Source of the DNA: Arthrobacter gandavensis
GTDB lineage: Bacteria; Actinomycetota; Actinomycetes; Actinomycetales; Micrococcaceae
Length of the DNA stretch: 64,000 bases
Direction: 5' to 3'
Assembly: GCF_015355785.1 (NCBI RefSeq)
Contig: NZ_JADKYW010000005.1
Location: 1,057,394 to 1,121,393 of the forward strand
Shown here: positions 1 to 64,000 of the stretch, piece after piece
How the letters are laid out: each line of letters begins with the position of its first letter
Position numbering within the stretch: position 1 is the first letter of the stretch
Program-made: the position numbers and the translations under genes
The notes under the pieces: generated by a model
Databases searched by the model: none
What the model was told of the DNA's origin: nothing
What the model saw: only the letters and a program-made list of their open reading frames with translations

Positions 1-1
1 C

Positions 2-370
2 GTTGACGGCACGGCGCTGCGGCTGCCAGCCGCTGCCCGGGACGCAGTACTGGAACTGCTCAGCCGGCTTGCCGCGGGCTCGGCCGTGACCCTCGCCTCC
101 GCATCACCGGATGGGGCGAAGGATCCCGTTGATTCCCCGGCGCACAATCCGCTGCTCACCACTTCCCAGGCTGCCGCTGCGGCCGGGATATCCCACACCT
201 ATCTGCGCAACCTGACCGACGCCGGGATTCTCCCCGTTGAATACCGCGGCACGCACCGCCGGATCAGGATGTCCGACGTCGAGGCCTGGCTGAAGTCCCA
301 GCGCGAACTCCGCGCTGCGAAGGCCGCGGCGCAGGGCGGGGACGTCACTTCAGGGGGGACTGATACCTAG
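2..370 (+). CDS. Excisionase-family DNA-binding protein (5' end cut by window edge)
   Basis: The reading frame is open from the first bases of the window, so the gene begins upstream; an internal GTG at 86 is unlikely to be the true start. The C-terminal part reads LTTSQAAAAAGIS..YLRNL..GILP..YRGTHRRIRMSDVEAWL, a MerR-like winged helix of the excisionase (HTH_17) type. The preceding residues (LRLPAAARDAVLELLSRL) match the N-terminal layout of antitoxin-like excisionase proteins often paired with PIN toxins in actinobacteria. No toxin gene follows; the next gene is ald, 88 bp downstream. DNA-binding call is firm, antitoxin role is inference. Confidence 0.75.
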   Translation, partial: VDGTALRLPAAARDAVLELLSRLAAGSAVTLASASPDGAKDPVDSPAHNPLLTTSQAAAAAGISHTYLRNLTDAGILPVEYRGTHRRIRMSDVEAWLKSQRELRAAKAAAQGGDVTSGGTDT

Positions 371-458
371 GAGCACCGCCGCCGTGCGGCTCCGCACACC
401 TGCTCACCAGCACAGCTGGTTCCACTCGTACTTTCAATTCTGTTGACCGGAGCAAAAC

Positions 459-1577
459 GTGATTATCGGTATCCCCAAAGAAATCAAGAACAATGAGTAC
501 CGCGTGGCCATTACGGCCTCCGGTGTCCACGAGCTGACTACCCGCGGACACACCGTCCTGGTTGAGGCCGGCGCCGGAGCCGGTTCGAATATTACCGACG
601 AGGAATATTCGATTGCGGGCGCCGATTTGGTTTCCGCAGCCGCGGACGTCTGGAAGCGCGCGGACATGATCCTCAAGGTGAAGGAACCCATCGCGGCGGA
701 GTACCAGTACTTCCGGCCCGGACTCATCCTTTTCACCTACCTGCACCTGGCCGCGACGGAGGAACTCACCCGCGCGCTGCTCGAATCCGGCGTCACCGCG
801 ATCGCCTACGAAACTGTCCAGGAAGGGCGGGCGCTGCCGCTGCTGGCTCCCATGTCCGAGGTTGCAGGACGCCTTTCAGTGCAGGTGGGCGCCCAGTGCA
901 TGATGGCACCCGCGGGCGGGCCGGGGCTGCTCCTTGGGGGCGTTCCCGGGGTGCGCCCGGCGAAGGTCGTGGTACTCGGGGCCGGCGTGGCCGGCACCAA
1001 CGCCGTCGCAGTTGCCGTAGGCGCCCACGCGGACGTGACGGTCCTGGACATCAACATCAACCGGCTGCGCGAACTCGATGCGCTCTACGCCGGACGCATC
1101 AAGACCGTGGCGTCCAATGCGTTCGAGATTGAGCGGGCACTGGTGGACGCAGACCTCGTAATCGGCTCCGTCCTGGTGCCCGGAGCCCGCGCCCCGAAGC
1201 TCGTGACCAATGACATGGTGGCCCGGATGAAGCCCGGCTCCGTGCTGGTGGACATCGCCGTCGATCAGGGCGGATGCTTCGAGGACAGCCGGCCCACAAC
1301 GCATGAGGATCCGACTTTCCGCGTGCACGGCTCCCTGTTCTATTGCGTGGCGAACATGCCCGGCGCCGTTCCCAACACCTCGACCTACGCGCTCACGAAC
1401 GTCACGCTTCCCTACGCTGTGGCGCTGGCGGATAAGGGCGTCCGTGCCGCGTTCGAGGATTCCCCGGCCCTGGCACGGGGGTTAAACATCGCCAACGGCG
1501 CCGTGACCCACCACTCGGTTTCCGATGCGCACGGACTCGCCCTGGCCGAGGGCTGGAAAGAGCTGGTTGCTCCGTAG
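459..1577 (+). CDS. ald: Alanine dehydrogenase
   Basis: Catalyses NAD-dependent reversible oxidative deamination of L-alanine to pyruvate and ammonia in the cytoplasm. At 372 aa it has the family's normal length. The N-terminus IIGIPKEIKNNEYRVAIT is the family signature, with a substrate-site stretch around residues 70-100 (ILKVKEP, TYLHLAA) and a Rossmann glycine motif (VVVLGAGVAGTNA) near residue 170. Start is GTG. It is transcribed alone. Its original 3' terminator has been split by an insertion sequence, so read-through into that element is possible. Confidence 0.97.
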   Translation: MIIGIPKEIKNNEYRVAITASGVHELTTRGHTVLVEAGAGAGSNITDEEYSIAGADLVSAAADVWKRADMILKVKEPIAAEYQYFRPGLILFTYLHLAATEELTRALLESGVTAIAYETVQEGRALPLLAPMSEVAGRLSVQVGAQCMMAPAGGPGLLLGGVPGVRPAKVVVLGAGVAGTNAVAVAVGAHADVTVLDININRLRELDALYAGRIKTVASNAFEIERALVDADLVIGSVLVPGARAPKLVTNDMVARMKPGSVLVDIAVDQGGCFEDSRPTTHEDPTFRVHGSLFYCVANMPGAVPNTSTYALTNVTLPYAVALADKGVRAAFEDSPALARGLNIANGAVTHHSVSDAHGLALAEGWKELVAP

Positions 1578-1593
1578 CCCGCTCGAACGGGAG

Positions 1594-1606
1594 AAGGCCG
1601 GCAGCC
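1594..1606 (+). terminator. Left half of an interrupted bidirectional terminator
   Basis: AAGGCCGGCAGCC here is the exact reverse complement of GGCTGCCGGCCTT at 3051-3063. With the insertion sequence and one copy of its 3-bp duplication removed, the two halves form a perfect 13-bp stem with loop TTGGG between the convergent genes ald and the MFS transporter. There is no T tract on either side. Confidence 0.7.
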
Positions 1607-1607
1607 T

Positions 1608-1632
1608 TGAACTGCTCCCCGAAAGTTGGACT
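1608..1632 (+). repeat. IS3-family left inverted repeat
   Basis: Perfect 25-bp inverted copy of the right end at 3019-3043. Its outer 14 bp recur inverted at 1650-1663, just before orfA. Confidence 0.95.
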
Positions 1633-1663
1633 GAGAAATCAGTTCACTCTCGGGGAGCAGTTC
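1609..1663 (+). promoter_or_regulatory. Hairpin in IS left end that would sequester the orfA ribosome binding site
   Basis: GAACTGCTCCCCGA (1609-1622) pairs perfectly with TCGGGGAGCAGTTC (1650-1663). An inner stem around ACTGA/TCAGT (1630-1634 and 1639-1643) closes a GAAA loop, giving a nearly continuous 55-nt hairpin. The Shine-Dalgarno GGGGAG (1652-1657), 7 nt before the ATG at 1665, is buried in the stem. A transcript entering from outside would fold and hide this site, while one starting inside the left arm would not. Other insertion sequences are known to limit transposase made from read-through RNA this way; it is inferred here. Confidence 0.65.
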
Positions 1664-1664
1664 T

Positions 1665-2153
1665 ATGCACAGCAGCAGTTCATTGTCGGAAGAGCAGCGT
1701 GAGGCAGCGGTAGCCTTATTTGAGCTGGGTTGGGGGTACAAGTCGGTAGCCATGAAGCTTGGCGTGAGCAAGAAGGCTGCAAACGGGTTATACGACCGCT
1801 GGAGAGTGCGCGGAGGGACAACACTATTGGCCAAGCCAACCAAGCGTAAGTTTTCGTTTGAGTTCAAGCTCATGGTTGTTCAGCGCTTTCTTGCAGGAGA
1901 AACGAAGGTCGCCTTGGCTCAGGAGTTCCAGCTGTCCTCACCCAATCTCATCAAGGCGTGGGTCAGTAAGTACCGCAGCGAAGGCGAAGAGGGCTTGCGT
2001 CCTAAACCGAAGGGCCGTCCGAAAGCGCTGACCGAAGCTCCTGCGCGGCCGGTGTCGGAGCTTGAACGGTTGCGTAGGGAGAACGAGCGGCTGCGGGCAG
2101 AAGTAGCCTTCCTGGGAAAAGTTCAGGCCTTGAGGGGAAAGGAACGGCGCTAA
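1665..2153 (+). CDS. IS3-family transposase OrfA
   Basis: This 162-aa protein has two helix-turn-helix segments (about residues 8-45 and 65-105: AVALFELGWGYKSVAMKLGVS and FLAGETKVALAQEFQLSS) followed by a leucine-zipper-like stretch (ELERLRRENERLRAEV, about 128-145). This is the layout of IS150-like OrfA proteins, which bind the terminal repeats and multimerise. ATG start with GGGGAG 7 nt upstream. Its 3' end overlaps the open -1 frame of orfB, allowing an OrfAB fusion transposase. Confidence 0.93.
   Translation: MHSSSSLSEEQREAAVALFELGWGYKSVAMKLGVSKKAANGLYDRWRVRGGTTLLAKPTKRKFSFEFKLMVVQRFLAGETKVALAQEFQLSSPNLIKAWVSKYRSEGEEGLRPKPKGRPKALTEAPARPVSELERLRRENERLRAEVAFLGKVQALRGKERR
2114..2120 (+). 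promoter_or_regulatory. Candidate -1 ribosomal frameshift site G_GGA_AAA
   Basis: The heptamer GGGAAAA lies in X_XXY_YYZ phase in orfA (codons ctG-GGA-AAA). A second in-phase candidate, GGGAAAG, is at 2135-2141. The -1 frame is open from at least 2111 into orfB, so slippage at either would give the OrfAB fusion used as transposase by IS3 elements. Which site is used cannot be told from sequence. Confidence 0.6.
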
Positions 2154-2197
2154 AAGTCCGCGCTGTCATCGCCCTCAAGGCCGAGCACCGTCTGGAC

Positions 2198-3004
2198 TTG
2201 CTCCTTGACGTGGCCGGCTTGGCTCGGTCAACGTTTTTCTACCACCAAGCCCGCTTACAGAACCCGGACCCACAAGCTGAGCTCAAAGCCGCAGTCCGGG
2301 AAATCTTCGAGAAGAACCATGCCCGGTACGGTCACCGCCGCATCCACACGGTACTGGTCAAGCAGGGTTGGACCGTGGCGAAAAAGACCGTCTTGAAGCT
2401 GATGCGCTCTCTTCGGCTGGTCTGTAAAGTCCGGCGCAGGAAACGCTACGCCTCTTACCGCGGCGAGCAAGGTGTAGTGGCGCCGAACCTGTTGAACCGG
2501 GAATTCGAAGCTGCTGCACCAAACCAGAAATGGGTTACGGACGTGACTGAGTTCAGTGTCGGTGACCGCAAGCTCTATCTTTCACCGGTGATGGATCTCT
2601 ACGACCGGCAGGTAGTGTCTTTTTCGGTCGGGGACTCCCCGAACCTGGAGCTCACGAATTCGTGCCTGCGCGATGCCCTGGCCAGCCTAAGGTCTGGTGA
2701 AGCGCCGATGGTTCATTCGGATCAGGGCTTCCAGTATCAGCACCGGTCCTGGCGTGCTCTGCTCAATGATGCCGGCGCAGTCCAGTCAATGTCGCGCAAA
2801 GGTAACTGCTACGACAACGCGGTGATGGAGAACTTCTTCGGTCATCTGAAGGAAGAGCTGTTCCACCGGGTCCGGTTCCTGAACACCGATGCCCTGGCAG
2901 CGCAGCTCCGCGAGTACATCGGCTGGTACAACAATGAACGCATCTCGACAAAGCTCGAGGGCCTGAGCCCGGTGCAATACCGTGCTCAGGCCCTCGCGGC
3001 CTAG
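2198..3004 (+). CDS. IS3-family transposase OrfB (DDE integrase)
   Basis: This is the rve-type catalytic domain. The acidic triad is visible: D in KWVTDVTEF, D in PMVHSDQGFQY and E in NAVMENFFGHLKEE, with the family-typical YGHRRIH and ending in LSPVQYRA. The TTG at 2198 is only the first start-like codon. The frame is open upstream, and residues before it (KVRAVIALKAEHRLDLL) match OrfB N-termini, so the real protein is probably made as an OrfAB fusion by -1 frameshifting. Intact, with no internal stop. Confidence 0.93.
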   Translation: MLLDVAGLARSTFFYHQARLQNPDPQAELKAAVREIFEKNHARYGHRRIHTVLVKQGWTVAKKTVLKLMRSLRLVCKVRRRKRYASYRGEQGVVAPNLLNREFEAAAPNQKWVTDVTEFSVGDRKLYLSPVMDLYDRQVVSFSVGDSPNLELTNSCLRDALASLRSGEAPMVHSDQGFQYQHRSWRALLNDAGAVQSMSRKGNCYDNAVMENFFGHLKEELFHRVRFLNTDALAAQLREYIGWYNNERISTKLEGLSPVQYRAQALAA

Positions 3005-3018
3005 GATCTTATTTGGCC

Positions 3019-3043
3019 AGTCCAACTTTCGGGGAGCAGTTCA
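3019..3043 (-). repeat. IS3-family right inverted repeat
   Basis: Perfect 25-bp inverted copy of 1608-1632, located 15 bp after the orfB stop and followed by the CCT target duplication. Confidence 0.95.
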
Positions 3044-3050
3044 CCTTGGG

Positions 3051-3063
3051 GGCTGCCGGCCTT
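3051..3063 (-). terminator. Right half of the interrupted bidirectional terminator
   Basis: GGCTGCCGGCCTT is the exact complement of 1594-1606. It now stands alone 18 bp downstream of the MFS gene (minus strand), whose hairpin terminator is therefore split by the insertion. Confidence 0.7.
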
Positions 3064-3080
3064 TGCTGTCCGAAACAGGC

Positions 3081-4412
3081 CTAGTGCGAAACCGGAACCT
3101 TAGCGGCAGCGCCCCGGAGCACCGGCGCGCCAAGCATCGAAATGACGACGGCGCCGAGTGCCATGGGAATAACGAACAGTAAGTACAGATCCCCCGGGGT
3201 CCAGCCGCCGTCGATGAGGCCACCGGCCAGGATGGGGGAAACGATCGCTCCGACCCGGCCCATGCCGATCACCAGTCCCAGGGCGGTGCCGCGGACCTCG
3301 GAATCGTAATAGGTGGGGCTGATGGCCAGCATGCCGGCGATCGGTGCGTTGGAGCCGAAGCCCACCAGGGCGGCGGCGAACAGCGCCAGCGGCAGCGAAC
3401 CTTCGGTGGAGTTGGCGAACACCACAAAGGTCGCTGCGCCGATCACGAAGAACACCGCCAGGACCCGGCGCATGTCATAGCGGGAGCCGAAGACACCCAG
3501 CACCACCGCGCCGGTGATCGCGCCGACGCTGAAGAGCACGCCGGCGTTGATGCCGTCCTGCGCACTGAAACCGCTCGCGGTGATCAGCTTGGGGGTCCAG
3601 GAGTTCGCGAAGTAAAAGCTGGCCATGAGGATGAAGTACGCCAGGGAGAGCAGGATGGTGCGCCGGGCGTTGGCTCCGGTGAGGACGTCCGCGAAGCGGG
3701 ACTTCTTCTCTCCGCGCGGTGCCGGTTCGGGCAGCTCCGCCACTGGCTCCTGGCCAATGGCGCGCAGGGTCTTGTTGATCCGTTCGAGCGCGCCGGCCGG
3801 GCGTCGCACCGAGAGGTAGTCAATGGACTCGGGCAGCACCTTCAGTACCAGCGGGATCATGATCAGGGTGGCAATGCTGCCGAAGAGGAAGGCTGATCGC
3901 CAGCCGAAGGAGGCGATCAGCACGCCTGTCACCAGCCCGCCCAGCACGCCGCCCACGGGCTGGCCGATGCTGACGATTGCCAGGGCGGTGGAGCGCCGCT
4001 TGGCGTTGGAGAACTCCGAGGCGAAGACGTTGATGGTCGCCTGCAGCGTTCCAATGGCAACGCCGGTGATCAGGCGCAGGACCAGCAGCACTTCGTAGGA
4101 CGGAGCGAAGACGGAGGCAAACATGCCTGCCGCGACGACGCAGACACCGATCAGCAGGGTCTTCTGGCGGCCGATGATGTCCGCGATGGTCGAGACGAAA
4201 ATGGAGCCAACAGCCATGCCGACCAGCGCTGCGCTGAGCAGGAAGCCGAGCTGGGCGCCGTTGAGGTCCCACTCCGCTGAGACCGCGGAGGCGCTGAAGG
4301 CCATGACCAGGACGTCGAAACCGTCGATCATGTAGAGAGCTGTACAAATTGCAATGATTCCGACTTGCCGCCGGCTCAGGGTGGAATCTTCGATCCGGTC
4401 TTTGAGGTGCAT
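3081..4412 (-). CDS. MFS transporter, aromatic acid:H+ symporter (AAHS) type
   Basis: This 443-aa, about 12-helix membrane protein likely imports a small carboxylate with protons. Helix 1 carries MIDGFDVLVMAF, the DGxD motif of aromatic acid:H+ symporters (PcaK/BenK relatives). The loop 2-3 motif is ADIIGRQK, and a hydrophilic central loop lies near residues 200-235. Substrate cannot be assigned, because no aromatic degradation gene is nearby. It is transcribed toward ald. Confidence 0.85.
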   Translation of the reverse strand: MHLKDRIEDSTLSRRQVGIIAICTALYMIDGFDVLVMAFSASAVSAEWDLNGAQLGFLLSAALVGMAVGSIFVSTIADIIGRQKTLLIGVCVVAAGMFASVFAPSYEVLLVLRLITGVAIGTLQATINVFASEFSNAKRRSTALAIVSIGQPVGGVLGGLVTGVLIASFGWRSAFLFGSIATLIMIPLVLKVLPESIDYLSVRRPAGALERINKTLRAIGQEPVAELPEPAPRGEKKSRFADVLTGANARRTILLSLAYFILMASFYFANSWTPKLITASGFSAQDGINAGVLFSVGAITGAVVLGVFGSRYDMRRVLAVFFVIGAATFVVFANSTEGSLPLALFAAALVGFGSNAPIAGMLAISPTYYDSEVRGTALGLVIGMGRVGAIVSPILAGGLIDGGWTPGDLYLLFVIPMALGAVVISMLGAPVLRGAAAKVPVSH

Positions 4413-4496
4413 TCCTCAAATGCTAAAGGAGATGAGGGACACACCGTGATTTCGGTCGCGTTGGGTGGAGGCGGTTACGCGGCAGTCTCCGGAAAA

Positions 4497-5549
4497 TCAG
4501 ATTCCTGCGTGGATCTGCCGTATAATTTCCAACCCCCGCAGTGAATCCGCGGGGTCCACCGGCAAGGCCCCACCATCCAGAACAGCAGTCGCAAGGCCGG
4601 CATAGAAGTCCTGGTAGCGCCCGGCTTCCGTGGGCACCGCGGCACTGGAGGCAGCTGTTCCCAGCAGTCCCCAGTCCGCCAGTTCCTCTTCCCCGTACCC
4701 CGGATCTCCGGGAAGCATCCCAGCATCGAGCTGGGCTTCCTGCGGATCGGCTCCGCGCTTGGTCCAGGCCGCTTTGGACCCGGTCACGCGGAACCTCGCC
4801 CCCGGCCGCGGGGACAGGGAATTCATCCACAGGTGGGACAGGACGCCCGAGTCATGCTGCAGGACCACGAACACGTCGTCGTCGGGGCCGCCGTCCTCCC
4901 GCCGGGAGCGTACTTCGGCATAGGCAGGTTTGGCTGGGCCGAAAAGCTGCAGTGCTTGGTCAACCAGGTGGGGGCCCAGGTCGAAAAGGATTCCGCCGCC
5001 GTCGTCCGTCCCCGCTTCCCGTTTCCAGGCTTTGGCAACCGCGGGCTTGAAGGACTCCATTCGGGATTCGAACCGGGTGACCGTTCCGAGGTCGCCGCGT
5101 TCAAGCAGGCCTTTCAGCGTGAGGAAATCCCCGTCCCACCGCCTGTTCTGGAAAACCGAGAGCACCTTGCCTGCAGCGGCAGCTGTCTCCATCAGTTCCC
5201 GTGCGGCCTGCGGAGAATGCGCGAACGGCTTGTCAACCACTGCATGAAGTCCGGACCGCAGTGCAGCGAGGCCCAGCGAGGCATGCGTTGCAGGCGGGGT
5301 GCTGATGACAGCAAGGTCCAAATCTGCGGCTAGGTCCAGGGCCGCTTCGGCGGAAGGCACGACGGCGGCACCCGGGTAGGCCTTCGCAGCAGCCTGGGCG
5401 CGGGCAGGGTCGGAGGTGACGATCACATCCAGTGAGTACCGCGGATCTGCTTCAAGCAGCGGAGCATGGAAGACCCGCCCGCCCAGGCCGTAGCCGAAGA
5501 GCAGGGTACGCAGCGGAGCGTAGTCTCCGGGCCGGGGTGCCTCGGTCAC
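4497..5549 (-). CDS. Gfo/Idh/MocA-family NAD(P)-dependent oxidoreductase
   Basis: This 350-aa protein has an N-terminal Rossmann fold (LLFGYGLGGRVFHAPLL, residues 13-29), the VDKPFAHS motif near residue 100 carrying the conserved lysine, and a C-terminal substrate domain with DLGPHLVDQAL near residue 190. Family members oxidise or reduce sugars, inositols and related polyols; the substrate is not deducible. Its ATG overlaps the stop of the upstream ANTAR gene by 4 bp (5546-5549), so the two are translationally coupled. Confidence 0.9.
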   Translation of the reverse strand: MTEAPRPGDYAPLRTLLFGYGLGGRVFHAPLLEADPRYSLDVIVTSDPARAQAAAKAYPGAAVVPSAEAALDLAADLDLAVISTPPATHASLGLAALRSGLHAVVDKPFAHSPQAARELMETAAAAGKVLSVFQNRRWDGDFLTLKGLLERGDLGTVTRFESRMESFKPAVAKAWKREAGTDDGGGILFDLGPHLVDQALQLFGPAKPAYAEVRSRREDGGPDDDVFVVLQHDSGVLSHLWMNSLSPRPGARFRVTGSKAAWTKRGADPQEAQLDAGMLPGDPGYGEEELADWGLLGTAASSAAVPTEAGRYQDFYAGLATAVLDGGALPVDPADSLRGLEIIRQIHAGI

Positions 5550-6283
5550 GAGGTCTGGAAATGCGTCGAGGAAGGTGCGCCGTTGAGCTTGGCGACTATC
5601 TCTCCCGCCAGGACCTTGAGCTTAAGGTTCCTGCTGTTCGAAGCCCGCTTCAGCGTCTCGAATGCCTCACCCTGGGAACAGCGGTTCTGGCCCATGATGA
5701 TGCCGATTGCCAAGTCAATATCCGTACGCGACTGCAGAACGGACTGCAGGTCCTCAACCGTGGAGGCTCGCTGGGACATGCGGACCGCCAGCCGGAGTGC
5801 CATCGATGCCTCCTGGGCGTAGGACCGCGCGACCCGCTTGAACTCGTCATCGAAGGTATTGGCTGAACGGGAGTACAGGTTCAATGCGGCTCGTGCGTGG
5901 CCCTCCAGTGTAAGCGGCACCGCGTACATCGACCTCATGCCCTGGGACATGACGTGGTGCATATAGTCCGGCCAGCGTTCATCTGCGGAGGTGTCCGGCA
6001 CGTCAACGGCTTCATGGACACGGAGCGCGTGGAGGCAGGGGCCGTCGTCGAAGGCGTACTGCATCTCATCCATTTCCAGGGCGGCGCTGTCGCTGCTGGC
6101 AACGGTGTAGCTGTGTCCCCGGGAGCGCTGCAGTGTGATACCGCAGTAGACCCTGCCCCGCGAGGAAAGGGAGGAGGCGCTGAGCCGGGCGAGCTGCTGA
6201 AGGAATTCCAGCACGTCTTCATGGTGGATCAGCAGGTCCTGCAGCTGTGCTGCCGTGGCGGTCGCAGACCTCAGGTCGTCCAT
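5546..6283 (-). CDS. GAF and ANTAR domain regulator
   Basis: A sensory GAF domain spans about residues 30-155 and an ANTAR domain about 170-230 (TDIDLAIGIIMGQNRCSQGEAFETLKRAS). ANTAR domains bind paired RNA hairpins and act as transcription antiterminators. The ATG at 6283 is preferred, with AAGGA about 10 nt upstream; an in-frame start at 6331 would add 16 residues. It lacks a receiver domain, so the GAF domain presumably senses the signal. The downstream oxidoreductase gene overlaps its stop, but no target hairpins were identified. Confidence 0.88.
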   Translation of the reverse strand: MDDLRSATATAAQLQDLLIHHEDVLEFLQQLARLSASSLSSRGRVYCGITLQRSRGHSYTVASSDSAALEMDEMQYAFDDGPCLHALRVHEAVDVPDTSADERWPDYMHHVMSQGMRSMYAVPLTLEGHARAALNLYSRSANTFDDEFKRVARSYAQEASMALRLAVRMSQRASTVEDLQSVLQSRTDIDLAIGIIMGQNRCSQGEAFETLKRASNSRNLKLKVLAGEIVAKLNGAPSSTHFQTS

Positions 6284-6406
6284 AGTGCAATGTTCCTTTT
6301 CGAGCCCTGGTGAACCGCGCTGTGCGCGCACGATTGTCGTGTCAGAGCTTAGATACTACGATATCGGGATACGGTCAAGACGCGGCCATGGCTTCTGCAT
6401 ACCTTT

Positions 6407-6610
6407 ATGGAGTTATCGATGGGCCTGCCGGCGCACTTGCCGATCTGCCACCATTGCGGCGTTGACGATTACCTGATTTACGAGTTCTACACTCCACCGA
6501 CCGGGGACAGTCCCGGGGTTGTGAGTTACACCTGCTCCGCCTGCGAGACCTTCGCCGGCCATGACGTGCCCGCCGGCTGGGTTCCGCCAGGGTGGCATGT
6601 TGGGGGCTGA
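6407..6610 (+). CDS. Small putative zinc-ribbon protein
   Basis: This 67-aa protein has two cysteine pairs, ICHHCG near residue 14 and YTCSACE near residue 43, spaced as in a treble-clef/zinc ribbon and presumably binding one zinc ion. A second in-frame ATG lies at 6419. The rest is aromatic- and proline-rich. Function not recognised. The next gene starts inside its 3' end. Confidence 0.6.
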   Translation: MELSMGLPAHLPICHHCGVDDYLIYEFYTPPTGDSPGVVSYTCSACETFAGHDVPAGWVPPGWHVGG

Positions 6611-7019
6611 TTCCCGGCCCCCGTTTCCCGGAGGACTCACCCTGCTGCTTGGTGCGGCCGCGCATCTCTCCTCCGAAGCCACCCGCCTGTTCCTGGCCGA
6701 CCTCTCGCTGAGCGAGCACTCCGTGCGCGTCCTGCAGGCGCTCACGGCGCCGGGAATGCCTGCCGCGAGGGTGGCCATACTGACCCGCCTGAGCCTGGAG
6801 GAAGCTTCATTCGCCCTGGCATCCCTGCACCAGGCTGGCTATGCCCGGCCCCGGCGTCCGGGCCGATGGTCCCGCACGCCCTCCGGCGCTGCGATGGTGG
6901 AGGAACTCGCGGCCGTTAAGAAGAAATGCGACGCGCGCGCCGGCGAGACGGAGCTTCGTCAGGCCCTCTACACACTCATCCGGTCCATGGAAGACGAAGA
7001 AACGCCGGATCCGGTGTAG
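6597..7019 (+). CDS. MarR-like winged-helix protein
   Basis: About 140 aa. The segment SLSEHSVRVLQALTAPGMPAARVA..LSLEEASFALASLHQAGYARPR matches the helix-turn-helix plus wing of MarR-type regulators, with a charged C-terminal helix. The start is uncertain: ATG 6597 overlaps the preceding small gene by 14 bp, ATG 6561 would overlap more, and neither has a clear Shine-Dalgarno. Ligand and targets unknown. Convergent with the catalase gene. Confidence 0.6.
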   Translation: MLGADSRPPFPGGLTLLLGAAAHLSSEATRLFLADLSLSEHSVRVLQALTAPGMPAARVAILTRLSLEEASFALASLHQAGYARPRRPGRWSRTPSGAAMVEELAAVKKKCDARAGETELRQALYTLIRSMEDEETPDPV

Positions 7020-7042
7020 ATCCCTCTTTGCCGGCCTAAGAC

Positions 7043-7085
7043 GGCGGCGGGCCCGGAGCAGCACTGATGCCCCGGACCCGCCGCC
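7043..7085 (+). terminator. Bidirectional hairpin terminator
   Basis: A GC-rich stem of 14 bp (7043-7056 with 7072-7085) carries one mismatch. It lies between the MarR-like gene (+) and the catalase gene (-), which converge. It lacks a long T run. Confidence 0.6.
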
Positions 7086-7111
7086 GGTCTCTGGCGGTTG
7101 GTACCCTGCCG

Positions 7112-9334
<2,223 letters not shown>

Positions 9335-9604
9335 GTGGCCTCCATCTAGTGGAACTGATCGCCGCGCCTGGAGCGCGGCTCCGGAATCAGCCTATCGAAA
9401 AATAGTAAGGATGCTTAACAAGCGGGTGGGTTGGGCCGGTACACACGAAGAAACGGATCCGCCAGTAGGGGGATACAGGCAGATCCGTCTCCGTGGGGAT
9501 GCATCCCCTACCGCTCCGGCAGCAGACCCGCAGTGGGCCGGCGAACTGGAGCGGACTTCAATGGGCCCGGCAGGCGGCGCGGGCGTCGGTATGCTGCGGT
9601 TGCG
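9335..9604. other. Non-coding stretch with an imperfect hairpin
   Basis: No gene seen in 270 bp. GAAACGGATCCGCC (9450-9463) pairs with GGCAGATCCGTCTC (9478-9491) apart from one mismatch and one wobble, and a short perfect palindrome GGGGATGCATCCCC follows. Either could terminate the minus-strand operon ending at 9605. The catalase promoter should lie near 9340-9420. Confidence 0.4.
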
Positions 9605-9796
9605 CTACTCCCAGAGACAGTCTGCCCAGGCGGCGTCCCGCAGGTAATCCCGTGCCGGCCCCACGTTGAAAAGTTCACCCCGGGACTCGACGTATCCCAT
9701 GCCGCGCATATCAGCGACTGTCTCTTCGTTGCAGCCCAAGACCGTTCCCAGGTCTTTGTCGTCAGCAGCCAGAACTACCTCATTCCGTTGCGACAT
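9605..9796 (-). CDS. Small acidic protein, unknown function
   Basis: A 63-aa ORF starting MSQRNEVVLAADDKDLG and ending WADCLWE, with an excellent AGGAGG about 9 nt before the ATG at 9796. That spacing favours this start over the in-frame one at 9829. It lies 50 bp downstream of the broken LanB-like gene on the same strand and is probably in the same transcript. Two cysteines, many acidic residues, no recognised domain. A precursor peptide or an accessory protein of the neighbouring enzyme is possible but unproven. Confidence 0.6.
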   Translation of the reverse strand: MSQRNEVVLAADDKDLGTVLGCNEETVADMRGMGYVESRGELFNVGPARDYLRDAAWADCLWE

Positions 9797-9846
9797 AGTG
9801 ACCGCCTCCTTCTCCTCGGCGCCCTCCACCGGTCCATCCGGGGAAA

Positions 9847-10805
9847 CTAGTGCTTGTCCAGGAGCATGGCTTCGCGCTCTGTGCTCCAGGTCCGGGCATA
9901 CAGTCCCATGGCGGCTTCCTCCCGCAGGGACAGTCCCAGGCGGTTGAGGAGCATGTGGGCTTGGTAAACCGTAAGATGCTGTGCGCTTCGGCTGACGCGC
10001 GCCTTGTCCGCCCGGTAAAGGTAGGTGTCCATGGTCCGGAACCAGCGGCGCCGCCAGTTTTCGACGGCGGATTCGGCAGCCGTGGCGGCCATCAGCCGGT
10101 GGGTCGGCATGACTTTCGCCCCGACCTGCACCGTCATGGCCTGCCGCACGCTTGCCGCCCGCGGACCAAAGCCGGCAGTGCAGCTGCGCAGGTGGCTGTC
10201 CCAGTAATAGTCCCAGGAAAGCCTGCGGCGGTCCGGCCAGCTGGACGCCCGGGGCCCTTCATCATGCTGCGTGCCGAATCGAAGAGCAGCAGCGAACCGA
10301 GCGCCCATCTGTTCTGGACCTTCGGGAAGCGGGCCGTTGCCCACGTGCCGAGGTCCGAGGACAGCTCAAAGACTTCCTCAGCAAGCGCCAGCCCTTCCAC
10401 GCCGCCGTACTTCGCAAGATCGGCTTCGATGCGCGGATCCTGAGGGTCTGAGCCACCGGGACTCAGCCGGTCGCAGGCCGGATCTCCGAAGGCGTGCGTC
10501 ACGGTCAGATGGCCTATGACACCGCTTGCCTGCTCCTGGAGTGCTCCCAGGAGGGACTTCAGCCGGTCCAGGGTTTCCTGGGGCGCCAGGACCTTCATGC
10601 GTACATGGGCGTTCGCAGGCTCAGAACAGCGGGTGTAGAACCACCGCTGCGCCCCCCATAGCTGGGCCTGCGCCGCCAGCGGGGTAACCAGTTCTCCAAT
10701 GATGCCGTCCGCTACATCGAAGCCGCCGGTATAGATGGATAGTGTCCACCAGTGAGTGCTTGCATTAGTTCGCGAGGCGTTTCGAACTGCTGTTAGCTGG
10801 CTCAT
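9847..10805 (-). pseudogene. Stand-alone lantibiotic-dehydratase C-terminal (SpaB_C/thiopeptide-type) protein, frameshifted
   Basis: Two overlapping frames form one 319-aa protein. The first (10805 to about 10257) contains WWTLSIYTGG, RWFYTRCSEPANAHVRMKV and DLAKYGGVEGLALAEEVFELSS. The second (about 10256 to 9847) continues with WPDRRRLSWDYYWDSH and ends TWSTEREAMLLDKH. These are landmarks of the LanB elimination domain, also found in thiopeptide pyridine synthases. The frames meet at GGGCCCC (10251-10257). One missing base, or a -1 slip there, joins them exactly. ATG at 10805 follows GGAGGAAG. No glutamylation-domain partner is present in the window. Unless frameshifted, only a 223-aa truncated product is made. 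Confidence 0.75.
10251..10257 (-). other. Frameshift point, GGGCCCC heptamer
   Basis: On the minus strand the codons read aaG-GGC-CCC, the X_XXY_YYZ slippery pattern. A -1 slip leads straight into the conserved second frame (...KGP-RASSW...). A lost base in this homopolymer-rich spot, or a sequencing error, explains it equally well. Confidence 0.6.
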
Positions 10806-10899
10806 GGGGTTCTTCCTCCGGGTCCTAGTCTGGTTACCGCCGCTGGGGCGGGTCTAGAGGTGTTGCTGGATGGTTCATCCCCCAACTGAGGGGCTTAGA

Positions 10900-10950
10900 T
10901 TAGAACCATTCCCAGCTTTTGATGGAAACCGGTGCAGTTGCCTTCTTCAT
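10900..10950 (-). CDS. 16-codon ORF, candidate scaffold/precursor peptide
   Basis: It encodes MKKATAPVSIKSWEWF and stops at TAA. AAGGGG lies about 8 nt before the ATG. It is the first ORF upstream of the LanB-like gene on the same strand (94 bp before its ATG). The peptide has a basic N-terminus, one Thr, two Ser and an aromatic WEWF end, but no Cys. Size and position suit a leader peptide or a minimal RiPP precursor, yet a chance ORF this short is common, so confidence is low. Confidence 0.35.
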   Translation of the reverse strand: MKKATAPVSIKSWEWF

Positions 10951-11254
10951 GGTCGTATCCCCTTTTTTAGTTCGGCTGGTTGCACAGCCGGTCCTGTTTG
11001 ACTCCGAAAGCTTCCCCCGGGCCGGAAGGGTGTGTCCACCGTTACCAATTTCAGCTTCCTGTCATGTCCGGTTGGTGCCCCGAGGGCCGTTTACGGGTTC
11101 CGGGCAGCCCCGTCGAAAGCCCGCAGACATGCGGAAATCGGCGCTTTGGGTACCGAACTACCGGGCTAGAGTGGACAATGGCATTAAGCTGTCATGTCAC
11201 TCTCTCCGGGTTCCAATTTTCGGGCGCAGCGCTTTATCCGGAGGCCGGCAGTTC
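10951..11254. other. Intergenic control region between divergent operons
   Basis: 304 bp without a supported gene, between the 16-codon ORF (-) and the regulator (+). An open frame runs through it from 10919 on the plus strand, but it lacks a good start signal and family similarity. A short inverted repeat CGGCTG/CAGCCG lies near 10973-10990. Both promoters are expected here; none could be assigned confidently. Confidence 0.4.
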
Positions 11255-12289
11255 ATGGGGCATCAGGTGCACGCCGGACCCGTTCCGGCTGCCCCCAGCA
11301 CCGCGGTTGTAGGAGGAGATTTGCTGGATCAGGTATCGGTTGAGGTCTACCGCTACGCGGTCTCCCATCCGGGGTGGACCCCTGGAGAAGCGTCGGATGC
11401 ACTGGGCTACACAACGCGTGCCATCGACCGGGCAGTGGATGAACTGCGGTCCCGCTGCCTGCTCTTCTCCGAGAGCCCGGACAGCACTGTTTACACCGCG
11501 GTGTCCCCCGATGTGGCACTGGCCGAGCTGGTGGATCCGGATGAACGCGAGATGCTGGAACTGAGGGCCCGCATTGGAGCCAAGCGGCGCGAGCTGGCAG
11601 CCCTGGTGCCAACCTTCGCCGAAGCGCGCAGGCAGGTTGCCGCAGATGCCTCGGTCGAAGTGCTTGAGGACCCCGAGCAGGTCCAGCGGGTGCTCATTGA
11701 GTACGGACGCTCCGCCTCGGAAAGCGTGCTGATCGCCCGGCCCGGCCATGGTTCCAACGCCGACTTCCAGGAAGAGAGCGTGCAGAAGGACCTGGACCTG
11801 CTCCGGGCAGGGGTGAAGCGGCAGACCCTCTACCACTCGAGCACCCGGGACCACGTACCAACCTGCAAGGCGGTCGAGCGGATCAGCGAGGCCGGCGGAG
11901 AATTCCGCACATTGCCTTACGTGCCCATGCGCACCCTTATCTTCGATGACAAGGTGGCCGTGGTGGCACGCCAGCTGCACACCTATGACAGGGCGGGCCT
12001 GGTGATCCGGGATGCAAACCTCATTGGCCTCTTCAGCAAACTCTTCGAGTTCGCCTGGAGCCTGGCCGAGCCCTTTCTCGCGGATGAACCCGGCAAGGCG
12101 GGGCTGACCAGCACCCAGCGGTCCGTGCTGGCCGGACTGGCTGCGGGGCACTCGGATGAGGTTATCGCCCGCCGTGTGGGCATCAGCGTGCGGACGTGCA
12201 GGCGGCACATCGCCTGGATGCTGGAAGAACTCAAGGCAGAGAGCCGTTTCCAGGCGGGAATCAAGGCGCACAAGGCGGGGTGGATTTAG
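11255..12289 (+). CDS. TrmB-like/LuxR-type transcriptional regulator
   Basis: 344 aa from the ATG at 11255, with GGAGG 10 nt upstream; the frame is open further upstream without a better start. Residues about 25-75 form a TrmB-like winged helix (SVEVYRYAVSHPGWTPGEASDALGYTTRAIDRAVDEL). A coiled segment and a central phospholipase-D-like sensor region follow (about 120-260). The C-terminus holds a LuxR helix-turn-helix (LTSTQRSVLAGLAAGHSDEVIARRVGISVRTCRRHIAWML, about 285-335). Regulators of this build are often found beside RiPP clusters in actinobacteria. Divergent orientation suggests it controls the LanB-like operon; that is inference. Confidence 0.85.
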   Translation: MGHQVHAGPVPAAPSTAVVGGDLLDQVSVEVYRYAVSHPGWTPGEASDALGYTTRAIDRAVDELRSRCLLFSESPDSTVYTAVSPDVALAELVDPDEREMLELRARIGAKRRELAALVPTFAEARRQVAADASVEVLEDPEQVQRVLIEYGRSASESVLIARPGHGSNADFQEESVQKDLDLLRAGVKRQTLYHSSTRDHVPTCKAVERISEAGGEFRTLPYVPMRTLIFDDKVAVVARQLHTYDRAGLVIRDANLIGLFSKLFEFAWSLAEPFLADEPGKAGLTSTQRSVLAGLAAGHSDEVIARRVGISVRTCRRHIAWMLEELKAESRFQAGIKAHKAGWI

Positions 12290-12334
12290 AAAACTTGTGT
12301 TGCTTCCCGGTCAACCCCAGTGCCATGATGTGGC

Positions 12335-13630
12335 ATGACGTTTGAGGAAACCACGGGGTCGGTGCTGACCCCGGAAGCACAGGTGGCCCTGGACCGGGCG
12401 ACGGGCTCGGCGCACCGCCACCACGATCTCCTGTCCCACCGCGCCTTCCACATCAAGCAGTCCGCTGTCCGGGATGTCTTCGATATCTCGATCCAGCCCG
12501 GCCTGATCTCGCTCGCCGGAGGCAGTCCGTACCTCCAGGAGCTGCCGCTGGATGAGCTGGCCGACGCCACGGCATCGATCATCCGCAGCCAGGGCCTGGC
12601 TGCCCTGCAGTACGGTCCCGGGCAGGGAATCGCCGAACTCCGCGAACTGGCCTGCGAGGTGATGGCCGCCGAGGGCATCCTGGATGCTGACCCCGCCGAC
12701 GTCGTCATCACCACGGGTTCACAGTCAGGTCAGGACGTTGCCGCCAAGGTCTTCTGCAACCCCGGTGACGTGGTGCTGTGCGAAGACCCCACCTATGTGG
12801 GCGCGCTGAATACCTTCGAGTCATACGAGGTGGACATCCAGCCGGTCACCATGGACTCGGAAGGACTGATTCCCGAGGCCCTTCGGGAGCGGATTGCCTC
12901 ACTGCGCGCCGCGGGCAAGACCATCAAGATGCTCTACACGATTCCCAGCTTCAACAATCCCAGCGGCATCACGCTCTCCGCCGCCCGCCGGGACGAAATA
13001 GTGCAGATCTGCCGCGAGAACAACATCCTGGTGCTCGAGGACAACCCCTACGGTCTCCTCCGGTTCGACGGCGAGCCGCTGGCACCGCTGCGGGCATCGC
13101 ATCCGGAGGACGTGCTCTATCTGGGATCCTTCTCCAAAATCTTCGCTCCCGGCATGCGCCTGGGCTGGGCGCTGGTTCCGCGGCACCTGTTCCGCCGCTT
13201 CTACCTGGCCTGCGAATCCGTGGTGCTCTGCCCGTCGCCCCTGACCCAGATGATCACCGCGGCGTACCTCCGGGACTTCGACTGGATGAGCCGCATCAGC
13301 GGTTCGCGCCGGCTGTACGCCGGCCGCTGTGCCGCCATGCTGGCGGCACTGGCGGAGGAAATGCCCGACGGCGTGAGCTGGACGGTGCCGGACGGCGGGT
13401 TCTTCGTCTGGGTGACGCTGCCTGAAGGAATCGACACCTATCCACTGCTGGCAGAGGCCATCGACGCAGGAACCGTGTTCATTCCGGGTACGGCCTTTAC
13501 CCCCGGCGACGAGCCCAGCTCCAAGCTGCGGCTTGCGTTCAGCGCCGTTTCCGAGGAGGACATCGCAGAAGGCGTGCGGCGCCTGGCTCCGGTCATTCGG
13601 CGGGCCCTGGCCCCAGCCGGAGCGTCCTAG
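12335..13630 (+). CDS. PLP-dependent class I/II aminotransferase (2-aminoadipate/MocR-like fold)
   Basis: 431 aa; transfers amino groups between an amino acid and a 2-oxo acid. The PLP-binding lysine is in YLGSFSKIFAPGMRLGW (about residue 270). Also visible are TTGSQSGQD near 128 (phosphate-binding loop) and EDNPYGLLRF near 230 (aspartate contacting the PLP ring). The short N-terminal segment has no MocR-type GntR DNA-binding domain, so it is an enzyme rather than a regulator. Substrate not deducible; LysN/aromatic aminotransferase relatives are closest. Confidence 0.9.
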   Translation: MTFEETTGSVLTPEAQVALDRATGSAHRHHDLLSHRAFHIKQSAVRDVFDISIQPGLISLAGGSPYLQELPLDELADATASIIRSQGLAALQYGPGQGIAELRELACEVMAAEGILDADPADVVITTGSQSGQDVAAKVFCNPGDVVLCEDPTYVGALNTFESYEVDIQPVTMDSEGLIPEALRERIASLRAAGKTIKMLYTIPSFNNPSGITLSAARRDEIVQICRENNILVLEDNPYGLLRFDGEPLAPLRASHPEDVLYLGSFSKIFAPGMRLGWALVPRHLFRRFYLACESVVLCPSPLTQMITAAYLRDFDWMSRISGSRRLYAGRCAAMLAALAEEMPDGVSWTVPDGGFFVWVTLPEGIDTYPLLAEAIDAGTVFIPGTAFTPGDEPSSKLRLAFSAVSEEDIAEGVRRLAPVIRRALAPAGAS

Positions 13631-13666
13631 CCCGGACGCCGGCCGGCGGGTGCCGCGCACGGGCTG

Positions 13667-13873
13667 TTACTTGCGGCGCCTGCGGTCGAAGAAGGGCACC
13701 ACAATCACGAACAGCAGTGCCATGATGGCCAGCCGCCAGAGCATGCCCAGGTTCGGGAAGAGGATGATCAGCAGGCTGGACACGATGAAGGCGCCCGCCA
13801 GGATCCAGGCGGTCCGCTTCCAGTCGATCTGGGGTCCGCCCCCGCGGTTTCCGGGTCCGGGATTCATTGCCAT
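13667..13873 (-). CDS. Small two-helix membrane protein, unknown function
   Basis: 68 aa with two hydrophobic segments (about 22-39 and 44-61), a Gly/Pro-rich N-terminus and a basic RRRRK tail that should face the cytoplasm. It lies between the converging aminotransferase gene and the bkd operon. No recognised domain. Confidence 0.7.
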   Translation of the reverse strand: MAMNPGPGNRGGGPQIDWKRTAWILAGAFIVSSLLIILFPNLGMLWRLAIMALLFVIVVPFFDRRRRK

Positions 13874-13904
13874 GCTGCTCCGATCGTTGGTTCCCCCATC
13901 GAGC

Positions 13905-15347
13905 CTAGTCCAGAAGCAGGGCCGGTTCCTCCAGGATGGCCGCTACGTCGGCCATGAACCGCGCTGAAAGGTCGCCGTCCACCACCCGGTGGTCAAAGGA
14001 ACCACCCAGGGTGGTGATCCAGCGCGGGATGACTTCGCCGTCCAGTACCCACGGCTTCTGCTTGATGGTGCCGAAAGCGACAATGGCCACCTCGCCCGGG
14101 TTGATGATCGGGGTACCCGTGTCAATGCCGAGGGCGCCGATGTTGGTAACGGTGAGCGTGCCGCCGCGCATGTCCGCCGGCGGCGTCTTGCCGGCCCGGG
14201 CCGTAGTGGCCAGCTGGTTCAGCGCTACGGCAAGTTCCTTAAGCGAAAGATCCTGCGCGTCCTTGATATTGGGCACCATCAGGCCGCGCGGCGTGGCGGC
14301 GGCGATGCCGAGGTTCATGAAGTGCTTGACGTGGATTTCGTCGCCGGCCCAGGTTGCGTTGACGGAGGGGTTCCGCGCGGCCGCCCAGATGACAGCTTTC
14401 GCCAGGATCAGCAGGGGCGAGACCTTGATGCCCTCGAAGTCCCGGGACGCCTTCAGCCGCTTGACGAATTCCATGGTGCGCGAGGCATCAACGTCCACGA
14501 AGATGCTGACGTGCGGGGCACTGAAGGCGCTGTCCACCATGGCCTTCGCCGTGGCCCTGCGGACTCCCTTGACCGGGACCCGCTCAATGCGGCTGTCCTG
14601 CGGCTTGCTGGAGGAGGACCAGAAGGTGTCTGCCGAGTCGACTTCCGACTCGCGCTGGGCCTGGTAGCTGATCAGGTCCTGCTTGGTCACCTCGCCTCCC
14701 GCGCCGGTGGCGGGGACATCTGCAAGGTTGATGCCCAGGTCCTTGGCGGCCTTGCGGACCGGCGGCTTGGCCAGCACGCGCTGGATGAGCTGGTTGAAGC
14801 GGTCCTGCACCGCTGCACCGGCCGCGCCCGCAGCCGCTACCGCGGCTCCTCGGGGGTCCGGCCGGGCGGCGGCCCGGGGTGCATCAGCCCGGGGTGCATC
14901 GGCCTGCGGGGACACCGCTGCCGGGGCAGCCGGTGCCTGTGGCGTGGCGGTGGCCCGGCTGCGCCGTGGACGCCGGCGGACGGCGTCGGCCTTGGGGCCG
15001 GTTCCGGTCAGTGACGACGCCGGCGGGCCGTCGGCGGCTGCCGGTTCCTCCGGTGTGGTTTTCTCCGCTCGGCCGGCCGTCTTGGCCGGGGACTTCCCGC
15101 TTCCCCCGGCCGGTGAGACCTGGAAGATGGGCGTGCCCACTTCCACCGTGGTGCCTTCTTCGACAAGGATCCCGCTGACCGTCCCGGCGAACGGCGAGGG
15201 CAGTTCCACCAGCGACTTCGCGGTCTCGATCTCAACGATCACGTCATTGACGGCAACCGTGTCGCCTTCCTTGACCCGCCACTGGACGATCTCTGCCTCG
15301 GTGAGGCCTTCGCCGACGTCGGGCAGTTTGAATGTTTTTTCAGTCAT
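13905..15347 (-). CDS. bkdC: Branched-chain 2-oxoacid dehydrogenase E2 (dihydrolipoyl acyltransferase)
   Basis: Core acyltransferase of the branched-chain keto-acid dehydrogenase complex. Domains in order: a lipoyl domain (residues 1-78, lipoyl lysine in [12 protein letters not shown]), an Ala/Pro-rich linker (about 85-180), a peripheral subunit-binding domain ([24 protein letters not shown], about 190-230), and a catalytic domain ending with [10 protein letters not shown], the HxxxDG active-site motif. 480 aa. Third gene of the bkd operon, 58 bp after E1 beta. No E3 lipoamide dehydrogenase is encoded here, so it must be shared. Confidence 0.95.
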
Positions 15348-15405
15348 GGCATCTCGATCTGGCGTGGGCCGGCGGACCGGCGGCGGAAGCGGCTGTCAGG
15401 GTCTC

Positions 15406-16380
15406 TCAGTAGGAGAAGACGGTGTCGAGGGCATCAAGCAGCCGGTCGATGTCCGGCAGGTAGTGCTCCTCGACCGCGGCAACGGGGTAGGGCATGTGGA
15501 ATCCGCCCACCCGCAGGACGGGCGCTTCCAGGTGCAGGAACGCGCGCTCTGCGACCCGGGACGCGATTTCCCCGCCGATGCCGCCAAAGGTTGGGGCTTC
15601 GTGCGTGACAACCAGGCGTCCCGTACGGCGAACCGATTCGGTAACGGTGTCGAAGTCGATCGGGGAGATGGAGCGCAGGTCGATGACTTCGATGCTGCGT
15701 CCGTCCTCCGCCGCAGCTTCAGCCGCTGCCAGCGCCACCGGAACCAGCGGTCCGTAGGCGACGATCGTGGCGTCGGTTCCGGCCCGCAGCACCTGGGCCG
15801 CGTACGGATCGCCGGAGGGCGCAGTGGTGTCCACTTCCCCCTTCAGCCAGTAGCGGCGCTTGGGTTCAAAGACGATCACCGGGTCCTTGCCCTGCATGGC
15901 CTGCTGGATCATCCAGTAGCCGTCCTGCGGGTTGGAGGGGGCGAGGATGCGCAGCCCCGCGGTATGGGCGAAGAGCGCCTCCGGAGACTCCGAGTGGTGC
16001 TCGATCGAGCCGATGCCGCCGCCGTAGGGAATCCGGATGACTACCGGGGCGCTCAGGGCGCCCTCGCTGCGGGAGTGCATCTTGGCCAGCTGCGTGGTGA
16101 TCTGGTTGAACCCGGGGAAGACAAAGCCGTCGAACTGGATTTCGCAGACCGGCCGGTAGCCGCGCAGCGCCAGGCCGATTGCGGTGCCGATGATGCCTGA
16201 TTCGGCCAGCGGGGTGTCCATGACCCGGTCGGTTCCGAATTCGGCCTGCAGGCCCTCGGTTATGCGGTAGACGCCGCCAAGCGCGCCGATGTCCTCGCCC
16301 ATCAGCAGGGTCTTGGGGTCAGCGGCCAGGCCGGCGCGCAGGCCGGCATTGATGGCTTTGGCCATGGTCATGGTGCTCAT
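15406..16380 (-). CDS. bkdB: Branched-chain 2-oxoacid dehydrogenase E1 beta subunit
   Basis: 324-aa transketolase-like E1 beta subunit. It has LLMGEDIGALGGVYRITEGL near residue 25, TPLAESGIIGTAIGLALRG near 57 and VTHEAPTFGGIGGEI near 255, and pairs with E1 alpha to bind thiamine diphosphate. Its ATG overlaps the E1 alpha stop by 4 bp (16377-16380), as expected for subunits made in equal amounts. Confidence 0.96.
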   Translation of the reverse strand: MSTMTMAKAINAGLRAGLAADPKTLLMGEDIGALGGVYRITEGLQAEFGTDRVMDTPLAESGIIGTAIGLALRGYRPVCEIQFDGFVFPGFNQITTQLAKMHSRSEGALSAPVVIRIPYGGGIGSIEHHSESPEALFAHTAGLRILAPSNPQDGYWMIQQAMQGKDPVIVFEPKRRYWLKGEVDTTAPSGDPYAAQVLRAGTDATIVAYGPLVPVALAAAEAAAEDGRSIEVIDLRSISPIDFDTVTESVRRTGRLVVTHEAPTFGGIGGEIASRVAERAFLHLEAPVLRVGGFHMPYPVAAVEEHYLPDIDRLLDALDTVFSY

Positions 16381-17582
16381 GCGCCGACCTCTTCCTCGGT
16401 GTCGTTGCTGGACCCGGTGTCCGTGAAGCCGTCCTCGTACGCCTGGTGGAACGCCAGCTCCTCGGCGATCAGCGGGTGCGGTTCGGCGTAAACGTCCGCG
16501 AAGGAGTCAGCGAACGACGGCGGTTCCATCGCCTGCACCTCCGAGCGCAGCCGCACTGCCAGGTCGTCCGCTTCGGCGGTGAGGGACGCGAAGAAGGTTT
16601 CATCGCCGGCACCGGTGGCCCGCAGGTGCTTTTCCAGGCGGGTGAGCGGATCCCGGCCAATCCAGGCCTCTTCGTCGGCCGAGAGGCGGTACTTGGTGGG
16701 GTCATCTGCGGTGGTGTGCGCGCTCATCCGGTAGGTGAAGGCTTCGATGAGCACCGGGCCGTTGCCGCTGCGGGCATGTTCGAGTGCCCACCGGGTCACG
16801 GCGTGGACCGCCAGGACGTCGTTGCCGTCTACCCGGATGCCCGGGAATCCGTAGCCCTGGGCACGGTTGGCCAGCGGAATACGGGACTGCACTTCGGTGG
16901 GAACGGAGATCGCCCAGTGGTTGTTCTGGCAGAAGAAGACCACGGGGGCGTCGTAGGAGGCCGCGAAGACCATGGATTCGTGGACATCTCCTTCGGAGCT
17001 GGCGCCGTCGCCAAAGAAGGCAACGGTGGCGCCGGCAGGCGAGGACGCGTCGGAGGCATTATCCCGGGCCATGCCCATGGCATACCCAACTGCATGGGGG
17101 ACCTGGGCCGCCAGGACCAGGGTATAGAGGTGGAAGTTCGCTTCCCGCGGATCCCAGCCGCCGTGGGAGATTCCACGGAAGCGCCGCAGCAGATGGGAGA
17201 GCTTCAGGCCCCGGGTGAGCGCAACGCCGTGCTCCCGGTAGGTTGGGAAGACGTAGTCCTGGGCAGCCAGAGCCCGGCCCGAGCCGATCTGCGCACCTTC
17301 CTGCCCGGTGAGGGGAACCCACATCACCAGTTCACCCTGGCGCTGCAGGGCGGTGGCCTCGGTGTCGAACCGGCGGATGAGGAACATGTCCCGGTAGAAG
17401 GAGCGCAGTGCCTCGGCGTCGACGTCGTCCGCGTACCAGCCGTACAGCTCGTGACCGACCCGCTCCCCTTCGGGGGTCAGCAGCTGGACCATGCCGTCCG
17501 GTGAGCTGCCGGGGGCAGGCACCAACGTCTCATTCAGTGCCGTCGAATCGAATTCGGTGGCGGGCAAGTGCTCCAGGGCCAT
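16377..17582 (-). CDS. bkdA: Branched-chain 2-oxoacid dehydrogenase E1 alpha subunit
   Basis: 401 aa. The thiamine diphosphate motif GDGASSEGDVHESMVFAAS...NNHWAIS spans about 205-240. YRMSAHTTADDPTKYR near 310 is the regulatory/active-site loop of 2-oxoacid E1 alpha proteins. First gene of the operon. It decarboxylates 2-oxoacids from Val, Leu and Ile for catabolism and for priming branched fatty acids, which dominate the membranes of this group. Confidence 0.95.
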   Translation of the reverse strand: MALEHLPATEFDSTALNETLVPAPGSSPDGMVQLLTPEGERVGHELYGWYADDVDAEALRSFYRDMFLIRRFDTEATALQRQGELVMWVPLTGQEGAQIGSGRALAAQDYVFPTYREHGVALTRGLKLSHLLRRFRGISHGGWDPREANFHLYTLVLAAQVPHAVGYAMGMARDNASDASSPAGATVAFFGDGASSEGDVHESMVFAASYDAPVVFFCQNNHWAISVPTEVQSRIPLANRAQGYGFPGIRVDGNDVLAVHAVTRWALEHARSGNGPVLIEAFTYRMSAHTTADDPTKYRLSADEEAWIGRDPLTRLEKHLRATGAGDETFFASLTAEADDLAVRLRSEVQAMEPPSFADSFADVYAEPHPLIAEELAFHQAYEDGFTDTGSSNDTEEEVGA

Positions 17583-17628
17583 ACCTCTCCTCGCCGGGGC
17601 GGACCTACGGATCCGGCCCCCGCTAGAA

Positions 17629-17666
17629 ATATGCCGCGCAGGGAATATGTACCCGTTGTGGCATAT
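17629..17666. promoter_or_regulatory. Inverted repeat in the bkd promoter region
   Basis: ATATGCC (17629-17635) and GGCATAT (17660-17666) form an inverted repeat 47 bp upstream of bkdA, in the only AT-rich stretch of the intergenic region. bkd operons are commonly controlled by Lrp/AsnC-type regulators; this may be such an operator. No regulator gene is adjacent. Confidence 0.35.
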
Positions 17667-17727
17667 ATGTGGAAGTTACTTCCCACAGCCTAGCGAGGGC
17701 CGGGGCCCCAAAAGCACTCAGGACACG

Positions 17728-18867
17728 CTAGGAAACCCGGGGGCCTTTTGTATAGGTTGCACATAAAGCGAGGAATCGGCTGTTGGCTTCCTCCTCGCCG
17801 ATGGTCACCCGCATCCCTTCGGTTCCGAAGGCACGTACTGCCAGCGCCTGCTGCTCCGCCAGCACTGCAAACTCGGGGGTATTCTCCCCCAGATCCAGCC
17901 AGACGAAGTTACCCTCAGCCTGCGGAATGGCCCACCCCAGCGCCTTCAGGCCATCGACTACGCGGGTCCTCTCGGCTACCAGCGCTTGTATTCTTTCCAC
18001 AACTTCATCGTGGTGCTTCAGGGAAGCAATTGCCGCCTGCTCGGCGATTTGGGAGACGGCAAACGGCACGGCGGTGACACGGAGGTACTGCGTCAGGTGC
18101 GGATGGGATATCGAATAACCCACCCGCAGCCCTGCCAGTCCCGCGCCCTTGGAGAAGGTCCGCAGCACTACGGCGTTCTGGTGCCGGCGGTAGACCTCCA
18201 CACCGTTGACGGCGTCCGGGTCACGCACGAAGTCCTCATACGCTTCGTCAATCACGACGATTACGTCCGAGGGGACCTTGGCCAGGAATCCCTCTACTTC
18301 CTCAGTGCTCAGCACCGGACCGGTGGGGTTGTTCGGCGTGCACAGCAGGACCATCCTGGTCCGGTCCGTGACTGCCGCGGCCATGGCGTCCAGGTCATGG
18401 CGCCCGTCAGCGAGCAGCGGAACCTGCACGCTGCGGGCACCGGACAGTCCTACCGAAATGGGGTAGGCCTCGAAGGAGCGCCACGGGTAAATCACCTCGT
18501 CCTGCGTGCCGTTTTCTCCCTGTCCGGCGAAGGTGGCCAGAAGCTGGTTCAGCGCGCCGAGGCTTCCGCCGCCGGTCACGATGTCCTCTGCGGGAACGTC
18601 AAGGAACGAGGCCAGTTCCGTCCGCAGCGCCGTTGCCAGCGGATCGGGGTAGCGGTTTACGTTCGGGTGGGCAGCGATAGCTTCCAGGACTGAAGGCAGC
18701 GGCGGAAAGGGGTTCTCATTCGAGGAGAGCTTGTAGCTCTGCAGCCCTTCAATCGTCACGGGCGGCTTTCCGGCAGCGTAGCGCGGCAGCCGGTCAACGA
18801 CCGGGCGCGGGCGGATTTCGGGCGCCTGGCCTGCCACAGCACTGGTGTCATTCTCGGTAGTGGTCAT
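17728..18867 (-). CDS. HisC-like aminotransferase (histidinol-phosphate/aromatic)
   Basis: 379-aa PLP enzyme of the HisC subfamily. Visible are YKLSSNENPFPPLPSV at residue 46, VTGGGSLGALNQLL (phosphate loop) near 96, CTPNNPTGPVLS near 170, IDEAYEDFV near 205 and the PLP lysine in LRTFSKGAGLAGLRVGY near 240. It lies outside any his operon and upstream of bkd, so it may be the second HisC-type enzyme of actinobacteria that transaminates aromatic or branched amino acids. Family is certain, substrate is not. Confidence 0.88.
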   Translation of the reverse strand: MTTTENDTSAVAGQAPEIRPRPVVDRLPRYAAGKPPVTIEGLQSYKLSSNENPFPPLPSVLEAIAAHPNVNRYPDPLATALRTELASFLDVPAEDIVTGGGSLGALNQLLATFAGQGENGTQDEVIYPWRSFEAYPISVGLSGARSVQVPLLADGRHDLDAMAAAVTDRTRMVLLCTPNNPTGPVLSTEEVEGFLAKVPSDVIVVIDEAYEDFVRDPDAVNGVEVYRRHQNAVVLRTFSKGAGLAGLRVGYSISHPHLTQYLRVTAVPFAVSQIAEQAAIASLKHHDEVVERIQALVAERTRVVDGLKALGWAIPQAEGNFVWLDLGENTPEFAVLAEQQALAVRAFGTEGMRVTIGEEEANSRFLALCATYTKGPRVS

Positions 18868-18981
18868 GGCTTAAGACTAGTCCGGATTCACCGGCGCCCA
18901 TGTGACGTGACGCACAGGCCTGATTCGGGTCAAATGACTTTGGGGCTTTGGAGGGCGCAGCCGCTGTGCCAGCATTAGGGC

Positions 18982-19380
18982 ATGCGCCTAGTGCTGAGAG
19001 TCCTTATTAATGCCCTCGCCCTGTGGGTTGCCGCGTGGGCACTGCCCGGAATCGTGGTGGGTGAAGCCGGTACGCCGGCCACCGGCAACTCCACCCTGGA
19101 CGTGGCCCTGGCCTACCTCTTCATCGGCCTGGTCTTCGGAGTAGTGAACGCGCTGGTTCGTCCCATAGTCCGGCTGCTGGCCCTTCCGCTGACCATCCTG
19201 ACCCTCGGCCTGTTCACCGTAATCATCAACGCCGCCATGCTGATGCTCACGGCCTGGCTCACCAGCTTCACCCCGGTGCATTTCGAGATCGATTCCTTCT
19301 TCTGGACGGCAATCTTCGCCTCGATCATCATCTCCCTGGTCTCGCTGGTCGCCGGTTCACTGGCCGGAACCCGCCGCTAG
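18982..19380 (+). CDS. Phage-holin-family (PF04020-type) membrane protein
   Basis: 132 aa with four predicted transmembrane helices. The motifs NALALWVAAWALPGI, GVVNALVRPIVRLLALPLTILTLGLF and INAAMLMLTAWL are typical of the family that includes YvlD. Despite the name these are chromosomal proteins of unclear, possibly envelope-related, function; nothing phage-like surrounds it. It converges on the lipase gene with a 4-bp tail-to-tail overlap. Confidence 0.9.
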   Translation: MRLVLRVLINALALWVAAWALPGIVVGEAGTPATGNSTLDVALAYLFIGLVFGVVNALVRPIVRLLALPLTILTLGLFTVIINAAMLMLTAWLTSFTPVHFEIDSFFWTAIFASIIISLVSLVAGSLAGTRR

Positions 19381-20738
19381 TCCCTGCCGCGAGGCACATT
19401 GCCGGGTACTGCCGGCCCGGACTCCGGACCCGTCAGGCTCTTGGGCACTACCTGCATTGCCGGCCGGCGGTCCCGGCGCCGGAACCGGTAGAGCTCGCGG
19501 GCCGCAACGCTTCCTGTACCCACCACTGTGCCCGCCCCCGCCAGTGACGCCCGGAGCGACGGGTCCGTGCTCCTGTCCGCAGCCGCTGCTCCCTCCAGAT
19601 AGACGGGCAGTTTGTGGGCCGGGCCCAGCCCGCTTTCTCCGGCCGGCACCGGGACGTCGCCGGTGAGGGTCATGGTCACGCGGTTGAGTGAGTCGGGGTT
19701 GGACGTGCCGTCCGCTCCCGGCACCCAGTCCTGTGCATGTTCAAGGTGCAGGGCCTGGACCTCGGGCGGGATCGCGGCGTCACCGGCCGGGGTGCCTGCA
19801 GTCAGGACATAACGGACGTCCAGCCCCTCCGTTTCCCGCAGGTAGCCGGCCGCGTGGGCAGCATGAATGCCGCCCTGGCTGTAGCCGACCAGGATCACGG
19901 AGTCTCCCGCTTCCGCTTTGGCCTGCCGCAGTGCCTCTGCCACGGCCGCAGCAACAAACCGGCTGTCTGCTGCCCGGCCCTCGGCGTTGCCGTAGTTGTC
20001 GAACGGGTTGTCCCCCGCGGCCCCTGAACCCGGCTGCGTTCCCGGGATTGTCACCACAAAGACCTTCCCCTCACCGGCGCTTCCGTCCGCTGCTTCCAGG
20101 CGCAGCACTTCCACCACACCGGGGTCATCCTCCCGCAGCAGCACGGCGCTCCGCTCCAGCAGCCCGGCTGCAGATCCGGAGACCTGGACGGTTTCGTCCC
20201 TGGCGCCCGCCGGCCCGACCCGCTCCACCTCTATGTCCCGCAGGGCACTGCGTCCGCCCAGAATCCCTGCCAGCGCCAACAGCGCGGGAGTGTCCACTCG
20301 CCTCAGCGGCAGGGACTCGACCCAGCGCCGCTTCGGAAATCCGCCGGGGCCGGCATCCAGGAGCGCGAGTCCCACGGGCAGCACCCCGGGCAGCCCGCCA
20401 AGGCGTTCGGCGCGCCCTTCCGCATCCCGGTAGCTGGCTGCCGCAGTCCGCAGGCCGGATGCTGCTTCCTCGGCTGCCTGGGTGCAGGCTCGCAGCAGGA
20501 AGACAGCTCGGTCAAGTTCCACCCTTGCTGTTTCTGCCGCGGAGGCTGGCTGCATCCGGGTCCAGGCGACCTCCTCCCCGCTGATCCGCTGCAGGTCAGC
20601 GCCGATCTCCCGGAGTGCTCCGGCGACGGATTCAAGGCGCCCGGCGCGGTTCTCCAGTGCCTCGAACTCCACCAGGATGCTGTTCTGTCCGCCGCGGACC
20701 TGATATGCCGGCGGCGGCAGTGGACAGGTACCGCTCAT
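19377..20738 (-). CDS. Alpha/beta hydrolase (lipase-like) with N-terminal helical region
   Basis: 453 aa from the ATG at 20738, which forms an ATGA overlap with the upstream small gene; an ATG 9 bp further upstream is less likely. Residues about 20-120 are Ala/Glu-rich helices reminiscent of ESX-secreted effectors. The hydrolase core has the nucleophile elbow ILVGYSQGGIHAAH (about 295) and a likely catalytic His in LEHAQDWV. No classical signal peptide, so if exported it would be through a type VII-like route. Substrate unknown. Confidence 0.75.
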   Translation of the reverse strand: MSGTCPLPPPAYQVRGGQNSILVEFEALENRAGRLESVAGALREIGADLQRISGEEVAWTRMQPASAAETARVELDRAVFLLRACTQAAEEAASGLRTAAASYRDAEGRAERLGGLPGVLPVGLALLDAGPGGFPKRRWVESLPLRRVDTPALLALAGILGGRSALRDIEVERVGPAGARDETVQVSGSAAGLLERSAVLLREDDPGVVEVLRLEAADGSAGEGKVFVVTIPGTQPGSGAAGDNPFDNYGNAEGRAADSRFVAAAVAEALRQAKAEAGDSVILVGYSQGGIHAAHAAGYLRETEGLDVRYVLTAGTPAGDAAIPPEVQALHLEHAQDWVPGADGTSNPDSLNRVTMTLTGDVPVPAGESGLGPAHKLPVYLEGAAAADRSTDPSLRASLAGAGTVVGTGSVAARELYRFRRRDRRPAMQVVPKSLTGPESGPAVPGNVPRGRD

Positions 20739-21007
20739 TCCAGCCACTGTTCCCCGAACTGCTCAGCCGAGGAAACCGTGCGGCGGGCAGATGCTGCCCG
20801 TTCCAGGGCCTCCAGGCACGCCCCCAGTTCCAGGGCCAGCCCGTCCACCTGCCGGCGGAATGCCGTTCCGGCCGGGGAACGCCACTGCTCTTCATCCCCA
20901 TGCGCCAGTTCACGCTGCAGGCCGCGCAGCTCCGCGGCATACTGCTCGAGCATCCCCGCAGTTTCTCCTGCCCTCAGCGCCTGGGCCGCTGCTTCCCCGC
21001 CTGTCAC
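20735..21007 (-). CDS. WXG100-like small helical protein
   Basis: 90 aa. Two Ala/Leu/Glu-rich helices are separated by EEQWRSPAGTAFRRQV (about residues 40-55), resembling the WxG turn of ESAT-6/WXG100 proteins with Ser for Gly. It is translationally coupled (4-bp overlap) to the lipase-like gene, as partners of type VII secreted effectors often are. No secretion-system component is encoded in the window. Fold assignment is by pattern only. Confidence 0.6.
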   Translation of the reverse strand: MTGGEAAAQALRAGETAGMLEQYAAELRGLQRELAHGDEEQWRSPAGTAFRRQVDGLALELGACLEALERAASARRTVSSAEQFGEQWLE

Positions 21008-21234
21008 GTGCTTTCCCGCCTGTCATCCCAATCCTTCGTGCCGCCGCCGCAAAGGCACCGGCGAGGACCGCCCTCCCTTTCGCCGGGAAAGCAACTCTAG
21101 GCAGCCGCAGGCCCGCCGCCGTCGCCCGCTCCCCTGCCGGGGAAACCGGCGTTTTTCCGGAGCACTGTGGAGGGCAGGTGGAGCGTCCTGTCACGGAATC
21201 GGCCCCGGGGCGGGACCGTGGAAGAATTGGGCTC

Positions 21235-22659
21235 ATGGCCGATTCATCTTCCGCACCCCGCGTGTCCCTTGCCGCCGTGACCCCCGCGATCGCGCTGGGT
21301 CCCCTGGACGGCAGGTACCGCTCCGCGACCGCACCGCTGGTCGACTACCTCTCCGAAGCTGCCCTGAACCGTGACCGGACCCATGTTGAAGTCGAGTGGC
21401 TGATCCACCTCACCTCCAACTCCGTACTGCCGGGAACCTCACCGCTGAGCGCTGAACAGCAGGCGCAGCTGCGCGAAATCGTGTCCGGCTTTGACGGAAA
21501 CTCCGTCAACGAGCTGGGGGAAATCGAGCAGGTCACCGTCCACGATGTGAAGGCCGTTGAGTACTACATTGGCCGCCGGCTGGCGGCGATCGGCATTGAG
21601 AACCTCACCGCGCTGGTGCACTTTGGCTGCACCTCGGAGGACATCAACAACCTCTCCTACGCCCTGGGCGTCAAGGGTGCGGTGGAGAACGTCTGGCTGC
21701 CCGCAGCCCGGAAGATGGTGGCCCAGATCGCCGCCATGGCAGAGGAAACCCGCGCCGTTCCGATGCTCTCCCGCACCCACGGCCAGCCCGCCACCCCCAC
21801 CACCCTTGGCAAGGAACTGGCCGTCACGGTGCACCGGCTGACCCGCCAGCTGGACCGCGTGGCCGGCACCGAGTTCCTGGGCAAGATCAACGGCGCCACC
21901 GGCACCTACGCCGCGCACTACGCCTCCGTTCCGGGTGCCGACTGGCAGCAGGTGGCCAAGTCCTTCGTTGAAGGTCTTGGCCTGACCTGGAACCCGCTCA
22001 CCACCCAGATCGAGTCACATGACTGGCAGGCCGAGCTGTACGCGGACATGGCACGCTTCAACCGGATCCTGCACAACTTCTGCACGGACGTCTGGAGCTA
22101 CATCTCCATCGGTTACTTCGCTCAGGTCCCGGTAGCCGGCGCCACCGGATCCTCCACCATGCCGCACAAGGTCAACCCGATCCGGTTCGAGAACGCCGAA
22201 GCGAACCTGGAAATCTCCAACGGCCTGCTGGACACCCTGGCGTCCACGCTGGTCACCTCCCGCTGGCAGCGCGACCTCACGGACTCCTCCTCGCAGCGGA
22301 ACATCGGCGTCGCCTTCGGCCACTCCCTGCTGGCGATCTCCAACGTGGCCAAGGGCCTGGAACGCCTGAACGTCGCCGAAGATGTGCTGGCCGCGGACCT
22401 GGACACCAACTGGGAAGTCCTGGGCGAAGCCATCCAGATGGTGATGCGCGCCGAGGCCATCGCCGGTGCTCCGGGCATGGAAAACCCGTACGAACGGCTC
22501 AAGGAACTCACCCGCGGACACCACGTGGATGCCGAGCGCATGAAGGAGTTCGTCTCCGGGCTGGGACTGCCCGCCGAGGCCGAAGCGCGCCTGCTCGCGC
22601 TGACCCCGGCGAGGTACATCGGCATCGCCGAGGACCTGGTGGACCACCTGCAGAAGTAG
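21235..22659 (+). CDS. purB: Adenylosuccinate lyase
   Basis: Cleaves adenylosuccinate to AMP plus fumarate, and SAICAR to AICAR, in purine synthesis. 474 aa from ATG 21235 (GGAAGA upstream); the frame is open about 440 bp further upstream but that part is not protein-like. The superfamily signature GSSTMPHKVNPIRFENAE is near residue 300, with SRTHGQPATPTTLGKE near 180 and SEDINNLSYAL near 132. Monocistronic, followed by a strong terminator. Confidence 0.97.
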   Translation: MADSSSAPRVSLAAVTPAIALGPLDGRYRSATAPLVDYLSEAALNRDRTHVEVEWLIHLTSNSVLPGTSPLSAEQQAQLREIVSGFDGNSVNELGEIEQVTVHDVKAVEYYIGRRLAAIGIENLTALVHFGCTSEDINNLSYALGVKGAVENVWLPAARKMVAQIAAMAEETRAVPMLSRTHGQPATPTTLGKELAVTVHRLTRQLDRVAGTEFLGKINGATGTYAAHYASVPGADWQQVAKSFVEGLGLTWNPLTTQIESHDWQAELYADMARFNRILHNFCTDVWSYISIGYFAQVPVAGATGSSTMPHKVNPIRFENAEANLEISNGLLDTLASTLVTSRWQRDLTDSSSQRNIGVAFGHSLLAISNVAKGLERLNVAEDVLAADLDTNWEVLGEAIQMVMRAEAIAGAPGMENPYERLKELTRGHHVDAERMKEFVSGLGLPAEAEARLLALTPARYIGIAEDLVDHLQK

Positions 22660-22670
22660 GACCCCACAGA

Positions 22671-22727
22671 ATAACGACGGCGGGAGGCCGGGTTCGCAAA
22701 CCCGGCCTCCCGCCTTCGTTATCTGTT
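22671..22727 (+). terminator. Strong intrinsic terminator after purB
   Basis: A 16-bp perfect stem (22679-22694 with 22699-22714, loop CGCA) is extended by a further 7 bp (ATAACGA/TCGTTAT) across one mismatch, followed by CTGTTTTT. It also serves the convergent rlmN. Confidence 0.9.
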
Positions 22728-22819
22728 TTTGCTCCGGTTTGGGCGATTCCGGGCCCGGCGAAGCGGAGCGTCCGGCACACACTGGAGCGAAATCCGTTGA
22801 TGCCGGAACGGCCGGGCTG

Positions 22820-24046
22820 CTAGTCCGCCGCAGCCAGCTGGCCGCAGGCGCCGTCGATTTCCTTGCCGCGGGTATCGCGGACCGTGGTGGGAACACCGGC
22901 GTCGATCAGGGTGTCGATGAACTCCTGGATCACCTCGGGTTCCGGGGATGTCCAGATGGAGCCCGGGGTCGGGTTCAGCGGAATCGGGTTCACATGGACC
23001 CACCCGCGGCCGCGTGAGTTCAGCTTCTTGGCCAGCAGGGCCGCACGCCACGGGTGGTCGTTCATGTCCTTGATCAGCGCGTACTCGATGGAGACCCGGC
23101 GGCCGGTGGTGCGGTAGTAGTGGTACGCGGCGTCCAGCGCCTCGTCCACCTTCCAGCGGCTGTTGACCGGAATCAGGTCATCACGCAGTTCGTCGTCCGG
23201 TGCGTGCAGGCTCAGCGCGAACGTGACCGGGATGTTCTCCTCGGCCAGCTTCTTGATCGCCGGCACCAGGCCCACGGTGGAGACCGTGATGTTGCGGGCG
23301 CTCATGCCCAGGCCTTCGGGAGCTTCGGCTGCCATGCGGTGCACGGCGTTCATCACGCGCTTGTAGTTGGCCAGCGGTTCGCCCATGCCCATGAAGACGA
23401 TGTTGGTGACCCGCTCGGCGTCGTGCCCGCCGTCCCGGCGCTTGCCGCCCAGCCCGCCTTCGGCAATGACGCGGTTCGCCTGGACAATCTGGTCCAGGAT
23501 TTCCGCGGCGGACATGTTGCGGGTCAGTCCTGCCTGGCCGGTGGCACAGAACGGGCAGTTCATGCCGCAGCCGCACTGGCTGGAGACGCAGAGCGTGATC
23601 CGGCCCGGGTAACGCATCAGCACTGACTCAACGAGTGAGCCGTCGAACAGCCGCCAGAGGAACTTGATGGTGTCCCCGTTGTCCGTCGTCAGGCGCTTCA
23701 CCTCGGTGAGCAGGGTCGGGAACATCTCCTGAACCAGCTCGTCGCGGCGCTCCTTGGGGAGGTCGCTCATCTTCTCGGGATCGGTGGTGTAGTGCTGGAA
23801 GTAATGCACCGAGAGCTGCTTGGCGCGGAATGCGGGCAGCCCCAGGGCCTTGAGCTTCTCCTGGCGCTCGGCAAGCGTCAGGTCTGCCAGGTGTTCCGGC
23901 GGCTGGGAAACCCGCGGGGACTTGAACTGCAGCAGGGGGCGGCCGTCTGGCTCTTTGGCCTGCTCCCACCCTTCGGTTGCGGGACGCACCTGCGGCTTGT
24001 CGCCGGATGCGCTCGGGGCAGCTGGGGAAGTTTTGGGGGAAGTCAT
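22820..24046 (-). CDS. rlmN: 23S rRNA (adenine2503-C2)-methyltransferase RlmN
   Basis: Radical-SAM enzyme that methylates A2503 of 23S rRNA and A37 of some tRNAs. The CX3CX2C cluster motif is CGMNCPFCATG (about residue 160). GEPLANY and LSLHAPDDELRDDLIPVN are conserved, and the mechanistic cysteine lies in TVRDTRGKEIDGACGQL near the C-terminus. The start is uncertain: ATG 24046 gives the usual MTSPKTS N-terminus, while ATG 24055 and a start at 24103 are also in frame. An unstructured 60-residue N-terminal tail precedes the core. Confidence 0.95.
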   Translation of the reverse strand: MTSPKTSPAAPSASGDKPQVRPATEGWEQAKEPDGRPLLQFKSPRVSQPPEHLADLTLAERQEKLKALGLPAFRAKQLSVHYFQHYTTDPEKMSDLPKERRDELVQEMFPTLLTEVKRLTTDNGDTIKFLWRLFDGSLVESVLMRYPGRITLCVSSQCGCGMNCPFCATGQAGLTRNMSAAEILDQIVQANRVIAEGGLGGKRRDGGHDAERVTNIVFMGMGEPLANYKRVMNAVHRMAAEAPEGLGMSARNITVSTVGLVPAIKKLAEENIPVTFALSLHAPDDELRDDLIPVNSRWKVDEALDAAYHYYRTTGRRVSIEYALIKDMNDHPWRAALLAKKLNSRGRGWVHVNPIPLNPTPGSIWTSPEPEVIQEFIDTLIDAGVPTTVRDTRGKEIDGACGQLAAAD

Positions 24047-24176
24047 CCCTTCCATTTTGACATGTAATGAAAAATCGTGTTTTTGGCTTAGCCCAGTTCT
24101 CACACAGCGGAAACACGGGCGAAATCACGGCTTCGTAGATTGAGGTGAACCAGTTCCGCAGGCCCAGGAGGTTCAT

Positions 24177-24695
24177 GTGTTCCCGCTTCCCCCGAACCTC
24201 TACATCCGCGAGGTGCCCTGGTCCAACCCGGTGGGCGCCGACCTGCGGAGGGCGCAGCAGGCCGAGCTGGATTCCCGCTACGGAAGCCCGGACCACGACC
24301 CGTCTCCGCCTTCCGATGTGGACACCGCAGTGTTCGTGATCGCCTACGAGCGGAGTTCGGGACAGCCGCTGGGGTGTGGGGGGCTCCGGCGGCTGGACTG
24401 TTCCACGGCCGAGGTGAAGCGAATCTATGTCCTGCCCTACGCCCGCGGGTCCGGGGTGGCCACCGCCATCCTGTCTTCGCTCGAGTTCCGTGCCCGTGCC
24501 GCCGGATTCGGAGCGGTCACCGCGGAAGCGGGGTCAGCCCAGTCCGACGGGAAACGGTTTTATGCGCAGGCCGGCTACGCCGAGGTGCCGAACTTTGGCC
24601 CGTACAAGGACCTGCCGCATTCAACCTGCTTTGCCAAGGTGATCGAACCCGGGGTGCGGTCCACGCAGCTGAGCGCATCTTTCAGATTCTCCTAG
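24177..24695 (+). CDS. GNAT-family N-acetyltransferase
   Basis: 172 aa with GTG start and AGGAGG 4-5 nt upstream. The acetyl-CoA-binding motif A is VKRIYVLPYARGSGVATAILSSLE (R-G-x-G-x-A type, about residues 84-107), followed by AEAGSAQSDGKRFYAQAGY. Substrate unknown. Tail-to-tail 4-bp overlap with the DUF1295 gene. Confidence 0.88.
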   Translation: MFPLPPNLYIREVPWSNPVGADLRRAQQAELDSRYGSPDHDPSPPSDVDTAVFVIAYERSSGQPLGCGGLRRLDCSTAEVKRIYVLPYARGSGVATAILSSLEFRARAAGFGAVTAEAGSAQSDGKRFYAQAGYAEVPNFGPYKDLPHSTCFAKVIEPGVRSTQLSASFRFS

Positions 24696-25513
24696 CCGGC
24701 TTCGAGGGGACGGGAGGAACCGCGCTGCGGCAGGGGAATGATCGGTGAGGTCCGCCGCTGGTACTCGGCGTAGGCAGGGTAACGGCTGGCCGAGATGCTT
24801 TCCGTGAACACCGTGGACCCGGCGAAAAGCAGGGTCAGCAGCACGGGTCCGGCCAGTGTCCAGTGCAGCCAGGAACCGGAGGCAGTGACGGTGAATCCGT
24901 AGAACAGCCACCACTGGGCCTGTTCAAAGAAGAAGTTCGGGTGGCGTGAAAACCGGAACAGCCCGCTCTGGACGAAGCCCTGCCCGGCTTCCCTCCCGGC
25001 AGCACGCTCAGCCTTTTTTCGCTGCTGGTAGTTCCACTGCTGCTGGTCAGCGGTAATCTCCCCCGCCAGGGCGGCCACGAACAGCACAGCGAGCGCCCAG
25101 TCCCAGGCTTCCAGCGGTCCCGGGTTCTGGAACACCGTCAGCGCCGGAAGCGTGATCAACCAGATGATTCCGTTCTGGTAGATGCTGATGAACCCCAGGT
25201 TGAACACCTGGAACTGCCACGGCCGCAGCCGTCCGCGCAGGACCCCCCAGCGGTAGTCTTCCCCGCCGGGCGCGTAGCCTCCTTTGCGGGCGAAATTGAA
25301 GGTCAGCCTCGCGCCCCAGAGGGTCACCAGCACTGCCATGAGCACCAGCCGCGGTGCCATGTCCGACGCCGCTGCGAACACCCAGACGTAGGCCACCGGG
25401 ACGATCGACCAGATTCGGTCCGTCCACGAGTATTCCCGCGTGAGAAGAGACAGGATCCATGTTGCGGCGGTGACCGCCATGAAGATCCACAGACACACAC
25501 GAACCGGGTCCAT
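24692..25513 (-). CDS. DUF1295/steroid-5-alpha-reductase-like membrane protein
   Basis: 273 aa with about six to seven transmembrane helices. The C-terminal GLFRFSRHPNFFFEQAQWW and SRYPAYAEYQRRTSPIIPLP match the NADPH-binding and terminal motifs of the DUF1295 family, which is related to steroid reductases and isoprenylcysteine methyltransferases. Physiological substrate unknown. Confidence 0.88.
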   Translation of the reverse strand: MDPVRVCLWIFMAVTAATWILSLLTREYSWTDRIWSIVPVAYVWVFAAASDMAPRLVLMAVLVTLWGARLTFNFARKGGYAPGGEDYRWGVLRGRLRPWQFQVFNLGFISIYQNGIIWLITLPALTVFQNPGPLEAWDWALAVLFVAALAGEITADQQQWNYQQRKKAERAAGREAGQGFVQSGLFRFSRHPNFFFEQAQWWLFYGFTVTASGSWLHWTLAGPVLLTLLFAGSTVFTESISASRYPAYAEYQRRTSPIIPLPQRGSSRPLEAG

Positions 25514-25598
25514 GCTTGGAGGATACGGCTCCCGCCGCCCGGGCGGGACCCCCGGCCGGCCTGAGGGCCGCCAACTGCCCGGACCCGGGCTTCGCGGA

Positions 25599-26069
25599 CT
25601 AGTAGTCGATGCGCGACGCCGCTGCGGTCCAGGCGTCGAACGGGGCGTTGCGGGTGTCCCCGGGCAGCTGGCTCACGGGCATGGACCGCTTTTCGACGGG
25701 GGTTTCGAAGTATTCGTAGAAGACGGCGTCGTCGAAACCCGCTGCGGCGGCGTCGTGCCGGTCCGCGGCGTAGACCACCCGGTCGATGCGCGCCCACAGC
25801 GCCGAGGCCAGGCACATGGGGCACGGCTCGCAGCTCGTGTAGAGCACCGCACCGCTGAGGTCGAAGGTTTCCAGCGCAGCGCACGCATTGCGGATGGCGG
25901 TGACTTCAGCGTGCGCTGTCGGATCGTTGTTGGCGGTAACCCGGTTGACGCCGTCGAACGCCTGTCCGTCCGCCGTAACGATGACGGCGCCGAACGGTCC
26001 GCCGCTGTCTGCGACGTTGGCTGTGGCCAGCTCGATGGCCCGGGAAAGGTATGCGGCGTCTGAATTCAT
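25599..26069 (-). CDS. guaD: Nucleoside/guanine deaminase (cytidine-deaminase fold)
   Basis: 156 aa. Zinc motifs are TAHAEVTAIRNAC (HAE, about residue 53, catalytic Glu) and TSCEPCPMC (PCxxC, about 83). GGPFGAVIV and the C-terminal YEYFETPVEKRSMP match guanine deaminases of the GuaD type, which convert guanine to xanthine. tRNA adenosine deaminase is less likely because of the YEYF tail. Single gene, divergent from the SMP-30-like gene. Confidence 0.85.
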   Translation of the reverse strand: MNSDAAYLSRAIELATANVADSGGPFGAVIVTADGQAFDGVNRVTANNDPTAHAEVTAIRNACAALETFDLSGAVLYTSCEPCPMCLASALWARIDRVVYAADRHDAAAAGFDDAVFYEYFETPVEKRSMPVSQLPGDTRNAPFDAWTAAASRIDY

Positions 26070-26243
26070 GGGAACTGCCCCCTGCGATCAAGGCCCCGGC
26101 GGTCTCTCCGGCCGGGAAATGCCAGGTAGTTAGCACCGGCCGGTGCCCGCCTTCGCAGAACTGAGGTTAGCACCACGTCTGCCGGCCGGCGCAGGCGCGT
26201 CCGGTAGATTACTTCAACACGTGCAACTCCCGGAAAGGCAGGC

Positions 26244-27062
26244 ATGGACCAGACGATGTGGACACCCGTCAGCACGCACGCACTGGAGCTCGGCGAAGGG
26301 CTGCGGCGCACGCCCGGCGGTGCCCGGTGGGTTGACCTGGTGAACGGGGAACTCTATGCCTGGGAACCGGGGAGCGGCACCCCGGTGCTCACCCACCGCC
26401 TCGCTGACCCCCTGGGCTTCGCCGAGGAGGATTCCGCCGGGCGGCTGATCGGTGCCGCCGGCACCGGCGTTGTCGAGCTGCTTCCGGACGGAACGGCTGT
26501 TCCGCTGGCAGGCACCGGGCTGGACCCGGCTCGCTACCGCGTCAACGACGGCGCTTTTGCGCCGGACGGGTCCCTCTGGTTCGGCACCATGGTCCACGAC
26601 GGGTCAGAGCCCGACGGCGCCCTCTGGCGCTGGGACCCGGAGGGGGGCGGCGGCGTCGTGCAGCTGCGCAGCGGCATCCCGATTCCCAACGGGCCGGTGT
26701 TCCTGCCGGACGGACACAGTGTGCTGATTTCGGACACCGACCGCGGCAGAATCCTGCGGACGACGACGGCGGATCCCGGTGCCGCCGAGGTTTTCGCCCG
26801 GGTGCCCGAGGAGAACCCGGACGGCATGCATGTGGACCCTTCCGGCCGGATCTGGAGTGCGGTGTGGGGCGCTTCGCGGCTGGACGTGTACTCAGAAACC
26901 GGCGAACGCCTGGCCGCCGTGCCGGTGCCGGTCCGGCAGCCCACCAGCGTGCTGGTCCTGGACGATCAGGTGCTGGTGGCCAGCGCTGCCGCGGGCCTCT
27001 CCGACCCGGGCCCGCTGGACGGCTGCACCCTCACGGCTCCCCTCTCCGGGCTGCTGCCCTAA
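26244..27062 (+). CDS. SMP-30/gluconolactonase-family lactonase
   Basis: 272-aa six-bladed beta-propeller. The divalent metal ligands are recognisable: Glu in LELGEGLR (about 15), Asn in RVNDGAFAPDGSLWFGTM (about 100), Asn in IPNGPVFLPDG (about 150) and Asp in NPDGMHVDPSGRIW (about 195). Family members hydrolyse sugar lactones. It overlaps the following MFS gene tail-to-tail by 4 bp. Confidence 0.9.
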   Translation: MDQTMWTPVSTHALELGEGLRRTPGGARWVDLVNGELYAWEPGSGTPVLTHRLADPLGFAEEDSAGRLIGAAGTGVVELLPDGTAVPLAGTGLDPARYRVNDGAFAPDGSLWFGTMVHDGSEPDGALWRWDPEGGGGVVQLRSGIPIPNGPVFLPDGHSVLISDTDRGRILRTTTADPGAAEVFARVPEENPDGMHVDPSGRIWSAVWGASRLDVYSETGERLAAVPVPVRQPTSVLVLDDQVLVASAAAGLSDPGPLDGCTLTAPLSGLLP

Positions 27063-28300
27063 TAATCCCGGCGGGAACCGCCGACGAACCGGGCGCGGCC
27101 GGCCAGGAAGCCCATGCCCGCCGCAGCGGAACCGACCAGCAGGAACATCACCGCTGCCGGCGTAAACGACCCGGACGCGGTGTGCAGTATGCCCACGAGC
27201 AGGGTTCCGGAGGAGCCCACACCGTACCCGAGGCACTGCATCATGCCGGACACCCGGCCCGCGGTGGCGGCGTTCCGGGTACGCAGCACGATCATGGTCA
27301 GTGCCAGCGCCGTGAGGCTGCCCTGTCCCACGCCGAGCATCACGGACCAAAGCCACACAAGCTCCAGCGGGCCCAGGATGGTGAGTGCGAAGCCGGCACC
27401 CGTAAGGAGCGCGATGAAGGCGTTCAGCCAGCCCTGGCTGCGCAGGCGGGCGGCCAGCGGAGGTGCGAGGAAGGAGCCGAGGACCTGCACCACGATCGAG
27501 CCGGCCACCACGTAGCCTGCTGTTGCGCCGTCGATGCCGCGTTCGCGCAGGATCGGGGCCAGCCATGCAAAAACGCTGAAGGACATCATGGCCTGCAGGG
27601 CCATGAAACCGGTGATCTGCCAGGCCAGGGCTGAGCGCCAGACCGAGGGGCCGGCGTCGTTGGTCCTGTCCGCCGGAGTGCGCCCGCGGAGCAGTGCCAG
27701 CGGCGCGAAGAACAGCACCACCAGGGCGGCGGGGAGGGTCCAGAACGCGAGTGCGTCCTGCCAGGAGCCGGTGGCCTGCAGCAGCGGCTGGGTGAAGCCG
27801 GCACCCAGCGCGGCAGCCGCGCAGATCGAGCCGGTGTACAGGCCGCTCATCAGTCCCAGCCGGTGCTGGAAGTCCCGCTTGACCAGGGTTGGCAGCAGGA
27901 CGTTGACGACGCCGATGCCCGCACCGGCGGCAATGGTCCCGGCGGCCATGGCGGTGAAGTCGCCCGTGCCGCGGACGGCCAGCCCGGCGGTCAGGACCAC
28001 CATGGCGGCGAGGATGGTGCGTTCGATTCCCAGTTTCCGGGCCAGGGCCGGGGCAGCGGGCGCCACGAGGCCGAGCAGCAGCACGGGTCCGGTGGTGAGG
28101 ACACTGACCAGGGGCGCGGGCATGCCGGAGGCCGCGGTGATTTCCGGAAGGATGGCGGAGAAGCTGGAGAAGACGGTGCGCAGGTTCAGGCCGATGAGCA
28201 CAATGCAGACGGCCAGCAGGATGCCGGCGCGGCTCCGGGACGGGCCCTGCGGCGGGGATGCCTGCTCCGGTGCCTGGATGGCGGTGGCGGTGTTGCCCAT
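27059..28300 (-). CDS. MFS transporter, CynX/NimT type
   Basis: 413 aa from ATG 28300, preceded by GGGGAGGGGAC; the same frame stays open upstream but is only a shadow of the next gene. About 12 helices. LIGLNLRTVFSSFSAILPEI in helix 1 (N-L-R motif) and the absence of a long charged central loop fit the cyanate/2-nitroimidazole transporter group, which exports or imports small anions and drugs. Substrate unknown. Confidence 0.85.
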   Translation of the reverse strand: MGNTATAIQAPEQASPPQGPSRSRAGILLAVCIVLIGLNLRTVFSSFSAILPEITAASGMPAPLVSVLTTGPVLLLGLVAPAAPALARKLGIERTILAAMVVLTAGLAVRGTGDFTAMAAGTIAAGAGIGVVNVLLPTLVKRDFQHRLGLMSGLYTGSICAAAALGAGFTQPLLQATGSWQDALAFWTLPAALVVLFFAPLALLRGRTPADRTNDAGPSVWRSALAWQITGFMALQAMMSFSVFAWLAPILRERGIDGATAGYVVAGSIVVQVLGSFLAPPLAARLRSQGWLNAFIALLTGAGFALTILGPLELVWLWSVMLGVGQGSLTALALTMIVLRTRNAATAGRVSGMMQCLGYGVGSSGTLLVGILHTASGSFTPAAVMFLLVGSAAAGMGFLAGRARFVGGSRRDY

Positions 28301-28380
28301 GGTGTCCCCTCCCCGAGGACAATCCCCGTACGTTCGCAGGACTACGCTACGAGCTACCCTGTGGCCTGACCAAAACGCCC

Positions 28381-28442
28381 CATCGAGATGGCAGAAAGTG
28401 CACGTTACAGAGCTGTAAAGAGCCGTTTCTGTCATCTCGATG
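28381..28442. repeat. Long palindrome A (related to the one at 30247)
   Basis: The ends CATCGAGATGGCAGAAA and TTTCTGTCATCTCGATG are inverted copies with one mismatch; an inner palindrome TTACAGagCTGTAA lies in the middle. The outer 17 bp match palindrome B at 30247-30312. The stop codon of the upstream MFS gene (minus strand) lies inside it, so it probably also acts as that gene's terminator. Confidence 0.8.
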
Positions 28443-29592
28443 AATTGGTGCTGGCCAAAGGCTCCCGGTCCGTGCGCCCGCGCAGCCAGACAGGGGCGAT
28501 CGCCAGCAGGCCGACGGCGGCAGCCAGACCGAAAGCGGGCAGCGGCGCCTGCGGCTGAAGCACGGCGCCCAGGCCCACGGATCCGGCGGCCTGGCCAACG
28601 GCGAGCGCGATAAAGAGGAACACGGTCCCAGGGGCACCCTGCTCCGGAACGGTCCGGACCGCCCATACGATCAGCACTCCGCTCAGGGCGATGTAACTGG
28701 CGCCGAAAACAGCCGCTGAGGCATAGCCCGCCGCGGGTACTGCCTGCCCCGCCGGCAGAAGGAGGGTACCGCCGGACATCAGCAGCGCCGTCGTGGTCCA
28801 CGCGGTCCGCAGGCTCCATGCCTGCACGATGCTTCCGGCCGCGGCACCCAGCATCCCGAATCCACCCAACATCATCCAGGCCGCGATCGAGTGCAGCTCC
28901 CCTTCGCTGCCGGCAGCCAGGACCGTTCGGCCGAACGTCCAGACGGCGGCACTTGACGCTCCCGCCAAACCCGCGGCGATCAGCGGCCGGCGCAGCAGTG
29001 CCGGTTCCACGAGGCCCGGCATCCGCGGTGCCGGCTTCTTTTGCTCGGGACGGACTGCCTTCCGGTCGGAGGCGAGCGTCGCAGCGGTCGCCAGGATAAC
29101 GACGACGGCAATCACCGCCCAGCCCAGCCTCCACTGCCCTGCCACCAGGATCAGCAGCACCCCGGCCGCCACCAGGCCGGCGCCCGTTCCCGAATTGACG
29201 ATGGCCTGTGCGTTTTCCTGCCGCCGGGCCTCCACGTTGGATTCGATCAGGCTCACGAGTCCCGGGGTCGCAAACCCCGCTCCGGCCCCAGCGAGCACCA
29301 CCGCGCCAGCAAGCACTGCTGCATTAGGGGCAAGCGCCACTCCCGCGGACCCCAGCGCGGCGGTTGTTCCGGCCAGCAGCACGACCAGGCGGGGCCGGAA
29401 TCCCAGCCGGGCTGCGAACAGGGCAGTTCCGCAGTAGGAGAGGAAGCTGCCGGCCTGGATCACCCCGGACAGGCCGGGGCCCATCTCGAAAGCCTCCGCG
29501 AAGCCCGGCAGGAAGAGCCCGTACCCGAACCGGGCCAGCCCATAGGTCGCCGCGATCAGGGCCAGCCCACTGGCCACCAGCTTCCACTGCAT
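28432..29592 (-). CDS. MFS transporter (YbfB/YjiJ-like)
   Basis: 386 aa, about 12 helices. The helix 1 motif TYGLARFGYGLFLPGFAEAF is typical of the YbfB/YjiJ group. It is divergent from a TetR regulator across an 85-bp gap with two operator-like palindromes, so a drug or metabolite efflux role under TetR control is likely. The last codons (Ser-Arg-stop, TCGAGATGA) come from palindrome A, so the original C-terminus may have been replaced. Confidence 0.88.
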   Translation of the reverse strand: MQWKLVASGLALIAATYGLARFGYGLFLPGFAEAFEMGPGLSGVIQAGSFLSYCGTALFAARLGFRPRLVVLLAGTTAALGSAGVALAPNAAVLAGAVVLAGAGAGFATPGLVSLIESNVEARRQENAQAIVNSGTGAGLVAAGVLLILVAGQWRLGWAVIAVVVILATAATLASDRKAVRPEQKKPAPRMPGLVEPALLRRPLIAAGLAGASSAAVWTFGRTVLAAGSEGELHSIAAWMMLGGFGMLGAAAGSIVQAWSLRTAWTTTALLMSGGTLLLPAGQAVPAAGYASAAVFGASYIALSGVLIVWAVRTVPEQGAPGTVFLFIALAVGQAAGSVGLGAVLQPQAPLPAFGLAAAVGLLAIAPVWLRGRTDREPLASTNSSR

Positions 29593-29613
29593 TGAAGACT
29601 CCCGACTTCCGAA

Positions 29614-29653
29614 CCAGAACGATCGTTACAGTCAAACAGAACTATCGTTCTGG
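29614..29653. promoter_or_regulatory. Tandem TetR operator
   Basis: CCAGAACGAT (29614-29623) and ATCGTTCTGG (29644-29653) form a perfect 10-bp inverted repeat. It contains two smaller sites, AACGATCGTT and AGAACTATCGTTCT, about 20 bp apart. It lies between the divergent MFS and TetR genes, as expected for autoregulation plus control of the transporter, perhaps by two dimers side by side. Confidence 0.75.
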
Positions 29654-29677
29654 AACAAGGCTGGCTAGAGTTGGCCC

Positions 29678-30259
29678 ATGACTACCGGCCAGAAAGTCCC
29701 GGCGCGCGAGCGGCTGCTCGCGGCGGCGGAAGAAGTGTTCTTCGACCGAGGCATTCGCGCCACGGGTGTGGATGAGGTGCTGGGCGCCGCCAAGGTGTCC
29801 GCTGCCAGCCTCTATTCGCATTTCGGCAGCAAAGACGGACTCGTGGCGGAGGCCCTGCGCGTCCGGCTCGCCGAATGGCAGTCGGTGTGGGACGGGTGCG
29901 CGGTGAAGGCAGGCAGCGACCTGGACCGGCTGCTGTCCGTCTTCGATGCGCTGGCCGCCTTCCGTGCCCGGCAGCCGGCGGCCCGCTGGTGTGCCTTCCT
30001 GGCCACTGCCACCGAACTGCCCGACGCCGGCGAGGAAATCGCCGCCGTCCTCGCCGCGGATACCGCTTTGCTGACCGAGAGGCTGCGGCACTTTGCCAAG
30101 CCGCTGGCCGGCGAGCATGCCGCGGACCTGGCGGACGACGTCGTGCTGGCCTACAACGGCACGCTTGCCGCGTATCTGCGCGGATATCCGGCCTACCCGG
30201 TTGAAGCCGGCCGGCGGGTGGCAACTGCCGCGGCGGCCTCTTACTCCCCATCGAGATGA
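29678..30259 (+). CDS. TetR-family repressor
   Basis: 193 aa. N-terminal helix-turn-helix ERLLAAAEEVFFDRGIRATGVDEVLGAAKVSAASLYSHFGSKDGLV (about residues 8-55), then a ligand-binding helical domain. It presumably represses the divergent MFS transporter through the operator at 29614-29653. Its stop codon lies inside palindrome B, and its last residues (Ser-Pro-Ser-Arg) are partly encoded by that repeat. Confidence 0.9.
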   Translation: MTTGQKVPARERLLAAAEEVFFDRGIRATGVDEVLGAAKVSAASLYSHFGSKDGLVAEALRVRLAEWQSVWDGCAVKAGSDLDRLLSVFDALAAFRARQPAARWCAFLATATELPDAGEEIAAVLAADTALLTERLRHFAKPLAGEHAADLADDVVLAYNGTLAAYLRGYPAYPVEAGRRVATAAAASYSPSR

Positions 30260-30312
30260 CAGAAACTGCCCGTATGAGCGCCCATACGGGCAGTTTCTGT
30301 CATCTCGATGGG
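30247..30312. repeat. Perfect 30-bp palindrome B, bidirectional terminator
   Basis: 30-bp arms (30247-30276 and 30283-30312) are perfectly complementary around AGCGCC. They start CCCATCGAGATGACAG and contain AAACTGCCCGTATG. The outer part is shared with palindrome A. It lies between convergent tetR and the sorbitol-type dehydrogenase gene, so it can terminate both, but the lack of a T run and the repeated outer sequence suggest a dispersed repeat. Confidence 0.85.
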
Positions 30313-30336
30313 AGGGGCGGGGAGGAACGGAAACGG

Positions 30337-31350
30337 TTACGGAACGACGACGGCCTTCAGCGCACCCTCCCGGGCGCCGGCGACCAGCGCCGCTTCGACG
30401 TCGTTCAACGCGTGCCGGGACGTGACGAGCCCTTCCAGGTCAACCAGCCCCTGCCCGGCCAGGGACACCGCCAGCGGCCAGGTGTTGGCGTAGCGGAAGG
30501 TGCCGGTGATGCGCAGTTCCCGGCCCTGGACCAGCGGGACCGGCAGGGCGATGGTGTCCGCTCCCATGCCCACCAGGACGCAGCGGCCGCACGGGGCCAG
30601 GCGCTGCATGCCGGCGAGGACGGCCGGCTCAGCCCCGGTGGCGTCAATGAACACCTGGTATTCCGGTTCCGGCTCAGCAGCCTCCGCGACTGTGAAGGTG
30701 TGCGCGGCACCGTACCGGCCGGCAACTTCCAGCCGTTCGGCACGGACGTCAGTCACGGTGACCTCGGCGCCGGCGAGCGCGCACACGGCGGAGACCAGCA
30801 GGCCAATTGGTCCGGCGCCCGCTATGAGCACCCGGTCCCCCAGCTGCACTTTCCCGGCAGCTCGGGCGGCGAGCGCCACGCTCAGCGGTTCCAGCAGGGC
30901 GGCCGCATCATCGGAGAGCCGATCCGGGACAGGGTGGGCGAACGCCGCCGGATGCACCACATATTCAGCGAAGGCGCCGTCCACCGGCGGGGTGGCGAAG
31001 AAGCGCACGTCCGGGTCGAGGTTGTAGTGCCCGGCCAGTGTCTGCTTCGAGTACGGCTGCGGAATGCCCGGCTCCAGCGACACCCGCTGCCCCACCAGGG
31101 AGGGGTCGACGCCGTCGCCCGCCGCTTCGATCCGGCCGGACGCTTCGTGGCCCAGGACCAGCGGCGCCTCGACGACGAAGCTGCCGATCCGGCCCTCATG
31201 GTAGTAGTGCGTGTCCGACCCGCAGACGCCCACCGAGGCGATCCGCACCAGGACTTCTCCCGGTCCGGGCACCGGCACGGGCCGGTCCTCCAGGCTCAGT
31301 TTTCCGGGTCCGTCCAGCACTGAAACGGACATGGATTCGGAAATGCTCAC
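30337..31350 (-). CDS. Zinc-dependent sorbitol/xylitol-type dehydrogenase (MDR family)
   Basis: 337 aa from GTG 31350, which overlaps the permease stop as GTGA; ATG 31332 is an alternative. The zinc site has GVCGSDTHYYHEGRIG (about 40-55) and LGHEASGRIEAAGDGV (about 68). The structural zinc loop is shortened. The NAD motif is VLIAGAGPIGLLVSAVCALAG (about 170). Oxidises a polyol to a ketose; its place at the end of a polyol ABC operon supports this. Confidence 0.9.
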   Translation of the reverse strand: MSISESMSVSVLDGPGKLSLEDRPVPVPGPGEVLVRIASVGVCGSDTHYYHEGRIGSFVVEAPLVLGHEASGRIEAAGDGVDPSLVGQRVSLEPGIPQPYSKQTLAGHYNLDPDVRFFATPPVDGAFAEYVVHPAAFAHPVPDRLSDDAAALLEPLSVALAARAAGKVQLGDRVLIAGAGPIGLLVSAVCALAGAEVTVTDVRAERLEVAGRYGAAHTFTVAEAAEPEPEYQVFIDATGAEPAVLAGMQRLAPCGRCVLVGMGADTIALPVPLVQGRELRITGTFRYANTWPLAVSLAGQGLVDLEGLVTSRHALNDVEAALVAGAREGALKAVVVP

Positions 31351-32240
31351 TTGACCGCTCCCATCGACAGGCCGCGCACCAGCTGTTTCTGTGCCACCCA
31401 GCCGGCCAGGACCACCGGCAGGGATGCGAGCACGGAGGCCGCGGAAAGCTGGGCCAGGTAGAGTCCCTCGCTGGTCATCTGGGACACCAGGAACACCGGC
31501 ACCGTGGCGGATTTCGCCGCCGTCAGGTTCAGCGCGAAGAAGAACTCGTTCCAGGCGAAGATGACGCAGATCAGGGCGGTGGCGGCGAGGCCGGGCGCCA
31601 CCATGGGCATCAGTACCCGCCACAGGGTCTTCAGCAGTCCCGCACCGTCCATCTGGGCCGCTTCCAGCACCTCGGAGGGCACTTCCTGGAAGAAGGAGCG
31701 CATCATCCACACCGCGATGGGCAGGTTCATGGAGGTGTAGAGCACCACCAGGGTCCACACGTTGTCCAGGACCTTCAGCTGTCCGGCAATGACGTAGATC
31801 GGCATGATCACGGCCACCACGGGCAGCATCTTGGTGGAGATGAAGAAGAACAGCACATCCTGGGTCCGCTTCACCGGCCGGATGCTCAGCGCGTAGGACG
31901 CGGGCACGGCCAGGATGACCACCAGCAGGGTGGAGACGCCCGTGGCGATGACCGAGTTGAGGAAGTACGTCCCGGCACCGGCGTCCAGCACCGCCCTGTA
32001 CTGGTCCAGGGTGGGGGTGAAGAAGAACGACGGCGGGTTGGAGGCTGCCGCGGATTCCTGCTTGAAGGAGGTCAGCACCATCCAGAGCACCGGGGAGAAG
32101 AACCCGATGGCGATGATCCAGGTGAGGACCGTGAGCAGGGATGCCCCGGCGCGCGGCTTGGGCTTGCGGTTCATGCGCTGTCCGGAGGTCCGTGCTGCGG
32201 GGGTGCGTTCAGCCGGAGCCGGCTGTGTCTGGGTGGCCAC
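31347..32240 (-). CDS. Carbohydrate ABC transporter permease (MalG type)
   Basis: 297 aa with six helices and the EAA loop EVLEAAQMDGAGLLKTLWRVLMPMVAPGLAA (about 190-220) that docks the ATPase. An Ala/Pro-rich N-terminal tail of about 25 residues precedes helix 1. It starts 2 bp after the upstream permease stops. Likely the SmoG-like subunit of a polyol importer. Confidence 0.93.
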   Translation of the reverse strand: MATQTQPAPAERTPAARTSGQRMNRKPKPRAGASLLTVLTWIIAIGFFSPVLWMVLTSFKQESAAASNPPSFFFTPTLDQYRAVLDAGAGTYFLNSVIATGVSTLLVVILAVPASYALSIRPVKRTQDVLFFFISTKMLPVVAVIMPIYVIAGQLKVLDNVWTLVVLYTSMNLPIAVWMMRSFFQEVPSEVLEAAQMDGAGLLKTLWRVLMPMVAPGLAATALICVIFAWNEFFFALNLTAAKSATVPVFLVSQMTSEGLYLAQLSAASVLASLPVVLAGWVAQKQLVRGLSMGAVK

Positions 32241-32242
32241 GG

Positions 32243-33187
32243 CTAGTCCTTAGTGTCGAAGCTGCGGAAGATCAGGCGGAGGGCGAAGGTGGCCACGATG
32301 ATGGTGGCAATCACCACCACCACGCCCATGGCGGCGGCCTGCCCAATGTCGAAGCCAAGGAAGGCCCGCTGGTAGATGTAGAAGGGCAGGTTGGCGCTGG
32401 CAGTGCCGGGGCCGCCGGCGGTCATGAGGTAGATCTGGTCGAACGTGTTCACCACGTAGATCGCGCCGAGCAGGACGCCCAGCTCGATGTAGCGGCGCAG
32501 CTGCGGCAGGGTGACGGAGAAGAACGTCCGCCACCAGCCGGCGCCGTCCACCTGCGCGGCTTCCAGGACGTCCTTGGGCTGGGCCTGCAGTCCGGCCAGG
32601 ACCAGCAGCATCATGAACGGCGTCCATTGCCACACCAGGGACATCAGGATCGAGGCGATTGGGTGGGCGGAGGTCCAGTCCACCGGGGAAATGCCCACCA
32701 GCCCGATCAGCCAGTTGAGCAGGCCGTAGCTGGGGTTGAGGATCGAGACGGACCAGAGCAGGGAGCCGGCCACCGGCATGATCAGGAAGGGCGTGATCAG
32801 CAGGGTCCGCACGATTCCGCGGCCTGCGAAGGAGCGGTCCAGGAGCAGGGCGAAGATGATGCCCAGGATCATCGCGAAGAACACGCAGCCGAGCGTGAAG
32901 ATGACGCTGTTCAGGGCCGCCTGGCGGAAGGTTGAGTCGGCGAAGATCTCCACGTAGTTGGAGAACCAGACGAACCGGTCGCCGTCGGGGTTGAGCAGGT
33001 TCCAGTTCTGCAGCGAGTACCAGATGGTGAACAGGAACGGGACCTGGGTGACGATGATCGTGAAGATCAGCGCCGGCAGCAGCGGCCCCCGCCGCCGCCA
33101 GCCCTCAGCCCGGGACATTCCCCCGGACTGGCGCTTTTCGACGTCGCGGCGCGCCTTCGCGTTATGCCGCTCTACCAGTGTGGTCAT
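32243..33187 (-). CDS. Carbohydrate ABC transporter permease (MalF type)
   Basis: 314 aa with six helices and the EAA loop DVLEAAQVDGAGWWRTFFSVTLPQLRRYIEL (about 215-245). Its ATG shares one base with the stop of the binding-protein gene (TGATG). Partner of the MalG-type permease. No ATP-binding subunit is encoded in the operon; actinobacterial sugar importers often share a common MsiK-type ATPase. Confidence 0.93.
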   Translation of the reverse strand: MTTLVERHNAKARRDVEKRQSGGMSRAEGWRRRGPLLPALIFTIIVTQVPFLFTIWYSLQNWNLLNPDGDRFVWFSNYVEIFADSTFRQAALNSVIFTLGCVFFAMILGIIFALLLDRSFAGRGIVRTLLITPFLIMPVAGSLLWSVSILNPSYGLLNWLIGLVGISPVDWTSAHPIASILMSLVWQWTPFMMLLVLAGLQAQPKDVLEAAQVDGAGWWRTFFSVTLPQLRRYIELGVLLGAIYVVNTFDQIYLMTAGGPGTASANLPFYIYQRAFLGFDIGQAAAMGVVVVIATIIVATFALRLIFRSFDTKD

Positions 33188-34566
33188 CAGTTCTCTCCCG
33201 ACTGGTAGCTCTCGGCGACGGTTTCTGCGTAGCGCTGGGACTGCTCCAGCGCTTCCTCGACGGTTTTTTGTCCCGCGATGGCCGCGGAGACCTGCTGCGC
33301 CACCCGGGTTCCGAGGTCCTGGAACTCGGGAATGCCCACGAACTGGAGCCCGGGGTAGGGCACGCTGCCCGTCATGGACGTGTCCTGCGAGGCCCCGGCC
33401 ATTGCCGAGAGCGTGGGTTCGGCGTAGGCCTGCGCCACTTCGGCGTATTCGGGGATTTCATAGGTGGAGAGACGGCTTCCCGGAGGAACGCGTTCCCAGC
33501 TGATTTCCTCGCCCACCAGTTCAATGAAGTCCTTGTCCGTCATCCAGGAGATGAAGTCCCAGGCGGCGTCCTTTTCTTCGCTGGTGGAGGGAATGGCCAG
33601 GGACCAGGAGTACAGCCAGCCGGCCGAGTCGGTTTCCTCCACCGGTGCGGGAGCGTAGGCGGTCTTGCCGACCACCAGGGACGAGTCCGGATCTTCAACG
33701 GTTGAAACCATGGCGGTGGCGTCGAACCACATGGCCGCGTTGCCCTGGCTGTAGCGGGTCAGGCAGTCTCCGTAGCCGCTGGTTGCCGCCCCGGGCTGGC
33801 CGGAATTGCGGATCAGGTCTACGTAGTCGGTGACTGCGGCTTTGACTTCGGGGCTGTCCAGGGTGGCGTTCCAGTCCTCGTCGAACCAGCTGCCGCCGTA
33901 GGTGTTGATCATGGTGGTCAGCGGGGCCATGACCTCGCCCCAGCCGGCGAGTCCGCGCAGGCAGATGCCGGAGAATCCCTCGTCCGGGTTGTGCAGGGTC
34001 TCGGCGAATCCGGCAATATCAGCCCAGGTGGGCTGTTCCGGCATGGTCAGCCCGGCGTCCTCGAAGAGGTCCTCCCGGTAGGCGAGGAAGGCTGATTCAC
34101 CGTAGAACGGGACGGAGTAAAGATCGTCTTCGTAGCTGAGCGCCTCGCGGATGTTCGGAATGAAGTCATCCGGGTCATAGCCCTGGGTGTTGTCCGCGTA
34201 GTCCTGCAGGTTAGTCAGCCAGCCGTTTTCCGCCCACATCGGCGTTTCATAATTGGACACCATCACGACGTCGAACTCGCCGCCGCCGGTGGCAACAGAG
34301 GCCGTGATCTTGGCCCGGGCTTCATTTTCCGGCAGGGACACGAAGCGCACGTCGACGTTGGGGTGCTCTTCCTTGAACCGGTCCTGCAGTGCGATGGCGT
34401 CCGTCATCTGCGGGTTGGAGACGATGGCCACCACGATCTCCTGCCGGCCGTCCGCGCTGGCACTGCCGCAGCCGGTTAGCACCATTGCTGCTGCCGCTGC
34501 GGCTGCCGCGAGCTGCCTTGCCCTGCGTCCGCGCCGCCGCTGCGGCTGGCTGCGTTCTGATCTCAT
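33187..34566 (-). CDS. Extracellular solute-binding lipoprotein of a polyol ABC importer
   Basis: 459 aa. A basic N-terminus, a hydrophobic Ala-rich segment and the lipobox VLTGC (Cys about 33) predict a lipoprotein. The mature part is a family-1 sugar-binding protein (EIVVAIVSNPQMTDAIALQDRFKEEHPNVDV, YSVPFYGESAFLAYREDLFEDAG). Relatives bind mannitol or sorbitol (SmoE-like), in line with the dehydrogenases nearby. First gene of the operon, with operator-like CTCATTTGAG motifs upstream. Confidence 0.92.
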   Translation of the reverse strand: MRSERSQPQRRRGRRARQLAAAAAAAAMVLTGCGSASADGRQEIVVAIVSNPQMTDAIALQDRFKEEHPNVDVRFVSLPENEARAKITASVATGGGEFDVVMVSNYETPMWAENGWLTNLQDYADNTQGYDPDDFIPNIREALSYEDDLYSVPFYGESAFLAYREDLFEDAGLTMPEQPTWADIAGFAETLHNPDEGFSGICLRGLAGWGEVMAPLTTMINTYGGSWFDEDWNATLDSPEVKAAVTDYVDLIRNSGQPGAATSGYGDCLTRYSQGNAAMWFDATAMVSTVEDPDSSLVVGKTAYAPAPVEETDSAGWLYSWSLAIPSTSEEKDAAWDFISWMTDKDFIELVGEEISWERVPPGSRLSTYEIPEYAEVAQAYAEPTLSAMAGASQDTSMTGSVPYPGLQFVGIPEFQDLGTRVAQQVSAAIAGQKTVEEALEQSQRYAETVAESYQSGEN

Positions 34567-34578
34567 ACGTCACCCTTG

Positions 34579-34664
34579 CTCATTTGAGATTATTTTTTGC
34601 GCTCATTTGGTGAGGAACTCTAGTCATATACACTCAAATGAGCAACAAAGTAACGCTCATTCGG
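34579..34664. promoter_or_regulatory. Cluster of CTCATTTGAG operator motifs between the ABC operon and its regulator
   Basis: CTCATTTGAG at 34579-34588, CTCATTTGG at 34602-34610, CTCAAATGAG at 34633-34642 and a weaker CTCATTCGG at 34656-34664. The arms CTCA/TGAG are palindromic around two bases. The same CTCAAATGAG occurs before the mannitol dehydrogenase gene at 38872-38881. It is most likely the binding site of the adjacent SorC-family regulator. Confidence 0.7.
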
Positions 34665-34683
34665 AAACAGGCAGGGCGGAATC

Positions 34684-35619
34684 ATTACCGGAACAGGTTC
34701 GTCCCACGAGGAACTCCTGGCCAGGATTGGCCGGGATTACTACCTCAGTAACCATTCGAAGGTGGACATTGCCCGGAACTACGGAATTTCCCGTTTCCAG
34801 GTGGCGCGCCTGCTGGATGAAGCGCGGGCCTTGGGCATCGTGCGCATCGACGTCCGTTTCCCGGAAGCCGCCGCAGACCTAACACCGGCACGCCTTGCCG
34901 AATCGCTCGGCGTCGAACGCGTCCGCATCAGCCCCACGGGGGCGGACGACCACGCGACCCGCGAAGCCATGGCCCAGCAGGCCGCGGAGGAAATCATGGC
35001 CGCGGCCGCGCCGGGAGCGAGCATCGGGGTTTCCTGGTCCCGCACCCTGGACCTGGCAGCCCGCTATGTGACCAACCTGCCGCCGTGCAACATCGTGCAG
35101 CTGGCCGGAGCCCTGCCGGTTCCCGGAAGCGGCAACTCGCTGGAACTCATCCAGAACCTGGGCCGGCACGACGGCGTTGCCACCTGGCCGCTGTGGGCTC
35201 CGCTCGTCGTCGAAAATGCGCTGACCGCGCAGAGCCTGCGCCGCCAGCCGGAGATCGGGAATACCCTCGCCAAGGCCGGCTCGCTGGATGCCGCCGTGGT
35301 GGCAGTCGGAGCCTGGCTTCCGGGACTCTCCACGGTATGGAACCGCGTGGACAACCACCTGAAGCTGGAAGCGGCCCAGGCCGGCGCGGTGGCCGAATGC
35401 TCCGGGCGGCTGATCGACGCCGAAGGCCGGCCCGTGCGCTCGGAACTGGATGAACGGGTGCTCGCCGTCAGCCTGGACCAGCTCCGGAACACACCCCGGG
35501 TGGTGGCGGTGGCACAGGGAGCGGCCCGCGCCGATGCCGTGCGGGCCGTGCTCGCCGCCGGATTTGTCACCACCTTGCTCATTGATGAAGACCTTGCCGT
35601 CGCTCTCTCCGGGAAGTGA
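34684..35619 (+). CDS. SorC-family sugar-responsive transcriptional regulator
   Basis: The N-terminal helix-turn-helix is ELLARIGRDYYLSNHSKVDIARNYGISRFQVARLLDEA. The C-terminal sugar-phosphate-binding domain holds GVSWSRTLDLAARYV (about residue 115), GRLIDAEGRPV and the closing GFVTTLLIDEDLA. The conserved protein begins before the first canonical start (GTG 34762), which would cut off part of the helix-turn-helix. The frame is open back to 34654 with no ATG, GTG or TTG; ATT 34684 is taken as a tentative start. Divergent from the polyol operon it presumably controls. Confidence 0.85.
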   Translation: MTGTGSSHEELLARIGRDYYLSNHSKVDIARNYGISRFQVARLLDEARALGIVRIDVRFPEAAADLTPARLAESLGVERVRISPTGADDHATREAMAQQAAEEIMAAAAPGASIGVSWSRTLDLAARYVTNLPPCNIVQLAGALPVPGSGNSLELIQNLGRHDGVATWPLWAPLVVENALTAQSLRRQPEIGNTLAKAGSLDAAVVAVGAWLPGLSTVWNRVDNHLKLEAAQAGAVAECSGRLIDAEGRPVRSELDERVLAVSLDQLRNTPRVVAVAQGAARADAVRAVLAAGFVTTLLIDEDLAVALSGK

Positions 35620-35674
35620 CCCCCGCCACCCGATTAGTCCCTCCGGCAGGGGTGCGGTAGAGTTCTAAGCACGC

Positions 35675-35751
35675 CGCGGGGTGGAGCAGTTCGGTAGCTC
35701 GCTGGGCTCATAACCCAGAGGTCGCAAGTTCAAATCTTGCCCCCGCAACCA
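35675..35751 (+). tRNA. Initiator tRNA-fMet (CAT)
   Basis: 77 nt including the encoded CCA. The anticodon loop CTCATAA is flanked by three G-C pairs (CTGGG/CCCAG), and position 1 C faces A72 at the acceptor end (CGCGGGG...CCCCGCA). Both are hallmarks of initiator tRNA. T-loop GTTCAAATC is present. TAGAGT about 12 bp upstream could be the -10 box. Confidence 0.96.
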
Positions 35752-35755
35752 CGAG

Positions 35756-35794
35756 AAAAGACCCTGATCCGGTTCGCCGGATCAGGGTCTTTTC
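35756..35794 (+). terminator. Intrinsic terminator of tRNA-fMet
   Basis: AAAAGACCCTGATCCGG pairs perfectly with CCGGATCAGGGTCTTTT around a TTCG tetraloop, starting 5 nt after the tRNA end. The arm ends in TTTT. Confidence 0.92.
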
Positions 35795-35905
35795 GTTTCG
35801 CCGAACGCCGTGTGTGACACGCTTATGAAGGGCTGGAACCGGCGGTTTACTAAAATCGGCTCTGTGCCGGCTGGAGATAAACCGGCCACAGAGCTAAGGA
35901 AACCG

Positions 35906-37300
35906 TTGAAAACCACACTCACCCGCAGGCTTGGCGTGCCCGGAATCGTCCTGATGGTCGTCGCCGCTGCGGCACCCATCACCGTTGTCGCGGCAAACTT
36001 CCCCCTCATCCTCTCCGTCTCCGAATCAGCCGGAATGCCCCTGATGGTGCTGGCTGCCACGGCGATCCTGCTGCTGTTCTCGGTCGGCTACGCCTGGATG
36101 ACGCCGCACGTGCCGGATGCCGGCGCCTTCTACTCCTACGTGGACCGGGGGCTGGGCCGCCGTGCCGGGCTCGGCACTGCCGGGCTGGCGCTCTTTGCCT
36201 ACGTCCTGCTCACGGTCTCAATGACCTGCTATCTGGGTGTGCAGGCAGGAAATCTGATTGAGCTCTGGTCCGGAGTCCAGGTTCCCTGGTGGGCCGTCTC
36301 TGCTGCCATGATCGCCGTCGTCGGCTTCCTGGGCTACCGGGACATCAACCTTTCCGCGAAGGTGCTGGGCGCCGTCCTGGTCCTGGAGGTCGCCGCCGTC
36401 CTGGCCATCGACCTGGGCGTCCTCTTCTCCGGCCGCGAACTGACCTCCGTTCCTTTCAGCCCGGCCGAAGCCATGTCCGGCGCACCGGGCCTGGGCCTGC
36501 TGTTCGCCTTCCTCGGCTTCTTCGGCTTCGAGGCGACGGCGGTGTTCCGCAACGAGGCCAAGGACCCGGAGCGCACCGTTCCGCGGGCCACCTACATCGC
36601 GGTGCTCTCCATCGGCGCGTTGTACATCCTCTCCTCCTGGCTGATCATCAGCGGCCTCGGGGCCGGCAACGCCGTCGCCCTGGCCACGGACAGCCCGGAC
36701 AGCGTGGTGGTGGGCTTCGCCGGGGAGATCCTCGCCCCGGTCATGACGGACATTGTCCAGGTCCTGGTGGTGACGAGCATGTTCGCCTGCATGCTGGCCT
36801 TCCACAACATCGTCTCCCGCTACCTCTTCACCCTGGGCCAGCGCGGGGTGCTGCCGGTCCGCCTGGCCGCCGTCCACCCCGCCCACGGGGCACCCTCACG
36901 CGCCTCCTTCTGGGTGACCGGCGTAACCGCCGCCGTCGTGCTGGTCTCCGCCGCCGCCCAGCTGGATCCAGTACTGGAGATCTACACCTGGTACTCCGGG
37001 GCAGGGGCCATTGGCGTGATTGTCATGATGACCCTGACCAGCTTCGCCACCGTCAGCTTCGGTACGCGCGGTGTGTCTGCTCCCGGCGGAGTGCGGGCCG
37101 CGGGCGTGGCCGGCGGGATCGGCCTGCTCGGCGTGCTGGCTCTCTCCATCTGGAACTTCCCGTTCCTGGTGGGCGGCAACCTCGCAGCCATCATCTGGGG
37201 TGCGGCGCTGGTCCTCGTGTTTGCGGCGGCCGCGGCGCTGCCGGCCAGCACCCGGCCGGCGCCGGCTGACGCACCGGAGCCGGCGGACACCGCCCGCTAG
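35906..37300 (+). CDS. APC-family amino acid permease
   Basis: 464 aa from TTG 35906 (AAGGAA just upstream); in-frame starts at 35810 and 35861 would add a polar tail of up to 32 residues. About 12 helices. Helix 1 GVPGIVLMVVAAAAPITVVAANFPLIL carries the unwound glycine region, and GFFGFEATAVFRNEAKDPERTVPRATYIA (about 200-230) is the typical APC consensus. Substrate unknown. The gene begins about 110 bp after the tRNA terminator. Confidence 0.88.
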   Translation: MKTTLTRRLGVPGIVLMVVAAAAPITVVAANFPLILSVSESAGMPLMVLAATAILLLFSVGYAWMTPHVPDAGAFYSYVDRGLGRRAGLGTAGLALFAYVLLTVSMTCYLGVQAGNLIELWSGVQVPWWAVSAAMIAVVGFLGYRDINLSAKVLGAVLVLEVAAVLAIDLGVLFSGRELTSVPFSPAEAMSGAPGLGLLFAFLGFFGFEATAVFRNEAKDPERTVPRATYIAVLSIGALYILSSWLIISGLGAGNAVALATDSPDSVVVGFAGEILAPVMTDIVQVLVVTSMFACMLAFHNIVSRYLFTLGQRGVLPVRLAAVHPAHGAPSRASFWVTGVTAAVVLVSAAAQLDPVLEIYTWYSGAGAIGVIVMMTLTSFATVSFGTRGVSAPGGVRAAGVAGGIGLLGVLALSIWNFPFLVGGNLAAIIWGAALVLVFAAAAALPASTRPAPADAPEPADTAR

Positions 37301-37324
37301 CCTGCGTTCCGGCACCCGGGCCCG

Positions 37325-38806
<1,482 letters not shown>

Positions 38807-38871
38807 GGGTCACACCTGTTGGACGAGCGGATAGGTGCAGCTCAATTTATCATGTGAGCATCGACCGCCCA

Positions 38872-38881
38872 CTCAAATGAG
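38872..38881. promoter_or_regulatory. CTCAAATGAG operator before the mannitol dehydrogenase gene
   Basis: Identical to 34633-34642 in the polyol ABC promoter, with flanking ACTCAAATGAGCA also conserved; weaker half-sites (GCTCAATTT, GTGAGCA) lie closer to the gene. Suggests joint control by the SorC-family regulator 4 kb away. Confidence 0.65.
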
Positions 38882-38903
38882 CACACTAGGCGGGGCAACT
38901 GTC

Positions 38904-39104
38904 CTAATCGACCAGCTCGGACTGGGTTTCGATGAAGTCCCAGTCCCTTATATCGAGGATGGGATCTATGACGGGTCCCCCTGCCTCGGCAATCCGGTCC
39001 TGGACCTTGGGCGGAATTCCGTCCTGCCGGAGGTTCTCCCGCAGCCACTGTTTTGCAGTGATGTCGAGATACGGCCACCATCGTTCGATCCTGATGGGCT
39101 GCAT
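38904..39104 (-). CDS. Small conserved-looking hypothetical protein
   Basis: 66 aa, MQPIRIERWWPYLDITAKQW to ETQSELVD, with AGGGGG about 10 nt before the ATG. Balanced composition with several tryptophans suggests a genuine folded protein. No domain recognised. It lies upstream of the mannitol dehydrogenase gene on the same strand, but the operator between them argues against co-transcription. Confidence 0.6.
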   Translation of the reverse strand: MQPIRIERWWPYLDITAKQWLRENLRQDGIPPKVQDRIAEAGGPVIDPILDIRDWDFIETQSELVD

Positions 39105-39272
39105 TCCCTGCCCCCTTTCCGTCGCGGTAGGTCCACGGTGCCACCGGCCTCTGAAGGGCGCAAGGGGTCCAGGGAAGACCGCCGGGCAAGGCAGGCAGCG
39201 AATGACCGCCGGAACGGTAAACGGCCTTCCCAGCGGCTGGATTCAGCTGCGCAGGGGTGCTCGGGGCCGCAG

Positions 39273-40388
39273 CTACCGGCGCGTGGTGATGCTCTCGACC
39301 GCCGCCCTGGCATCCTCCGCCAGGCCCTGAGGAATCGGCGCGGACTTGGCGGCGTCAGCGGAGGCTTCCTGGCCCTCGGGGCTGATGACGTACTGCCCAA
39401 AGGACTGCACGAGCTCCACAGTGTCGGCATCCTCGTAGCTGCTGCAGAAGATCTGGTAGGAGATCAGCACCAGCGGATACGCGCCGGGAGCCGTGGTGGT
39501 GCGGTCCAGGTGCAGGGCTATGTCATGGGCGCCGCGTCCGGGAACCCGGGAGGACTGCTCGACGGCGATCGACGCGGCTTCGGCGCTGATCGGCACGTAC
39601 TGCTCGCCCACCTTAAGGTTCACTGTGCCCAGCGAGTCATCCACCACCGAGTCATCCGAATAGGCAACGGATCCTTCTGTGCGGGTGACGGTGCTGATGA
39701 CGCCGGCGCTGCCCTGCGCGTTCTCGCCGCCCAGGCCGCCGGGCCAGGAACCGGAGGGGCTGTTCGGCCAGGCCTCGGGAGCGGCTTCGTGCAGGTACTC
39801 CGTGAAGTTCTCAGTGGTACCGGAATCGTCGGCCCGGCTGACGGGCGTGACCCGGATGTCCGGCAGCTCCACGCCAGGGTTCTGGGCTGCGATCGCCGGA
39901 TCGTTCCAGTATTCGATCTCGCCGCGGAAGATCTTGGCGATCGTGGCCGCGTCCATGTTCAGCGACTCGAATCCGGGCAGGTTGAACGCGACGGCAATCG
40001 GGGAGATATAGGCAGGGATGTCCAGTGCGCCGTCGGGCCCGCAGACCTCGCGTGCTTCACTCAGCTCCTCGTCCTGCAGGTAGGCGTCCGAGCCGGCGAA
40101 CTGCACCGCTCCGGCCAGCAGGGCGTTGCGGCCGGCCCCGGAGCCGTCCGGGGAGTACTGGACCTGCACCTTGGGGTGCAGCACCCGGAATCCGCCGATC
40201 CAGGCATCCATAGCCGGGCCCTGGGCTGTCGAACCCGAGCCGGAGATAATGCCGGAAAGCGTGGACGTGCTGTTCTCGGCAGCTTCGCGCTGTTCGTCCC
40301 CCAGGGGGTAGTCAGAGCCGCATGCGGTTAGCGCCAGCGCTGCGGCGGCGGTGACTGCCAGGGCGCGAAGGGGACGGGAAGTGCGCAC
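39273..40388 (-). CDS. pstS: Phosphate ABC transporter substrate-binding lipoprotein PstS
   Basis: 371 aa from GTG 40388 with AAGGAG about 7 nt upstream; the ORF is open further but without a start signal. Lipobox LALTACGS (Cys about 23). Phosphate-binding segments are ISGSGSTAQGPAM (about 45), YSPDGSGAGRNALLAG (about 75), VSRADDSGTTENFTEYL (about 180) and TEGSVAYSDDSVVDD. No pstC, pstA or pstB follows, so the rest of the high-affinity phosphate importer must be elsewhere. Confidence 0.92.
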   Translation of the reverse strand: MRTSRPLRALAVTAAAALALTACGSDYPLGDEQREAAENSTSTLSGIISGSGSTAQGPAMDAWIGGFRVLHPKVQVQYSPDGSGAGRNALLAGAVQFAGSDAYLQDEELSEAREVCGPDGALDIPAYISPIAVAFNLPGFESLNMDAATIAKIFRGEIEYWNDPAIAAQNPGVELPDIRVTPVSRADDSGTTENFTEYLHEAAPEAWPNSPSGSWPGGLGGENAQGSAGVISTVTRTEGSVAYSDDSVVDDSLGTVNLKVGEQYVPISAEAASIAVEQSSRVPGRGAHDIALHLDRTTTAPGAYPLVLISYQIFCSSYEDADTVELVQSFGQYVISPEGQEASADAAKSAPIPQGLAEDARAAVESITTRR

Positions 40389-40650
40389 GAAGGTGCTCCT
40401 TTTGGGGCTGTTCTTGGGGCTAACCGGCGTTGACGGCGTTTTGGCGGGCAGCTCGGTGCGCCCACGGGGCACAGCGGCGCTGCCGCCAGTTCAAGGCTAG
40501 CCGCCGATTAGTCTCCACCGCCAACTGGGAGCGCCGCCCACCCTTGGCGGCCATGGCCCGGAGTGCAAGGATTGGCCGGACCGCGGACCGCTGCGGACCG
40601 GTTTGCCGAACAGGCGCCCGGCCGCGCGGTCCCTGCCCCGAGGGGGTTCC

Positions 40651-41034
40651 GTGCTGGTCGCTGCCGCAATCTTCACCCTGGTCTCCGCCGCCGTCCACTT
40701 CTACTTCTTCGTGCTGGAGTCCCTTCGCTGGAACGTTCCGGAGACCATGGGCGTGTACGGAATCACATCCTCCGTCGACGCGGAGACCACCCAGCCGCTG
40801 GCCTACACGCAGGGCTTCTACAATCTGTTCCTCGGCGTGGGTGCGGTACTGGGAGTGCTGCTGCTGGGGGTGAGCAGTCCCGTGGCCGGTTTGACGCTGA
40901 TCAGCTTCTCTACGGCCTGCATGGTGCTGGCCTCGGTGGTGCTGCTGGCCAGCAGGTGGCCACTGGTACGGATCGCGCTCATCCGGGGCATTCCGGCGCT
41001 GCTCGCCCTGGTGCTCGCCCTTATGGGGTCCTGA
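40651..41034 (+). CDS. DUF1304-family membrane protein
   Basis: 127 aa from GTG 40651 with AGGGGG just upstream. Four helices. VSAAVHFYFFVLESLRWNVPET and QGFYNLFLGVGAVLG match the DUF1304 family (small integral membrane proteins of unknown function). It overlaps the alkA gene tail-to-tail by 14 bp. Confidence 0.82.
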   Translation: MLVAAAIFTLVSAAVHFYFFVLESLRWNVPETMGVYGITSSVDAETTQPLAYTQGFYNLFLGVGAVLGVLLLGVSSPVAGLTLISFSTACMVLASVVLLASRWPLVRIALIRGIPALLALVLALMGS

Positions 41035-41977
41035 CATTCGCCAGCCGGCCGGAGGCCGCCCTTGCTGCGGGGGCGTCATACGCCGCAGCGGTCCAGAGAT
41101 GGAACAGCGCGTAGGCACGCCACGGCCGCCACGGTTCCGCCAGCGCCGCGGCCTCCCACGGGGTACCCACGCCGAGCGCCCGGCGCAGTACCAGGTCCCC
41201 GGGCACGAACGCGTCCCGGTCCCCGGCGGCCCGCACCGCCAGGTAATCCACGGTCCAGGGACCGATTCCCGGCAGTGCCAGGAGCTCGGCACGGGTGCCG
41301 GCAGCGCTCCCTGCCAGCTCCAGCCCGCCGGCCACTGCTTCTGCCAGCACCTGGATAGTCCGTGCCCGGGAACCGGTGATCCGCATGGCAGCCTGCAGCT
41401 CGTCCGCACTGGCGCCGGCCAGGCGCTGCGGTGACGGAAAGAGCCAAAAACCTCCGGGGCCCCGGGTGCCGAATTCGGCGACGAGCCGGGACCCGAAGGT
41501 CCGTGCCGCAGCCAGCGAAACCTGCTGCCCCAGCACGGTCAGCACGGCGGTTTCCCACGGATCCACACTGCCGGGGATCCGAAGTCCCGGCCGTGCCTCC
41601 ACCAGCGGAGCCAGGAGCGGAAACCCGGAGAGGAAATGGTCGACGGCGGCGCCCGGGGCATCCAGGTCCAGCCAGCTGCGCAGCCGGGCCAGCGCAGCCT
41701 CGTCCTCCGCCGGGGTCCCGCCGGCAAACCGCACCGTCACACTGTCCGGAGCCCCGAACCGGACCTCAGCCAGCACCGGACTTTGCTGTGTCGGCCTTTC
41801 GGACGAATGACCCCCGGACGCCGGCAGCAGCCGGGTGACCGACGCGGACGCGCCGTCGAACTGCACGGATTCAAGGCCGGGCACGGCGTGGGCGGCGAGG
41901 CTTCGGACCAGCGGAATCCAGGGAAACGGCTCAGGCACCGGGATGCGGTGGGTCCTCTCCCCGGGCAGGCCGGTCAC
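41021..41977 (-). CDS. alkA: DNA-3-methyladenine glycosylase, AlkA type
   Basis: 318 aa. Excises alkylated purines. The helix-hairpin-helix LLALPGIGPWTVDYLAVRAAGDRDAFVPGDLVLRRAL (about 235-270) contains the catalytic aspartate in VPGDLVL. LGQQVSLAAARTFGSRLV (about 145) is the glycosylase family consensus. Last gene of a four-gene repair operon; the start overlaps the alkB stop by 4 bp. Confidence 0.92.
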   Translation of the reverse strand: MTGLPGERTHRIPVPEPFPWIPLVRSLAAHAVPGLESVQFDGASASVTRLLPASGGHSSERPTQQSPVLAEVRFGAPDSVTVRFAGGTPAEDEAALARLRSWLDLDAPGAAVDHFLSGFPLLAPLVEARPGLRIPGSVDPWETAVLTVLGQQVSLAAARTFGSRLVAEFGTRGPGGFWLFPSPQRLAGASADELQAAMRITGSRARTIQVLAEAVAGGLELAGSAAGTRAELLALPGIGPWTVDYLAVRAAGDRDAFVPGDLVLRRALGVGTPWEAAALAEPWRPWRAYALFHLWTAAAYDAPAARAASGRLANVRTP

Positions 41978-42660
41978 CCGAGCCCGGTCATGCGCAGGGT
42001 GATGTTGATCCGCCCGGAGTCGAGTCCGGTCGCCGGACCAGCGGTACCGGGAAGGGTCTTTGGCACCCCGTGGTAGGCGAAGCGGGAAGGCCCGCCGAAC
42101 ACGAACAGGTCCCCGGAGACCAGTTCCAGGTCGGTGTAGGGCTTGGTGCGGGTCTGTGTATTCCCGAACCGGAATATGCAGGTGTCGCCGATGCTGATGG
42201 AGACCACGGGTGCGCTCGATCGCTCATCCTTGTCCTGGTGCATTCCCATGTGCGCGCCGTGGGCGTAGAAGTTGATCAGGGCCGTGTCCGGGGTGTAGTC
42301 CTCCGGCGCCATGATGTCCGGTGCGTAGCCAGCCTCCCCTTCCGCGAAGTACGCGGCTCGGAGGGCGTTCCGCCCCAGTTCAATCAGCCACTCCGGGACG
42401 TCGGCAACGCGGCCGCCGCCGGCGTCGTCGGCCGTTCGGGTGTATTTGTATGGCTGCCAGTGCCAGCCGAGGCAGACGGTCTGAACCGACATCCTGTGCC
42501 CGCCGGGCAGCACCGCGGAGCGCATGGGGACCGGCCCCACCGCCCAGGCCCGGCAGGCTTCGACGATCCCGCGCTGGCGGGAGGGTTCCAACCAGCCGGG
42601 TACGTGAACGGCCCCTGCCGAGGGTGCGGAACGTTCGCGGGGGAACAGCTGGCCGGTCAT
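41974..42660 (-). CDS. alkB: AlkB-like Fe(II)/2-oxoglutarate-dependent DNA dealkylase
   Basis: 228 aa. Iron ligands HxD in MGMHQDKDERS (about 135) and His in AYHGVPK (about 190), with the 2-oxoglutarate arginines in RINITLRMTG at the C-terminus. Removes methyl groups from N1-methyladenine and N3-methylcytosine by oxidation. 4-bp overlaps with ogt upstream and alkA downstream. Confidence 0.94.
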   Translation of the reverse strand: MTGQLFPRERSAPSAGAVHVPGWLEPSRQRGIVEACRAWAVGPVPMRSAVLPGGHRMSVQTVCLGWHWQPYKYTRTADDAGGGRVADVPEWLIELGRNALRAAYFAEGEAGYAPDIMAPEDYTPDTALINFYAHGAHMGMHQDKDERSSAPVVSISIGDTCIFRFGNTQTRTKPYTDLELVSGDLFVFGGPSRFAYHGVPKTLPGTAGPATGLDSGRINITLRMTGLG

Positions 42661-43256
42661 GCTGCAGCCTCCATCGCCAGGAGGGCGGCCTTGGCTTCCG
42701 TGCCGCCCAGGTAGTTGCCGATCTTGCCGTCCGAGCGCACCACGCGGTGGCAGGGCACCACCACCGGCAGCGGATTCCGGGCACAGGCGGTGCCCGCCGC
42801 GCGGACGGCTCCGGGGTTCCCGGCGAGGGCAGCGAGGGCGGCGTAGCTGGCCGTCGAGCCGTAGCCGATGTCAGCCAGGCGCTCGACGACGGTGCGCCGG
42901 AAGCCGGTGGCCAGGCGGAAATCGAGCGGCAGGCTAAACTCCCTGCGGGTTCCGGCGAAGTACTGACCCAACTGACGGACAGGCTCGGCGAGTCGCTCCG
43001 GAGCTTCCAGGATCCGCGGGCTGACGCGGAGCGCCAGCTGCGCCAGCACGGCGTCGTGCCCTTCGATGCCGAACCCGACCCGCACCAGCCCGGCCGGGGT
43101 GGCGGCGAGCAGCAGCTCCCCCACGGGTGAGGGCATCACGGTGTAGGCGACGTCGAGCAGATCCTGCTCCTGCGCCGCGCTGGACAGCCGCGCGTGCAGG
43201 CGGACCAGCGTGGCATCTTCACCGGTGCTGAGCATGTCCAGGGTGTTTGGCGTCAT
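42657..43256 (-). CDS. ogt: Methylated-DNA-[protein]-cysteine S-methyltransferase
   Basis: 199 aa from ATG 43256, overlapping the sigma-factor stop as ATGA. The methyl-acceptor cysteine is in VVVPCHRVVRSDGKIGNYLGG (about 160-180), preceded by the DNA-binding YGSTASYAALAALAG. It repairs O6-alkylguanine by suicidal transfer. It has no Ada-type metal-binding N-terminus, so it cannot be a classical Ada regulator. Confidence 0.94.
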   Translation of the reverse strand: MTPNTLDMLSTGEDATLVRLHARLSSAAQEQDLLDVAYTVMPSPVGELLLAATPAGLVRVGFGIEGHDAVLAQLALRVSPRILEAPERLAEPVRQLGQYFAGTRREFSLPLDFRLATGFRRTVVERLADIGYGSTASYAALAALAGNPGAVRAAGTACARNPLPVVVPCHRVVRSDGKIGNYLGGTEAKAALLAMEAAA

Positions 43257-43732
43257 CGCAGGTCCTCCGCTTCCAGTGTTCGCAGTTTCTTCATGCCATC
43301 TGCGGCAGAACGCCGGCAGGCGGCCTCCGTGCTGCCCAGGATGACGGCGACCTCCGCGAAGGGCAGTCCGGCAAGGTGGTGATAGGCCAGGGTTTCGCGC
43401 TGGCGCTGCGGGAGGTTCCGGAGCGCCGCCCACAGGCCGTCGTGCTCCCCAAACCCGGCGGTCTCCGGTTCGGCCCGCTCCGGCAAGTCGGGGACCGGAA
43501 CCGGACGGCGCGCGTCAGCCCGGGTCGCGTCAATCGCTTTGCGTTTGGCGATCGTCACCAGCCAGGCCTGCACATTCGCGCCCGGCGGCAGCGAGGGATA
43601 GGCACGCAGCGCCGCGAGGAACGTCTCCGACCACGCGTCCTCGGCGTCGTCCGGGCCCAGGACAGCGCGGCAGACGCGCAGCACCACGGCTCCGTGTTCC
43701 CTGACGATCGCTTCGAACGGTTTCACTTCCAC
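43253..43732 (-). CDS. ECF-type RNA polymerase sigma factor
   Basis: 159 aa, GTG start. Region 2 is EAIVREHGAVVLRVCRAVLGPDDAEDAWSETFLAALRAYPSL. Region 4 is LPQRQRETLAYHHLAGLPFAEVAVILGSTEAACRRSAADGMKKLR. No anti-sigma gene or C-terminal sensor extension. First gene of the operon with ogt, alkB and alkA, so it may direct their expression, taking the regulatory place held by Ada elsewhere (inference). Confidence 0.88.
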   Translation of the reverse strand: MEVKPFEAIVREHGAVVLRVCRAVLGPDDAEDAWSETFLAALRAYPSLPPGANVQAWLVTIAKRKAIDATRADARRPVPVPDLPERAEPETAGFGEHDGLWAALRNLPQRQRETLAYHHLAGLPFAEVAVILGSTEAACRRSAADGMKKLRTLEAEDLR

Positions 43733-43774
43733 ATACTGTAGACGCGCGGCCGCCCCGGTTTGTGAGGTGCTGCC

Positions 43775-45220
43775 TCAGGACCAGGCGATACCCGGTCCGG
43801 ATGTGCCCGGAAACGGACCCGATCCGTTCGCCGCGAAACCGGCCGCCGGGTCCGCACCGCCGAGCAGACTGCGCGTCATGGCTTCCCGCTGGCCGGAAAG
43901 GTCTTCCGCAGCCGAGAGCAGGTGTGCGTCTGCGGGCTCCTCGCCGGCTTCCGCGGCTGCCAGGATAGCCCGGCGGATCAGTTCCCGGGCGAACGACGCC
44001 GTAGCCCCCTCAGCCTTTCCGGCAACCTCTGCCAGCACGGCGTCGGAGAACGTGCCCGCCGGGGCGTAGAGCTGCAGCAGCCGCATCCGGTCGGCTTCGT
44101 CCGGCAGCGGGATCTCTACCGCAAGGTCCACCCGTCCGGGCCGCTGCGCGAGGGCGGGCTCAAGCACGTCCGCACGGTTGGTGGTCATGACGAACGCGAT
44201 GTCCGCATCGGCGTCGAGTCCGTCCAGCGCGTCGAGGACCTGGAACAGCAGCGGCTGGGGGCCGTGGCCCATGCTGCGGTCCTCAGCCACCAGATCGATG
44301 TCCTCCAGCACCACCAGGGACGGGGCCATGGCACGGGCAAGGCTCGCGGCCTGGGAGATGGCGCCCAGTGCCGCGCCGGTGAGCAGCACTGCCGTCGTGC
44401 CCGGGCTTTCACTGAGCAGGTGCCGGACGGTGTGGGTCTTGCCGGTTCCGGGCGGGCCGTAGAGCAGCACGCCGCGTTTGAGGTGCTGCCCGGCCGCCTG
44501 GAGGCGGCCGCGGTGCCCGGCGATCCCCAGGACGTGGCTGCGGACGCGGTCAAGCACGCCCTCGGGCAGGATCACCTCATCGCGGGAGAGCTCCGGCCGT
44601 TCCAGGAATGTGACGCCGGCGCCGCTTTGGCCGTACGGGTCAAAGCCCAGGGACACCACTTGTCCCCGCAGGACGCTGTTGGACCTAAGGTCCCCGTGAA
44701 CTGCTGCCAGCACCGCCGCTGCGGCGGACCGTTCCAGGGCCATGACGGCGAGGTTCACGTTCGGGCTGCCCGTCTGGGCGTTGCCGTTGCGCTGCATCAC
44801 GGCCACCGGCACGCCGCCATGGCGGAACAGCCGGATGCCCAACGCTACGGCTTCCCTGCTTTCCTGCGGGCCCACGGCTACGTTGACGTAGTCCGGCTGG
44901 CCTACATTGATGAAGCCGTAGCCGTCCTCCTGTGCCACGTCCGCGAGGCTCAGGTGCTGCCGCTGCTGGCCTCCGCCCAGACCGATCAGCGAGTTCCCCG
45001 GGTCCTCCAGCGCCAGCCGTTCCAGCGCAATGTCCACGTCTGCGAACCGGTGGAAGGGGATTTCCTCGGTCACGATGGGCACGTCCTGGGCGGACACTCC
45101 GAGATGCCGGCTGATAACGTCCCGGAGCCTTTCGCGCCCGGTGGACTGGGTACGCTGCTGCTGGGCCAGCTCTATGGCCGTGTTGAAGCTGGCCAGGAAC
45201 TCCGCAAGATTCTTCTCCAT
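43775..45220 (-). CDS. AAA+ ATPase, FtsH/Cdc48-like module
   Basis: 481 aa. The N-terminal 230 residues are not recognised. The AAA module has Walker A LLYGPPGTGKTHT (about 255), Walker B LVVLEDIDLVAEDRS (about 305) and the sensor/arginine region TTNRADVLEPALAQRPGRVDLAVEIPLP (about 345-370), with a C-terminal lid helix. No protease domain or membrane segment, so it probably remodels a protein partner. Single gene. Confidence 0.88.
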   Translation of the reverse strand: MEKNLAEFLASFNTAIELAQQQRTQSTGRERLRDVISRHLGVSAQDVPIVTEEIPFHRFADVDIALERLALEDPGNSLIGLGGGQQRQHLSLADVAQEDGYGFINVGQPDYVNVAVGPQESREAVALGIRLFRHGGVPVAVMQRNGNAQTGSPNVNLAVMALERSAAAAVLAAVHGDLRSNSVLRGQVVSLGFDPYGQSGAGVTFLERPELSRDEVILPEGVLDRVRSHVLGIAGHRGRLQAAGQHLKRGVLLYGPPGTGKTHTVRHLLSESPGTTAVLLTGAALGAISQAASLARAMAPSLVVLEDIDLVAEDRSMGHGPQPLLFQVLDALDGLDADADIAFVMTTNRADVLEPALAQRPGRVDLAVEIPLPDEADRMRLLQLYAPAGTFSDAVLAEVAGKAEGATASFARELIRRAILAAAEAGEEPADAHLLSAAEDLSGQREAMTRSLLGGADPAAGFAANGSGPFPGTSGPGIAWS

Positions 45221-45234
45221 GCGCGCCGAGACTA

Positions 45235-46410
45235 TCAGCGGAAGGCGCCCACTCCCGTGATTGAGCGGCCCAGGATCAGGGCGTTGATGTCGTGGGTACC
45301 TTCGTAGGAGTAGACCGCCTCCGCATCGGCGTGGAAACGCGCGACGCCGGTGTCCAGGGTGATGCCGTTGCCGCCCACCACTTCGCGGGCCAGCGCGACA
45401 GTCTCCCTCAGCGACGTGCAGGTGAACATCTTGGCCATGGCCGAGTCCTCGTCGCGGAAGATGCCTTCCTCCTGCCGCTGGGTCAGCCGCACCACCATGC
45501 CCAGGGACGCCGTGAGGTTGGCCAGCATCGTGGCAAGTTTCTGCTGCGTAAGCTGAAAGGAGGCCAGCGGCTTGCCGAACTGTTCCCGCTCCAGGGTGTA
45601 CCGGACAGCTGCCTCATAGGCGCCGGCCTGCATCCCGGTGGCAATCCAGGCGACGTCGGAGCGCAGCCGGCGCATCAGGGCAGCAACGTCCTTGAAGGAA
45701 TTGATGTTCGCCAGCCGTGCGGAGTCCGGGACCCGGACGCCGCGGAGCTTAATGTCGAAGTTCTGCATCATCCGCAGCGAGGTCTTGCGCAGGATCTTGG
45801 TGAGCGTGACACCCTCGGCCTGCCGCGGCACCAGGAACGCCTTGACCTGCCCGTCGGCCACATCCCGCGCGAAGACGGCCAGCACATCAGCGGTGCCGGC
45901 CCCTCCGATCCAGCGCTTAGCGCCGTCGATGATCCAGCCGTCGCCGTCGCGGCGGGCGGAAGTAGCCAGTCCGCCGGCAATGTCCGAACCGTGCTCCGGT
46001 TCGGTGAGCGCGAAGACACCGGTGTACTCGAAGGAGCGGATCCCGGGGTCCAGCTCGGCGGCCTGTTCGGTGCTGCCGCCGTGCAGGACGGTGGAGCGGA
46101 ACAGGCCGGACTGGGCGTTGTAGTACGTGGCCACCGAGGCGTCCGTGCGGGCCAGTTCGAAGTTTCGGAACCCGCCGTAGAGTCCGGAGGTACGGCCACG
46201 GCTGTCGGTGGCGCCGTCGGGTTCCATCAGGTTGAGGTCCACCAGGGGCCGGCGGACCTGTTCCGGGAACTCGCCGGCCTCCCAGTAGTCGGCCAGCAGC
46301 GGGGAAACCTGTTCGTCCAGGACGGCCCGCAGTTTGGCCAGGGCTTCCTGCTCGGGGCCGGTCAGCAGTTCCGAGTAGCCGTACCGATCTGCCGGGTAGA
46401 GCCCGCTCAT
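45235..46410 (-). CDS. Acyl-CoA dehydrogenase (glutaryl-CoA dehydrogenase-like)
   Basis: 391 aa. FAD-binding ALTEPEHGSDIAGGLATSARRDGDGWIIDGAKRWIG (about 135-170) and the catalytic-base region VYSYEGTHDINALILGRSITG (about 365-385) place it in the glutaryl-CoA/short-chain branch. Oxidises an acyl-CoA with electron transfer to ETF. Coupled to the amidohydrolase by a 4-bp overlap; substrate unknown. Confidence 0.92.
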   Translation of the reverse strand: MSGLYPADRYGYSELLTGPEQEALAKLRAVLDEQVSPLLADYWEAGEFPEQVRRPLVDLNLMEPDGATDSRGRTSGLYGGFRNFELARTDASVATYYNAQSGLFRSTVLHGGSTEQAAELDPGIRSFEYTGVFALTEPEHGSDIAGGLATSARRDGDGWIIDGAKRWIGGAGTADVLAVFARDVADGQVKAFLVPRQAEGVTLTKILRKTSLRMMQNFDIKLRGVRVPDSARLANINSFKDVAALMRRLRSDVAWIATGMQAGAYEAAVRYTLEREQFGKPLASFQLTQQKLATMLANLTASLGMVVRLTQRQEEGIFRDEDSAMAKMFTCTSLRETVALAREVVGGNGITLDTGVARFHADAEAVYSYEGTHDINALILGRSITGVGAFR

Positions 46411-47291
46411 GATCCGAGTCCGAGCAGGCGGACGGCGTTCTCCTTCAGGATCTTGGGGCGGACTTCGTCCTTCATGTCCAGGGCATCGAAGTCACGCCGC
46501 CACCTGTCGGGGGTGATCAGCGGGTAGTCCGATCCGAAGAGGACCTTGTCCTGCAGCAGCGAGTTTGCGTGCCGCACCAGGTTCGCCGGGAAGTACTTGG
46601 GAGACCAGCCGGAGAGGTCGATCCACACGTTGGCCTTGTGCGTGGCCACGGCGATGGCTTCGTCCTGCCACGGGACGGAGGGATGGGCCATGATGATCTG
46701 CAGGTCCGGGAAATCGGCGGCGACGGCGTCGAGCAGCATGGGGTTGGACAGGCCCAGCTTGAGGCCGAATCCGCCCGGAAGCCCGGAGCCGATGCCGGTC
46801 TGGCCGGTGTGGAACAGTGCCGGCACTCCGAGGTCCTGGATCAGGGACCAGAGCGGGTAGAACGTGCGGTCGCTGGGGTCGAAGTTCTGCACGGTGGGAT
46901 GGAACTTGAAGCCGCGCACCCCGTAGTCCCCGGCTAGGACCTTGGCGCGGGCCAGCGCGTCGGCACCCGCGGTGGGATCCACCGAGCCGAAGGGAATCAG
47001 GACGTCGTTGTTGCGGGCTGCCCCTTCGGCGATGTCCTCGCTGGAGTTTGGAGAATGGCCCAGGGCCTTGGAAGCGTCCACGGTGAAGACGACGGCTGCC
47101 GTTTTCCGCTCCCGGTAGTACGCGGCGATCTCATCGAGCCCGGGACGGGGGCCGTCGGTCTTGAAGTGCTTGGATGCCGCGTCCACCAGCGGCTGCGGAA
47201 GGGCGTTGTGCCCGTGATCATCCACTTCAATGTGGACGTGGGTGTCAATGGCATCCAGGGCCGCGACGTCGAGGCCGAGTGTGTAAACCAT
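46407..47291 (-). CDS. Amidohydrolase-2-family (TIM-barrel) hydrolase or decarboxylase
   Basis: 294 aa. DTHVHIEVDDHGH (HxH, about 17), FHTGQTGIGSGLPGG (about 165), MAHPSVPWQDEAI (about 205) and VLFGSDYPLITP (about 260) are metal-ligand motifs of the ACMSD/amidohydrolase-2 family. Translated before and coupled to the acyl-CoA dehydrogenase. It may act on a carboxylated intermediate of an aromatic or dicarboxylate route, which is inference. Confidence 0.85.
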   Translation of the reverse strand: MVYTLGLDVAALDAIDTHVHIEVDDHGHNALPQPLVDAASKHFKTDGPRPGLDEIAAYYRERKTAAVVFTVDASKALGHSPNSSEDIAEGAARNNDVLIPFGSVDPTAGADALARAKVLAGDYGVRGFKFHPTVQNFDPSDRTFYPLWSLIQDLGVPALFHTGQTGIGSGLPGGFGLKLGLSNPMLLDAVAADFPDLQIIMAHPSVPWQDEAIAVATHKANVWIDLSGWSPKYFPANLVRHANSLLQDKVLFGSDYPLITPDRWRRDFDALDMKDEVRPKILKENAVRLLGLGS

Positions 47292-47375
47292 GGGTGGGGC
47301 ACTTCCTGTTGTAGCTGACCAGCGGGTTCACCTCATCCTGTCTACAATAGTTGAGAAAGTCAACGGTTCTCTTCC

Positions 47376-47437
47376 CCTCGAGAGGCCCGTTAGGGCTCCT
47401 TTGAACGCTCAAAAGAGCCGTAAGTGGCCTCTCGAGG
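47376..47437. repeat. 62-bp imperfect palindrome, probable terminator of the SulP gene
   Basis: 28-bp arms (47376-47403 and 47410-47437) differ at four positions. Ends CCTCGAGAGGCC/GGCCTCTCGAGG are perfect and the inner arms carry GGCTC/GAGCC. It lies 14 bp after the SulP stop codon (minus strand) and before the amidohydrolase start. Its sequence differs from the palindromes at 28381 and 30247. Confidence 0.7.
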
Positions 47438-47451
47438 TTGCTGTGCGCCCG

Positions 47452-48972
47452 CTACGGCAGGTTCCCCGTCAGCTTCTCCCGAATGGCGGCTGACGCGCGG
47501 TTCAGGCCAGCAATTTCCACGGTTTTGCCGCGGGACCGGTACTTCTCGGTGATTGAATCCAGTGCCGCCACCGTCGAGGCATCCCAGACGTGCGAGCCGC
47601 TCAGGTCAATCACCGCCTTCGCGGGATCGGCGGCGTACTCGAACTGCCTATAGAGGTCATTGGAGGAGGCGAAGAACAGCTCGCCGTGCACCAGGTAGGT
47701 GACGGTGCCGCCGTCGTCCGCCAGGGTGCGCTGCACGGTGACGAAATGCGCCACCCGCCGGGCGAAGAGCACCATGGCGGCCAGCACTCCGGCTCCGACG
47801 CCGATCGCCAGGTTATGCGTGAGAACCGTGGCCAGCACGGTGATGAGCATGACGGCGGTCTCCGACTTTGGCATGCGGCGCAGCGTGGAGGGGCGGATAC
47901 TGTGCCAGTCGAACGCGGCGTACGCGACGAAGATCATCACGGCGACCAGCGCGGCCATGGGGATCAGCGCCACGACGTCGCCCAGCACCACCACCAGAAT
48001 CAGCAGGAACACCCCTGCGAGGAAAGTGGAGATGCGGGTGCGCGCACCGGAGGCCTTCACGTTCATCATGGTCTGCCCGACGACGGCGCAGCCGCCCATT
48101 CCGCCGAAGAATCCGGTGACGATGTTCGCGATGCCCTGCCCTGCCGCCTCACGGGGTTTGGAGGAGCGGGTATCGGTGATGTCATCCACCAGCTTGGCGG
48201 TCAACAGGGACTCGAGCAGGCCCACGAAGGCCATCGCCACGGCGTAGGGAAGGATCCGTTCAAGGGTTTCCAGAGTCATCGGCACGTCCGGGAAAAGGAG
48301 CGACGGCAGGCTGTCCGGCAGCGCACCCTTATCCCCCACGGTGGGAATGTTCCAGCCCGCGGCCACTGCGGCGACCGTGAGGAGCACAATCGCGACCAGC
48401 GGCGCGGGCACCGCCGTCGTTCGCCGCGGCAGCAGGAACACGATGAGGAGTCCGACGGCGACAACCGGGTACACCAGCCAGGGCACGCCAATGAGTTCAG
48501 GCAGCTGGGAGGAGAACACCAGGATGGCGAGCGCGTTCACGAAGCCCACCATCACCGAACGCGGAATGAAGCGCATCAGCTTCGCCACGCCTGCCAAGGC
48601 CAACAGGATCTGCAGCACACCGGCGAGGATCACCGTCGGCACCAGGTAGTCGACGCCGTACATGGCCACCACGGGTGCGATCACCAGGGCGACCGCCCCG
48701 GTGGCGGCGGAAATCATGGCGGGACGGCCGCCAACGAAGGCAATGGTGACGGCCATGGTGAAGGACGCGAACAGGCCCATCCGCGGATCGACGCCGGCGA
48801 TCACCGAGAAGGCGATCGCCTCCGGGATGAGTGCCAGAGCGACGACGAGACCCGCAAGCACTTCGGTCTTCAGCAGGCGCGGCGAGCGCAGGGTGCCCAG
48901 CACGGTCTGCCGTGCGGTGGGGGCGTCCGGTGCGGGGACTGTCTCCGGTGAAGGGACGGCAGGAAAGGACAA
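47452..48972 (-). CDS. SulP/SLC26-family anion transporter with STAS domain
   Basis: 506 aa. The transmembrane core covers about residues 25-400 (LVVALALIPEAIAFSVIAGVDPRMGLFASF near the N-terminus; GQGIANIVTGFFGGMGGCAVVGQTMMN near 275). A C-terminal STAS domain (about 415-500: LFFASSNDLYRQF, VIDLSGSHVWDASTVAAL) follows. Transports sulfate, bicarbonate or similar anions; no carbonic anhydrase or sulfate gene adjacent to decide. Confidence 0.93.
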   Translation of the reverse strand: MSFPAVPSPETVPAPDAPTARQTVLGTLRSPRLLKTEVLAGLVVALALIPEAIAFSVIAGVDPRMGLFASFTMAVTIAFVGGRPAMISAATGAVALVIAPVVAMYGVDYLVPTVILAGVLQILLALAGVAKLMRFIPRSVMVGFVNALAILVFSSQLPELIGVPWLVYPVVAVGLLIVFLLPRRTTAVPAPLVAIVLLTVAAVAAGWNIPTVGDKGALPDSLPSLLFPDVPMTLETLERILPYAVAMAFVGLLESLLTAKLVDDITDTRSSKPREAAGQGIANIVTGFFGGMGGCAVVGQTMMNVKASGARTRISTFLAGVFLLILVVVLGDVVALIPMAALVAVMIFVAYAAFDWHSIRPSTLRRMPKSETAVMLITVLATVLTHNLAIGVGAGVLAAMVLFARRVAHFVTVQRTLADDGGTVTYLVHGELFFASSNDLYRQFEYAADPAKAVIDLSGSHVWDASTVAALDSITEKYRSRGKTVEIAGLNRASAAIREKLTGNLP

Positions 48973-49114
48973 GGCGGTTCCATTTCGGGTACGGGGAAAT
49001 CCGGCGGCCGGGGCGGAGTGCCGGGGCCGTTCATCGGATCCGCTTCAAGGTTACCGCCGCCGCTGCCGGTCCGCTTGTCGCCGCTGGCGGCCGCGGTGCC
49101 CAATACTGGGTGCC

Positions 49115-49693
49115 ATGCCGAAAGATGCCATGCCCCTGCCGCCGTGGCCGGCCGGCGCCCCGGGCTTCGGCCGGGTGCTGCTGCGTCCGGTGAACAGCAG
49201 CGATGCCGGCATGGCGATGGCACTGGCCACGGACCCCTATGTGTGCGCCACCGGAACGCTTCCGCTGAACGCCGGCGAACAGGAGGCGCTGGCCTGGGTG
49301 AGACGGCAGCAGGGCCGGCACCGGGAAGGCCGGGGCTTCTCCTTCACCATCGAAGAACGGGCATCGAGCCTGCCGGTGGGGCACTGCGGGCTTTGGGTGC
49401 AGCACCTTGCACACGGACACGCGAGCGCGGGGTACGCCATTGCTCCTGGCTTTCGGGGCAGGGGTTTGGCAGCCGACGCACTCGCCGCTCTGACTGCCTT
49501 CGGCTGGTCCCTGCCTGGTCTGAGGCGCATCGAGCTGTTCATTGAGCCTTGGAACGCCGCGTCGGTCCGAACCGCCGAGTGTGCCGGGTACGCGCCCGAA
49601 GGCTTGCGCCGGGATTATCCGCTGGCTGGCGGTGAGCGGCGGGACATGCGGGTGTTTGCGGTGCTGCGGCCGGATAAGGTTGCCGCAGACTAG
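49115..49693 (+). CDS. GNAT-family N-acetyltransferase (RimJ/RimL-like)
   Basis: 192 aa from ATG 49115; the open frame upstream is the antisense of the SulP gene. VLLRPVNSSDAGMAMAL at the N-terminus and the acetyl-CoA motif GYAIAPGFRGRGLAADALAALTAFGW (about 105-130), then RIELFIEPWNAASVRTAECAGYAPEGLRRDY, define the RimJ/RimL group that acetylates ribosomal protein N-termini or antibiotics. Target unknown. Confidence 0.88.
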   Translation: MPKDAMPLPPWPAGAPGFGRVLLRPVNSSDAGMAMALATDPYVCATGTLPLNAGEQEALAWVRRQQGRHREGRGFSFTIEERASSLPVGHCGLWVQHLAHGHASAGYAIAPGFRGRGLAADALAALTAFGWSLPGLRRIELFIEPWNAASVRTAECAGYAPEGLRRDYPLAGGERRDMRVFAVLRPDKVAAD

Positions 49694-49719
49694 ACACACC
49701 CAAAAAGAAAGCAGAGCAC

Positions 49720-50367
49720 TTGGAAGAGGAACGCACCTTTGTATCCGGGGTCAGCAGATGGCGCGCCGACGGGTCCAAGCTCACCGCAAAATTCGGAACT
49801 TGGCAGGGGCGGGAGTACGAGCTCCGGAATGTCCGGCCAAGCGAGGACGGAATGCTGACCCTGGTCAGCCGGTCTGACGAACGCCCCGGCGGTAACTGGA
49901 GGAGCATCCGCCGCCACCCCAGTAATTTCGCCGCCACCCCGTTGGAGCATGTGCTGTCCGTGCCCGCCACGGAGGTCTCAGGCATTGTCCGGGTTACGGT
50001 CACGGGAGACCTGGGGCGAAACCGGAGGGTTCAGATACTGGCTGAAGACGGGGAAGGGAGGCTTGCAGTCATGCAGTCCAACGACTGGCACGAGTCTGAT
50101 CAGCGCCGGATGATCGCCTATTGGGACTTCTCCCCTTTCTCATCCAACGAGCCGCTTTCGCAGCAGAGCGTATCTGGGTGGATACCCGCCGACCGCGTCC
50201 GGGACATTCAGACCGTGAGTGAGCATTTCCAACTTCCTGCCACCCCGCCTCGGGCCGCCTCCGACCGTCAGCCAGCCTCCAGCAGGGAAGTGACCTCCCG
50301 TAGCGGTCCCCACACCCCGTCTTCGGAGTTGGATACCAGCGCCAGGGTCACATCCGCATCGGGGTAA
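49720..50367 (+). CDS. Hypothetical protein with C-terminus overlapping the convergent hydrolase gene
   Basis: 215 aa, TTG start with only a weak ribosome site. The first 170 residues look protein-like (VSGVSRWRADGSKLTAKFGTWQGREYELR). The last 30 or so are Ser/Thr/Pro-rich and come from sequence antisense to the 3' end of the serine hydrolase gene (100-bp overlap), suggesting loss of an earlier stop codon. No known domain. Confidence 0.55.
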   Translation: MEEERTFVSGVSRWRADGSKLTAKFGTWQGREYELRNVRPSEDGMLTLVSRSDERPGGNWRSIRRHPSNFAATPLEHVLSVPATEVSGIVRVTVTGDLGRNRRVQILAEDGEGRLAVMQSNDWHESDQRRMIAYWDFSPFSSNEPLSQQSVSGWIPADRVRDIQTVSEHFQLPATPPRAASDRQPASSREVTSRSGPHTPSSELDTSARVTSASG

Positions 50368-51335
50368 TAGCCCAGGAAGGCACTGGCCCCGGCGTTGATT
50401 CCGTCCTTGTACAGCGAGCGGACCTCGCCTGTGGGACCCAGCCGGAACTCAAGCCCCAAGCCGTAATGCAGCTCACCGGCGTCCAGGCCCGAGTGCTTGA
50501 CCTGCGGCGTGAGGAACGCTGCCGTGGACTCAGCGGACAGCAGCTTTCCGTCCCGGACGGCGTCCAGGAACCGGATCAGGTCCGACGCCGTTGCGTGGGC
50601 ACCCACGTCCGGCGAGCCGATGGGCGGGTAGCTGAAAATGTTCTGCCGCCAGGAGATCACCGTCCCGGCCTCATCGCGGACCGGGTCCCAGCCCTCCGCG
50701 ACATTCCGGACGGCGTCGCGCATTGAAAAGAACCCTGAATCCTCCATGCCCGCCGCCGCGAACACCTGTTCGCGCACATAGTCCCGGTAGCTCCTGCCGC
50801 TCACTGCCTCCAGCGCAAGCCCGGCGAGGATGTAGCCGCAGTTGCAGTAGCGGCAGCCGGCGCCCGGGGCGAAGTTCGGTTCCTTATGCACGAACTGCGG
50901 CAGGAAATCCGCCGTCCGGGTGACCGTGTAGGTTGGCTTGTCAGTCCACAGGTCTTCATAGGATTCGCCTGCTTCCTCGTCGGCGTCGTCCCCGATGCCT
51001 GAGGTGTGGGTCAGTAGCTGGCCGATGGTGATCTCCGGCTCTATCCGGGTGCCTTCGAGCTCAACGAACCGGCTTATCGGACTATCAAGGGCGAGAGTTC
51101 CTGCGTCCACCTGCTGCAGCACCGCCACCGCGGTGAAGAGCTTAGTGACGGAGGCGACGTCGAACCGGGTGCCCAACGTAACCGGCACGTTCCACCGCCG
51201 GGATGCCACCCCGTACGCGCCCGAGAACAGCTCCTCGGCTCCGCGCGCCAGGTGAATGGTTCCGGAAAACTCTTCCTCGACAGAAGCTTTCCGGAGGATT
51301 CGGTTCACGGATTCCGTGTCGATGTGGGACAACAT
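50268..51335 (-). CDS. Serine hydrolase, beta-lactamase/D-aminopeptidase (S12) type
   Basis: 355 aa from ATG 51335. Catalytic SxxK is SVTK (Ser62, Lys65), the tyrosine motif is YCN (about 165), followed by GYILAGLALEAVSG. No signal peptide, so probably cytoplasmic. Family members cleave D-amino-acid peptides, esters or beta-lactams. Last gene of a run with a D-aminoacylase, which favours a D-peptidase role. The Shine-Dalgarno is poor. Confidence 0.87.
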   Translation of the reverse strand: MLSHIDTESVNRILRKASVEEEFSGTIHLARGAEELFSGAYGVASRRWNVPVTLGTRFDVASVTKLFTAVAVLQQVDAGTLALDSPISRFVELEGTRIEPEITIGQLLTHTSGIGDDADEEAGESYEDLWTDKPTYTVTRTADFLPQFVHKEPNFAPGAGCRYCNCGYILAGLALEAVSGRSYRDYVREQVFAAAGMEDSGFFSMRDAVRNVAEGWDPVRDEAGTVISWRQNIFSYPPIGSPDVGAHATASDLIRFLDAVRDGKLLSAESTAAFLTPQVKHSGLDAGELHYGLGLEFRLGPTGEVRSLYKDGINAGASAFLGYYPDADVTLALVSNSEDGVWGPLREVTSLLEAG

Positions 51336-51393
51336 AGCCGCATCGTACTGTGCGGCCGGGCGCCGTGCCCGCCGGGGAGGCCGGCACGGCGGC

Positions 51394-52737
51394 CTATTCC
51401 GCCACGAGAGCACGCGGCCAGGGCGTCCGGTCCGCGGCGTGCAACACCTTCCCGCTGGCCTCCAGCAGGGCCTCCATGCTCTGCTGCCCCCGGAGCAGGG
51501 TGAACCGGACGCCGCCGTTATCTTCGAGGGCCGCGCCGTAAACCGGCGGCTGCTGGATCGAGTTGTAGGTGAACGGGGTGCTGGCGTAGTAGGCGCCGGT
51601 GTCGAGCAGGGCCACCAGATCCCCCGGTTCCAGCAGGGGCAGGTCCCGGTTACGGGCAACCACGTCACCGGCGAAGCAGCAGGGCCCGGCCACATCCTGG
51701 CCAACCTCCGCGCCGGCTTTCCGGCTGCCGTCCGCGGTGTGGGCGGAGACCCGGAGCGGCCAGGCTTCCGGCATGAACACCGTGCGTGTGGCAACCTGCG
51801 CACCGGCATGGGTAATCGCGATGTGCTGGCCGCCGGACACCTTGGTGTATTCCACGAAGGCCGCAGTGAACCCCGCCTTGGCCAGGATGCTGCGGCCAAA
51901 CTCGGTCACCACGGAGTAGCCGCCGCTGAACAGGGCGGGAGCGCTTTCCTGAAGTTGGGCAACATACGCATCGAAGGCAGCCACCGGCTCATCGGACTCA
52001 AAGTCGACCGGCAGGCCGCCGCCGATGTCGATTGTCCTGATCTGCTGGAAACCCGCGCGCCGGTTCACTTCCTCCGCCACGTCCACCACCTTGGCAATGC
52101 CCGCACCGATGAGCGGCAGGGGGCAGCCCTGCGATCCCACGTGGGTATGGATCCGGTTCATCGCGGGGTCCGCGGCGTACGCAGCCAGGATCTGCTCGCG
52201 CAGCCCCGGGTCCTGGAGCGGCACACCGAACTTGGAGGACGCGCCGGCCGTACTCATCGCGGCGATTCCGCCCAGGCCGATCTGCGGATTGATCCGCAGG
52301 CCCAGGGAAGATCCGCTGGGGTTCCGCGTCCGGATCGCGTTGATCCGCTCCAGTTCCTGGAAGTTGTCAATGTTCAGGGCGATGCCGGCGGCGAGCGCCT
52401 GACGCAGTTCCCTGGCGGTCTTTGCGGGGGAATCGAAGACGATTTCCTGCGGGGAGAACCCGGCGGCCAGCGCCTGGGCCAATTCCCCCTCACTGGCCAC
52501 CTCACAGCCCATGCCGAGGTCACGCAGCCCGGCCAGGACCGGAACAATGGAGTTCGCTTTCGCGGCAAACGCGTGCAGCACCTGGACCCCGGCGGGGAAA
52601 GCGCGCATCAGGGCAGCGACGTTCTCAGCGGCCAGGTCAAGGTCCAGGAACGCGGCCAGCGGTATTTCCTCCGGCTCAAGCAGCCCCCCGGCCACCGCGG
52701 CCTGCAGGATTCTTTCCCGCCGTGCAGGCCCACTCAT
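51394..52737 (-). CDS. Group IV PLP decarboxylase-fold enzyme (LysA-like)
   Basis: 447 aa from ATG 52737. PLP lysine in LHAFAAKANSIVPVL (Lys60). HTHVGSQGCPL (about 195), IDIGGGLPVDF (about 235) and a C-terminal beta-barrel with ALLDTGAYYASTPFTYNS carry the diaminopimelate/ornithine decarboxylase pattern. In this setting it could act on a D-centre, since DAP decarboxylase attacks the D-configured carbon. Not linked to lysine biosynthesis genes here. Confidence 0.85.
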   Translation of the reverse strand: MSGPARRERILQAAVAGGLLEPEEIPLAAFLDLDLAAENVAALMRAFPAGVQVLHAFAAKANSIVPVLAGLRDLGMGCEVASEGELAQALAAGFSPQEIVFDSPAKTARELRQALAAGIALNIDNFQELERINAIRTRNPSGSSLGLRINPQIGLGGIAAMSTAGASSKFGVPLQDPGLREQILAAYAADPAMNRIHTHVGSQGCPLPLIGAGIAKVVDVAEEVNRRAGFQQIRTIDIGGGLPVDFESDEPVAAFDAYVAQLQESAPALFSGGYSVVTEFGRSILAKAGFTAAFVEYTKVSGGQHIAITHAGAQVATRTVFMPEAWPLRVSAHTADGSRKAGAEVGQDVAGPCCFAGDVVARNRDLPLLEPGDLVALLDTGAYYASTPFTYNSIQQPPVYGAALEDNGGVRFTLLRGQQSMEALLEASGKVLHAADRTPWPRALVAE

Positions 52738-52807
52738 TGTTTCCAAAATCCCGTTCCCAACTCTCGTTTCGTGTACTGTTCCATGCCCGTGCACTGTCAC
52801 GGCCCCC

Positions 52808-54376
52808 CTAAAGGACGCGTCCGGCCCGGACGCCCGTCGCCGCGCCGTCGGCCCAGACGGTTTCCCCGCCCACGACAACGTGTGTGATGCCGGTGGAGAG
52901 CTGCCAGGGCTCGCTGTAGGTGGAGTGGTCCGCGACCGATTCCGGGTCAAAGACCGTCAGGTCCGCCGCCTTTCCGACGCCGATGGTTCCGCGGTCCGTC
53001 AGGCCGGCGCGGCCGGCGGGCAGCGAGGTCATCTTGCGCACGGCCTCCTCCAGGGAAATGGTGCCCAGTTCCCGGACGTAACGGCCCAGCACCCGGGTGA
53101 AGGTTCCGAAGCTGCGCGGGTGGGGGGTTCCCGCACCGGACTCCGTCATGATCCAGCCGTCGCTGGCGACGGCGACGAACGGATCCCGCAGCGCGGCCTC
53201 GACATCGGCGTCGGCCATGGCGTGGTTAACGATCGCCACGGTTGCCCGGTGCTCTGCGAGGACATCCAGGGCCGCGTCTGCCGGAGAGAGTCCGGCGGCG
53301 GACGCAGCGTCCGTCAGCGGGTGACCGATCCACGGCGAGTATTTCCCCTGCGGCATGCTGGCCAGGACGATTCCTGCCGGGTCGATTTCGCCTTCGAAGC
53401 GCTGTGCCAGCGCGGTGCTGATCCGCCGGCGTTCGGTCGGATCGGCGAGCCGGGCCAGCAGCGCCGGCCCGCCGCCGTCGAGGCTCCAGTCCGGAAGCCG
53501 TGAGTTCAGCGTGGTGCTGGAGGCCGTGTAGGGATACACGTCTGCCGTGACGTCCAGCCCTTCCGCCCGGGCATCGGCCATCAGCTGCAGGGCGTCAGCG
53601 ACTTTGCCGTGGTTCCGCGGACCCATGGCCTTGATGTGGGAGATTTCCAGCCGCACGCCGGTGGCCCGGGCGACGGCGATGGCCTCCGCCACGGCCTCGA
53701 GCAGGTGGTCCGTCTCATTGCGCATGTGGGTGGAGTAAAGCATCCCGCAGTCGGCGGCTGTCTGCGCCAGCGCGGTGACCTCCTCGGTGCTGGCATAGGA
53801 ACACGGTGCGTAGATCAGTCCGGTTGAATAACCCCTCACCCCCTGGGCAGCAGCCTCCCGGAGCAGGTCCTGCATCTGCTCCAGTTCACCCGGCGCCGGT
53901 GCCCGCTGTTCGTCACCGATCACTGCCAGCCGGAGGGCGCTGTGGCCCACCTGCAGCGCGGTGTTGACGGCAGGCCGGGCAGCGGCCAGGCTGCCGGCAA
54001 AACCGGAGGCATCCTGCCAGTCCCAGGGCAGCACGGGTTCGAGGAATGACGCCGCGCTCTTCAGCGCGTCTACATCCTTCAACGGAAACGGGGAGCTCCC
54101 GCAGTTGCCGGTCAGCAGGGTGGTGACGCCCTGGCTGATCTGGGTGAGTGCCTGCGGGTCGGTTCCCAGCGTGAAGTCCGCGTGCGAGTGCAGGTCAATG
54201 AAGCCGGGGGCCAGCACCTGTCCGCCGGCGTTGATGACGGCGGCGGCCTGCAGGACCGTATCGGAGACGGCGGCGATCCTGCCGCCGCGGATCCCGACGG
54301 CGCCGCTCCGGGCCGGGGCTCCGGTGCCGTCGATGATGCGTGCGTTGTTGATGGCCAGGTCAAACGTGGTGGTCAT
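52808..54376 (-). CDS. N-acyl-D-amino-acid deacylase (D-aminoacylase)
   Basis: 522-aa amidohydrolase-superfamily enzyme that hydrolyses N-acyl-D-amino acids. Metal ligands are in IDLHSHADFTL (HxH, about 68), GNCGSSPFP, CGMLYSTHMRNE (about 215) and LEISHIKAMGPRNHGK (about 245). VASDGWIMTE (about 365) supplies the catalytic aspartate, and the end ITHVVVGGETVWADGAATG returns to the beta-sandwich. 7 bp after the NhaC-type permease gene. Confidence 0.92.
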   Translation of the reverse strand: MTTTFDLAINNARIIDGTGAPARSGAVGIRGGRIAAVSDTVLQAAAVINAGGQVLAPGFIDLHSHADFTLGTDPQALTQISQGVTTLLTGNCGSSPFPLKDVDALKSAASFLEPVLPWDWQDASGFAGSLAAARPAVNTALQVGHSALRLAVIGDEQRAPAPGELEQMQDLLREAAAQGVRGYSTGLIYAPCSYASTEEVTALAQTAADCGMLYSTHMRNETDHLLEAVAEAIAVARATGVRLEISHIKAMGPRNHGKVADALQLMADARAEGLDVTADVYPYTASSTTLNSRLPDWSLDGGGPALLARLADPTERRRISTALAQRFEGEIDPAGIVLASMPQGKYSPWIGHPLTDAASAAGLSPADAALDVLAEHRATVAIVNHAMADADVEAALRDPFVAVASDGWIMTESGAGTPHPRSFGTFTRVLGRYVRELGTISLEEAVRKMTSLPAGRAGLTDRGTIGVGKAADLTVFDPESVADHSTYSEPWQLSTGITHVVVGGETVWADGAATGVRAGRVL

Positions 54377-54383
54377 GGGGTCC

Positions 54384-55859
54384 CTATCGAGTCTGGATGA
54401 AGAGCATGATGCCGTACATCAGGCAGGCCGGGATCAGCAGCATCCAGCCGGTGATCATCATGTTCTTCAGGTTTTGGGAGCGGGCCAGACCCATCACGCC
54501 CACCATATTGGCGTTGGGGAATGGACCGTAGGTGTCCGCTTTCGAGGCGAAGAGCAGGATGATGATCCAGCTCGCCGGGGTGATGCCGAGGCTGGTGCCC
54601 AGAGCTCCGAAGACCTTGTGCAGCAGGACCACCTGCGCGGCGGTGGCGCCCGGCACCCCCACCCAGCCGAGCAGTGCGATCAGCACCGCGAAGACGAAGG
54701 CGGAACTGCCGGCCAGTCCCACCTCGAAGTATCCGAGGACGACGTCGAACGGAGCCAGCCTGTCGATAATGATGAACAGCGCCGCCAACAGCCAGAACAG
54801 GATGAACATGCTGACCATCGACGCTGCGCCCTTGTACATCAGGGCCATGGTCTGGGTAATGCCCAGCCGTCCGGCGAGTCCGGTGGCGATGCCGATGACG
54901 GGCAGGGCCAGCAGCGGGAAGGCGGTGCCCGCTGCCGTGACAATGGCATACGCCACGCTGGCAGCCAGCACCAGGGCAAACACGATGGTGGTAAACCCGG
55001 CCCGGGCCGGCCCGGCGGCGTCATCCGCTGCGGCCTCGTCTGACTGATAGTGGTCGCCGGTGTTTTCGGTGCGCCGCTGCATCCACTGGACGATGAACGG
55101 GCCCAGCGCCAGGGACAACAGGGCCAGCGGTCCGGCACCGTAAAGCAGGTAGTCAAGGTAGCCGACGCCGGCCGCGGACATGATGGCGACGTTTGAGCCG
55201 GCGAACGGGGCCACGGCCAGGCCGGCGCAGCCGCCAATGAACATCATCGATGCCGTGGCGGAGCGGGTGAAGCCCAGCCGGGCGGCGATCGGCAGCAGGA
55301 TCGGCGCCGCAATGGCGAGTGCCCCGGCAAGGGTGCCCAGACTGGCCACGAGCAGGCCGGTGGAGATCATCACCCCGAAGATCACGGCCACCGGGTTGTT
55401 CTCCCCGACCGCCCGCATGACTCCACGGACGATCATGGTGGCCACACCCGTCTTCTTCAGCACCTCGCCAACGCCGGCGCCCAGCATGATGATCAGACCG
55501 ATCATGGTGACCAGGTCCGCCAGGGAGTCCCCCAGCAGGACGCTGAACTCCACCGGGGTGGGGTGCAGGACCAGGACACCGGAGAGGAGCGCCACGAGCG
55601 TGGCAACCACAATGTCCATGCCGAGCAGGCAGAGAACGGCGTACAGGGCAATGGGAAGCAGGCCCCACAGCGTGGGGGCTCCCGCGGAGAGACCGCCCAC
55701 CAGTGATGCGAGCAGCCCGGCCACTGCCAGTGACCACAGCATGCGGGTCCGCGCCGGTGTGTTCCCGCTTTCTGCGGCGGAAACCGCCGTGGAGCCCGGG
55801 CTCTCCGGCCGGCCGGCGCCCTGCGCCGGCTGAGGTTCAACGTGTCTGCGCATAATCAT
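54384..55859 (-). CDS. NhaC-type Na+/H+ antiporter-superfamily permease
   Basis: 491 aa, about 12 helices after a 35-residue polar tail. MIGLIIMLGAGVGEVLKKTG, VMISTGLLVASLGTLAGALAIAAPILLPIA and a large second half resemble NhaC/ion-transporter-superfamily carriers, some of which carry amino or organic acids with sodium. First gene of the D-amino-acid cluster, so probably imports or exchanges its substrate; this is inference. Confidence 0.82.
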   Translation of the reverse strand: MIMRRHVEPQPAQGAGRPESPGSTAVSAAESGNTPARTRMLWSLAVAGLLASLVGGLSAGAPTLWGLLPIALYAVLCLLGMDIVVATLVALLSGVLVLHPTPVEFSVLLGDSLADLVTMIGLIIMLGAGVGEVLKKTGVATMIVRGVMRAVGENNPVAVIFGVMISTGLLVASLGTLAGALAIAAPILLPIAARLGFTRSATASMMFIGGCAGLAVAPFAGSNVAIMSAAGVGYLDYLLYGAGPLALLSLALGPFIVQWMQRRTENTGDHYQSDEAAADDAAGPARAGFTTIVFALVLAASVAYAIVTAAGTAFPLLALPVIGIATGLAGRLGITQTMALMYKGAASMVSMFILFWLLAALFIIIDRLAPFDVVLGYFEVGLAGSSAFVFAVLIALLGWVGVPGATAAQVVLLHKVFGALGTSLGITPASWIIILLFASKADTYGPFPNANMVGVMGLARSQNLKNMMITGWMLLIPACLMYGIMLFIQTR

Positions 55860-56032
55860 CTGGTTTTCTTCCTTATTAACCGGGGCTGGGGGCGTGTCTC
55901 CCGGGTCTGGGATATTCCTGTCTCGACGCTAGGCAGGATGCCTGGGAAAAAGATCAGTCTTCGAGGATGAGATTGGGCGTAAAGTTCAGAGCCAAATTAG
56001 TGACGGGCGGTTAACGGGCGGAAACTGGTCCG

Positions 56033-56710
56033 GTGACACATTCCACGACGCACGGCTCTTTCCCCTCGCCCGGCGGCACGCAGCTCACGGAGATCCTTCC
56101 GGAGGCAGCGCTGACCAGGATTCTTCTGGTGGAAGACCATCCGATCGTGCGGCTGGGGCTGCGGACCGTGCTGGAAGCGCAGCCGGACCTGGAGGTCTGC
56201 GGTGAGGCGTCGTCGGAATTACAGGCTCTCGGAGCGGTGAAAGATGTCCGCCCTGACGTGGTCATTCTCCCGCTGCGGCTGGGCGGGGAACTGCGGGGCG
56301 TGGAGCTATGCCGAGAAATCAAGAATGCCACCGATGCACCGCACGTGCTGATTTACACGTCCTACAATTCCCGTGAAGACGCTTCGTCGGCGTATCTCTC
56401 CGGTGCCGACAGCTTCCTGCACAAAGGGGAGAAAACGAGCCGGCTGCTGGACACGATCCGCGCTATAGCGTCCGGCCGCAGGGTCTGGATTCTGGGGTCG
56501 GAGAGTGCCGAACAGCTTGAGGGCCTCGAACAACGGGTGCAGGGCTCCCGGATCACTTCTCGCGAACGGGAAATCCTGGGGTTTATGCTCCAGCGCTTCA
56601 CGAATGCGGAAATTGCCAACGAACTTTTTATCGAGATTCCAACAGTAAAGTCGCACGTCAGCAGCATCCTGCAGAAGCTCGGACTCCGCAGCCGACAGGA
56701 CTTGTTCTAA
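56033..56710 (+). CDS. Atypical NarL-type response regulator lacking the phospho-acceptor Asp
   Basis: 225 aa. Receiver domain (residues 28-145) with acidic pair LLVEDHP (Glu34, Asp35), Thr109 in LIYTSYNS and Lys131 in FLHKGEK. The normal phosphorylated Asp is replaced by Pro80 (DVVILPLRLGG instead of DVVLMDxRMPG). The LuxR helix-turn-helix ITSREREILGFMLQRFTNAEIANELFIEIPTVKSHVSSILQKLG follows. No histidine kinase nearby. Probably phosphorylation-independent, controlling the divergent D-amino-acid operon. Confidence 0.88.
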   Translation: MTHSTTHGSFPSPGGTQLTEILPEAALTRILLVEDHPIVRLGLRTVLEAQPDLEVCGEASSELQALGAVKDVRPDVVILPLRLGGELRGVELCREIKNATDAPHVLIYTSYNSREDASSAYLSGADSFLHKGEKTSRLLDTIRAIASGRRVWILGSESAEQLEGLEQRVQGSRITSREREILGFMLQRFTNAEIANELFIEIPTVKSHVSSILQKLGLRSRQDLF

Positions 56711-56779
56711 CATCCGGATGCTGCGCCCCGCGGCAAGATGGCCGAAGCGGGTAGCAGGCACACCCCGAGAGGAATTTGC

Positions 56780-57664
56780 ATGTTTACCGCCCTGAGCGCT
56801 TTTCCCCTGACCCCGCTGCGGAATGACGCCGTGGATGAGGCTTCCTTTTCCGCTCTGGTGAACCGGCTGGCAGACTCGGACGTTGATTCAATCGCGGTGC
56901 TGGGCTCCACCGGATCGTACGCCTACCTGAGCCCGGAAGAACGGCGGCGCGTGGTGCAGCTGGCTGCCGCAAATGCCGGAGCGAAACCGCTGATCGTGGG
57001 GGTGGGTGCACTGCGGACTTCCGAGGTGCTGGTCAATGTCCGCTGCGCGGAAGATGCTGCTGCCGCGGGAATCCTGCTTGCTCCGGTGAGCTACCAGCGC
57101 CTGACGGAGGACGACGTCCTCGGCCTGTTCCGCGATGTCACCGCCGCCACCGATTTGCCGGTCATTGTGTATGACAATCCCGGCACCACCCATTTCACGT
57201 TCAGCACCGCGCTCTACGGACGGATCGCGGAGCTGCCGGGCATAGCCTCCATCAAGATTCCTCCGGTCTCCGCTGCAGCGGCCCCGTCCCGGGTCGAAGA
57301 GGTCCGCGCCGTAGTTCCGGAACATGTAACCATTGGGATTTCCGGCGACGCGGCTGCGGCGCACGGGCTGAACGCTGGATGCGATGCCTGGTACTCAGCG
57401 GTGGCCGGCACGCTGCCGGAGCCGGCCGTTCGGATCATGCGCGCCGTGGCTAAGGGCCGCCCCGACGATGCCGCGGCGGAGTTAGCCCGCCTGTCACCGC
57501 TGTGGGAGCTCTTTGCGGAGCACGGCAGCGTGCGGGTCATCGCGGCCGTCGCCGAGCACCTGGGTTTGGTGCCGCAGGCATGCCTGCCGCTTCCTGTCCG
57601 GGGACTGGACGCCGGGGACCGGCTGCGGGTTGCCGGCGTCGTCGAGGAGCTCGCCCTGGCGTAG
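56780..57664 (+). CDS. DapA/N-acetylneuraminate-lyase family aldolase
   Basis: 294 aa from ATG 56780 with GAGAGGAA upstream. Catalytic Lys159 in IASIKIPPVS and Tyr131 in VIVYDNPGTT are in place; the family GTTGE motif appears as GSTGSYAYLSPEERR. Forms or cleaves a C-C bond through a Schiff base with pyruvate-like substrates. It lies 69 bp after the atypical regulator, outside lysine biosynthesis, so a catabolic role with the D-amino-acid cluster is likely. Confidence 0.87.
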   Translation: MFTALSAFPLTPLRNDAVDEASFSALVNRLADSDVDSIAVLGSTGSYAYLSPEERRRVVQLAAANAGAKPLIVGVGALRTSEVLVNVRCAEDAAAAGILLAPVSYQRLTEDDVLGLFRDVTAATDLPVIVYDNPGTTHFTFSTALYGRIAELPGIASIKIPPVSAAAAPSRVEEVRAVVPEHVTIGISGDAAAAHGLNAGCDAWYSAVAGTLPEPAVRIMRAVAKGRPDDAAAELARLSPLWELFAEHGSVRVIAAVAEHLGLVPQACLPLPVRGLDAGDRLRVAGVVEELALA

Positions 57665-57735
57665 GCCGCCGAGGCGACAGGCAGGCAGCTTTATCAGTAA
57701 GCTGATAATCCGCTTAATTCCCAGGAGGAATGCCC

Positions 57736-59385
57736 ATGTCACCATCCCGCGCCGACCTGCAGCGCACCGCCTCGGAGGTCTTCGGCTGGGAGGACTTCCG
57801 GCCCGGCCAGCTCGAGGCGATGGAGGCCGCCGTGAACGGGCGGGACGTCATCTGCGTCATGCCGACCGGCGCCGGGAAGTCCGCCGTTTACCAGGTGCCC
57901 GCCATGGCCCTGCCGGGCACCGCCGTCGTCATTTCCCCCTTGATCGCGCTCCAGCGTGACCAGGCAGAGGGCATCAACGAAGCCACCGGCGCCACGCGCG
58001 CCTACGTGCTGAATTCAGCCCAGCCGCAGGGTTACTGGGAGGAGGCCTGGTCAGCTGCATCCCGGGAGGAAGGCCCGGAGAAGGCCAAATTCCTTTTCCT
58101 GGGCCCGGAGCAGGTGGCACGGGAGGAAGTGCTGGATCAGCTGCGGACACTGGAGGTGTCCCTGATAGTGATCGATGAGGCGCACTGCGTTTCCGCCTGG
58201 GGACATGACTTCCGCCCGGATTACCTGCAGCTGGACCAGCTGGTGCGTGCACTCGGCAAGCCCGTGGTTGCCCTCACCGCCACGGCAGCACCCCCGGTGC
58301 GGGCAGAGATCGGTGAACAGCTGGGTGTGGACAGCCCGCAGGAAATTTCCCTGGGGTTCGACCGGCCCAACCTGCACCTGGCCGCCGCGCGCTACGAGGA
58401 CGCTGAGGACAAGCGCCGCGCGGTGCTGGAGCAGGCCGGGACGCTGCGTTTCCCGGGACTCGTGTACGTGGCCACGCGCAAGGAAACCGAGGAATACGCC
58501 GAGGCCCTCCAAGAGGCCGGGCTGAGGGCCGACGCGTACCACGCGGGCCGCAGCCATGAGGACCGGCACCGCATCCACGAACAGTTCCTGGCGGATGAGC
58601 TGGACATCGTGGTGGCAACCACCGCCTTCGGCATGGGCATCGACAAGCCCAATGTCCGGTTCGTCGTGCATGCGGACATCCCCGATTCCATCGACAGCTA
58701 TTACCAGGAGATCGGCCGCGGGGGGCGCGACGGCGAGCCCACCGAGATCTTCCTGCACTACCGCACCGAGGACCTGGGAATCCGCCGGTTCTTTGCGGCC
58801 AAGGCACCGGATGAAGAAGCGCTGGTGAGGCTGTTCCGGGCGGTGAAGAAACGCAGCGAGCCGGTGTCCGCAGCGGAGCTGCGCGACGAGCTGGACCTGA
58901 ATCCGCGCCGCTTCGCATCGTTGCTGGGCCTGCTGGAGCAGTCCGGCTCGGTCGCCGTCTCTGAGGACGGCTACCTGGCCCGGGGCGGGGTGGGCGCCAA
59001 GACCGCGGTCAGGGCAGCCCTGGAGTTCTCCGAGAAGCGCCAGAATATCGAGGAATCCCGGCTGGAGATGATGCGTCAGTACGCGGAAACCGGTGAATGC
59101 CGGCGCCGGCTGCTGCTCAACTACTTCGGTGAAGACGCTCCGGATATGTGCGGCTACTGCGACAACTGCGAGCGCGCGGAAGCAAACGGCGAAGAACTGG
59201 GTCCCGGGGAGTCAGAGACGCCCCAGCCGTTTCCCCTGCAGTCCGGCGTTATCCACGCTGAGTGGGGGCCGGGAATGGTCATGAGCTACGAGGATGAAAC
59301 CGTCACGGTGCTCTTCGAGTCCGAAGGCTACAAGACCCTCTCCGTGGAGCTGGTGCTGGACAAGGGGCTGCTGGAACCGGCCTGA
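57736..59385 (+). CDS. recQ: ATP-dependent DNA helicase RecQ
   Basis: 549 aa from ATG 57736, which sits 7 nt after AGGAGG; ATG 57730 is too close to it. Helicase motifs: Q/motif 0 FGWEDFRPGQLEAM, Walker A VMPTGAGKSAVY, DEAH in VIDEAHCVSAWGHDFRPDY, motif VI YYQEIGRGGRDGEP. The zinc site cysteines are in CRRRLLLNYFGEDAPDMCGYCDNC. The winged helix is shortened and there is no HRDC domain; the last 55 residues form a small beta domain. Confidence 0.95.
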   Translation: MSPSRADLQRTASEVFGWEDFRPGQLEAMEAAVNGRDVICVMPTGAGKSAVYQVPAMALPGTAVVISPLIALQRDQAEGINEATGATRAYVLNSAQPQGYWEEAWSAASREEGPEKAKFLFLGPEQVAREEVLDQLRTLEVSLIVIDEAHCVSAWGHDFRPDYLQLDQLVRALGKPVVALTATAAPPVRAEIGEQLGVDSPQEISLGFDRPNLHLAAARYEDAEDKRRAVLEQAGTLRFPGLVYVATRKETEEYAEALQEAGLRADAYHAGRSHEDRHRIHEQFLADELDIVVATTAFGMGIDKPNVRFVVHADIPDSIDSYYQEIGRGGRDGEPTEIFLHYRTEDLGIRRFFAAKAPDEEALVRLFRAVKKRSEPVSAAELRDELDLNPRRFASLLGLLEQSGSVAVSEDGYLARGGVGAKTAVRAALEFSEKRQNIEESRLEMMRQYAETGECRRRLLLNYFGEDAPDMCGYCDNCERAEANGEELGPGESETPQPFPLQSGVIHAEWGPGMVMSYEDETVTVLFESEGYKTLSVELVLDKGLLEPA

Positions 59386-59395
59386 TGGCCGGTTT

Positions 59396-59420
59396 GGCCC
59401 GGCAGCATGGCTGCCGGGCC
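59396..59420 (+). terminator. Bidirectional hairpin between recQ and the CinA-like gene
   Basis: GGCCCGGCAGC and GCTGCCGGGCC form a perfect 11-bp stem around ATG, between convergent genes. No T run. Confidence 0.6.
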
Positions 59421-59466
59421 GGGCGCCATAGGCCTGCAGGGCGGGCGCCGGGCTGGTCCGGACCCG

Positions 59467-59946
59467 CTACGCGTTCTGCGCCAGCTCGTACAGCTTCTCC
59501 AGCGCCGCGGCTTCTGTTTTCTCCAGGACTTCCGCCGGTTCACCGTCAAAGGAATACCTGGCCGAGCCGGTTTCGCCCCGCAGGCTCCAGCCGATGAAGA
59601 CGGTTCCGGACGGCTGGCCCTCCAGCGGGCCCGGGCCTCCAGCACCCGTGGTAGAGATGGTCAGGTCCGCGTTGAAGAGTTTCGCGGCGCCGGCGGCCAT
59701 CTCCTCGGCGCAGCGTGCACTAACCACAGGGCCGTCGCTGACCCCCAGCACGGTCTGCTTGATTTCCGTCAGGTAGGCAACGATTCCCCCGCTGAGCCAT
59801 TCGCCGCTGTTGCCGCCCTTACCCAGGGCGCCGGTGAGGTTTCCGCAGGTCAGGGACTCAGCGAGTCCCACTATGAGCTTGGCCCGTTCAACTTCCTCTG
59901 CGATCCGGTGCGGGAGTTCTTCCAGCGCGTTTTCCACTGCGTCCAT
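59467..59946 (-). CDS. CinA C-terminal-domain protein (NMN amidohydrolase type)
   Basis: 159 aa. GLAESLTCGNLTGALGKGGNSGEWLSGGIVAYLTEIKQTVLGV (about 28-70) and ADLTISTTGAGGPGPLEGQPSGTVFIG (about 95-122) are the PncC/CinA_C signatures. The enzyme deamidates nicotinamide mononucleotide to nicotinate mononucleotide in pyridine nucleotide salvage. The N-terminal CinA domain is absent, as is common. Single gene. Confidence 0.9.
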   Translation of the reverse strand: MDAVENALEELPHRIAEEVERAKLIVGLAESLTCGNLTGALGKGGNSGEWLSGGIVAYLTEIKQTVLGVSDGPVVSARCAEEMAAGAAKLFNADLTISTTGAGGPGPLEGQPSGTVFIGWSLRGETGSARYSFDGEPAEVLEKTEAAALEKLYELAQNA

Positions 59947-60070
59947 TTAGGGCTTTGCCACCTTTCAGCGTTCGTATGCTATTGATTACTAACGGTACTT
60001 ACTATTTACACCACTCGCACGGCAGCGCCCTGATGCACGGGCGTCCGCCATAACCAAAAGGGGTCCCAGG

Positions 60071-61189
60071 TTGCTGCCACCAAACCGTATTCGGGTCGCC
60101 AGTGTTCCGGCAGGACATGTCTACATCCACCATCTTGGTCCGGCGCAGGGAAATCTTCCCGGAGTGCCCGAGGTTCACCGCCTGCCAGATCCGGATCCCG
60201 ATTCCCCGGACAACCCAGCCACCGGCAAGTGGTGGCCCCCGGTCATGCTGAATACCGGATGGATCGACGCGAACCACGACTCCTTCGACGTCTTCCACAT
60301 CCACTTTGGCTTCGACGCGCAGGAACCGGCCTCGCTGCAGGAAGTCGTCACCGCACTTCGCCGGCATGGCAAGCCGCTGATCTACACCGTTCATGACCTG
60401 CGCAATCCCCACCATGAATCCCCCGCCGCGCACAACGCGCACCTGGATGTGCTCATCCCCGGCGCCGACGCCCTGATCACGCTCACGGAGGGCGCCGCCG
60501 CTGAAATCGAGCGCCGCTGGGACCGGAAGGCCGAAGTCATTCCCCACCCGCACGTCGTCGAGCTGGACACTATGGCGGACTATGCGCGCCGGCCGCGGAC
60601 CACTGGAGGTCCCTACCGGGTGGGGGTCCACGTCAAGAGCCTCCGCGCCAGCATGGAACCACTGCCCGTCATCCGGACACTTCTCGATCTGGCGCGGGAG
60701 GACGGCGGCATGGTGGTGCAGGTCAACGGACACTGCGACGTGCTCCAGCGCGACGGCGCACGGTACGACGCCGAATTGGCAGCGTTCCTCCAAGCGGAGG
60801 AAGCAGCCGGCGGGCCGCTGGACCTTCGCATCCACGACTTCCTGCCGGATGACCGGCTATGGGAGTATCTGGCGAGCCTCGATCTCTCGGTGCTGCCCTA
60901 CCGCTTTGGGACCCATTCGGGCTGGCTGGAGGCCTGCCGGGACCTGGGCACGGTGGTCGCGGCACCGGACTGCGGCTTCTACGCGGACCAGGGTCCGGTG
61001 TTCGGCTACACCCACAACGAAGCCGGCCTGGACGCCGCATCCCTTAGAGCAGCGGTCCGCGCGGCCCGCAGCGCGGGGCTGCCTGCACCCCTGGCTCCCG
61101 CAGACCGCGCCGCCCAGCGCAACGACGTCGCTGCAGCACACTCCAGGATCTACGCCCGGCTCCTGGCACGCACCGGAGTGCTGCAATGA
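60071..61189 (+). CDS. Glycosyltransferase family 4-like protein
   Basis: 372 aa, TTG start with AAAAGGGG upstream. N-terminal acceptor domain with DVFHIHFGFDAQEPASLQEVVTALRRHGKPLIYTVHDLRNPHH (about 75-118). C-terminal GT-B half with VGVHVKSLRASMEPLPVI and LDLSVLPYRFGTHSGWLEACRDLGTVVAAPDCGFY (about 275-310), where the nucleotide sugar binds. First of four overlapping glycosyltransferase genes. Confidence 0.82.
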   Translation: MLPPNRIRVASVPAGHVYIHHLGPAQGNLPGVPEVHRLPDPDPDSPDNPATGKWWPPVMLNTGWIDANHDSFDVFHIHFGFDAQEPASLQEVVTALRRHGKPLIYTVHDLRNPHHESPAAHNAHLDVLIPGADALITLTEGAAAEIERRWDRKAEVIPHPHVVELDTMADYARRPRTTGGPYRVGVHVKSLRASMEPLPVIRTLLDLAREDGGMVVQVNGHCDVLQRDGARYDAELAAFLQAEEAAGGPLDLRIHDFLPDDRLWEYLASLDLSVLPYRFGTHSGWLEACRDLGTVVAAPDCGFYADQGPVFGYTHNEAGLDAASLRAAVRAARSAGLPAPLAPADRAAQRNDVAAAHSRIYARLLARTGVLQ

Positions 61190-62253
61190 GACTCTGCATC
61201 ATTGGTCCCTCCCGGTTCCCCATCGCCGAACCCTTCGCCGGCGGACTGGAGGCGCACACCCACGCCCTGGTCTCCGCCCTCACCGCCCGCGGCCATGACA
61301 TCACGCTTTTCGCGGCCGAAGGATCGGACCCCAAGCTGGGCGTCGAGTTCCTGGACGTGCCCGTGTTCGAGTCAAGCGACGCGGCGAGGAACGACGTCGG
61401 CGCCCTGCCCGAGCAATGGATGGGCGAACACCATGCGTATCTGTCACTGATGCTGGACCTCGCCGAACACGGCGACCGGAAGTACGACGCGGTCCTGAAC
61501 ACCAGCATCCACCACCTGCCTGTGGCCATGTCCCGGATGCTGCGGATTCCCCTGATCACCACCCTGCACACTCCCCCGGTGGGCTGGCTCGAATCCGCCA
61601 TCCAGGTGCGGGGGCCGCTGACACGTTTCATTGCCGTCAGCGCCCACACCAGCAACGCCTGGGCACCGCTGGTGAAGAGCACTGCCATCCGCAACGGTGT
61701 GGATACCGGATCATGGCAGCCCGGCCCGGGCGGCGGGCCGGCCATCTGGTTTGGGCGGATCGTGCCGGAAAAAGGCACGCACCTGGCGATCCGCGCGGCC
61801 CGCACCGCGGGGATCCCGCTGGACCTTGCCGGACCCATCTATGACCGTGCGTACTACCGGACCGAGATCGAACCCCTGCTCAGTGAGGACATCCGGTATC
61901 TGGGACACCTGGACCACGTGCGGCTGCGCGCCGCCGTCGGGAACGCGCGTGCCGCGCTGGTCACGCCCCGCTGGGATGAACCCTACGGACTGGTGGCGGC
62001 CGAGGCCCTGGCCTCCGGCACGCCGGTTGCGGCCTTCCACCGCGGCGCCCTTCCTGAAATCCTCACGGAGCACTGCGGCCGGCTGGCGGAGCCCGACGAC
62101 GTCTCCAGCCTGGCCGGCGCCCTCCAGGCGGCCTGCACCCTGGACCGCAGCGAAGCCAGGCTCCGGGCGGAGTCGTTCTGCTCGCACGAACGGATGGTGG
62201 ATGAGTACGAAACGCTGCTTCAGGAGGCCAGCACCCTGAAGGCCGCCGCATGA
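61186..62253 (+). CDS. Glycosyltransferase family 4
   Basis: 355 aa, retaining GT-B enzyme. FAGGLEAHTHALVSALTARGHDITLFAAEG (about 14-43), LITTLHTPPVGWLESAI (about 123), WFGRIVPEKGTHLAIRAARTAGIPL (about 188) and the donor-site TPRWDEPYGLVAAEALASGTPVAAFHRGALPEIL (about 262-295, EX7E type). ATG overlaps the previous stop by 4 bp. Confidence 0.93.
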   Translation: MRLCIIGPSRFPIAEPFAGGLEAHTHALVSALTARGHDITLFAAEGSDPKLGVEFLDVPVFESSDAARNDVGALPEQWMGEHHAYLSLMLDLAEHGDRKYDAVLNTSIHHLPVAMSRMLRIPLITTLHTPPVGWLESAIQVRGPLTRFIAVSAHTSNAWAPLVKSTAIRNGVDTGSWQPGPGGGPAIWFGRIVPEKGTHLAIRAARTAGIPLDLAGPIYDRAYYRTEIEPLLSEDIRYLGHLDHVRLRAAVGNARAALVTPRWDEPYGLVAAEALASGTPVAAFHRGALPEILTEHCGRLAEPDDVSSLAGALQAACTLDRSEARLRAESFCSHERMVDEYETLLQEASTLKAAA

Positions 62254-63305
62254 TCGGGTATTACATCCATCACCACGGCATGGGCCACCTCCGCCGCGCG
62301 CAGGCAATTGCCGCCTTCCTGCCAGCCGGGTGCGTTACCGGCCTGTCTACGCTGCCCCGGCCCGCCGGCTGGCAGGGCGGATGGGTTCAGCTCGAACCGG
62401 ATGACAACTCCGCTGCGCCGCGCAGCGTTGGTGCCAACGGTTTCCTCCACTGGGTCCCCGCCCGGGACCCGGGGATGCGGGCCCGGATGGCGCAGCTTTC
62501 CACTTGGATCCAGGAGACCGATCCGGCCGTGATCGTTGCCGACGTGTCCGTGGAAGCGGCCCTGCTGGCGCGGCTGCACGGCGTTCCAATAGTCACCGTC
62601 GCCCTGCCGGGGGTACGGAATGACCGGCCGCACACCATCGGCTTCGGCATATCAGATGCGGTGATCGCCGCTTGGCCGCCCGAAGCACCGAAGATGCTGC
62701 ACACGGACGGGGACGTGCCGGTCCAGGCGGTGGGGGCCATCTCGGGAATCCCGGTCCGCGAAGGACGGGCTCCGGGGCCAATATCCCGCGTCCTGGTGCT
62801 CGGCGGTTCAGGCGGCGGCGGAATGGATGACGCCGCACTGCGTGACGCCCGGAGCCAGACACCGGGCGTGGAGTGGCTGCCGCTCGGCACCACCGCAGGG
62901 AACCGCACGGCCGATCCGCTGCCCTACCTGGCCGCGGCTGACCTCGTGGTTACCCATGCCGGGCAGGGCGCACTGGCGGATGTTGCCGCCGTCGGAGTGC
63001 CGGCGGTAGTAGTTCCGCAGGACCGCCCCTACCGGGAACAGGCCACCACCGGCGAGGCGCTGGCGGGAATGGACGTTCCCGTGATTGTGTCCTCCGGGTT
63101 CGCCCGGCAGGACTGGGGCGCCGTGCTGGAAGCCGCCGCCCGGCTCGACGGACGGAAGTGGACTGTGTGGAACGACGGCGAAGGTGCTGAACGGGCCGCC
63201 CGGGTCATCGCCCGGACAGCTGGGATAACCGCGCTTCCCACTGACCGCGGGCTCCATGGAGGCTTACCGTCCGCCGCAGCCGTACGGTCCGGAGCCGGGG
63301 CATGA
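62250..63305 (+). CDS. Glycosyltransferase, MurG/GT28-like fold
   Basis: 351 aa. The N-terminus YYIHHHGMGHLRRAQAIAAFLP and the C-terminal VTHAGQGALADVAAVGVPAVVVPQDRPYREQATTGEAL (about 230-270) are the hallmarks of MurG-like enzymes, the latter gripping the UDP-sugar. 4-bp overlaps with both neighbours. Substrates unknown. Confidence 0.88.
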   Translation: MIGYYIHHHGMGHLRRAQAIAAFLPAGCVTGLSTLPRPAGWQGGWVQLEPDDNSAAPRSVGANGFLHWVPARDPGMRARMAQLSTWIQETDPAVIVADVSVEAALLARLHGVPIVTVALPGVRNDRPHTIGFGISDAVIAAWPPEAPKMLHTDGDVPVQAVGAISGIPVREGRAPGPISRVLVLGGSGGGGMDDAALRDARSQTPGVEWLPLGTTAGNRTADPLPYLAAADLVVTHAGQGALADVAAVGVPAVVVPQDRPYREQATTGEALAGMDVPVIVSSGFARQDWGAVLEAAARLDGRKWTVWNDGEGAERAARVIARTAGITALPTDRGLHGGLPSAAAVRSGAGA

Positions 63306-64000
63306 AAACCGCCGTCATAACCCTGGCACACGGCCGGCATGCGCACCTCGCCGCCCAGCAGCAGGCCCTGCATGCTTCAACCGTCCGGCCTGGAGACTAC
63401 CTGGTGGTCGCGATGGATGATCCGGAGATTCCGCCGCCTCATCCGGACGTGGCCGGAACCGTCCTCCGGGTGGATTCCACGGGCGGAAACCTGCCGTTGG
63501 CGCGGGCCCGCAACCGGGGGGCCGAAACCGCCCTGGGGCGCGGGGCAGAACTGCTGGTCTTCCTGGATGTGGACTGCCTCCCTGCCCCGGAGCTCCTCTC
63601 CGGTTACGAGCAGGCGGCAAGGGATCCTGCGGGAGCCGGCCGGCTGCTCTGCGGGCCGGTGACCTACTTGGATCCGCCGGGAGCGGACGGATATGACCTC
63701 TCCGGGCTGGCCCGGCTGGACAACCCCCATCCGGTCCGGCCTGCACCGGAACCGGGGACGGTGGTTCCGGACGACAGCCCGGACCTGTTCTGGTCCCTGT
63801 CCTTCGCCGTGACTGCCGAAACCTGGCGGCGAATCGGCGGCTTCTGCGAGGACTACACCGGCTACGGCGGGGAGGACACCGACTTTGCCCGCCTCGCCCG
63901 GCGCAGCGGCGTCGGCCTCGCCTGGGTGGGCGCCGCCCGCGCCTACCACCAGTGGCATCCCACGGAAGATCCGCCGGTGCAGCATCTGGCGGACATTGTC
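63302..64000 (+). CDS. Glycosyltransferase family 2/GT27-like (3' end cut by window edge)
   Basis: 233 codons are visible, without a stop. GT-A fold with LARARNRGAETALGRGAELLVFLDVDCLPAPELLSGY (DxD-type DVDC, about 68-103) and the galactosyltransferase-like acceptor region RRIGGFCEDYTGYGGEDTDFARLARRSG (about 178-206). Closes the visible part of the operon, overlapping the previous stop by 4 bp. Confidence 0.9.
   Translation, partial: MKTAVITLAHGRHAHLAAQQQALHASTVRPGDYLVVAMDDPEIPPPHPDVAGTVLRVDSTGGNLPLARARNRGAETALGRGAELLVFLDVDCLPAPELLSGYEQAARDPAGAGRLLCGPVTYLDPPGADGYDLSGLARLDNPHPVRPAPEPGTVVPDDSPDLFWSLSFAVTAETWRRIGGFCEDYTGYGGEDTDFARLARRSGVGLAWVGAARAYHQWHPTEDPPVQHLADIV

Follow-up and report, generated by a model that had tools for sequence, protein, structure and literature searches.

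A conserved micropeptide locus with a solitary LanB C-terminal-domain protein in Arthrobacter looks like an undescribed kind of peptide pathway

The C-terminal domain of LanB is usually taken to be either a thiopeptide cyclase or the second of the two halves of a dehydratase, which raises the question of what this domain might do when its gene stands alone behind an open reading frame of 16 codons. Such an arrangement lies in the window analysed here (i.e., a 64,000-nucleotide stretch of contig NZ_JADKYW010000005.1 of Arthrobacter gandavensis), where the first-pass annotation had proposed either a minimal pathway acting on a very short peptide or the decaying remnant of a RiPP cluster. The locus is a conserved, core-genome locus and not a decaying remnant. 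In Arthrobacter and related soil bacteria, it pairs a tryptophan-rich peptide with an enzyme that has antibiotic-modifying relatives, and it seems to represent a type of bacterial peptide pathway not yet described. With slightly better than even confidence, we read it as a vertically inherited RiPP-like module, in which a solitary enzyme of the LanB C-terminal (LanB-C) fold modifies a W-x-W core and requires no leader to do so.

The enzyme gene (9847..10805, minus strand) had been taken for an intact 319-aa SpaB_C frame, which proved mistaken: a single base is missing in a GC-rich run near 10250–10257, and this overlooked break splits the gene into a 223-aa frame (10805–10134) and a 165-aa frame (10344–9847). 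The protein is intact at 319 aa in relatives (one being 98% identical over residues 1–186, with an open frame of 325). Programmed frameshifting was discarded as a general explanation, since LanB-C is encoded in one open frame in 27 of the 29 genus genomes; one other genus genome is broken, at a different place. The broken frame in the window strain counts against reading the locus as a RiPP-like module. Decay of a RiPP cluster was ruled out, as the locus is present in 29/29 genus genomes, the LanB-C dN/dS is about 0.01–0.03 (six pairs), and the codons after the break differ from those of one relative by 34 synonymous and 0 non-synonymous changes. The first window frame matches Pfam Lant_dehydr_C (PF14028; 5.8e-13, 50 bits, curated cut-off 24.4 bits), as do a paralogue in the same genome (63.2 bits) and intact homologues of other genera (62.3 and 85.5 bits), while the second frame (165 aa) alone matched no family. 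For NCBIfam TIGR03891 (thiopep_ocin), one of four scores (30.4 for a broken half, 39.7, 36.3 and 48.6 bits) lies above the cut-off of 48.45.

Upstream of this gene, the 16-codon ORF with its own ribosome site was confirmed: the micro-ORF MKKATAPVSIKSWEWF (10900..10950, minus strand), which we propose to be the precursor, is preceded by a purine-rich AAGGGGA and ends in the conserved core KSWEWF. Its 16-aa sequence has a single match within its own genome, namely the window locus. A micro-ORF of 7–17 codons precedes the LanB-C gene in 29/29 genus genomes, with the C-terminal end K-[S/V]-W-[D/E]-W-[F/I/L], the shortest being the heptapeptide MKSWDWF; routine annotation easily misses genes this short. 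This conservation is beyond chance, with a micro-ORF present in 23/2900 shuffled upstream regions versus 29/29 real ones. Moreover, the cores show synonymous codon variation (GAC/GAT, GAA/GAG and AAG/AAA) next to conservative changes, and the stop codon differs among genomes. That the micro-ORF might conceal a longer ORF was rejected for four genomes of the 7-aa group (the open frame being longer in other genomes), where an in-frame stop lies just upstream, only 24 nt are open before the core, and the proposed ATG is the sole ATG/GTG/TTG start.

Two Trp codons in so short an ORF, about 95 nt before a gene, might equally suggest a regulatory leader peptide acting on the LanB-C gene by Trp attenuation or ribosome stalling, with the peptide itself being functionless. 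Peptides of this length can serve as stalling leaders, and a small GC-rich stem lies 3′ of the micro-ORF stop codon in the genus. However, this stem has only 3–4 pairs, one of which shows changes on both sides, and an Rfam search of 9500–11400 returned no match and no known RNA element. Furthermore, only D/E occurs between the two Trp codons in the genus, and only F/I/L as the last residue.

Other genera of the family speak against attenuation as well. A [W/Y]-x-W core peptide was found at the same place in 37/37 solitary LanB-C loci read there, with a signal-like leader in 34 of them and with the core repeated one to six times; at one end of the series stands a 93-aa precursor with six cores and a signal-like leader, at the other the 7-aa gene. 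Given such leaders and tandem cores where the micro-ORF would be, a functionless leader peptide is improbable. Including the genus, the peptide is co-conserved with the LanB-C family in 66/66 solitary main loci read (29 and 37, respectively), with shuffled-sequence controls at 0.8–1.4%. Genus co-conservation and the longer W-x-W precursors of sister genera thus support the earlier idea of a minimal pathway whose substrate is a very short peptide, but not the emphasis that had been placed on Ser/Thr. It is the aromatic-x-Trp motif that is conserved (W-[D/E]-W, in many cases with P-K/Q or F/I/L after it); cores lacking Ser/Thr are common (KVWDWI, NWEWPK, AWDW, VWDWPQQ), and no Cys occurs in any core, whether of the genus or of the other genera. 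Since Ser/Thr fall outside the conserved core, dehydration seems unlikely. The residue between the aromatics varies across loci (D, E, G or A), which counts against a RiPP-like module. Upstream of paralogous enzymes, a W-x-W peptide was found for 0/45 copies read; the upstream regions of paralogue classes B and C hold no 5-residue peptide common to nearly all, and those of class A no W-x-W-like shared one. A W-[DEGA]-W peptide likewise preceded 0/3 split-LanB loci of the family, and the loci read outside the family showed no recognisable small W-x-W precursor.

The enzyme itself is predicted to have the elimination-domain/[4+2] cyclase fold. A predicted structure of an orthologue matched MibB, TbtD, PbtD and TsrL in Foldseek (E 1e-6 to 2e-4; for the latter three, E 8e-6 to 2e-4, TM about 0.4–0.5 and rmsd about 9–12 Å), with loose superpositions on the fold matches (TM 0.34–0.51, rmsd 7–12 Å), a looseness that counts against the module. 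At the sequence level, a narrow profile yielded no PDB match, and a broad one yielded MibB at 0.0011 and two weaker matches. The His of the MibB HMTCNRL motif is aligned, within a weak segment, to position 284, which is His in 18/20 W-x-W-associated alignment rows versus 1/6 paralogue rows; the Gln in the remaining two W-x-W rows counts against a modifying module. Position 71, which falls in the stretch aligned to MibB HLRVR, is variable in the W-x-W rows and Arg in the three split-LanB rows.

These residues bear on the alternative that LanB-C binds the W-x-W peptide unmodified, as a receptor, chaperone or immunity protein of a peptide signal, with the regulator answering to the complex. The varying position 71 would fit such binding, as would the usually adjacent regulator, the one strongly conserved upstream element at the operon, and the fact that no partner enzyme was found (in 37 W-x-W genomes for PF04738, and among ten window neighbours). 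The preferential retention of the aligned active-site His argues for catalysis instead, and a dN/dS near 0.01–0.03 suits an enzyme, though not solely an enzyme; binding without modification is rather unlikely.

A profile search for the glutamylation domain PF04738 found it in 0/37 W-x-W genomes. The same search matched 3/3 split-LanB genomes of the family (one below cut-off) and 0/14 standard controls, and failed to match two genomes, more distant ones, with apparently split loci; since it matched just three of five likely-positive genomes (two over cut-off), its sensitivity is limited. SPASM was not found in 28/37 W-x-W genomes, among them all eight tested outside the genus, and nine genus genomes (that of the window included) had one match each, on other contigs or far away, so that a radical SAM enzyme acting in trans is not general. 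Neither a protease nor a peptide-export family nor any known RiPP-enzyme family is represented among the ten neighbouring window proteins, which counts against the module, and they include no cytochrome P450, MNIO or SPASM/radical SAM protein; their sole transporter is an MFS protein (3081–4412).

Dehydration or cyclisation of Ser/Thr, along the lines of split class I LanB or thiopeptide systems and with the glutamylation enzyme encoded at an unlinked site, would agree with the predicted fold being that of MibB, TbtD and PbtD, and with split LanB systems being present in the same family and, outside it, being the closest relatives read. The contrast between the W-x-W and split-LanB genomes in the PF04738 search, together with cores that commonly lack Ser/Thr and always lack Cys, nevertheless makes it decidedly improbable. 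Relatives at the order level, outside the family, gave weak matches only, several of them adjoining N-domain-like ORFs; at the class level, five were strong, with 3/3 tested coming after a PF04738 protein, and further relatives were weak or multi-domain. One N-domain-like ORF outside the family contains WQW by sequence.

Downstream of the enzyme gene, the annotated 63-aa ORF (9605..9796, minus strand) indeed sits behind an AGGAGG, as AAGGAGG. Its homologue follows LanB-C in 29/29 genus genomes and in 34/37 loci elsewhere; that none was found in the other three counts against the module. Its dN/dS is about 0.01–0.13 (fifteen pairs), and no part of it varies less than the near-invariant C-terminus (RDAAWADxxW), also in homologues whose remaining sequence has degenerated. 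The predicted fold is a compact beta-alpha-alpha-beta-beta-alpha (pLDDT 79.5), for which, when compared with the idea of a PqqD-like winged helix, the best Foldseek hits were CRP-type domains (E 0.12 or worse), and no convincing Pfam family was found. Searches for phage or defence families (63-aa ORF and regulator) and for defence families (enzyme, PADLOC) gave nothing convincing. The invariant C-terminus, which also ends in spaced tryptophans, might mark the 63-aa protein, and not the micro-ORF peptide, as the main substrate, but its compact predicted fold is unlike most precursors, the tandem cores belong to the other peptide, and no homologue was found in three of the 37 loci elsewhere; this alternative is very improbable.

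Divergently from these genes runs a regulator (11255..12289, plus strand) with a LuxR (GerE) HTH (Pfam GerE, 1.8e-8). Its annotation as a divergent TrmB-LuxR regulator therefore held for orientation and LuxR domain, whereas the TrmB similarity is weak: Pfam TrmB did not match the window regulator, and matched one orthologue only below the cut-off (4e-4). A homologue lies on the opposite strand in 37/37 solitary loci elsewhere, and the regulator adjoins the locus in 24/29 genus genomes; its non-adjacency in the other five counts against the module, two of these having it ~9 kb off and one lacking any regulator hit within 10 kb. Upstream of the micro-ORF, a 20-nt element, GGGGAAGCTTTCGGAGTCAA (10998..11017, minus strand), is proposed from its conservation to be an operator or promoter element: it is present at the locus in 29/29 genus genomes (identical in 28, with one mismatch in one), and its five other matches have three mismatches each.

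Conservation, gene order and a predicted fold were thus established, and the N-domain was not found at the search sensitivity used. If the locus is a RiPP-like module, the small ORF would yield a peptide with aromatic-x-Trp as its functional core, and the solitary LanB-C-fold protein of the next gene would bind and modify this core without a glutamyl-tRNA partner. The 63-aa protein would be a partner, possibly a second substrate, and the LuxR-type regulator, usually divergent and adjacent, would control the operon. In sister genera, the signal-like leader suggests that the peptide, with its one to six cores, is probably exported through Sec; in Arthrobacter sensu stricto, this leader would have been lost, leaving a 7–17-aa peptide that is hardly more than the core and might act as a signal. 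A leaderless precursor is unusual for RiPPs, which counts against this reading. A literature search returned no description of the system among the matches listed; those listed for the motif were papers on venom or antimicrobial peptides. More tentatively, and somewhat short of an even chance, the locus could define a new ribosomal peptide class, probably a signal, with enzymes that need neither aminoacyl-tRNA nor leader, a new reaction on aromatic-x-Trp, and a precursor shrunk to MKSWDWF, whose gene would rank with the smallest enzyme-linked ones known. If true, the LanB-C fold would have a third, tRNA-free use, in a conserved solitary branch that comes with a W-x-W peptide of its own. The series from the six-core precursor to the 7-aa gene allows enzyme recognition after leader loss to be addressed, and W-x-W peptides are easy to synthesise, making the reaction directly testable.

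Among known systems, class I LanB elimination domains (NisB, MibB, MadB; PF14028) share fold, family and an HMxxNRL-like motif, whose His, aligned with position 284, presumably corresponds to NisB H961. The H961A exchange in NisB abolishes dehydration (PMC4341554). The protein studied here differs in being solitary, with no glutamylation domain found, in its variable position 71, and in cores without Cys or conserved Ser/Thr, whereas class I lanthipeptides are defined by both Ser/Thr and Cys in the core. In split LanB pairs (three in the family and three in another family of the class), which are the closest enzyme relatives read outside the W-x-W group, the C-terminal protein is likewise separate, but a LanB N-terminal protein precedes it, while the glutamylation domain was not found in the 37 W-x-W genomes. 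Thiopeptide pyridine synthases/[4+2] cyclases (TbtD, PbtD, TsrL) similarly stand alone, at about 300–350 aa and with the same predicted fold; their substrates hold dehydroalanines, and W-x-W cores cannot supply two dehydratable residues. The darobactin core also has W-x-W-x-K spacing, which the core SWDWPK shares, but no linked SPASM enzyme, as in darobactin/streptide-type radical SAM peptides, was found here, none of the matches in 9/37 genomes being locus-linked. An attenuator leader would keep only the sensed codons and come with a terminator/anti-terminator, whereas here D/E is also kept and the stem has 3–4 pairs only. Biarylitides, as described in PMC13417212, resemble the micro-ORF in arising from a near-leaderless genome-encoded micropeptide (a pentapeptide precursor with an annotation-missed 18-bp gene, giving an aromatic cross-linked tripeptide), but are made by a cytochrome P450, of which the ten window neighbours include none. 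In bufferins and other Sec-signal RiPPs, according to PMC12452194, a Sec-type signal peptide replaces the classical leader; bufferins rely on MNIO enzymes and Cys motifs, whereas no MNIO occurs among the ten window neighbours and no Cys in the cores. What the locus shares with RiPPs at large is that a peptide encoded by a gene is conserved together with a family of modifying enzymes, as found in all 66 solitary main loci read.

On the minus strand of the window, the micro-ORF MKKATAPVSIKSWEWF (10950–10900), i.e., the proposed precursor of a WxW peptide with an aromatic-x-Trp core, is followed by a LanB C-terminal-like gene (LanB-C; 10805–9847) and then by a 63-aa ORF (9796–9605), and a LuxR-type regulator gene (11255–12289) lies divergently from this operon on the plus strand. 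The first-pass annotation had staked its reading on conservation of the 16-aa and 63-aa ORFs, and both were found in all 29 Arthrobacter genomes sampled (including the window strain's own, with A. citreus, A. koreensis, A. gandavensis and A. luteolus among the named relatives), the 63-aa protein being encoded once in each. When the first frame of the window LanB-C gene was used as query, matches were likewise obtained in 29/29 genomes, at 2 to 8 per genome (some being second pieces of one gene). The WxW locus is real and conserved.

The micro-ORF occurs as 16–17 codons (nine loci), 8–9 codons (eight loci; MTKVWDWI, MTSKVWDWL and similar) or only 7 codons (12 loci; MKSWDWF). Both core Trp positions are invariant (29/29 each), and the residue between them is Asp (n = 20) or Glu (n = 9), with both codons used for each. 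The core Lys is encoded by AAG (n = 25) or AAA (n = 4) and followed by Ser (n = 21) or Val (n = 8), the last residue is Phe (n = 21), Ile (n = 6) or Leu (n = 2), and all three stop codons are used (18, 7 and 4 times). The open frame reaches no more than 24 nt ahead of the core in four genomes, with the ATG as the sole usual start in that stretch. Judged from the sequences, this codon variation is the pattern of an evolving translated peptide.

The LanB-C protein had been claimed as a single 319-aa frame, but the window gene proved to be split into two frames (223 and 165 aa), being one base short near 10250–10257. Compared with the closest relative (G010), ca. 36.5 synonymous and 3.5 non-synonymous changes were counted over 180 codons before the break, and 34 and 0, respectively, over 132 codons after it. 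Since synonymous changes dominate on both sides, either selection acted on LanB-C until very recently or an assembly error accounts for the break. Despite strong purifying selection, the frame is broken at differing sites in two of the 29 genomes (the window and G022 C1:357558–358513). For the 63-aa protein, dN/dS ranged from ca. 0.01 to 0.13 (fifteen pairs). Its predicted fold (b-a-a-b-b-a, pLDDT 79.5) had CRP-type winged helices as top Foldseek matches (E 0.12 or worse), and its most invariant part is the RDAAWADxxW C-terminus, even where the remainder is degenerate. It may serve in DNA binding, in peptide binding or as a substrate.

A regulator homologue was located on the opposite strand within ca. 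1.5 kb in 24 of the 29 genus loci and was non-adjacent in five (L026, L027, L028, L030 and L106). In longer loci from two of these species it lies ca. 9 kb from the operon (L099, 1–990; L101, 300–1292), and in L106 no regulator was found within the fetched 10 kb (i.e., it is farther off or absent). Close linkage is therefore usual, not required. Upstream of the micro-ORF, a 20-nt element is present in 29/29 genomes (identical in 28, with one mismatch in one); elsewhere, it gave five matches with three mismatches across all 29 genomes, and a reversed control pattern gave four. This element may be bound by the regulator. Directly 3′ of the micro-ORF stop, a short GC-rich stem (CCCC..GGGG; window 10893–10879, minus strand) of 3–4 pairs keeps its form across the genus, with a change on both sides at one pair. 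A GC-rich element, CGCCCCAGCGGSGGTAACCA or a near form, was also observed in several genera just 5′ of the LanB-C start (window 10852–10831, minus strand; L144–L147 and L150).

Beyond the genus, a survey of 395 genomes of the family yielded 87 with a match to the genus profile (29 from the genus and 58 others), and for 40 of the 58 a single locus was read. Three loci (L178–L180) are split LanB systems, in which the preceding ORF resembles the final part of a LanB N-terminal protein and whose genomes all scored for the LanB glutamylation domain PF04738 (one below cut-off). In the remaining 37/37 loci, a [W/Y]-[DEGA]-W peptide was present at the place of the micro-ORF; one of these (L175) is identical in peptide to the named Arthrobacter hankyongi locus L111 and was judged to come from the same record. 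Shuffled upstream regions gave a WxW peptide by chance in 23/2900, 52/3700, 53/4500 and 3/300 cases. The N-terminus is strongly hydrophobic and signal-like in 34 of the 37 peptides (15-residue hydropathy maximum of 1.66 or more) and, by this measure, not in L143, L177 and L181. Up to six cores occur in tandem (e.g., six GVWDWPQQ units in L144). All 37 loci have an opposite-strand regulator homologue, and 34 a 63-aa homologue (in some the C-terminal part only).

In an enzyme tree of 52 rows (with paralogues from genus genomes only and a root left undetermined by the data), the main enzymes of the genus fall into a single group (support 93/92). L143 is nested within signal-bearing rows with starred support, and L177 and L181 are long branches, L181 being placed oddly among the paralogues. 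The tree thus supports leader loss in L143 as derived; in Arthrobacter, a derived loss is likely. When fifteen stretches of 15–22 kb were compared using a crude ORF caller, at least 14 shared the regulator and at least 13 the adjoining aminotransferase gene (window 12335–13630), and 2-oxoacid dehydrogenase genes, also present in the window, were common to at least nine others. The locus appears to belong to the vertically inherited core genome and not to a mobile cluster.

Arthrobacter genomes carry further solitary LanB-C paralogues (L048–L087; G000:C5:220898–221836) that lack a WxW peptide; the peptide accompanied none of the 45 copies fetched (a subset of those found). Upstream of the class A paralogues, common GTGGACAC and GGGAAAGACTTCC-like sequences resemble the main promoter. 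At order level 19/396 genomes matched (best E outside the family 9.5e-20) and at class level 37/394, of which five lay outside the family and scored ca. 300 bits; in 3/3 tested among these five, a PF04738 protein over cut-off directly precedes the enzyme. From these searches, the solitary enzyme with WxW peptide is, as far as sampled, restricted to the family, with split LanB systems as its closest relatives elsewhere. Such N-terminal/C-terminal pairs were seen in other genera of the family (L178, L179 and L180) and in another, large-genome family (L220, L222 and L224).

An orthologue model of the enzyme (pLDDT 81.5) matched MibB, MadB, TbtD, PbtD and TsrL (E 1e-6 to 2e-4, TM 0.34–0.51, rmsd 7–12 Å). 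The sequence profile found MibB (E 0.0011), aligning H284 with the His of MibB HMTCNRL in a segment scoring below zero; going by the common motif, NisB H961 is taken to be this same His. H284 is retained in 18/20 WxW-associated rows of the enzyme alignment (Gln in L159 and L163), in 3/3 split-LanB rows and in 1/6 paralogue rows, the His being missing from the other five. At position 71, within the stretch aligned with MibB HLRVR, WxW rows carry K, R, H, S or N, and 3/3 split-LanB rows carry R. In NisB, the H961A substitution abolishes dehydration (PMC4341554). PF04738 was detected in 0/37 WxW genomes by a search that scored in 3/5 likely positives (two over cut-off) and 0/14 standard controls, so distant N-domains could escape it. 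Combined with the occurrence of cores free of Ser/Thr and Cys, this result speaks against dehydration.

Most likely, LanB-C would recognise the aromatic-x-Trp core directly, because a seven-residue peptide is enough in one clade, and modify it without tRNA. The conserved pairing of the two aromatics suggests that reaction or binding could take place between them. The middle residue is usually acidic, but L163 (G) and L181 (A) are exceptions, so chemistry at an acidic residue would not be general. Given the universal, regulator-linked setting, our guess is that the peptide is used as a signal. A SPASM search gave no match in 28/37 WxW genomes and one match each in nine, which excludes a radical SAM enzyme in trans as a general requirement, though not for the window strain. 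Its own match (L267; G000:C6:569861–570049) is unlinked to the WxW locus, and the other eight genomes, also of the genus, likewise have one.

The WxW system was not described among the listed matches of open-access literature searches. Aromatic cores of similar size are cross-linked by radical SAM enzymes in darobactin, whereas no radical SAM enzyme is encoded among the ten neighbouring window proteins. In biarylitides, the cross-linking of such cores is performed by a P450 (PMC13417212), a family likewise absent from those ten proteins. The WxW system, its modification being predicted from sequence, could turn out to be categorically new.
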